Of a DNA stretch of 21,808 nt, positions 1 to 21,808 are shown piece by piece. The position numbers and the translations under genes were made by a program. Numbering within the stretch: position 1 is the stretch's first letter; every line of letters begins with the position of its first letter. The stretch lies in IMG/VR virus record IMGVR_UViG_3300031841_003734, positions 1 to 21,808 of that record; one strand, given 5' to 3'. Origin of the DNA: a virus. The notes beneath the pieces are model-generated. The model did not search any database and was not told the DNA's origin. It saw only the letters and a list, made by a program, of their open reading frames with translations.

Positions 1-1
1 A

Positions 2-445
2 CAGCTTCAGGAGATGCTTGCTTCTGAAGAAGAGCCTCAAGAAAATCAACAAGAAAAAGCGAAGGCAAAGCCGCCCCAACGACCATCCCCAATACAAGTA
101 GAGCTAAAAAAGATCCCAATCGAAGAGGAAGTTCCACAGATCGAAGAGACAACTGTTGTAACGCTACCGGGTACAAACGTGGAAATCACGGTGCCAAAAG
201 CAGAGGTTCTTACCACGGCTGCAGTATCTGCTGGAGTTGCTGCTCTGGCGTCAGTTGGGGCGACGATGGCTGCGGGGCCGGTTTTGCAGAATCTTCAGAA
301 GGTTTTGAAGCCTGTGATGAAGACGGCTTTAAAGAAGTTGGCAGCAATAAGGGGGGTGCAGTTGGCGAGTCTTTCTGAGTCAGACGCCAAGCGTCGATGG
401 AGACAACGTGTTCACATACGACGAAAAGTGGGTGGTCAGGTCTAA
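2..445 (+). CDS. C-terminal end of a structural or membrane-associated phage protein (5' partial)
   Basis: The reading frame is open from base 2 and ends with TGA-type termination at 445. An ATG lies at 14, but the AGGAG before it touches the start codon with no spacing, so I treat it as internal and the gene as running in from the left. The visible part has an acidic, Gln/Pro-rich stretch, a V-P-x-P-like segment, an Ala/Gly-rich hydrophobic segment around residues 70-95 that could be one membrane helix, and a Lys/Arg-rich tail. Cyanophage structural proteins with this kind of C-terminus are known to me, but the function is not clear. Its last 236 bases are antisense to the 3' end of the leftward gene ending at 210, an unusually long convergent overlap. 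Confidence 0.6.
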   Translation, partial: QLQEMLASEEEPQENQQEKAKAKPPQRPSPIQVELKKIPIEEEVPQIEETTVVTLPGTNVEITVPKAEVLTTAAVSAGVAALASVGATMAAGPVLQNLQKVLKPVMKTALKKLAAIRGVQLASLSESDAKRRWRQRVHIRRKVGGQV

Positions 446-944
446 AGGTGTAGCCCTTATCAATCAAATCGGCGCAGCGGAGAGCACGCACAAGCTCGTA
501 GTCCAACCTCTCTTTCTCAAGCTTTTTCCGCACCATCTCTTTGCACATCTCAGTGATGCTGCCATCGAGTGGAACGGTCACACCAGCCTGAATGCCCCAG
601 TTGTTACTGCGTGAGTATGGATCAGCGATAGTGTCGTTGCCTAGGTAAAAGGGGGTGACGTTAAAAGTCGCCCCATTGCATGACAAGCCACCCCCAAATT
701 GCTGACGGGATGACGAGCCACTCTGGTTGATTTGAACCGACTGATTTGTGTTGTTGCTTGTTGCCGCCGCCTGCGGTTGAGCTGTGCTGTGAACGTCCCC
801 TTCGCCTGCGATTGCTGGGCATGACAGCGCGATTATTGCGAGAAAACAGAGAGGCCAACGGTTGTGCTGTTGGTGGTAATGGTGCGAGTGGTGTCGATCG
901 TTTCGATTAAACCAGCGGGGCGCACGGTTGTTTCTAATTGCCAA
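210..944 (-). CDS. Secreted hypothetical protein of cyanophage type
   Basis: The protein has a hydrophobic signal-peptide core (P-L-C-F-L-A-I-I-A-L) ending in A-I-A, then an Asn/Gln/Ser-rich linker, a central region with Y-L-G-N-D-T and D-P-Y-S-R-S-N-N-W-G, a charged helical segment with Cys-containing R-C-A-D-L, and a Pro/Ser-rich tail. I recognise the central region as a conserved unknown in marine cyanophages. The start is uncertain: the ATG at 944 gives a long His-rich extension in front of the signal peptide and overlaps the upstream gene by 112 bases, while no good ATG lies nearer to base 835. It is the last gene of a leftward trio and probably acts outside the cytoplasm. The Pro/Ser tail overlaps the convergent gene at 2-445. 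Confidence 0.65.
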   Translation of the reverse strand: MAIRNNRAPRWFNRNDRHHSHHYHQQHNRWPLCFLAIIALSCPAIAGEGDVHSTAQPQAAATSNNTNQSVQINQSGSSSRQQFGGGLSCNGATFNVTPFYLGNDTIADPYSRSNNWGIQAGVTVPLDGSITEMCKEMVRKKLEKERLDYELVRALRCADLIDKGYTFRPDHPLFVVCEHVVSIDAWRLTQKDSPTAPPLLLPTSLKPSSSQASKPSEDSAKPAPQPSSPQLTPEQQLQQILQPW

Positions 945-1186
945 GGCTGAGTTGCGTCAGTTGGTGAGAAGGTGGTTCCGCTGCCAGCAATATCGGCACT
1001 TGGCGTCACATTAGTACCACTCCAAGTGTTGATCTCGGAACCATAGACCTTTTGCGCAATTGTTTCGGTGATTGTCTGCGTGGTTGTAGTGGTTGCGCTA
1101 TAGCTGCCCTGAGTGAATTGAGGAGTGATTGTTTGTGCGCTAACAGGAGCAGCGAAAAGGAAAGCTAGTGCGAAAAAGCGTTTCAT
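833..1186 (-). CDS. Secreted Thr-rich hypothetical protein
   Basis: The protein is 117 residues with a clear signal peptide (M-K-R-F-F-A-L-A-F-L-F-A-A-P-V-S-A, probable cleavage after A-Q or S-A). The mature part is rich in Thr and beta-branched residues, with repeated T-T-T-T and T-I-T-E-T-I segments, and ends in S-V-F-S-Q. It resembles a conserved cyanophage protein of unknown function. Its ATG overlaps the stop of the upstream membrane protein gene (1183-1458), and the downstream gene begins near its own stop, so the three genes are probably one transcript. Export to the periplasm or outer face is inferred from the signal peptide. A role in lysis or in changing the host envelope is possible, but nothing in the sequence proves it. 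Confidence 0.75.
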   Translation of the reverse strand: MKRFFALAFLFAAPVSAQTITPQFTQGSYSATTTTTQTITETIAQKVYGSEINTWSGTNVTPSADIAGSGTTFSPTDATQPWQLETTVRPAGLIETIDTTRTITTNSTTVGLSVFSQ

Positions 1187-1458
1187 TTGGAAGCCCCTGA
1201 CGATTCGATTTTAGGTGCCTGTTTTTTCTGCTGGTTTGAATTGCCACCTTTCCGCTCGATTCCAAAGCCTGCCATCGCTCCAGTAAGGAGTGAGGCTACA
1301 AAAGTTGAATCCATTTTCATACCTGGAATGATGTTGAGGTATGAGACGGTGAGAAGTGTGGCGCTCCATGCCAGGACCATCATCCTGACGACATCAGCAG
1401 TGCTGACGCCATGTTTTTCCTCCTGTTCGTGATCGTCAGGCTTAACAGGTTCTGCCAT
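1183..1458 (-). CDS. Small two-helix membrane protein, holin-like
   Basis: The protein is 91 residues: a charged N-terminus, two hydrophobic segments (about residues 24-44 and 52-67) separated by a short N-I-I-P-G-M-K-M-D turn, and a Gly/Asn/Gln/Lys-rich polar tail. Length, two hairpin-like helices and a charged C-terminus match the general form of phage holins. The gene leads the leftward trio and stands only 25 bases from the divergent coiled-coil membrane gene at 1484, near a C39-like peptidase. Function as a holin is inferred from topology and position; a plain small membrane protein of unknown role is the alternative. Confidence 0.7.
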   Translation of the reverse strand: MAEPVKPDDHEQEEKHGVSTADVVRMMVLAWSATLLTVSYLNIIPGMKMDSTFVASLLTGAMAGFGIERKGGNSNQQKKQAPKIESSGASK

Positions 1459-1483
1459 GATGAATCAGTGCTGAGGTCGAGGC

Positions 1484-1735
1484 ATGGTTGAAGTCTTAGC
1501 TGCCGTTGCCGGAGCTTCGATAACCGTAGCGGGAATCGGGGTGACAGGTCTTAATCGGCAAAGCCAGCAGGGGCGTGAGTCGTTGATAAGGCTTTCGACC
1601 GCCGTTGACAATCTCGCCAACCGTTTAGATGTAATGCACTCAGACATCAAGAGTAAAGATGTCGAGGTGTTCGCTCGTCTTAGCCAGCTTGAGCGTGATG
1701 TGGCGAGACTGGAAGGACACACAGATCGCAACTAG
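1484..1735 (+). CDS. Small protein with one N-terminal membrane helix and a coiled coil
   Basis: The protein is 83 residues. Residues 2-25 form a hydrophobic Ala/Val/Gly segment, and the rest is a charged helix with heptad-like Leu/Ile spacing (L-I-R-L-S-T-A-V-D-N-L through L-E-R-D-V-A-R-L). GAGGTCGAGGC before the ATG provides a ribosome binding site. Proteins of this plan are common in cyanophages, where they stand near lysis genes and have no proven role. It starts a rightward run through the small gene at 1760 and the peptidase at 1940. It could be a spanin- or holin-accessory protein; this is inference from topology and position only. Confidence 0.75.
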   Translation: MVEVLAAVAGASITVAGIGVTGLNRQSQQGRESLIRLSTAVDNLANRLDVMHSDIKSKDVEVFARLSQLERDVARLEGHTDRN

Positions 1736-1759
1736 AATTTTTTTGTCTGCAGAGCTGAC

Positions 1760-1933
1760 ATGATTTTTCTCGTCAAACCAATTCTTTTTCGCTTCATGAA
1801 ATCTGAGGCAGTAAAGAGACTTGTTGTCGATTTAATGCGTGCTTACGTCAAACAGACTGAAAACACTGTTGACGATAGCGTTGCTGATTTTGTCGAGAGG
1901 AACCTGTTTCCAACACAGCGAGTGGAAAAGTGA
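1760..1933 (+). CDS. Small hypothetical protein (57 aa)
   Basis: The ATG at 1760 opens a 57-residue frame ending at TGA 1931-1933, six bases before the peptidase gene. It begins with a hydrophobic M-I-F-L-V-K-P-I-L-F-R-F segment followed by a charged helix containing A-V-K-R-L-V-V-D-L and D-D-S-V-A-D-F-V. I recall similar short proteins in cyanophages beside the coiled-coil membrane protein just upstream. Together with tight packing this supports a real gene. No function is known to me; association with the membrane is possible from the N-terminus. Confidence 0.65.
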   Translation: MIFLVKPILFRFMKSEAVKRLVVDLMRAYVKQTENTVDDSVADFVERNLFPTQRVEK

Positions 1934-1939
1934 TTAGCA

Positions 1940-2656
1940 ATGATTCGCTGGTTCGGTGCTGCTATGGCCCTATCGTTGCTGCCGTTTTTTGAGTTTTTCC
2001 GCTCCGACAACCCATATCACCTTGCTGCCATCAAGCAGTTAGAGGACGAGTTGCCGGAAAATTTATTAGCCGAAGATGCGGCTTGGTTTGAAGCCTGGAA
2101 AGAATCCGGGATTGCGCAGCAGGTTTACATTCCCTATGTTCATCAGCTTGATTTCGAAGAAGATGGCTTCAGGCGCTGTTTCGACGCTGCAGCAAGCATG
2201 GTCGCGATGATGGCGGGTCGGGTGCGGACTGCCGATCAATACGCCGCCATCCGTAAAAAGCATGGTGATACGACCGAGGTCAAAGCACACATCGCTGCCC
2301 TTACAAAATTGCGGCTTGCTCCGGAGTTTCGAACTGACGGGGATGCCGAGGCGCTCGAAGCGGAGATTGCGAGCGGCAGGCCAGTTTTAGTTGGTTGGCT
2401 GCACAGGGGTGATCTTTCTAAAGGTGAGCCGCCTATGTGCAGCGAAGAAGGTTGCGGGCACTGGAGCGTGATCGTCGGATTTAATAAGGAGAATTTCGTG
2501 ATGATGGATCCGAGAGGGACTCCGGACCTTTTGCGCGGAGGGCACTACGGAAGGCACGGCGGAAAAAACATTGAGGTGTCTCGAAAGCTATTCAACGAGC
2601 GTTGGCAAGCTGACGGACCGTCTACAGGTTGGATGATTCTTATTGAGCCTGATTAG
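1940..2656 (+). CDS. C39-like cysteine peptidase with N-terminal membrane anchor, candidate endolysin
   Basis: The protein is 238 residues. Residues 5-20 are hydrophobic and may act as a signal-anchor. The papain-like fold is suggested by I-P-Y-V-H-Q-L-D followed by the nucleophile region with Cys80 (R-R-C-F-D-A-A-A-S), then G-C-G-H-W-S-V with His174, and M-M-D-P-R-G with Asp190, the expected Cys-His-Asp order of peptidase family C39-like proteins. The segments H-G-D-T-T and G-R-P-V-L-V-G-W-L-H-R-G also occur in cyanophage members that I remember. These enzymes probably cut peptide bonds in the cell wall or process a protein; position beside membrane proteins favours lysis. The Cys-His-Asp assignment is by motif only. 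Its end lies 19 bases before the ATG of the next gene. Confidence 0.8.
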   Translation: MIRWFGAAMALSLLPFFEFFRSDNPYHLAAIKQLEDELPENLLAEDAAWFEAWKESGIAQQVYIPYVHQLDFEEDGFRRCFDAAASMVAMMAGRVRTADQYAAIRKKHGDTTEVKAHIAALTKLRLAPEFRTDGDAEALEAEIASGRPVLVGWLHRGDLSKGEPPMCSEEGCGHWSVIVGFNKENFVMMDPRGTPDLLRGGHYGRHGGKNIEVSRKLFNERWQADGPSTGWMILIEPD

Positions 2657-2675
2657 GCTGGCGTTTTGCGCTCGC

Positions 2676-3194
2676 ATGGCGGTTCTTTGCGACTGGGAGA
2701 TCAAGGCACGCTGTAAAGGCAGTCAAATGGTTTGGCCTTTTACGGAAGAGCTCCTAAACCCTGCGAGCCTTGACGTTCGTCTCGGGAACACCCTCATGAT
2801 CGAGGTGATGGACAGCCCGGAGCTTATCCGCATTGACATCTCCGATAGAGATGAACAGAACCCCTACCTTCTGCTCCCTGGCGATTTTTGCCTTGCCGAA
2901 ACGGTCGAAGTGTTTCACCTCCCGGACGACGTATCAGCGCAGTTTGTTTTGAAGAGCAGCCGAGCTCGCGCAGGATTCCAGCATCTTCTTGCTGGCTGGT
3001 GTGATCCGGGCTGGCACGGAAGCAAGCTGACCCTAGAACTCAAAAATGTGCGCCGACATCATCCGCTTGAGCTTTACCCAAACCTCAAGATCGGACAGAT
3101 GGTCTTCCACCTCATGAACAATATTCCTAGCCATAGCTACCGGGAAGTCGGGCACTACAACAATCATTTGACCGTTATGCCTTCAGTCGCATAA
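2676..3194 (+). CDS. dcd: dCTP deaminase-like protein
   Basis: The protein is 172 residues from the ATG at 2676; a TTG at 2643 would add 11 residues and overlap the peptidase gene, but family members begin near M-x-V-L-x-D-x-E-I as here. Family marks are S-L-D-V-R-L-G (31-37), L-L-P-G-D-F (67-71), S-S-R-A-R-x-G (94-100), D-P-G-W-H-G (110-115), and the catalytic-type Glu in L-E-L-K-N (121). dCTP deaminase converts dCTP to dUTP, feeding thymidylate synthesis; a related subgroup also or instead cleaves dUTP, and I cannot separate these by eye. In a phage it would adjust nucleotide supply. It overlaps the next ATG by one base. Confidence 0.88.
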   Translation: MAVLCDWEIKARCKGSQMVWPFTEELLNPASLDVRLGNTLMIEVMDSPELIRIDISDRDEQNPYLLLPGDFCLAETVEVFHLPDDVSAQFVLKSSRARAGFQHLLAGWCDPGWHGSKLTLELKNVRRHHPLELYPNLKIGQMVFHLMNNIPSHSYREVGHYNNHLTVMPSVA

Positions 3195-3427
3195 TGCAAG
3201 ATCTCTATTGGGTCTGGTCATACTTGGTCGCATTTTGGAGCACAGTAGTTGTGAACTGTGCTCAGCCTGTTAATTGGGATAACTGCTGGCCGCCGGATTG
3301 GTTGATCCCATATGTGCACGATTACGTTGACGCACGAAAACCTTACGCTAAAGAGAGAAAGATCTTGGACTCTGTGGAGCGATCCGATGGGCTGGGCCGA
3401 CTGGATGGTTGTCGAGCAGAGCCTTGA
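3194..3427 (+). CDS. Small Trp-rich hypothetical protein
   Basis: The ATG overlaps the TAA of the deaminase gene and gives 77 residues. The first half is hydrophobic and aromatic (W-V-W-S-Y-L-V-A-F-W, then N-W-D-N-C-W-P-P-D-W), and the second half is polar. The last 41 bases overlap the following gene in another frame, which makes the C-terminal 13 residues suspect. I do not recognise it. Translational coupling to the deaminase gene and the non-random N-terminus favour a real product, possibly membrane-associated. Confidence 0.5.
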   Translation: MQDLYWVWSYLVAFWSTVVVNCAQPVNWDNCWPPDWLIPYVHDYVDARKPYAKERKILDSVERSDGLGRLDGCRAEP

Positions 3428-3602
3428 AGAAGAGCTCCGACTGGAGAGAACCGTTAGAGCTATTTACGAATCCGACGACCTCAAGCAGTTACAGGATCTT
3501 TGCGCTGCGCTTACGAAGCAGCAGTGGCATTACGCGCAACTTCTCAAGCAAGCCGTCGGTCATATTGCTGAACTTGACGCTATCGAGGCCTGCAGGGATT
3601 AG
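3387..3602 (+). CDS. Small helical hypothetical protein (71 aa)
   Basis: I start this at ATG 3387, which has a GGAG about nine bases upstream; the longer frame from 3312 has a less natural N-terminus and lies inside the previous gene. The product is helical, with E-Q-S-L-E-E-E-L-R-L-E-R-T-V-R-A-I, D-L-x-Q-L-Q-D-L-C-A-A-L and Q-A-V-G-H-I-A-E-L-D. I have seen this general type of short acidic protein in cyanophages, with no known role. Its TAG overlaps by four bases the TAA of the convergent gene at 3599-3754, so the plus and minus transcripts meet here without space for a separate terminator. Confidence 0.7.
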   Translation: MGWADWMVVEQSLEEELRLERTVRAIYESDDLKQLQDLCAALTKQQWHYAQLLKQAVGHIAELDAIEACRD

Positions 3603-3754
3603 TCGATCCCGGCTTTGTAGAGAATGCAGGCGTAGGAATACAGCCATTGCGCCTGCCAATCCTGCCGGTGATATTTCACGGTGGAGTCCGGGAGAGTTAC
3701 CTCCCAGACCCACTCGTTATTGCGGAGAACTCGCCGAATCGTTGGCTTACCCAT
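3599..3754 (-). CDS. Small hypothetical protein (51 aa), last gene of the recombination operon
   Basis: The ATG is at 3754, 24 bases after the SSB stop. The product is basic and aromatic: R-R-V-L-R-N-N-E-W-V-W-E-V-T-L-P-D is a plausible beta-hairpin, followed by a helix with W-Q-A-Q-W-L-Y-S-Y-A. I do not recognise a family. Position at the end of a recombination module that is read as one unit suggests it is cotranscribed with ssb. Confidence 0.6.
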   Translation of the reverse strand: MGKPTIRRVLRNNEWVWEVTLPDSTVKYHRQDWQAQWLYSYACILYKAGID

Positions 3755-3777
3755 TAATTCAGCGTAGGCAGCACACC

Positions 3778-4107
3778 TTAGAAAGGAATGTTGCTGTTGC
3801 TGTTTGTGCTCTCCGATCGGGGGGGCAGGGTGAAGTCGGAAACGCGGAGCTGCAGTGAGCGGCCCTCTGTTCCGTCGTTCTTTTGATAGGTCCGAACATG
3901 ACCCCCTCCGGCAACGGTCACCCTGTCGCCTTTGTGCAAATACTGCAGGACGACCTCTGCACGCTTGCCCCAGACCGCGCAATCAATCCAGGTGGTCTCG
4001 TCCTTACCAGTACGAGCTGCGAGGCTAAATTCTGCAACCTGCGAATCGCCGACTTGCTTGATTTCGGGATCCTTCCCGAGGTTGCCGTGAGCTGTGATGT
4101 TGAGCAT
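3778..4107 (-). CDS. ssb: Single-stranded DNA-binding protein
   Basis: The 109-residue protein has the SSB OB-fold pattern: G-N-L-G-K-D-P-E (8-15), V-A-E-F-S-L-A-A-R, W-I-D-C-A-V-W-G-K-R-A-E (about 40-51), L-x-K-G-D-R-V-T-V-A-G and a C-terminal strand region. It ends in N-I-P-F, close to the D-I-P-F tip by which bacterial SSBs bind partner proteins, although the usual acidic run is replaced by Ser/Asn. It is shorter than most bacterial SSBs because the linker is small. It coats single-stranded DNA during replication and annealing, and stands with RusA, a nuclease and an annealing-type protein. Its ATG overlaps the stop of the upstream small gene by one base. Confidence 0.95.
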   Translation of the reverse strand: MLNITAHGNLGKDPEIKQVGDSQVAEFSLAARTGKDETTWIDCAVWGKRAEVVLQYLHKGDRVTVAGGGHVRTYQKNDGTEGRSLQLRVSDFTLPPRSESTNSNSNIPF

Positions 4108-4262
4108 TACTTGCCTTTGAAGAAACGAGAGATGATGAGGCGGATCGCCTTAGAGGCGGTGTAGTTGCGGGACTCCATAAAGTGCTGCAACTCTTCGGCT
4201 ACGTCGGGTGGTAGCCGAACTTGAAATTGATGCATCGCATTTGTGGTTTGCTCCTTAGACAT
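4107..4262 (-). CDS. Small ribbon-helix-helix protein
   Basis: The product is 51 residues from ATG 4262, which overlaps the TAA of the upstream gene; an internal ATG at 4235 (42 residues) has AAGGAG 13 bases upstream and is an equally good start. The core Q-F-Q-V-R-L-P-P-D-V-A-E-E-L-Q-H-F-M followed by T-A-S-K-A-I-R-L-I-I is the strand-helix-helix pattern of CopG/Arc-type DNA-binding proteins. It ends in F-F-K-G-K. It probably binds DNA as a dimer and may regulate its own operon; the target is unknown. Confidence 0.75.
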   Translation of the reverse strand: MSKEQTTNAMHQFQVRLPPDVAEELQHFMESRNYTASKAIRLIISRFFKGK

Positions 4263-4947
4263 GCTTTTGAATCCACTTCATGTGCTTAACGGCGATAATT
4301 CTGGGTTGAACATCGGCGTTGTCAGGCACATTAAATTCTTTGCGGAAGGCGCTCAGGAGTGCCATTTGCTTTTTTGATCCTCTGCCGAGCGCCTTAATAA
4401 GGTCAACGCAGGTAGCGAAATCTGATTTGCTTAGCTTTTGCTCGTCTTCGGGTAGGTGAGGAGTTTCTGGCGTAGGTTTGCTGGCTTCTTCGCGGTGAGG
4501 GTTCTCAACCTCTTCCCTAGCCCAAAGCTGCCAAGCAAGGCTGAAGGTCGCAGCCGCTGCAGTACAGAGACAGCGACGGTGAGTGTCGGTGAAATCACGG
4601 GCAGAAACCTTTGTAAATGGAACCGCAGCGTTGCGGTTGTCCATAACCGCTTGCGGGAAATCGGGAGTCACCTCTCCGTTAGGGCCGGTGAAATACCCGA
4701 CGATATAGGCGGTTCCGTTCGGAGCTTCCCACACGTGGGAAGCTGCGGGAGTCGGGCGGACGTGGAACTGCCAGCCGGGGGCGTTGACGTGAAGGAGATG
4801 CGCGACGCGGCACCAGTTGACATAGTCGGCGGTGTATTTGCCGGTGCCTTTTTGGCTAACGTCATCGGTCGTTATGACATCGCCGAGGTTAGGAATCAAG
4901 TGCGGTGAGGGTGATATTTGTACCGATTGGCTCGTCTGGTCGGGCAT
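4255..4947 (-). CDS. Probable single-strand annealing recombinase (Erf/Sak-like or DUF1071-like)
   Basis: The core contains K-Y-T-A-D-Y-V-N-W-C-R-V-A-H-L-L, a G-W-Q-F-H-V-R-P segment, N-G-T-A-Y-I-V-G-Y-F-T-G, D-F-P-Q-A-V-M-D-N-R-N, and S-A-R-D-F-T-D-T-H-R-R-C-L-C-T-A-A-A-A-T-F-S-L-A-W-Q-L-W-A. I connect this with cyanophage proteins placed in recombination modules and described as annealing proteins of the Erf/DUF1071 type, but from memory. A polar linker follows and a C-terminal helical region with K-A-L-G-R-G-S-K-K-Q. Neighbours (RusA, SSB, PD-(D/E)XK nuclease) fit a phage recombination role. The start is uncertain: ATG 4986, ATG 4947 or TTG 4899, all overlapping the RusA gene. Confidence 0.7.
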   Translation of the reverse strand: MPDQTSQSVQISPSPHLIPNLGDVITTDDVSQKGTGKYTADYVNWCRVAHLLHVNAPGWQFHVRPTPAASHVWEAPNGTAYIVGYFTGPNGEVTPDFPQAVMDNRNAAVPFTKVSARDFTDTHRRCLCTAAAATFSLAWQLWAREEVENPHREEASKPTPETPHLPEDEQKLSKSDFATCVDLIKALGRGSKKQMALLSAFRKEFNVPDNADVQPRIIAVKHMKWIQKHV

Positions 4948-5347
4948 AGCGTTTGAGGGAATGTAGAGAGACAATGAGTGAGTCATCTCGCAGGACAGCT
5001 CGAGTTACCGAAAGAGCGTCACCGACGGCACGGACGAGTTTGTCGTTGTCCGGGGTAACAATATGATGCTCCGGAGCCGAAGGGAGCAATTGGTGTTCTC
5101 TTCCTTTAGCGGTGCTGAAATGCGATTTTGGGCGGGGGAAGACGAACTCGCAGCGTAAGGAAACTGCGGTGTTAATGTTCCAACCCTCTGGTCGATTTTT
5201 AAGAGCTTGGCTAGCAATATCGTGACGCCACGAATACAGCTTTTTTGCATTCGCGGCGACGACAAACTTGCCTCTCTTTACCATCGATCCTTGCGGCACG
5301 GGGGCTCCGAGGACAGTGAAAGTAAAGCTATGCGGCGCTTTCTGCAT
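4889..5347 (-). CDS. rusA: RusA-family Holliday junction resolvase
   Basis: The protein is 152 residues from ATG 5347; a TTG at 5359 is an alternative. It begins with a strand and G-x-P-V-P-Q-G-S, then F-P-R-P-K-S-H-F, and the key RusA segment T-P-D-N-D-K-L-V-R-A-V-G-D-A-L followed by L-R-D-D-S. The spaced acidic residues of P-D-x-D and D-D bind metal in the family. RusA is a dimer that cuts four-way DNA junctions formed in recombination or replication. It lies between the DNA-binding protein gene and the annealing-type gene, overlapping both, consistent with one operon. Confidence 0.9.
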   Translation of the reverse strand: MQKAPHSFTFTVLGAPVPQGSMVKRGKFVVAANAKKLYSWRHDIASQALKNRPEGWNINTAVSLRCEFVFPRPKSHFSTAKGREHQLLPSAPEHHIVTPDNDKLVRAVGDALSVTRAVLRDDSLIVSLHSLKRYARPDEPIGTNITLTALDS

Positions 5348-5849
5348 TGATGTCGGCAATAGCTCTTAGCACGAGCATATTAACGACACTCGAAAGTGAG
5401 GGCACTCTCGACATTCGGGCGATAACTTCCCCAGCTAATTTTTCCTCAACGATTACTTCGTGTTGCTCCGCGAATTTTTCAACGGTTTGCTTCGCTTCGT
5501 CGCTTAAGTAGATATGCAGCGAAGTACGTTGTTCTTGCGCGGTTCGTATTGGTTCCGCAAATTTTTCGGGTTTATTTTTTTGCAATACGCTTCTTGCCGC
5601 ACAGCTATACGGGAAATTTTCTGAGCTATTTTGCTTTATGTCGGAAGCTTTCCGCCACCATTCTTTAACTGACTGTTCGTTGAAATAAATACGACGGTGG
5701 CCGGTAGTTTGCTGTACCCAATGCAAGCCTCGTTTGAGATTGCCTTGAGACTTGTGGTTGTACAAAGTTGCGGCATGAATTCCGAGCTTTTTTGCCATCA
5801 AGGGGGTGCAAATCCACTCGCGGCCTTGCTGATCTTTGAAGATGTTCAT
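5328..5849 (-). CDS. DNA-binding protein: N-terminal excisionase-like HTH and C-terminal ribbon-helix-helix-like region
   Basis: Residues about 10-65 (W-I-C-T-P-L-M-A-K-K-L-G-I-H-A-A-T-L-Y-N-H-K, then G-H-R-R-I-Y-F-N-E-Q-S-V-K-E-W-W) form a winged HTH pattern as in MerR-type and excisionase proteins. A polar linker follows. The C-terminal part has R-T-S-L-H-I-Y-L-S-D-E-A-K-Q-T-V-E-K-F-A-E and S-L-S-S-V-V-N-M-L-V-L-R-A-I, similar to the strand and two helices of ribbon-helix-helix proteins. The ATG overlaps the stop of the upstream membrane gene. It could regulate the leftward operon or act as a directionality factor if the phage is temperate; neither is shown. Confidence 0.7.
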   Translation of the reverse strand: MNIFKDQQGREWICTPLMAKKLGIHAATLYNHKSQGNLKRGLHWVQQTTGHRRIYFNEQSVKEWWRKASDIKQNSSENFPYSCAARSVLQKNKPEKFAEPIRTAQEQRTSLHIYLSDEAKQTVEKFAEQHEVIVEEKLAGEVIARMSRVPSLSSVVNMLVLRAIADINAESAA

Positions 5850-6010
5850 TTGTTGAGAGCGTTACAGGCTTTTGTGATTCCCGCTTTGCAATCGCGGAGA
5901 GTAAGGTCATCGAGAGTGGTGCTAAGCGTGTACCAGAACCCGATCGAGAGAAGGCCGAAAAAGACAAGCCATGCGGCTGCTTCGGCTGGATGTGGGCAAG
6001 TTTTTGTCAT
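5846..6010 (-). CDS. Small single-helix membrane protein (54 aa)
   Basis: The ATG at 6010 overlaps the TGA of the upstream gene (ATGA), which is why I choose it over a longer frame from 6082. One membrane helix is clear (A-A-A-W-L-V-F-F-G-L-L-S-I-G-F-W-Y-T-L), followed by a polar tail with two Cys residues (D-C-K-A-G-I-T-K-A-C). No family is recognised. It lies in a recombination operon, where small membrane proteins are common in phages but without known role. Confidence 0.65.
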   Translation of the reverse strand: MTKTCPHPAEAAAWLVFFGLLSIGFWYTLSTTLDDLTLRDCKAGITKACNALNK

Positions 6011-6444
6011 TCCGCGTCTTCTTTTTCTTGTTCGTGGAAACGCTCTTTGGCTTTGGCTCGAGCGTCGGAAAGTGCTTTGCATGTGTCCTTGACCTCTGCT
6101 TGTGCTCTGTCAAGTTGATAGTTTTTACTAATTACCTTTTGACAAGTGCTGATGATTTGCTGAAAAACAAGTTCTGCCGCGCTGTTGTACTGATTGACCC
6201 AAACTTCGAGATCGTCCAGCGTTAATTCCTCAAGGATCTGATCAGAGCCTTTATCGGCAACTTCAATTCGATTCATTTGATTGACGCATGCGTCATAAGC
6301 GAGAAATAGTTTGGGGATCTCTCGTGCGAGGAGCCGCAGCTCCCGATGCTTTGTATGAATAGATTGGTGCTGCTCTTTGTGATGCTCGCGAATCTCGGTG
6401 ACGTGAGGATCCGCTTCTATGAATTCGTAGAGTCCGATTGACAT
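6007..6444 (-). CDS. Hypothetical coiled-coil protein (145 aa)
   Basis: The protein is almost fully helical and charged, with long amphipathic stretches such as H-R-E-L-R-L-L-A-R-E-I-P-K-L-F-L-A-Y-D and A-R-A-K-A-K-E-R-F-H-E-Q-E-K-E-D-A-E at the end. No enzyme motif is seen. The start has no Shine-Dalgarno sequence; instead a C-run and a hairpin (6463-6479) lie upstream, below a promoter-like element, the same plan as the plus-strand leaders at 9177-9790. It is the first gene of the operon that continues through rusA and ssb. Confidence 0.7.
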   Translation of the reverse strand: MSIGLYEFIEADPHVTEIREHHKEQHQSIHTKHRELRLLAREIPKLFLAYDACVNQMNRIEVADKGSDQILEELTLDDLEVWVNQYNSAAELVFQQIISTCQKVISKNYQLDRAQAEVKDTCKALSDARAKAKERFHEQEKEDAE

Positions 6445-6462
6445 AGGGAAGAGGGGGGGCGT

Positions 6463-6479
6463 GCCCGACTGCCTCGGGC
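6463..6479 (-). promoter_or_regulatory. Leader hairpin upstream of the 6444 gene
   Basis: GCCCGA and TCGGGC pair perfectly (6 base pairs) around a five-base loop. It lies just downstream of the minus-strand promoter-like element and about 20 bases before the start codon, with a run of C between. No U-run follows, so it is not a terminator; a role in translation or RNA stability is inferred from the same arrangement at three plus-strand leaders. Confidence 0.5.
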
Positions 6480-6507
6480 GTATACGGATTAAAGCGCGGA
6501 AACGCTC
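6479..6507 (-). promoter_or_regulatory. Promoter-like element P(minus) for the recombination operon
   Basis: Read on the minus strand: GAGCGT, 17-base spacer, TATACG. It matches four of six bases of the TGGCGT hexamer at 9417 and has the same spacing, and the -10-like box is preceded by CCG as in the other copies. The -10 region lies in the palindrome CGTATACG (6479-6486). Function is inferred from repetition of the pattern. Confidence 0.5.
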
Positions 6508-6556
6508 CGCTGTCTAGGCGTTGACGGAAAATTAGCCGTTTGTTAGCAAACTGCTA

Positions 6557-7189
6557 CTAAAACTCGTGATTCGCGATGCTGTACCGGGCCCAAGCCTCCT
6601 CCCAAGCCTCTAGGCAGGCATCCGGCTCTTCCCGGATAATTCGGCAGCGACCGGGACCGGCTACGACGGTCATGCACTCCGCGATCCATAGCCGAGGATG
6701 GAACTTGCCGAGCATCGAAACGTAGGCACCGAGTTGCGCCGTCGCTGGCTTTCGACTTGAAACACCCCTGCGGCTGCTGACCGTCTTAAGGTCGCCGAGG
6801 ATCACCCCGTCGTGCTCGCAACGCAGAAGGAAATCGAACGACCCGCCGACGGACTTTATCGGATCGCAGACCCGGTACTCGGTCGCGAGCACCTCGAAGT
6901 TGCGACTGACGAAGCGCGGATCCTCGGCAACGGGCTGCATCCACTCGGCCCATCGGCTTTCCGGATCGAGAGGGCTGCCGTTAAGGAAGGCTTCAAACAG
7001 CTTATGAGTCTCCGTCCCGCGAGCCGCCCAGCCGTCGGGACCGTCCTTCGTTCGCTCGATCGCTTGCCGCTGGGCAAGGGGCATATCCCAGCCCAAGACC
7101 TCGGAAACGGAGGCGGCGAGCCATTCACCGTCGTAGCGGTAGTCATGCGAGTCATCGAAAAACTCTAGGTTTGTTACGGGTTCGAGCAC
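6557..7189 (-). CDS. PD-(D/E)XK superfamily nuclease, RecB/Cas4-like
   Basis: The protein is 210 residues. The family pattern is present in order: G-T-E-T-H-K-L-F-E-A-F-L-N-G (the G-x-x-x-H motif, about 58-71), V-G-G-S-F-D-F-L-L (Asp in motif II), V-I-L-G-D-L-K-T-V (the D-x-K motif), and Q-L-G-A-Y-V-S-M-L (the Q-x-x-x-Y motif). These enzymes use metal ions to degrade or resect DNA. In a phage with an annealing-type protein and SSB it is a likely exonuclease partner that makes single-stranded ends. It starts from the divergent 57-base region shared with the plus-strand gene at 7247, and is separated from the rest of the minus operon by 112 bases with a second promoter-like element. Confidence 0.85.
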   Translation of the reverse strand: MLEPVTNLEFFDDSHDYRYDGEWLAASVSEVLGWDMPLAQRQAIERTKDGPDGWAARGTETHKLFEAFLNGSPLDPESRWAEWMQPVAEDPRFVSRNFEVLATEYRVCDPIKSVGGSFDFLLRCEHDGVILGDLKTVSSRRGVSSRKPATAQLGAYVSMLGKFHPRLWIAECMTVVAGPGRCRIIREEPDACLEAWEEAWARYSIANHEF

Positions 7190-7246
7190 AAAGAGCTAGC
7201 GATCCGTGGCAATATAGCTACGTTCCACGAGCCGTTCGCCCTAGGC

Positions 7247-7435
7247 ATGTCTACTTACGAAACCGTTGAGCAGCCAGAAGCCGCTAAAGCCTCTCAGTCA
7301 TTCGTCCGCATCGATCCCCGCGTCGTCGCGGAACTCGAACGCAAGCGCCCAATCGGCGTTTCTCTAACAGGATGGGTGAGCCTCCTTTTGCAAAGGGCGA
7401 TCGCCCTGGAACCCGAGGCGCTACCCCGCGATTGA
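7247..7435 (+). CDS. Small ribbon-helix-helix-like protein (62 aa)
   Basis: The core S-F-V-R-I-D-P-R-V-V-A-E-L-E-R-K-R-P-I followed by S-L-T-G-W-V-S-L-L-L-Q-R-A-I fits a strand-helix-helix DNA-binding protein. It is the first plus-strand gene after the divergent region and ends two bases before the replication initiator gene. It may regulate the early region or assist the initiator; the sequence does not decide. Confidence 0.65.
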   Translation: MSTYETVEQPEAAKASQSFVRIDPRVVAELERKRPIGVSLTGWVSLLLQRAIALEPEALPRD

Positions 7436-7436
7436 T

Positions 7437-8213
7437 ATGCCCTCGAAGGTCTCGGCGTCCGGCTTCGCCATCGTTCCCTATGCCCTGATGGACAGCGTCC
7501 AAGACGCCGCCATTTGGGCTGTCTACGCAACAGTTCACCGTCACGGCTTCGGGTCCGGTGAAGGCTGCTGGACTTCGCTTGAAACGATCCGAAGGGAGAC
7601 CGGCGTCAGCCGCAAGCTGGTGCAGCGCTCCCTTCGGTGGCTTAAAGATTCCGGCTGGCTGATGGCGGAGTCTCGACCCGGTTACACCACTGTCTATCGC
7701 GTCTTAACAGAGGATCCAGGTGGGACAGACCTAGGTCGAAAACGACCCAGGTCGAAAACGACCCGGGTCAAAAACGACCTAGGGGGTAGGTCGGAAACGA
7801 CCTGGGGGGGTAGGTCGAAAACGACCTACGAACAAGAACCCCATAACAAGAACCCCTTAACAAGAACCCCTATTAAAGGGGCAAGTTCTGAAACGACCCC
7901 CGAAAAGAAAGACCCGCTGCGTCTCAAACGCCTACCTGAGGGAGCCGTGCCACAAGAGCTCGTCGATTGCCGCGACCTCCTTATCGAGTTCTGGGCGGCG
8001 AAAAAGGGGACGCGATCCTCACGGGTCTTTACCCGCGTTTGCAACAAGCTCCGTTCTTGGACCTCCGAGCAGCGAACGGACGCCCTCGAGCGTTCGATCG
8101 CAAACGGCTGGGGTGATGTCTTCGAGCCTCGCCGCCAGGCCTCGGCCTCCTCTGCTACCCGTCAATGGACAGATGAGCAGTGGAAGGCTTTGGATACCGC
8201 GTCCCTGTTTTAA
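7437..8213 (+). CDS. Replication initiator-like protein with winged-helix domain (lambda O-type)
   Basis: The protein is 258 residues. Residues about 12-90 are a winged-helix domain of phage replication type: W-A-V-Y-A-T-V-H-R-H, C-W-T-S-L-E-T-I-R-R-E-T-G-V-S-R-K-L-V-Q-R-S-L-R-W-L-K-D-S-G-W-L and Y-T-T-V-Y-R-V. The middle (about 95-150) is a low-complexity linker of Arg, Lys, Thr and Asn encoded by the iterons at 7734-7870. The C-terminal region has D-L-L-I-E-F-W-A-A-K-K-G and S-R-V-F-T-R-V-C-N-K-L, then A-N-G-W-G-D-V-F, a helical part also seen in phage initiators. As in lambda O, the protein probably binds the repeats inside its own gene and opens the origin. The small protein following may load the helicase. 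Confidence 0.8.
   Translation: MPSKVSASGFAIVPYALMDSVQDAAIWAVYATVHRHGFGSGEGCWTSLETIRRETGVSRKLVQRSLRWLKDSGWLMAESRPGYTTVYRVLTEDPGGTDLGRKRPRSKTTRVKNDLGGRSETTWGGRSKTTYEQEPHNKNPLTRTPIKGASSETTPEKKDPLRLKRLPEGAVPQELVDCRDLLIEFWAAKKGTRSSRVFTRVCNKLRSWTSEQRTDALERSIANGWGDVFEPRRQASASSATRQWTDEQWKALDTASLF
7734..7870. repeat. Putative replication origin: five palindromic iterons and three direct repeats
   Basis: GGTCGAAAACGACC occurs at 7734-7747, 7750-7763 and 7813-7826, with one-base variants at 7766-7779 (A for G) and 7789-7802 (G for A). Start-to-start distances are 16, 16, 23 and 24. Then AACAAGAACCCC occurs three times exactly (7831, 7845, 7859) with 14-base periodicity, followed by TATTAAAGG. Iterons plus a second repeat array within an initiator gene match the lambda O/ori plan. 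Origin function is inferred. Confidence 0.75.
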
Positions 8214-8260
8214 GTGGGCCTCTAAGTGGGACAGCCTCCGTCAATTTCGAAATCCCTGCT

Positions 8261-8653
8261 ATGCAATCCGCCACCTTCCGACTCGGCCTTAAGGCCGTCG
8301 CCGCCGTCACCCCCTACGCGAAGAAGCTGACCGACGATGAAATCGGCTTCCTCTACCTAACGATGCCGAAGGCCGTCAAAGACGCCGTATCAGACGAGAT
8401 GTGGGCCTTCGCCTGCTCGCAGTACCGTCTCGACCCCTCCCCGAATAAGGAGATGCCTCTGGACGTTCAGTTGCTGTCCTACGTCTACAGAGTCCGAAGC
8501 GGTCGCCCTGCCTTTGACTGGGGCCTTAAAGAAGACCTGCCACAACGGATGGCCTCTGCCGATCGCTTCCACCAGCAAGCGTTGACCGAGGCGCAGGGTA
8601 AAGCCCCCGAACTACCCCCGACCACAAACCCCCTTATGAAGGTCTTTTTCTGA
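8261..8653 (+). CDS. Hypothetical protein following the initiator, possible helicase-loader role
   Basis: I choose ATG 8261 (130 residues); a GTG at 8180 would extend upstream and overlap the initiator end by 34 bases. The product is helical with L-T-D-D-E-I-G-F-L-Y-L-T-M-P-K-A-V-K-D-A-V, F-A-C-S-Q-Y-R-L-D-P-S-P and P-L-D-V-Q-L-L-S-Y-V-Y-R-V, then F-D-W-G-L-K-E-D-L-P-Q-R-M, and a Pro-rich tail. I recall similar proteins beside initiators in other phages, but no proven function. By position it corresponds to lambda P. No ATP-binding motif is present, so an AAA+ loader of the DnaC type is unlikely. Confidence 0.65.
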   Translation: MQSATFRLGLKAVAAVTPYAKKLTDDEIGFLYLTMPKAVKDAVSDEMWAFACSQYRLDPSPNKEMPLDVQLLSYVYRVRSGRPAFDWGLKEDLPQRMASADRFHQQALTEAQGKAPELPPTTNPLMKVFF

Positions 8654-8913
8654 TGCGCCTAGCCTTTGACCCTGTCTCCGTCCGTAAGACTTTGCAGCAC
8701 GGAGTTGACGCTGGATACTGGACTGTTGAGCATCTCGACCGCCCTTCTCTCGGCTCCGAAATTTTCCTTGCGGAGCTCTCTAGGAATCCTGACCCTAATC
8801 TCCGTATCCTTGCGAAACGGCCCCACCGCAACCTCCTTCGCGAGAGCGTCCCGCAAGAGCGGATCGAGGCCGGGCCTTCCCCGCGAGATTTCGCCGACAC
8901 TAACGAGTTCTAA
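8653..8913 (+). CDS. Hypothetical protein (86 aa)
   Basis: The ATG overlaps the TGA of the previous gene (TGATG). The product is of mixed charge with the segments V-S-V-R-K-T-L-Q-H-G-V-D-A-G-Y-W-T-V-E-H-L-D-R-P, S-L-G-S-E-I-F-L-A-E-L and N-L-R-I-L-A-K-R-P-H. I do not recognise a family. One-base overlaps on both sides support an authentic gene in the early operon. Confidence 0.6.
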   Translation: MRLAFDPVSVRKTLQHGVDAGYWTVEHLDRPSLGSEIFLAELSRNPDPNLRILAKRPHRNLLRESVPQERIEAGPSPRDFADTNEF

Positions 8914-9173
8914 TGCCTGACCCGATCTACATCAAAATGCGCGTCACCGAAGAAGAGCGCGATTTGCTCGATAGGGAATGCGACCGCTTGAAAACGGATC
9001 GCAGCACCCTTATGCATGATCTCGTCTTCACAGGGGAAAAGCGCCGCATCTCTAAGCCAACCGGCAGGGAGCCGATCAACCGGGCTATCGCGAAAGTCAC
9101 GAGGGACTACGACGTGCCGCGTCACCAAATCGAGCCGCTAGTCAGCGCCGTCATCAACGTCATCGCCGATTAG
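8913..9173 (+). CDS. Ribbon-helix-helix-like protein (86 aa)
   Basis: The N-terminus Y-I-K-M-R-V-T-E-E-E-R-D-L-L-D-R-E-C-D-R-L followed by D-R-S-T-L-M-H-D-L-V-F resembles relaxosome or plasmid-type ribbon-helix-helix DNA-binding proteins. The second half contains N-R-A-I-A-K-V-T-R-D-Y-D-V-P and ends in V-I-N-V-I-A-D. ATG 8913 overlaps the previous TAA. It is the third such small DNA-binding protein in the window and the last gene before the first leader-promoter repeat, which starts four bases after its stop. Confidence 0.65.
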   Translation: MPDPIYIKMRVTEEERDLLDRECDRLKTDRSTLMHDLVFTGEKRRISKPTGREPINRAIAKVTRDYDVPRHQIEPLVSAVINVIAD

Positions 9174-9176
9174 CAC

Positions 9177-9206
9177 TGGCGCTTTTAGGGGGTCGCACCG
9201 TAAGGT
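9177..9206 (+). promoter_or_regulatory. Promoter-like element P1
   Basis: TGGCGC (9177-9182), an 18-base spacer and TAAGGT (9201-9206), with CACCG directly before the -10-like box as in P2-P4. It is the most divergent plus-strand copy: the spacer is one base longer and the -10 is weaker. It precedes the gene at 9248. Confidence 0.45.
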
Positions 9207-9214
9207 TGATTCAT

Positions 9215-9230
9215 CGGGCGGGAAGCCGTC
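9215..9230 (+). promoter_or_regulatory. Leader hairpin 1 with GAAG loop
   Basis: GGGCGG and CCGTCC pair with one G-U pair around GAAG, about 18 bases before the ATG at 9248. It corresponds to the hairpins at 9455 and 9753. No ribosome binding site follows; instead there is AACCCCCTAAAA just before the start. Confidence 0.5.
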
Positions 9231-9247
9231 CTCAACCCCCTAAAACA

Positions 9248-9412
9248 ATGACCTATACAGCCACCATCACCTTCACCGCCGCAAACGGCAAAGAAGGCCG
9301 TCGTCAGTTCATGGTGACCAACCCCGCCGACATCCTTAAGGCTGGCATTCACCTCGCCTCGTCCGTCGGGGGGAACAACGTCAAGGTCGTCGGATGGAAG
9401 GCCTGGGCCTAG
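9248..9412 (+). CDS. Small hypothetical protein (54 aa)
   Basis: ATG 9248 is chosen because it follows the conserved leader (hairpin, then AACCCCCTA) found before two further genes; the longer frame from 9206 would translate the hairpin. The product begins with an alternating Thr-rich strand pattern (M-T-Y-T-A-T-I-T-F-T-A-A-N-G) and continues with R-R-Q-F-M-V-T-N-P-A-D-I-L-K-A-G. It seems a small beta-alpha fold with no recognised family. Confidence 0.65.
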   Translation: MTYTATITFTAANGKEGRRQFMVTNPADILKAGIHLASSVGGNNVKVVGWKAWA

Positions 9413-9416
9413 CCCC

Positions 9417-9445
9417 TGGCGTTTTCGTATACGACACCGTATAGT
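9417..9445 (+). promoter_or_regulatory. Promoter-like element P2
   Basis: TGGCGT (9417-9422), 17-base spacer, TATAGT (9440-9445). The spacer includes the palindrome CGTATACG (9426-9433). It differs from P3 by a single base across 29 positions, including the whole spacer. It starts four bases after the stop of the previous gene and lies 42 bases before the ATG at 9487. Confidence 0.65.
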
Positions 9446-9454
9446 TGAGTCATC

Positions 9455-9470
9455 GGGAGGGAAGCCTCCC
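9455..9470 (+). promoter_or_regulatory. Leader hairpin 2 with GAAG loop
   Basis: GGGAGG and CCTCCC pair perfectly around GAAG. Compared with hairpin 1, the fourth pair is A-T instead of C-G, a compensatory change, which suggests selection on RNA structure. Confidence 0.55.
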
Positions 9471-9486
9471 ACAACCCCCTAGGCAA

Positions 9487-9711
9487 ATGACCGAGTTTCA
9501 CGTCAACCTCCGCAACGCCGTAGATACCTGGGAGCGGTCGATCCTCGCCCGTTTTACCGGAAGCACCGCAGAGCGCGACGCCTACCGCTACGCCGTTGAG
9601 TTCTGCGGCGGCCCCTCCGACTGCTCAATCACCGAGGCCGTCAAGTTTCTGGCAACCGCTAAGCCCTTCGACAACGCGACTGTCGACATCACCTGCGCTC
9701 AGACCTTTTGA
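9487..9711 (+). CDS. Small hypothetical protein (74 aa)
   Basis: The ATG at 9487 follows the shared leader (hairpin 2, then AACCCCCTAGGCAA); the frame open from 9445 reads through the hairpin and is rejected. The product begins M-T-E-F-H-V-N-L-R-N-A-V-D-T-W-E-R, with a helical middle (T-A-E-R-D-A-Y-R-Y-A-V-E-F) and a C-terminal part with two Cys residues. No family is recognised. It lies in a tandem of small genes each carrying its own promoter-like leader. Confidence 0.65.
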   Translation: MTEFHVNLRNAVDTWERSILARFTGSTAERDAYRYAVEFCGGPSDCSITEAVKFLATAKPFDNATVDITCAQTF

Positions 9712-9715
9712 TCGC

Positions 9716-9744
9716 TGGCGCTTTCGTATACGACACCGTATAGT
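9716..9744 (+). promoter_or_regulatory. Promoter-like element P3
   Basis: TGGCGC (9716-9721), 17-base spacer identical to that of P2 and including CGTATACG, then TATAGT (9739-9744). The divergence of the surrounding genes makes the conservation of this stretch notable. Confidence 0.65.
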
Positions 9745-9752
9745 CAACACGT

Positions 9753-9768
9753 CGGGCGGAAGCGTCCG
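9753..9768 (+). promoter_or_regulatory. Leader hairpin 3 with GAAG loop
   Basis: CGGGCG and CGTCCG pair with one G-U pair around GAAG. CTCAACCCCCTAAAAAC follows before the ATG at 9789. The stem sequence is shifted and changed with respect to hairpins 1 and 2, while loop and pairing are kept. Confidence 0.5.
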
Positions 9769-9788
9769 AACCTCAACCCCCTAAAAAC

Positions 9789-9962
9789 ATGACCCCTCTC
9801 GAACGCCTCAACGAGGCTCTCCGGATCCGTAAGGCACTCGATGCCCTTATGACCCCCGAAGAGGCAGACACCTACTCCGCTTGCCTCGGCGAACACCTCC
9901 AGGACTACATCAACGACCTCCTGATCGACTATCAGGAAGACCAGCTAGACCAAACCCCCTAG
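9789..9962 (+). CDS. Small acidic helical protein (57 aa)
   Basis: The ATG at 9789 follows the third shared leader. The product is helical and acidic: L-E-R-L-N-E-A-L-R-I-R-K-A-L-D-A-L, T-P-E-E-A-D-T-Y-S-A-C-L, Y-I-N-D-L-L-I-D-Y-Q-E-D-Q-L-D. TAG at 9960-9962 directly precedes the ATG of the next gene. Its final codons coincide with another AACCCCCTAG just before that ATG, the same motif that ends the leaders. Small acidic phage proteins of this sort may act as inhibitors, but nothing here shows a target. Confidence 0.65.
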   Translation: MTPLERLNEALRIRKALDALMTPEEADTYSACLGEHLQDYINDLLIDYQEDQLDQTP

Positions 9963-10157
9963 ATGCAGCTCAAGCAGATCGACATCACCGTTCACCAGGC
10001 TCGTCGAATCCTCAAGCAACACGGTTACCGCTACGTCCAGGCGAAGAAAGACACCAGCAACCGACGCATCTACACCTTCTTCGCCCCGGACGGCAACGAA
10101 ATCACACTCACCACTAACTGTCTCCGCACCACCGCTCTCCGCTTAGACCTCCTATGA
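9963..10157 (+). CDS. Small hypothetical protein (64 aa), possible HicA-like fold
   Basis: The product is M-Q-L-K-Q-I-D-I-T-V-H-Q-A-R-R-I-L-K-Q-H-G-Y-R-Y-V-Q followed by T-S-N-R-R-I-Y-T-F-F-A-P-D-G-N-E-I. The helix-turn-strand arrangement with K-x-H-G-Y is loosely like dsRNA-binding HicA proteins, but the usual catalytic G-S-H-x-x-Y motif is absent, so I do not assign that family. The ATG directly follows the previous TAG and the stop overlaps the next ATG (ATGA). Confidence 0.6.
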   Translation: MQLKQIDITVHQARRILKQHGYRYVQAKKDTSNRRIYTFFAPDGNEITLTTNCLRTTALRLDLL

Positions 10158-10375
10158 CCGCCCCCGCACTTCACGATTGGTCCGATCCGCTCGAGTACGG
10201 CGTCAAGCTCGATCGCAATTACGACGACCTGCCCTGCACTCCGACCTACACCGTCCGCACCCCCGATTGGATTCAGGAAGCGATGAACGACGACGAGCTC
10301 AAGCAGATCCTCGACGACGCCGTTCTCTGCGGGTTCGATCGCTCACAAGTTCAAATCACCGAGTGCCCTTTCTGA
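10154..10375 (+). CDS. Small acidic hypothetical protein (73 aa)
   Basis: The ATG overlaps the previous stop by four bases. The product has W-S-D-P-L-E-Y-G-V-K-L-D-R-N-Y-D-D-L-P-C, W-I-Q-E-A-M-N-D-D-E-L-K-Q-I-L-D-D-A and V-Q-I-T-E-C-P-F. Acidic, no membrane segment, no known motif. Cotranslated with neighbours in the early small-gene cluster. Confidence 0.6.
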   Translation: MTAPALHDWSDPLEYGVKLDRNYDDLPCTPTYTVRTPDWIQEAMNDDELKQILDDAVLCGFDRSQVQITECPF

Positions 10376-10377
10376 CG

Positions 10378-10668
10378 ATGAAAACAATCGCAGACCTTCG
10401 CTCTTACGTTCGCAGCCAGGCCACTCGCGACTCTAGGGACTACGGACCCGGCCCCTGGTGGCACGAAGACACCCTCAAGATCCGTCGGCAGCGTGATCGC
10501 GTTATGCGCGCCTTCCCGGCCCGTATCCGCAGCGAAGAGCCCCTAGTCCCCGGCACTTACGGTCGCCTCACAATCGAGCCTGACGGCACCCCCTATTACG
10601 TCCCTGGCCAATACGCACCGACAGAGATATGGTTCTGGGTCTACGAGTATCTGAAAGCAACTAACTAG
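10378..10668 (+). CDS. Small hypothetical protein (96 aa)
   Basis: ATG 10378 lies two bases after the previous TGA. The N-terminal half is basic (I-A-D-L-R-S-Y-V-R-S-Q-A-T-R-D-S-R-D-Y-G, K-I-R-R-Q-R-D-R-V-M-R-A-F), and the second half is beta-rich with Y-G-R-L-T-I-E-P-D-G-T-P-Y-Y-V-P-G-Q-Y and the aromatic W-F-W-V-Y-E-Y-L. No family recognised. It is the last gene before the structured gap at 10669-10817. Confidence 0.6.
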   Translation: MKTIADLRSYVRSQATRDSRDYGPGPWWHEDTLKIRRQRDRVMRAFPARIRSEEPLVPGTYGRLTIEPDGTPYYVPGQYAPTEIWFWVYEYLKATN

Positions 10669-10817
10669 CAACTGTCGGGGAGCCTGATGCCGCCTTGCAG
10701 GGTCGGCTGAAAGCTATACAAAACCGCCTGACGCGGAAAAGCAGGGCGCGGATCGTCACCTAGGGGGGGCGAGTCTGCGACTTATCCCCCGACAACAACA
10801 TTCATCAACAACGTCAC
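10669..10817 (+). other. Non-coding gap with extensive potential RNA structure
   Basis: Within 149 bases I see: GTCGGGG (10674-10680) matching CCCCGAC (10787-10793); a hairpin GCCGCCT/AGG-CGGC (10689-10707, two-base bulge); a hairpin CCGC/GCGG (10724-10736); and G-run/GAGTC pairing with GACTT/C-run (10763-10790, loop TGC). The last structure competes with the first for the C-run at 10786-10790. No U-run follows. It may be a structured leader, a small RNA, or a DNA-level site; these cannot be separated by eye. Confidence 0.4.
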
Positions 10818-10964
10818 ATGCCCATTGACGACATCCTTCGCGCCACCCAACGTAAAAACGAGCGCGAAGCCATCAACAACTATGAGCAACGAATCGCCGA
10901 CCTCTACGCCCGCCGCCAAGATCCGAACCCTCGACGATGGTTGCGTCAGGATTCAAGTCGGTGA
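10818..10964 (+). CDS. Small charged helical protein (48 aa)
   Basis: ATG 10818 is the first start after the structured gap. The product is helical: M-P-I-D-D-I-L-R-A-T-Q-R-K-N-E-R-E-A-I-N-N-Y-E-Q-R-I-A-D-L-Y-A-R-R-Q-D, then a basic tail. Codon third positions are C-rich like neighbours, which supports coding. It overlaps a second frame (10882-11079) by 83 bases; one of the two ends may be spurious. No family recognised. Confidence 0.5.
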   Translation: MPIDDILRATQRKNEREAINNYEQRIADLYARRQDPNPRRWLRQDSSR

Positions 10965-11079
10965 GTTCGTCGGCATCGTTAGTTCGATGCATTTAGTTGA
11001 ACCTAAGATCAACCAGCTAACATCCCACTGGAAAAAGAGACACATTTCCAGTGACATCCATCAACGATCTGAAAGCTGA
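10882..11079 (+). CDS. Small hypothetical protein (65 aa), frame overlapping its neighbour
   Basis: The part after base 10964 looks coding (I-R-T-L-D-D-G-C-V-R-I-Q-V-G-E-F-V-G-I-V-S-S-M-H-L-V-E-P-K-I-N-Q-L), a likely beta-rich fold. The part before it (Ser/Thr/Pro-rich) lies inside the 10818 gene in another frame and may not be translated. Its end overlaps the ParB-like gene start by 29 bases. The start is therefore uncertain. Confidence 0.4.
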   Translation: MSNESPTSTPAAKIRTLDDGCVRIQVGEFVGIVSSMHLVEPKINQLTSHWKKRHISSDIHQRSES

Positions 11080-11551
11080 TCACAAAAATGCCCGCAAGCG
11101 TACCGATCGCTCAGCAGGCCTCATCAAAGAATCTCTTCAGCGTTACGGTGCTGCCCGATCGATCGTCATTGACGAGGACAACCGCATCCTCGCCGGTAAC
11201 GGCACCATTGAAGGCGCGAAGGAAGCAGGCATCAGTCGCATCCGTGTAATCGATACCGACGGCGATGAAGTAATCGCCGTGCGAAGAACCGGATTGACCG
11301 AAGAGCAAAAAGTTGGCCTAGCTCTCGCCGATAACCGCACTGCCGACCTCTCCGAGTGGGATCAGGAGATGCTGAACCGCCTAGGCGAAGAGCACGACAT
11401 CTCTCTCTTCTTCAACTCCGACGACATCAACGGCATTCTCGAAATCGAAGACGACCCGACCGCCCCGGACGATTTCGACGAGGTTGACGACGACATCGCA
11501 ACCGAACACCGTTGCCCCTCCTGCGGCTACGAATGGAGCGGGAAGGCTTAA
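11051..11551 (+). CDS. ParB-like domain protein with C-terminal zinc ribbon
   Basis: The protein is 166 residues from GTG 11051. The ParB/Srx-type domain spans about 1-95: I-N-D-L-K-A-D-H-K-N-A-R-K-R-T, S-I-V-I-D-E-D-N-R-I-L-A-G-N-G-T-I-E-G-A-K-E-A-G (the ParB box with A-G-N-G) and L-T-E-E-Q-K-V-G-L-A-L-A-D-N-R-T. A polar acidic linker follows and the end has C-P-S-C-G-Y-E-W, one half of a zinc ribbon; with only two Cys visible plus an upstream H-R, metal binding would need His or a dimer. Phage proteins with this domain often stand next to DNA methyltransferases and have been linked to DNA binding, CTP binding or nicking. It stands just before the DNA modification genes, separated by one small gene and a promoter. 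Confidence 0.85.
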   Translation: MTSINDLKADHKNARKRTDRSAGLIKESLQRYGAARSIVIDEDNRILAGNGTIEGAKEAGISRIRVIDTDGDEVIAVRRTGLTEEQKVGLALADNRTADLSEWDQEMLNRLGEEHDISLFFNSDDINGILEIEDDPTAPDDFDEVDDDIATEHRCPSCGYEWSGKA

Positions 11552-11552
11552 C

Positions 11553-11581
11553 TGGCGCTTCCCCCCTCGACACCGTATACT
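11553..11581 (+). promoter_or_regulatory. Promoter-like element P4
   Basis: TGGCGC (11553-11558), 17-base spacer ending in CGACACCG as in P2 and P3, then TATACT (11576-11581). Downstream is GTATACTGTATAC, a 13-base palindrome covering the -10 box, a good place for a repressor. It lies two bases after the ParB-like gene stop and precedes the gene at 11609. A short hairpin GGGA/TCCC follows in the leader. Confidence 0.65.
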
Positions 11582-11608
11582 GTATACAGCAACCAGGGAG
11601 CGTTCCCA

Positions 11609-11809
11609 ATGCAAATCCGACTCATCCCCCCTTTCAACCGTCGCAAGCCCAAGTGGTCCGTCGCTACCTTCGTCAAGGATCCGATCATGTGCTCCTGGAA
11701 GGAAGCTAAGCGCAAACGCTTCGCTGACGCCGCCGAGGCTCGCGCCTTCGCCGAACAACTCGCCGCTAAAAACAACGCCGAAATCATCGAAGTCGCACCG
11801 GTACGTTGA
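11609..11809 (+). CDS. Small basic hypothetical protein (66 aa)
   Basis: The ATG at 11609 follows P4 and a leader with GGGAGCG. The product is basic at first (F-N-R-R-K-P-K-W-S-V-A-T-F-V-K-D-P, W-K-E-A-K-R-K-R-F) then helical (A-D-A-A-E-A-R-A-F-A-E-Q-L-A-A-K-N-N-A). No known family. It is the only gene between P4 and the intrinsic terminator at 11833, so it may be expressed alone. Its TGA overlaps the TTG start of the next gene (TTGA). Confidence 0.7.
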   Translation: MQIRLIPPFNRRKPKWSVATFVKDPIMCSWKEAKRKRFADAAEARAFAEQLAAKNNAEIIEVAPVR

Positions 11810-12585
11810 GACAGCAGTTAATCGACATCCTCGCCCCTTTACCTAGGGGCTTTTTTGTTGCTACATCGGGCGGCATCGATTCCTCCGCTTTAGTCGTAGC
11901 CGCCGTCGTAGCAGGCAAATCTCCTCAAGTCGTCTCCTTCACCTTCGATGACTTCGAGTCAGACGACTTCCAAAGGGCTAAGCGTCTTGCCGATCATTTC
12001 CACTGCTCTTTTCAACCAGTTCGGTTGCCCTCCGATTCTCAGCTGATCCTCTCCTCTGTTCGCTGTCTCATCCGTCAATACAAGCTCAGCAAGAAGGCTC
12101 GTATTGAATGTGCCTTCCCCTTCCTTCACATGGCGAAGGCTTTAAGGTCTCAAACCCTCGTTACAGGCCTCTGCGCTGATGGACATTTCGGACTCTCTAA
12201 AAAGGCAATGATTCACTACAGGTATCCCCAAAGCAAGTTCGATCAGTTCCGCAATGAATACTTCGCCAACCCTGATGCGGGAGGGAGGCAAGGCATACAA
12301 AAGATCTGCAACACTTATGACGTAAATCTTTCAAATCCTTACCTGCACTCAAGCATCTTCTCTCTGCTGCATGGGCGCTCTTGGGATGAGCTAAACAAAC
12401 CCCGTCAAAAAGAGGCGATCCGTTCCGCCTTCCCTGAGCTCGATTCCCTAAACCTCCCACGCCATACCAATCTTCAGCTCGGTGATTCAAAAATCGCCGA
12501 ACGTCTAGGCACCATTGCGATGGCGGCTGTCCCAGGTTCAAACTCCCCTGTCGGGGCTTACAACCAAATCAGAAAGCAACGATGA
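11806..12585 (+). CDS. Asparagine-synthetase-like PP-loop ATP-dependent amidotransferase (stand-alone)
   Basis: The protein is 259 residues from TTG 11806. The PP-loop S-G-G-I-D-S-S (21-27) follows a hydrophobic strand G-F-F-V-A-T. Further AsnB-type marks are V-V-S-F-T-F-D-D-F-E-S-D-D (42-54), P-F-L-H-M-A-K (105-111), and V-T-G-L-C-A-D-G-H-F-G-L-S-K-K (119-133), equivalent to the S-G-x-G-A-D-E-L-F-G motif of asparagine synthetase. There is no N-terminal glutaminase domain, so ammonia would come from solution or another protein. PP-loop enzymes adenylate a carboxyl or amide group for attack by a nucleophile. It overlaps the C5-methyltransferase gene by four bases. I propose it amidates a carboxymethylated DNA base. 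Alternatives: modification of a nucleotide or a QueC-like role, but QueC Cys ligands are not seen. A terminator lies in codons 10-17. Confidence 0.78.
   Translation: MRQQLIDILAPLPRGFFVATSGGIDSSALVVAAVVAGKSPQVVSFTFDDFESDDFQRAKRLADHFHCSFQPVRLPSDSQLILSSVRCLIRQYKLSKKARIECAFPFLHMAKALRSQTLVTGLCADGHFGLSKKAMIHYRYPQSKFDQFRNEYFANPDAGGRQGIQKICNTYDVNLSNPYLHSSIFSLLHGRSWDELNKPRQKEAIRSAFPELDSLNLPRHTNLQLGDSKIAERLGTIAMAAVPGSNSPVGAYNQIRKQR
11833..11856 (+). terminator. Intrinsic terminator inside the 5' end of the PP-loop gene
   Basis: GCCCCT (11833-11838) pairs perfectly with AGGGGC (11845-11850) around a six-base loop, followed by TTTTTT (11851-11856). This is a classic Rho-independent terminator. It lies in the codons for L-A-P-L-P-R-G-F-F, ahead of the PP-loop motif, so the coding sequence cannot start below it. 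Termination would separate the early genes from the modification and packaging genes unless ribosomes or an antiterminator prevent it. Confidence 0.7.
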
Positions 12586-13664
12586 AACCGCCTTACATCG
12601 TCCCGTCGATGGCACACATCGCGGCCCTTCCCTGGAACGGCTACACCGTTGCCTCTACCTTCTCCGGCGCTGGTGGCTCTTGCCTTGGTTACAGAATGGC
12701 TGGCTATCGCGTCGCCTATGCCCTCGAGTTCGTAGCCGAAGCACAACGCTGCTACAAAGCAAACCATCCAAACAGCTACCTCGACGGCACCGATATAAGA
12801 CAGCTTCAGCCTGAGCAGCTCCTACAACGCGCAGGCATCAAGCGCGGTCAGCTAGACATCCTCGATGGATCCCCTCCCTGTTCTGCTTTCTCTACCGCAG
12901 GAAAGCGTGAAGAAGGCTGGGGCAAAGTCAAGGCATACTCCGATCGAGCACAACGCGTTGATGATCTCTTCTATGAATACGCTCGCATCCTGCAAGGCGT
13001 ACAGCCAAAGGTCTTCGTCGCAGAAAATGTCAGCGGCCTCGTAAAGGGAACCGCTAAGGGTTACTTCAAGCGCATCCTTCAAGCCCTTAAAGACTGCGGC
13101 TATGAAGTCTCTTGCCGCGTCTTAGACGCTCGCTGGCTAGGTGTCCCCCAAATGCGCAAACGCACCATCTTCGTCGGAGTCCGCAAAGATCTCGGCTTGC
13201 CTCCCGCGCATCCCAAGCCCTTCCCCTACACCTATAACGTCGGCGATGCTCTCCTAACACCCCCGCCTGACACCACCGCAAAATGGCTTAAACAAGACAC
13301 TGAGACCTACCGCTTCTGGTCGCAAACAAAAGCAGGCGACAACCTAGGTAACACCTGTAAGCGCCTCACCGGCAAAAACAGCTTTCTCACTCACTGCAAG
13401 CAATCGCCCCGTCTCCCCGCAAACACCATTACGCAAGGCACTCAGCAGCTCTATCACTGGACAGAGCCCCGAACCCTTACCCTCGGTGAATTACGACGCA
13501 TCGGCGGCTTCCCCGACGATTTCGAGCTCACCGGCTCTTTCTCTCAACAATGGGAGCGTATTGGGCGTGCAGTCCCGCCTTTAATGATGGCTGAGGTTGC
13601 TAAAACTATTGAAAGAGAAATCCTGAGAAAAATCGGTGGAGATTCCAGCGAGTTGGACATTTGA
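12582..13664 (+). CDS. Cytosine-C5 DNA methyltransferase family enzyme with Arg in motif X, candidate carboxymethyltransferase
   Basis: The protein is 360 residues. Motif I is F-S-G-A-G-G-S-C-L-G (27-36), motif IV G-S-P-P-C-S-A-F-S with catalytic Cys100, motif VI E-N-V (148-150), motif VIII Q-M-R-K-R (190-194), and motif X I-G-R-A-V-P-P (327-333). The region about 200-300 is the target recognition part. Such enzymes attack C6 of cytosine by the Cys and transfer the group from SAM to C5. Motif X usually reads G-N-x-V, and here the Asn is Arg (residue 329, codon 13566-13568). This Asn lines the cofactor pocket near the transferred group; from memory, changing it to Lys in M.MpeI allows use of carboxy-SAM. 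The adjoining CmoA-like gene makes such a cofactor plausible. No restriction enzyme gene is nearby, so protection against host defence is the likely role. Confidence 0.93.
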   Translation: MKPPYIVPSMAHIAALPWNGYTVASTFSGAGGSCLGYRMAGYRVAYALEFVAEAQRCYKANHPNSYLDGTDIRQLQPEQLLQRAGIKRGQLDILDGSPPCSAFSTAGKREEGWGKVKAYSDRAQRVDDLFYEYARILQGVQPKVFVAENVSGLVKGTAKGYFKRILQALKDCGYEVSCRVLDARWLGVPQMRKRTIFVGVRKDLGLPPAHPKPFPYTYNVGDALLTPPPDTTAKWLKQDTETYRFWSQTKAGDNLGNTCKRLTGKNSFLTHCKQSPRLPANTITQGTQQLYHWTEPRTLTLGELRRIGGFPDDFELTGSFSQQWERIGRAVPPLMMAEVAKTIEREILRKIGGDSSELDI

Positions 13665-14289
13665 AACCTCTGAAGTAGCCAAAGGGTTCGACAACCACGT
13701 TCGTGAACAGCTCCCTTGGTACGACTTAGCAACAAACGCAATCACTCATATCGCAAGGCATTACATCCCTCAAAACGGCCTCGTCTATGACATCGGCTGC
13801 GCTACCGGAAATGTCGGGCGCAACCTCAGCGATACCCTCGAAGCTCGCAAGGCTCGTCTCGTAGGCATCGATCCTTCCGATGAAATGCGAAAGCTCTATG
13901 ACGCACCAGGCATCTTCATCTGCTCTAAAGCTGAGGACTATCAATATGAACCCTTTGATCTAGGCATCCTTTTCCTCGCTCTAATGTTCGTTGAACCGAG
14001 CAAACGTGTCTCTTACATGGCAGCTCTTTACGAAAACTGCAAGCCCGGTGGTGCCATCATCCTCTTCGATAAACTCGAGCCCACCCAGGGTTACCTAGGA
14101 ACAATCATGTACCGCTTGACCCTCGCAGGTAAATATCAGGCCGGTGTTAACGCTCAAGAGATCATTGACAAAGAGCTCTCCCTTGCTGGCGTGCAAAGGC
14201 CAATATCATTGAAACAGCTCCCATGCTTCCCCTATCAGTGGTTCAAATTTGGTGATTTCGCTGGTTACATCCTCGAGAAACCAATCTGA
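13636..14289 (+). CDS. CmoA-like SAM-dependent enzyme, candidate carboxy-SAM synthase
   Basis: The protein is 217 residues from GTG 13636, which overlaps the methyltransferase end by 29 bases. The Rossmann motif I is V-Y-D-I-G-C-A-T-G (50-58). The stretch V-A-K-G-F-D...Y-I-P-Q-N-G-L-V-Y-D-I-G-C matches E. coli CmoA (remembered as V-A-E-V-F-P...F-V-Q-P-G-T-Q-V-Y-D-L-G-C) in spacing, F-V-E-P-S-K-R matches F-L-E-P-S-E-R, K-P-G-G-A-I-I-L matches N-P-G-G-A-L-V-L, and the end W-F-K-F-G-D matches the C-terminal W-F-Q-C-F-N-F-G. CmoA uses prephenate to carboxylate SAM, normally for tRNA U34 modification. It is about 30 residues shorter than CmoA, and the counterpart of CmoA Arg199 is not evident, so substrate is unproven. 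A plain type-11 methyltransferase is the alternative. Its stop overlaps the TerS ATG. Confidence 0.75.
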   Translation: MEIPASWTFETSEVAKGFDNHVREQLPWYDLATNAITHIARHYIPQNGLVYDIGCATGNVGRNLSDTLEARKARLVGIDPSDEMRKLYDAPGIFICSKAEDYQYEPFDLGILFLALMFVEPSKRVSYMAALYENCKPGGAIILFDKLEPTQGYLGTIMYRLTLAGKYQAGVNAQEIIDKELSLAGVQRPISLKQLPCFPYQWFKFGDFAGYILEKPI

Positions 14290-14606
14290 TGGCTAAGTCA
14301 ACCAAAATCGAAAAAGACATGCGGGTCAACCGCGTTGCTCGCCTCTTGTCGAACGGCGCGGTCAGATCTGAAATTTGTCAATACGCGGCCAACGAGTGGG
14401 GGACGAGCGACCGGCAAACAGATCGCTATATCGCCGAAGCTAGGGACTTGATTCGTGCCGACTGGGAAGTTGACCGGCGCACCTTCACGGCGGAGATCCT
14501 CGCTCAGCTAGCCAGTATCCAAAAAGAAGCCCGCAAGCAGGGCAACCTCAACGTGGCCCTTGGTTGCGTAAATCAGGCCGCTAGAGTCGCACGGCTTTTT
14601 GAATGA
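14289..14606 (+). CDS. terS: Probable terminase small subunit
   Basis: The protein is 105 residues with a likely N-terminal DNA-binding part (R-V-N-R-V-A-R-L-L-S-N-G-A-V-R-S-E-I-C-Q-Y-A-A-N-E-W-G-T-S-D-R-Q-T-D-R-Y-I-A-E-A-R) that fits an HTH, then a helical oligomerisation region (Q-L-A-S-I-Q-K-E-A-R-K-Q-G-N-L-N-V-A-L-G-C-V-N-Q-A-A-R). The second half, a helix ending in A-A-R-V-A-R-L-F, is common in small terminases. It would recognise the packaging site and recruit TerL. The ATG overlaps the previous TGA and the stop overlaps the TerL ATG. Assignment rests on size, HTH and position. Confidence 0.8.
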   Translation: MAKSTKIEKDMRVNRVARLLSNGAVRSEICQYAANEWGTSDRQTDRYIAEARDLIRADWEVDRRTFTAEILAQLASIQKEARKQGNLNVALGCVNQAARVARLFE

Positions 14607-15928
14607 GCATCCTCGCCTCTGTCCCCGGTGGTTCGATCCTCTCTGCGATCGAGTCGGCAGCGCCTTTCACAGAGGCAGACTTAAGGAGCTATGTCGACGG
14701 CTTAGCCGAAGGGCTTACAGGTCCGCAGCGCGAAGTTTGGGAGTCGCAGCAACGCTTCAAACTGCTCTGTTCCGGTCGTCGTTTCGGCAAGACCTATCTC
14801 TGCATCACGCGGTTGATCTGCTGGGCGATGGAAAAGCCTGGCAGTCTTTGCTGGTACGTCACCGCCAACTACCGAATGGCGAAGCAGATTGCGTGGCGGC
14901 AGCTTAAGGCGATGGCCCCTGAGGAGCTCGTCGTGAAACGCAACGAGTCTGACTTGTCGATCGAGTTTGCTAACGGCAGCCTGATCGCTTTACGCGGTGC
15001 CGATAACGAAGACAGCCTGCGAGGTGTAAGCCTCTCTGCGCTTGTGATCGATGAGGCCGCTTACGTCAAGCAGACCGCGTGGGAGATGGTCCTGCGTCCT
15101 GCCTTGTCGGATCAGAACGGCCCTGCCTGGTTCATTACGACTCCTGCAGGGCTCAACTGGTTTCACGACCTGTGGGAGCAGGCACAAGAGCAAAGCGATT
15201 GGAGCACTTTTAGCTTTACGACGATTCAGGGCGGGAACGTCTCCGCCGAAGAGATTGAGGCCGCTCGTAACACGCTCGATGACCGAACCTTCCGGCAGGA
15301 ATATCTAGCAAGCTTTGAGACGCTCTCCGGTCGTGTCTACCCCGGCTTCGACGACGAAAATATCAGCGAAGACGTACACGATGTCGGCGGTCCGATTTAC
15401 TGGGGCACTGATTTCAACGTCAGCATCATGGCGGGCGTTATCGGTAGCCGGGTCGGAGATACTCTGCATATTTGGGATGAGCTTGCAGTCAAGCAGTCCA
15501 ATACCGATGAGGTCTGCGCGATGCTGAAGGCTCGCTACCCGGATCGACAAATCATTGCTTACCCAGACCCGACGGGATCGGCTCGCAAAACGTCTTCCGC
15601 AGGCAGGACCGATCACGACATCATCCGTCGTGCCGGGTTTAGCTGTATCAGCCCGAAAGCGCCATGGTCTGTTAAAGATAAAATCAACGCGACAAACTGG
15701 ATGATCCGAACTGCTAAGGGAAGCATCCGACTGTTTATTCACCCGCGTTGTAAGCACACAATCAAGGCCCTTAAAAACGTGACCTTCAAGCAAGGCGCAG
15801 AAGATTATGTGATTGACAAGTCAGCGAATATCGAGCACTGGACTGATGGCCTAGGTTATTTAGTGCTGGGTGCATTTAATCCTTTGCACGAGCGTGCTGG
15901 AAGAGGCACCGGCATTAGGCTTTACTAA
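14603..15928 (+). CDS. terL: Terminase large subunit
   Basis: The protein is 441 residues. Walker A-type S-G-R-R-F-G-K-T (57-64), Walker B V-I-D-E-A-A-Y (147-153) with the catalytic Glu, and the coupling motif T-T-P (about 178-180) form the ATPase. The nuclease domain begins with W-G-T-D-F-N-V (266-272), has Y-P-D-P-T-G-S and ends with an H-W-T-D-G-L-G-Y-L motif carrying its metal-binding Asp. TerL packages DNA into the prohead and cuts concatemers. It is followed after 26 bases by the portal gene. Confidence 0.95.
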   Translation: MSILASVPGGSILSAIESAAPFTEADLRSYVDGLAEGLTGPQREVWESQQRFKLLCSGRRFGKTYLCITRLICWAMEKPGSLCWYVTANYRMAKQIAWRQLKAMAPEELVVKRNESDLSIEFANGSLIALRGADNEDSLRGVSLSALVIDEAAYVKQTAWEMVLRPALSDQNGPAWFITTPAGLNWFHDLWEQAQEQSDWSTFSFTTIQGGNVSAEEIEAARNTLDDRTFRQEYLASFETLSGRVYPGFDDENISEDVHDVGGPIYWGTDFNVSIMAGVIGSRVGDTLHIWDELAVKQSNTDEVCAMLKARYPDRQIIAYPDPTGSARKTSSAGRTDHDIIRRAGFSCISPKAPWSVKDKINATNWMIRTAKGSIRLFIHPRCKHTIKALKNVTFKQGAEDYVIDKSANIEHWTDGLGYLVLGAFNPLHERAGRGTGIRLY

Positions 15929-15954
15929 ACTGCAAGAATCGGCGGGGCAAGCAA

Positions 15955-17406
15955 GTGTATTCAGGATTTTCCGGCGGTCGTCAGCGTGTAGGCAACGTCA
16001 CGCAGGTTAATGACCCGAATACAGCTTGGATGAATATGGAACCCCACTGGGGGTTGATTGAGCACCTGTTAGGTGGGACGTACAAAATCAGGAAAGGGCA
16101 TAGAAAGTATTTGCCGCAGGAACCCCGTGAGCTTGACGAGTCTTACGACAACAGGCTGCAGCGATCTGTGCTTGCTCCTTATTACGTCCGGTTGGAGCGG
16201 ATGCTGGCAGGGATGCTTACTCGCAAGCCTGTTCGTTTAGACGACGTTTCAGATCAAGTTCGGGAGCAGCTATTTGATGTCGATTTGCAGGGCAACGATC
16301 TACAGACGTGGTTGTTCTCCGTAGCCAGGGTTTGTATCCGTTATGGGCACGTTGGTGTTCTTGTCGACGCCCCGCGAGCCGGGGAGAACGGCAGGCCCTA
16401 TTGGGCGACATATGACCCTAGGTCGATCCTTGGTTGGCGCTCTGAAATTAAAGACGGCAAGCAACAGCTAACGCAATTGCGTCTTGCAGAGAAAGTTCTT
16501 GTACCTGACGGTCTTTATGGGGAGAAGGAAGTTGAGCAGGTTCGTGTCTTAACACCCGGTGCATTCGAAATTCACCGAAAGGATGCCAAAGGCGACTTTC
16601 GGGTTGTAGAGGACGGCACGACGAGCTTGTCCCAGATCCCATTTAGTGTTGCCTACTCGAACAGACTCGGACTGCTCGAATCGCTGCCACCTTTGGCCGA
16701 TATTGCTGAGCTGAACTTACAGCACTATCAAGTCCAGTCCGATCTCTCGAATCAGCTACACATCAGCGCGGTTCCGATGCTCGCCTTGTTCGGCTTCCCA
16801 GCCGCGTCTGAAGAGATTAGTGCGGGGCCTGGTGAAGCGATGGCTTTGCCTGAAGGCAGCGACGCAAAATACATCGAGCCTGCGGGTAACAGTTATGACG
16901 CGCAGTTCCGTCGTCTTGAGCAGATCGCCTCGCAGATCAACGAGCTTGGCCTTGCTGCAGTTCTTGGCGCAAAGCTAGTCGGCGAAACGGCAGAGGCAAA
17001 GCGAATCGACCGGAGTCAAGGCGACAGCACAATGATGGTCGTCGCCCAGCAGATGCAGGACATGATCGACAATTGCCTGCGATTCCACGCGGAGTATCTC
17101 GGCGAACGCAACCCAGGAAGCTCTCTTGTCAATCGGGACTTCATGGGGATGCGACTTGATCCTCAAGAGATTCAGGCCCTTCTGCAGCTTTACACTGCCG
17201 GAACGATTACACAGGAAACGCTCTTGTTGCAGCTCGAGGCAGGCGAAGTCTTAGGCGATAACTTCGACGTTGAGCAGGAGATTGAGGCGACGCAATCAGG
17301 GGGTCTTATTGAGACCGAGCAACCGGAAGAGCCTGAGCCGGTAGCGCCACCTGAGATGCCTGAAGACCCAGCGGAATCCCTCGACGATTCAGAGAGCCCT
17401 AGCTGA
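15955..17406 (+). CDS. Portal protein (DUF4055-like)
   Basis: The protein is 483 residues from GTG 15955. The start has no strong ribosome binding site; ATG 16030 or 16036 are alternatives, but residues 1-30 look natural. It contains Y-D-N-R-L-Q-R-S-V-L-A-P-Y-Y-V-R-L-E-R-M-L-A-G-M-L-T-R-K-P-V, the region A-R-V-C-I-R-Y-G-H-V-G-V-L-V-D, Y-D-P-R-S-I-L-G-W-R, a helical region with L-E-Q-I-A-S-Q-I-N-E-L-G-L and R-I-D-R-S-Q-G-D-S-T-M, and an acidic Pro-rich tail. This is the arrangement of DUF4055 portal proteins, which form the dodecameric vertex channel. Position between TerL and a gp7-like head protein confirms it. Confidence 0.9.
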   Translation: MYSGFSGGRQRVGNVTQVNDPNTAWMNMEPHWGLIEHLLGGTYKIRKGHRKYLPQEPRELDESYDNRLQRSVLAPYYVRLERMLAGMLTRKPVRLDDVSDQVREQLFDVDLQGNDLQTWLFSVARVCIRYGHVGVLVDAPRAGENGRPYWATYDPRSILGWRSEIKDGKQQLTQLRLAEKVLVPDGLYGEKEVEQVRVLTPGAFEIHRKDAKGDFRVVEDGTTSLSQIPFSVAYSNRLGLLESLPPLADIAELNLQHYQVQSDLSNQLHISAVPMLALFGFPAASEEISAGPGEAMALPEGSDAKYIEPAGNSYDAQFRRLEQIASQINELGLAAVLGAKLVGETAEAKRIDRSQGDSTMMVVAQQMQDMIDNCLRFHAEYLGERNPGSSLVNRDFMGMRLDPQEIQALLQLYTAGTITQETLLLQLEAGEVLGDNFDVEQEIEATQSGGLIETEQPEEPEPVAPPEMPEDPAESLDDSESPS

Positions 17407-17687
17407 TGTTTTGGCATCGTCGGCCTAAGAAGGACAATCCGATGGACCGCAAGCAATTGCTCTATTACGTCCAACAGGAGGTAGGTGAAGATACTTTTGC
17501 TTTGGTGCGATTAACTTGGTTTGCAGAGGGCAAGCCAATCGGAGTCGTTGAAACCAAGATCAGCGACAACCGTGAAGATTTAATCCCCGAGTTTGCCGAG
17601 ATCGTTGGCGAAGCATTGCGTGGAGGCGCTGATGTTTCGATCATGTGCCCAGAGGAGGCAGAGGCGCTAGGAATCAAAGACCCATGA
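17406..17687 (+). CDS. Small hypothetical protein between portal and head protein (93 aa)
   Basis: ATG 17406 overlaps the portal TGA; ATG 17442 has a better AAGG upstream and would begin M-D-R-K-Q-L-L-Y-Y-V. The product is V-Q-Q-E-V-G-E-D-T-F-A-L-V-R-L-T-W-F, a beta segment with K-P-I-G-V-V-E-T-K-I-S and a helix-rich C-terminal half. No family recognised. Four-base overlap with the next gene. Confidence 0.65.
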   Translation: MFWHRRPKKDNPMDRKQLLYYVQQEVGEDTFALVRLTWFAEGKPIGVVETKISDNREDLIPEFAEIVGEALRGGADVSIMCPEEAEALGIKDP

Positions 17688-18871
17688 GTGAGCCTGAAGC
17701 CTTTTACCGTCAAGCGATTGACCTGAATCGTTACAGCAATTACGTTGCGCTGAACGTAATGCGGGCATACAACGACATCGTTATTGATGCGACCCGCAAG
17801 CTTAGTGATATTGGATCTTTGAATCCACGGGAGGCGGCACGTCTTAACGCCTTGCTTGTTCAAACTGCCGAAAGCCTGCAGACATGGGCGGGTGACAGCA
17901 GTATCTACTTGACTCAAGAGCTTGGCGGCTTGGCCCAATTAGAGCGTGATTTTGTCAACGGTCAGCTCAAAAAAGTGCTTAGGCCTGACATCGCAGAGAC
18001 GCTTAAAACCGTTGAGATCACGCCAGATTTTGCCCGAGCGGTTGTGATGTCTGACCCGACTGACATCAGCGCGGCAGTATTGCAGCCAAGCCTTCAACAG
18101 CAAGTTGCCGGAATCTCTCCTGGCTTGGGGACTTTAAATGCAGCTAAGGGATCGGCGTTGATCTTCCCTAACGGCAAAAATCTAAACACCTCGTTCAGGC
18201 AGCTCGCCGAATCGTCAGCCGCCAAGTTTCGAAAAACTGTTCAGAACGGAATGCTGACAGGCGAAAATATGCGAGACATGCTGAAGCGCCTTAGAGGTGA
18301 GCTGCGGTTTGCCGATCCTTCTGACATTAAAAGAACCTTGGCGAAGGGCGGCGAATTGACCACGTTGGCGGATTCGCAGATCCGAGCATTGATCAGAACT
18401 GCTGTGACGCAGATGACGACCAATGTTGATCGTGAGTTCTATGCGGCAAATAGCGATGTGATCGAGGCTTACCGCTACCGTGCCGTGCTTGATCTTAAGA
18501 CGACACCCATTTGTCAATCGCTTGACGGGAAGGTGTTCAAGTTCGGGAAGGGGCCAGAGCCACCGCAGCATTTCGGCTGTCGGTCTCGAATTATTTTCAT
18601 CACGAAAGCCGAGGCAGAGGGTGACGTTCAGCAGCGCGGTAAGCGTGCCGCCTTGGGTGGAATGGTCCCTGTCGATACGTCTTATGGGAAATGGCTTGCG
18701 GGTTTGTCGGCGGAACAGCAAGACCAGGCGCTAGGGGGCAAAGGCAAGGGCAACCTGTTTCGGCGGCTTGTAGAGAAAGAAGGCGGCGATAAAGCGATCA
18801 GCAAGTTTGTTTCCGCTGACGGGGCGACGCTAACTTTGAAAGACCTACAACGAAGGTACGGTGCCACTTAA
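17684..18871 (+). CDS. Minor head protein, SPP1 gp7 / Mu F-like
   Basis: The protein is 395 residues from ATG 17684, which overlaps the previous TGA. The N-terminal region is helical. The C-terminal half has the family's domain: I-R-A-L-I-R-T-A-V-T-Q-M-T-T, V-I-E-A-Y-R-Y-R-A-V-L-D-L-K-T-T-P-I-C-Q-S-L-D-G-K-V-F, and P-P-Q-H-F-G-C-R-S-R-I. The Cys and His residues in C-Q-x-L-D and H-F-G-C are typical. Members associate with the portal inside the head and take part in head assembly or DNA ejection. The order portal, gp7-like, scaffold, capsid is common in siphoviruses. Confidence 0.88.
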   Translation: MSEPEAFYRQAIDLNRYSNYVALNVMRAYNDIVIDATRKLSDIGSLNPREAARLNALLVQTAESLQTWAGDSSIYLTQELGGLAQLERDFVNGQLKKVLRPDIAETLKTVEITPDFARAVVMSDPTDISAAVLQPSLQQQVAGISPGLGTLNAAKGSALIFPNGKNLNTSFRQLAESSAAKFRKTVQNGMLTGENMRDMLKRLRGELRFADPSDIKRTLAKGGELTTLADSQIRALIRTAVTQMTTNVDREFYAANSDVIEAYRYRAVLDLKTTPICQSLDGKVFKFGKGPEPPQHFGCRSRIIFITKAEAEGDVQQRGKRAALGGMVPVDTSYGKWLAGLSAEQQDQALGGKGKGNLFRRLVEKEGGDKAISKFVSADGATLTLKDLQRRYGAT

Positions 18872-19001
18872 AAAGGGGAGCGGTCGGCAAGTTATCTCCG
18901 AAAATATCCGCAGGCTGATTAAAGAAGGCAAGAGCCGTTCACAGGCGGCGGCGATTGCGTTTAAGGAAGCGGGAAAGCGTCGCAAGCGAAAGCGGAAATG
19001 A
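18861..19001 (+). CDS. Tiny basic protein (46 aa)
   Basis: GTG 18861 with GAAGG upstream, overlapping the previous gene by 11 bases. The product begins M-P-L-K-K-G-S-G-R-Q-V-I-S-E-N-I-R-R-L-I-K-E-G-K-S-R-S-Q-A-A-A-I-A-F and ends in a run of Lys and Arg. It matches a widespread phage small protein (L-K-K-G-x-S-x-x-x-I-S-x-N-I-x-x-L-x-x-x-G-x-x-x-x-Q-A-x-A-I-A) of unknown role that usually lies near the head genes. Confidence 0.75.
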   Translation: MPLKKGSGRQVISENIRRLIKEGKSRSQAAAIAFKEAGKRRKRKRK

Positions 19002-19049
19002 CCGACTGAGTTCGTCGCGTTAGTCTTAGTTCGGTGTCGCTGTAATTCA

Positions 19050-19166
19050 ATGCAACTGCACAGCAAATTCAAGTTTGCCGTCGAGGGCGAAGAGCCTCAG
19101 GCGAAACCAAAGACGACGACCAAAAGGAAAGCCGCTAAAAAGGAATCAGTCAAGGAGGAAGGCTGA
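19050..19166 (+). CDS. Tiny Lys-rich protein (38 aa)
   Basis: ATG 19050 after a 48-base leader. The product has F-K-F-A-V-E-G-E-E and a Lys/Thr-rich tail. A strong AAGGAGG lies within its last codons and serves the next start. It may be a real peptide or chiefly a coupling leader; the frame is short, and no family is known. Confidence 0.45.
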   Translation: MQLHSKFKFAVEGEEPQAKPKTTTKRKAAKKESVKEEG

Positions 19167-19228
19167 TGCCTGGCCATTACGGACACAGCAAGCCAAAAGG
19201 GAAAAAGAAAGGAAGCAAAAAGAAGTAA
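19166..19228 (+). CDS. Tiny conserved phage protein MPGHYG-type (20 aa)
   Basis: ATG 19166 with AAGGAGG seven to thirteen bases upstream. The peptide is M-P-G-H-Y-G-H-S-K-P-K-G followed by Lys. This M-P-x-H-Y-G start with a basic tail is a very small conserved protein in many phages, in my memory, found close to the same neighbours. Its stop overlaps the next ATG (TAATG). Confidence 0.65.
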   Translation: MPGHYGHSKPKGKKKGSKKK

Positions 19229-19455
19229 TGGCACGGAAGCAGCGGCGAGTTCCAAAGGACAAGGCGACCGGCCTGCCAAAGAAGTACCTGTCTGGTGCGA
19301 AGAACCGCTCTGCTAAAGCTCGCGAAATTAAGCGCACTGCTGCGGCTTACAAGGCCGGAGAGTTCATTGACATCAAGGCTGTTTCCGCATCGAGGACTAA
19401 GCAAGGTGGCCCCAAAAAGAAAACCGCTAAGCGCCGCAACAAAAAAAACGCTTAA
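19228..19455 (+). CDS. Basic hypothetical protein (75 aa)
   Basis: The product begins M-A-R-K-Q-R-R-V-P-K-D-K-A-T-G-L-P-K-K-Y-L-S-G and continues R-E-I-K-R-T-A-A-A-Y-K-A-G-E-F-I-D-I-K-A-V-S-A-S-R. This is a conserved type of phage head-region protein of unknown function. Its Lys-rich end overlaps the next gene in the +1 frame by 50 bases and includes eight A in a row (19441-19448). If one A were lost, the two frames would join. Confidence 0.75.
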   Translation: MARKQRRVPKDKATGLPKKYLSGAKNRSAKAREIKRTAAAYKAGEFIDIKAVSASRTKQGGPKKKTAKRRNKKNA

Positions 19456-19657
19456 GGAAAAGGCTGACAAGTCACGCTTTTTCTATGGCGAGCTTGCTGC
19501 GGTTTACCGCAAGGGACAAGGCGCATACTTGTCAAGTGGGTCGCGCAATGTCCCGATGGCAGCCTGGGCGATGGGTCGCGTCAATAGCTATATGCGAGGT
19601 GATAAAGCCCGCACGGCTGATGCGGCTATCTACGCTCGTTACAACAAGAAGCGTTAG
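19406..19657 (+). CDS. Basic hypothetical protein (DUF5824-like), overlapping frame
   Basis: I choose GTG 19406 (83 residues) since residues after it, K-P-L-S-A-A-T-K-K-T-L-K-E-K-A-D-K-S, match how homologues of this type begin, in my memory. The core is F-Y-G-E-L-A-A-V-Y-R-K-G-Q-G-A-Y-L-S-S-G-S-R and W-A-M-G-R-V-N-S-Y, which resembles DUF5824-type phage proteins. The alternative is a frameshift product fused to the 19228 gene. Role unknown. Confidence 0.65.
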   Translation: MAPKRKPLSAATKKTLKEKADKSRFFYGELAAVYRKGQGAYLSSGSRNVPMAAWAMGRVNSYMRGDKARTADAAIYARYNKKR

Positions 19658-19659
19658 TC

Positions 19660-19941
19660 ATGGCGGAGATCAAGCGGGGTGGGCATACGTTTAAGGGCTA
19701 CGACAAGCCGATCCGGACGCCGAATCATCCGAGCGGCAAGAGTCATGCTGTTGTCATTAACGACGGCGGCAAGCCACGGCTCATTAGGTTTGGCCTGCAG
19801 GGCGCTCAAACGAAACCTCCGAGGAAAGGTGAGAGCGCTGCGGATAAGGCTAAGAGAAAAGCATTTAAGGCACGTCACGCTAAAAATATTGCGAAAGGCA
19901 AAACGTCGGCGGCGTATTGGGCCGACAAAGTGAAATGGTGA
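19660..19941 (+). CDS. Basic hypothetical protein (DUF6321-like)
   Basis: The protein is 93 residues. Recognisable conserved segments are Y-D-K-P-I-R-T-P-N-H-P, K-S-H-A-V-V-I-N-D-G, L-I-R-F-G-L-Q-G-A and the C-terminal K-A-F-K-A-R-H-A-K-N-I-A-K-G-K-T-S-A-A-Y-W-A-D-K-V-K-W, which I associate with DUF6321. It is common near capsid genes and its function is not known. It lies two bases after the previous stop. Confidence 0.85.
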   Translation: MAEIKRGGHTFKGYDKPIRTPNHPSGKSHAVVINDGGKPRLIRFGLQGAQTKPPRKGESAADKAKRKAFKARHAKNIAKGKTSAAYWADKVKW

Positions 19942-19957
19942 GCCCTTGTTACCATTA

Positions 19958-19974
19958 GGCTGCAATTCAGCCTG
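19958..19974 (+). promoter_or_regulatory. Leader hairpin before the scaffold gene
   Basis: AGGCTG and CAGCCT pair perfectly around CAATT. It lies 10 bases before the ATG at 19985. The upstream CCATTAGG also occurs before the capsid gene at 20691, where a GGGC/GCCC hairpin follows. No U-run, so not a terminator. Confidence 0.4.
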
Positions 19975-19984
19975 TGGCTAATTC

Positions 19985-20662
19985 ATGTCAGACCAACAAA
20001 ATGCTCCTGTGGAGCAGTCTGTTGACAATACAAAACTGCAAGCAGAGCTCGATGCGATGAGGCGCAAGAACGCCGAGTTGCTCGATGAGTACAAAAAGAT
20101 CTCAACGCAAATCAAGAATGTTCCTGATGGCGTGGATATTCAGGAACTTATCGACTTCAAGCATAAAGCCGAACAGAGCAAGCTCGAATCCGAAGGAAAG
20201 TACACCGAAGCGCGACAAGCTTTGGAGCAGCAGTTCCGTGAGGCGGCGGCTGAGAAGGACAAGCGCATTAGTGAACTCGAAGCTCGGGTTAGAGAACTTG
20301 AACTTGTAACTCCTGCGGTGACTGCGCTCGCCGATATTGTTCACGATCCGAACCTTGTCTTGAAGTCTTATCTCAACGGGAAGGACATTCAAAGAGAGAA
20401 CGACGGTACTGTTGTGGTTGTCGACGGATACGAGCGCACACCAGTTGTTGACTGGGCAAAGCGCAATACTCCTGAATGGATTCAAAAGACTCCGAAACCT
20501 CAAGGAAGCGGCGCTCCCTCTAGCCGAAGCGTTGTCAGTGACATTCCGCCTGGCACCAAAAATCCTTTCGCAAAAGAATCTTTCAACCTGACCGAACAAT
20601 CTCGTTTGTTTAGAACAGATCGAGATATGTATGAGAGGCTAAAAGCAGCGGCCAACCGCTAA
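19985..20662 (+). CDS. Head scaffolding protein
   Basis: The protein is 225 residues. After a short N-terminal region, residues about 15-110 are a long charged coiled coil (L-Q-A-E-L-D-A-M-R-R-K-N-A-E-L-L-D-E-Y-K-K-I, L-E-Q-Q-F-R-E-A-A-A-E-K-D-K-R-I-S-E-L-E-A-R-V). Then L-N-G-K-D-I and a flexible Pro/Gly/Ser-rich linker, and a C-terminal helix region with N-P-F-A-K-E-S-F-N-L-T-E-Q-S-R-L-F, a mark of phage scaffold proteins that contacts the capsid. It directs prohead assembly with the next gene. Confidence 0.85.
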   Translation: MSDQQNAPVEQSVDNTKLQAELDAMRRKNAELLDEYKKISTQIKNVPDGVDIQELIDFKHKAEQSKLESEGKYTEARQALEQQFREAAAEKDKRISELEARVRELELVTPAVTALADIVHDPNLVLKSYLNGKDIQRENDGTVVVVDGYERTPVVDWAKRNTPEWIQKTPKPQGSGAPSSRSVVSDIPPGTKNPFAKESFNLTEQSRLFRTDRDMYERLKAAANR

Positions 20663-20738
20663 CATCAAAAACAAGGCAAGGCTGTGCTGCGCCATTAGGG
20701 CTGTGCCCACACCGTAAACCTATTTCTGAGGATCTGTC

Positions 20739-21761
20739 GTGGCGACTCTTCGCTCTGACATCATCATCCCAGAGGTATTTACGCCTTACGTCATTGAGCA
20801 AACCACTCAGCGTGATGCCTTCCTGGCTAGCGGTGTAGTGCAGCCCATGGCAGAGCTAAATGCCGCTGAAGATGGTGGTGACTTCATTCAAGTCCCCTTC
20901 TATAAAGCAAACCTGTCTGGCGATTTTGAGCGCCTGACTGATAGCTCTTCCCTGACTCCTGGCAAGATCACTGCAGATAAGCAGGTTGCTGCTGTCCTGC
21001 ATCGTGGTCGTGCTTTCGAGTCACGCGACCTGGCCGCACTGGCTGCAGGTTCTGACCCGATGGCTGCAATCGGCGCAAAGATTGCTGACTACATCGCTAA
21101 CCAACGCCAGAAGGATCTCCTCTCTTGCTTGGCTGGTGTTTTCGGTGCTGTCGGTGATACCAGCTCCGCCGCATATGCCGGTCTGGCTGTTGATGGTGAA
21201 TCTGGTGACACCCCTACCGTTCTTGGCCCCCGCCAAGTCGTTGAAGGCAAATCTCTCCTGGGCGACCAGGGCGAGAAGCTGACTGCAATCTGCGTCCACC
21301 CCAAGGTCTATTACGACCTGATGGAGCGCCGTGCAATCGACTTCATCTACGACAACAACGGTCAAGCCGACACCAGTGCAACCCAGGGTTCAACTGCACA
21401 AGCCTTTGAAGGCGTGCAGGTTCCAACCTTCATGGGCATGCGCGTGATCGTCTCAGCCGACGTGCAGACCGCTGGCTCCGGTTCTTCTACCGAATATGCC
21501 AGCTATATGTTCACTCAAGGTGCTATCGGCTCCGGTGAACAGATGGGTCTGACCACGGAAACTGATCGTGACATCCTCGCTAAGAGCGATGCCATGGCCA
21601 TCGATCTGCACTACGTCTACCACCCCATTGGTAGCCGTTTCAGCACCTCTGTCTCTAACCCCACCCGTGCACAGCTCGAGACCGTGGGCAACTGGACCAA
21701 GGTGTACGAGACCAACAACATTGGAATCGTGCGGATTACCAACACCAGCAACCTTGACTGA
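20739..21761 (+). CDS. Major capsid protein
   Basis: The protein is 340 residues from GTG 20739, with GAGGA upstream. It begins T-L-R-S-D-I-I-I-P-E-V-F-T-P-Y-V-I-E-Q-T-T-Q-R-D-A-F-L-A-S-G, then G-D-F-I-Q-V-P-F-Y and Q-V-A-A-V-L-H-R-G-R-A-F-E-S-R-D-L-A-A, a pattern of HK97-fold coat proteins. Later parts include I-C-V-H-P-K-V-Y-Y-D-L and the region of F-M-G-M-R-V-I-V-S. It forms the icosahedral shell. Codons are strongly biased to C-ending forms relative to neighbouring genes, as expected for the most expressed virion protein. A 76-base leader precedes it. Confidence 0.92.
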   Translation: MATLRSDIIIPEVFTPYVIEQTTQRDAFLASGVVQPMAELNAAEDGGDFIQVPFYKANLSGDFERLTDSSSLTPGKITADKQVAAVLHRGRAFESRDLAALAAGSDPMAAIGAKIADYIANQRQKDLLSCLAGVFGAVGDTSSAAYAGLAVDGESGDTPTVLGPRQVVEGKSLLGDQGEKLTAICVHPKVYYDLMERRAIDFIYDNNGQADTSATQGSTAQAFEGVQVPTFMGMRVIVSADVQTAGSGSSTEYASYMFTQGAIGSGEQMGLTTETDRDILAKSDAMAIDLHYVYHPIGSRFSTSVSNPTRAQLETVGNWTKVYETNNIGIVRITNTSNLD

Positions 21762-21762
21762 T

Positions 21763-21768
21763 AGGAGG
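21763..21768 (+). promoter_or_regulatory. Strong ribosome binding site
   Basis: AGGAGG lies eight bases before ATG 21777, in contrast to the leaders at 9177-9790 and 6463-6507, which have none. Confidence 0.8.
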
Positions 21769-21776
21769 TAATCACC

Positions 21777-21808
21777 ATGGCATCCATTTTTGAGGCAACA
21801 GCGGGCAA
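21777..21808 (+). CDS. Start of a gene running off the right edge
   Basis: ATG 21777 follows AGGAGG and opens M-A-S-I-F-E-A-T-A-G. Only about 10 residues are visible. By position it is likely to be a small head or capsid-associated protein, but the family cannot be named. Confidence 0.6.
   Translation, partial: MASIFEATAG

Follow-up and report, generated by a model that had tools for sequence, protein, structure and literature searches.

The stretch of viral DNA analyzed here (the window) comprises positions 1 to 21,808 of IMG/VR record IMGVR_UViG_3300031841_003734, and carries on its plus strand three consecutive open reading frames that overlap by 4 and 29 bases (Table 1). These begin with TTG, ATG, and GTG, and encode a 259-residue ligase, a 360-residue cytosine C5-methyltransferase (MTase) homologue, and a 217-residue CmoA homologue, respectively. 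An earlier note on this DNA had described the same overlaps, and the ORF coordinates agree with it; the SGGIDSS and ADGHFG motifs that it reported are present in the ligase, and its family assignments were matched by Asn_synthase (PF00733, E = 3.3e-8), C-5 DNA methylase (PF00145, E = 1.4e-58), and the CmoA model TIGR00740 (E = 3.3e-19). In most related loci, the ParB-like gene lies 5′ of the CmoX/CmoY cassette, and, among the sister loci compared, homologues of the 66-residue protein occur only in those bearing CmoY. No tRNA genes were found in the window. The portal protein shows 72% identity to that of Synechococcus phage KBS-S-2A and 66% identity to those of Prochlorococcus phages; thus, its host probably belongs to the marine picocyanobacteria, as for Synechococcus phage S-B43, and the window most likely represents part of a marine cyanosiphovirus genome.

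Table 1. Features of the cassette and its flanks (positions in the window).
Feature	Positions	Strand	Basis
ParB-like small DNA-binding protein, tail RCPSCGYEW (CPxCG zinc-ribbon-like)	11051..11551	+	phrog_620 ParB-like, E = 1.5e-30
66-aa protein, function not assigned	11609..11809	+	without family match
CmoY: stand-alone AsnB/beta-lactam-synthetase-type AMP-forming amide ligase without glutaminase domain (predicted)	11806..12585	+	PF00733, AF2 model, SpCmoY identity
PP-loop SGGIDSS, CmoY residues 21-27	11866..11886	+	sequence, alignment
ADGHFG motif, CmoY residues 124-129	12175..12192	+	alignment; SpCmoY-type D-G where AsnB has D-E
CmoX: DNA cytosine C5-carboxymethyltransferase (predicted)	12582..13664	+	PF00145, 8yf3, Cx-SAM contacts
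SPPC nucleophile motif, C100 of CmoX	12870..12881	+	alignment
Arg329 of CmoX, at SpCmoX Arg350 position (Asn304 in M.HhaI)	13566..13568	+	alignment; PMC12783734
CmoA-like carboxy-SAM synthase, phage type, 217 aa (predicted)	13636..14289	+	TIGR00740, 4gek, phrog_4752
Glu180 of CmoA homologue, at E. coli CmoA Arg199 position	14173..14175	+	alignment
Small conserved gene, TerS-like, adjoining terminase; downstream border of cassette slot	14289..14606	+	phrog_34910, E = 4.5e-33; 73-89% in sisters
Terminase large subunit (context)	14603..15928	+	phrog_2, E = 1.4e-46; 51% identity to cyanophage S-2L

A three-enzyme DNA modification has been described in phage S-B43 (Yang et al., Nat Commun 2025;17:281, December 2025; PMC12783734), so the question raised by the earlier note, of whether such a pathway had already been published, is answered in the affirmative. 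In S-B43, CmoA produces carboxy-SAM (Cx-SAM), CmoX, a C5-MTase homologue, forms 5-carboxymethylcytosine (5cxmC) at GC sites, and CmoY, an AsnB homologue, joins glycine to 5cxmC, with the glycyl product present in virion DNA (PMC12783734).

Among solved sequences, the closest to the MTase of the window is the SpCmoX crystal entry 8yf3 (41% identity, E = 4.6e-72), with the runner-up (3.6e-28) more than 100 bits behind. The nucleophile C100 aligns with C98 of SpCmoX and C81 of M.HhaI, the adenosine contacts F27, E49, F50, and D71 correspond to F25, E47, F48, and D69 of SpCmoX, and the cytosine contacts E148 and R194 are also kept. Indeed, every published Cx-SAM contact is conserved in the alignment, including R329, whose counterpart R350 in SpCmoX binds the Cx-SAM carboxylate in an enzyme that accepts Cx-SAM only (PMC12783734). 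An Arg residue at this position is invariant among the SPPC-type relatives aligned, all of them neighbors of CmoA. An ordinary 5mC MTase—an orphan or a restriction-modification partner with two unrelated neighbors—would agree with the placement of the protein among type II C5 MTases by PADLOC and Pfam, but such MTases carry Asn where Arg329 stands here, and the proximity to SpCmoX and the linkage to CmoA described below also speak against it. No restriction endonuclease was found among the scanned proteins of the window, although this is a partial genome. The ordinary MTase was rejected on the basis of Arg329 and the CmoA linkage, and is regarded as very improbable. The target-recognition region differs from that of SpCmoX, so the sequence specificity of the predicted carboxymethyltransferase cannot be read off.

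The CmoA homologue is more divergent. It matches PDB entry 4gek (E = 7.3e-14) and phrog_4752 (E = 2.2e-50), and retains Y39, D62, and G64 of E. coli CmoA, but not Arg199, Asn132, or Asp117. Arg199 of the E. coli enzyme binds the cofactor carboxylate (PMC3663124); in the window this position is occupied by Glu180, and all 57 relatives aligned have Glu as well. A strict E. coli-type CmoA, as defined by the TIGR00740 equivalog, was rejected on account of this substitution and of a score (69.5 bits) below the cut-off of 193.3. SpCmoA likewise has Glu at the Arg199 position and likewise falls below the cut-off (115.6 of 193.3 bits), yet it was shown to outpace its E. coli counterpart tenfold (PMC12783734). 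Since a proven enzyme fails both tests, neither the missing Arg199 nor the low score is disqualifying, and the phage enzymes, of which that of the window is 22% identical to SpCmoA, are divergent CmoAs by sequence. The 217-residue subfamily is predicted to make Cx-SAM from SAM and prephenate.

The classical role of CmoA is in tRNA modification. A protein serving the cmo5U pathway in host or phage tRNA, rather than supplying a DNA-modifying enzyme, would be in keeping with that role and with the tRNA methyltransferase label given to the family in PHROGs. Against this, no CmoB-like gene was seen; moreover, the reading frame shares 29 bases with that of CmoX, and CmoA accompanies CmoX or, elsewhere, a ParB-bearing methyltransferase-like gene. 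A tRNA function is therefore given hardly any weight, although Cx-SAM from the cassette could spill into tRNA.

Searching the PDB with the ligase sequence gave nothing significant (best E = 0.11), and a structural model was used to assign the fold. The AF2 model (pLDDT 93.4) resembles human ASNS (Z 22.5) and beta-lactam synthetase (Z 22.4; VIA, 247–248 residues), and the protein is accordingly predicted to adopt the synthetase-domain fold of these two enzymes. Neither GATase_6 nor GATase_7 matched the 259-residue protein, indicating that it lacks a class-II glutaminase domain, whereas the ligase of sister locus L015 has one. A glutamine-dependent AsnB amidotransferase, with its N-terminal glutaminase domain, was accordingly rejected.

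The ligase shares 35% identity over 212 residues with SpCmoY, and D125-G126, S131-K132, N197-K198-P-x-Q-K202, and H220-x-N-L-Q224 are common to it, SpCmoY, and other short ligases, but partly or wholly absent from glutaminase-type enzymes in the alignment. The earlier note had proposed that carboxy-SAM is used to form 5cxmC, which the ligase then amidates with ammonia to give 5-carbamoylmethylcytosine. The first part of this scheme is supported by the published pathway (PMC12783734) and the key residues kept in the window, and ATP-dependent amide ligation agrees with the proposal as well. The use of ammonia does not fare as well. It would suit the AsnB superfamily fold, a synthetase domain on its own could work with free ammonia, glutamine-derived ammonia has been proposed for glutaminase-bearing relatives (PMC12783734), and glutaminase-type enzymes occupy the cassette slot of sister phages (L015, L017, and L019). 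However, the absence of a glutaminase domain weakens ammonia as the default amine, and in its characteristic residues the protein agrees with SpCmoY, which is proven to ligate glycine, rather than with glutaminase-type enzymes. An ammonia-type enzyme is thus present in this lineage, but in sister phages, and its chemistry is considered unlikely for the window.

An alpha-amino acid such as glycine is most likely the amine, judging from the CmoY-like residues. With respect to its identity, the ligase of the window lies outside the SpCmoY glycine-ligase clade: in a tree containing long branches, the window clade (17 sequences) and the SpCmoY clade (26 sequences) are separate sisters (SH-aLRT 98 and 99). 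The C-terminal segments also differ, with P243 and S247 in the window at the positions of R249 and R253 in SpCmoY. Owing to the sister clade and the different C-terminal segment, glycine is not assured. Glycine itself has a little under an even chance, and another amine or amino acid is somewhat less probable. By a similarly tentative estimate, set slightly lower still, the window clade may join an amine that is neither glycine nor ammonia, in which case the phage DNA would contain an undescribed hypermodified cytosine.

The cassette genes co-occur in dozens of viral contigs. A query with CmoX only returned 47 new loci, with CmoA present in 44 (one of the three exceptions lies at a contig end), and nearly all loci returned by a CmoY-only query contain CmoX, together with CmoA where the contig is not cut off first. 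The genome-context search that the earlier note had suggested for the three genes found them linked. Pairwise dN/dS values against close relatives, where synonymous sites are unsaturated, range from 0.04 to 0.10, and the cassette genes are under purifying selection. Recurrence and selection together indicate that the co-occurrence is not due to chance.

The stretch from the ParB-like gene to the terminase genes was compared among relatives with 89–100% identical terminases. This slot holds CmoY-CmoX-CmoA in 8 non-redundant loci (including the virus of the window), CmoX-CmoA in 4, and CmoX-glutaminase AsnB-CmoA in 2, and further examples were found in the CmoY-query and CmoX-query loci. Prochlorococcus phage MED4-184, with a portal 66% identical to that of the window, has a queuine tRNA-ribosyltransferase homologue and a DNA methylase in this place. 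DNA-modification genes look exchangeable at this position upstream of the terminase genes.

A separate observation concerns loci in which CmoX is missing and CmoA lies beside a protein of about 505 residues, termed PMT, with an N-terminal ParB domain and a weak Methyltransf_23 match. Among the nearest 80 of 266 matches to PMT, there were 78 new loci, of which 77 contain CmoA (72 of these 77 without CmoX), although both the choice of query sequences beside CmoA and the use of the nearest matches favor this result. A check less subject to this bias used isolated phages: each of the three lineages with full-length PMT (Gordonia phage Evaa, Pseudomonas phage SM1, and Aeromonas phage HJ05) carries a CmoA homologue either next to PMT or no more than about 1 kb away. 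Bacterial contigs, from Alphaproteobacteria, Vibrio, Photobacterium, and Desulfovibrionaceae, likewise encode PMT. The PMT model is of moderate quality (pLDDT 70.9); with Foldseek, its ParB domain was recognized at E about 1e-4, and matches to methyltransferase folds were weak. The sole paper found on the pathway reports no N6-adenine or N4-cytosine carboxymethyltransferase candidates with CmoA, and makes no mention of the PMT-CmoA pairing (PMC12783734). The natural reading is that PMT is a putative second kind of Cx-SAM-dependent transferase, with DNA as the acceptor not implied.

Taken as a whole, the window very probably contains a cyanophage CmoA-CmoX-CmoY DNA hypermodification cassette. 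In the proposed mechanism, the CmoA homologue would convert SAM and prephenate into carboxy-SAM, CmoX would use it to carboxymethylate cytosine at C5 in phage DNA, forming 5cxmC, and CmoY would activate the carboxylate of 5cxmC with ATP before joining the amine; the modified cytosine would probably shield phage DNA from host nucleases. All three steps have been demonstrated for the S-B43 homologues (PMC12783734). The window itself shows homology to them, retention of catalytic and cofactor residues, a conserved operon, and a ligase with the predicted fold, while the activity of its own proteins, the amine, the target sequence, and the protective role are inferred.

Apart from the identity of the final cap, the cassette is very likely a further example of published chemistry, and hence mainly confirmatory. 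The survey for CmoX in IMG/VR v4 yielded 5,615 candidates (PMC12783734), among which the virus of the window, itself an IMG/VR record, may already be included. No second report of natural 5cxmC was found in the open literature searched. What the window adds is a small cyanosiphovirus lineage whose members, with terminases 89–97% identical, bear three alternative cassettes in one slot, a ready-made series in which the effect of each cap against host nucleases could be compared; it also points to a ligase clade that has yet to be assigned.

Compared with the E. coli CmoA/CmoB tRNA pathway, the window shares CmoA homology and the Cx-SAM cofactor, but differs in the replacement of Arg199 by Glu, in that no CmoB homologue was seen, and in the predicted acceptor, DNA cytosine. 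The glutaminase-type CmoY enzymes—the A0A7T0Q3R0 cluster of PMC12783734, L015, L017, L019, L025, and Streptomyces phage TurkishDelight—resemble that of the window in having an AsnB-type synthetase domain encoded beside CmoX and CmoA, and in L015, L017, and L019 occupy the very same slot in sister phages; unlike the ligase of the window, they contain a class-II glutaminase domain and an AsnB-type DELFGGY-like motif, and are predicted to obtain ammonia from glutamine. In Moraxella phage Mcat8 and the sister loci L014, L018, L020, and L021, CmoX-CmoA lies directly upstream of the terminase genes, as in the window, but the slot lacks a ligase, and 5cxmC may be the end product in such phages. The closest parallel is S-B43, likewise a cyanophage, with which the window has in common CmoA, CmoX, and CmoY in adjacent overlapping genes, the CmoX nucleophile, cofactor contacts, and diagnostic Arg, a short ligase without glutaminase, and Glu at the CmoA Arg199 position. 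The two differ in gene order (CmoY-CmoX-CmoA in the window, CmoA-CmoY-CmoX in S-B43) and in genome type (small siphovirus-type versus 214 kb), their proteins are 41% (CmoX), 35% (CmoY), and 22% (CmoA) identical, and the ligase of the window belongs to a clade sister to that of SpCmoY, with a different C-terminal segment.

CmoA, the carboxy-SAM synthase homologue, is adjoined at loci lacking CmoX (the DNA cytosine C5-carboxymethyltransferase homologue) by a ParB-methyltransferase fusion protein of approximately 505 residues. Among the loci recovered with the fusion protein itself as query (best 80 of 266 matches, with the queries having been chosen next to CmoA), CmoA was present in 77 of 78, and it also accompanies the fusion in all three isolated phage lineages, namely those of Gordonia phage Evaa, Pseudomonas phage SM1, and Aeromonas phage HJ05. 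The fusion is a candidate for a second kind of carboxy-SAM-dependent transferase. The CPxCG tail of the window's ParB-like protein recurs in the ParB-like partners of CmoX across many relatives, and is absent from the ParB-like proteins of those ParB-methyltransferase loci that were read.

The region between the ParB-like gene and TerS, upstream of the terminase genes, appears to be an exchangeable DNA-modification slot. Its contents vary among CmoY-X-A (CmoY being the AsnB-type amide ligase), X-A, and X-glutaminase AsnB-A, and in Prochlorococcus phage MED4-184 it holds a DNA methylase and a queuine tRNA-ribosyltransferase homologue. Single Verrucomicrobia genome bins hold several separate CmoX-CmoA copies.

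Coordinates and loci of the features discussed
Feature	Location	Match
Slot between ParB-like gene and TerS	L014, L015, L017, L018, L020, L021; L235:2791-4915	
CPxCG tail (RCPSCGYEWSG), end of ParB-like protein	window 11509-11548	
dCTP deaminase-like gene, same phage	window 2643-3194	PF22769, E=5.6e-32
ParB-methyltransferase fusion genes	L181:702-2237; L314:4932-6488; L315:1032-2624; L043:3579-5093; L055:6484-8004; and others	
CmoX-CmoA copies, one Verrucomicrobia MAG	L139, L146, L150, L157, L167, L168, L176	
CmoX-CmoA copies, another Verrucomicrobia MAG	L144, L147, L148, L151, L155, L158	

The CmoY genes of eight loci (L016, L076, L077, L078, L082, L084, L087, and L199) encode SGGISS where the PP-loop motif would normally be SGGxDS. 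Purifying selection persists in genes of this type (dN/dS 0.08 in L016), and the altered motif is either tolerated or a sign of a changed ligase.

The CmoA-adjacent C5-methyltransferases of L057 and L066-L073 carry GFPC rather than the SPPC nucleophile motif, nevertheless with Arg at the position of Arg350, the Cx-SAM carboxylate contact of the Synechococcus phage S-B43 enzyme; L059 and L063 have Met at this alignment position. Such GFPC-type enzymes would escape the SPPC filter of the published survey (PMC12783734).
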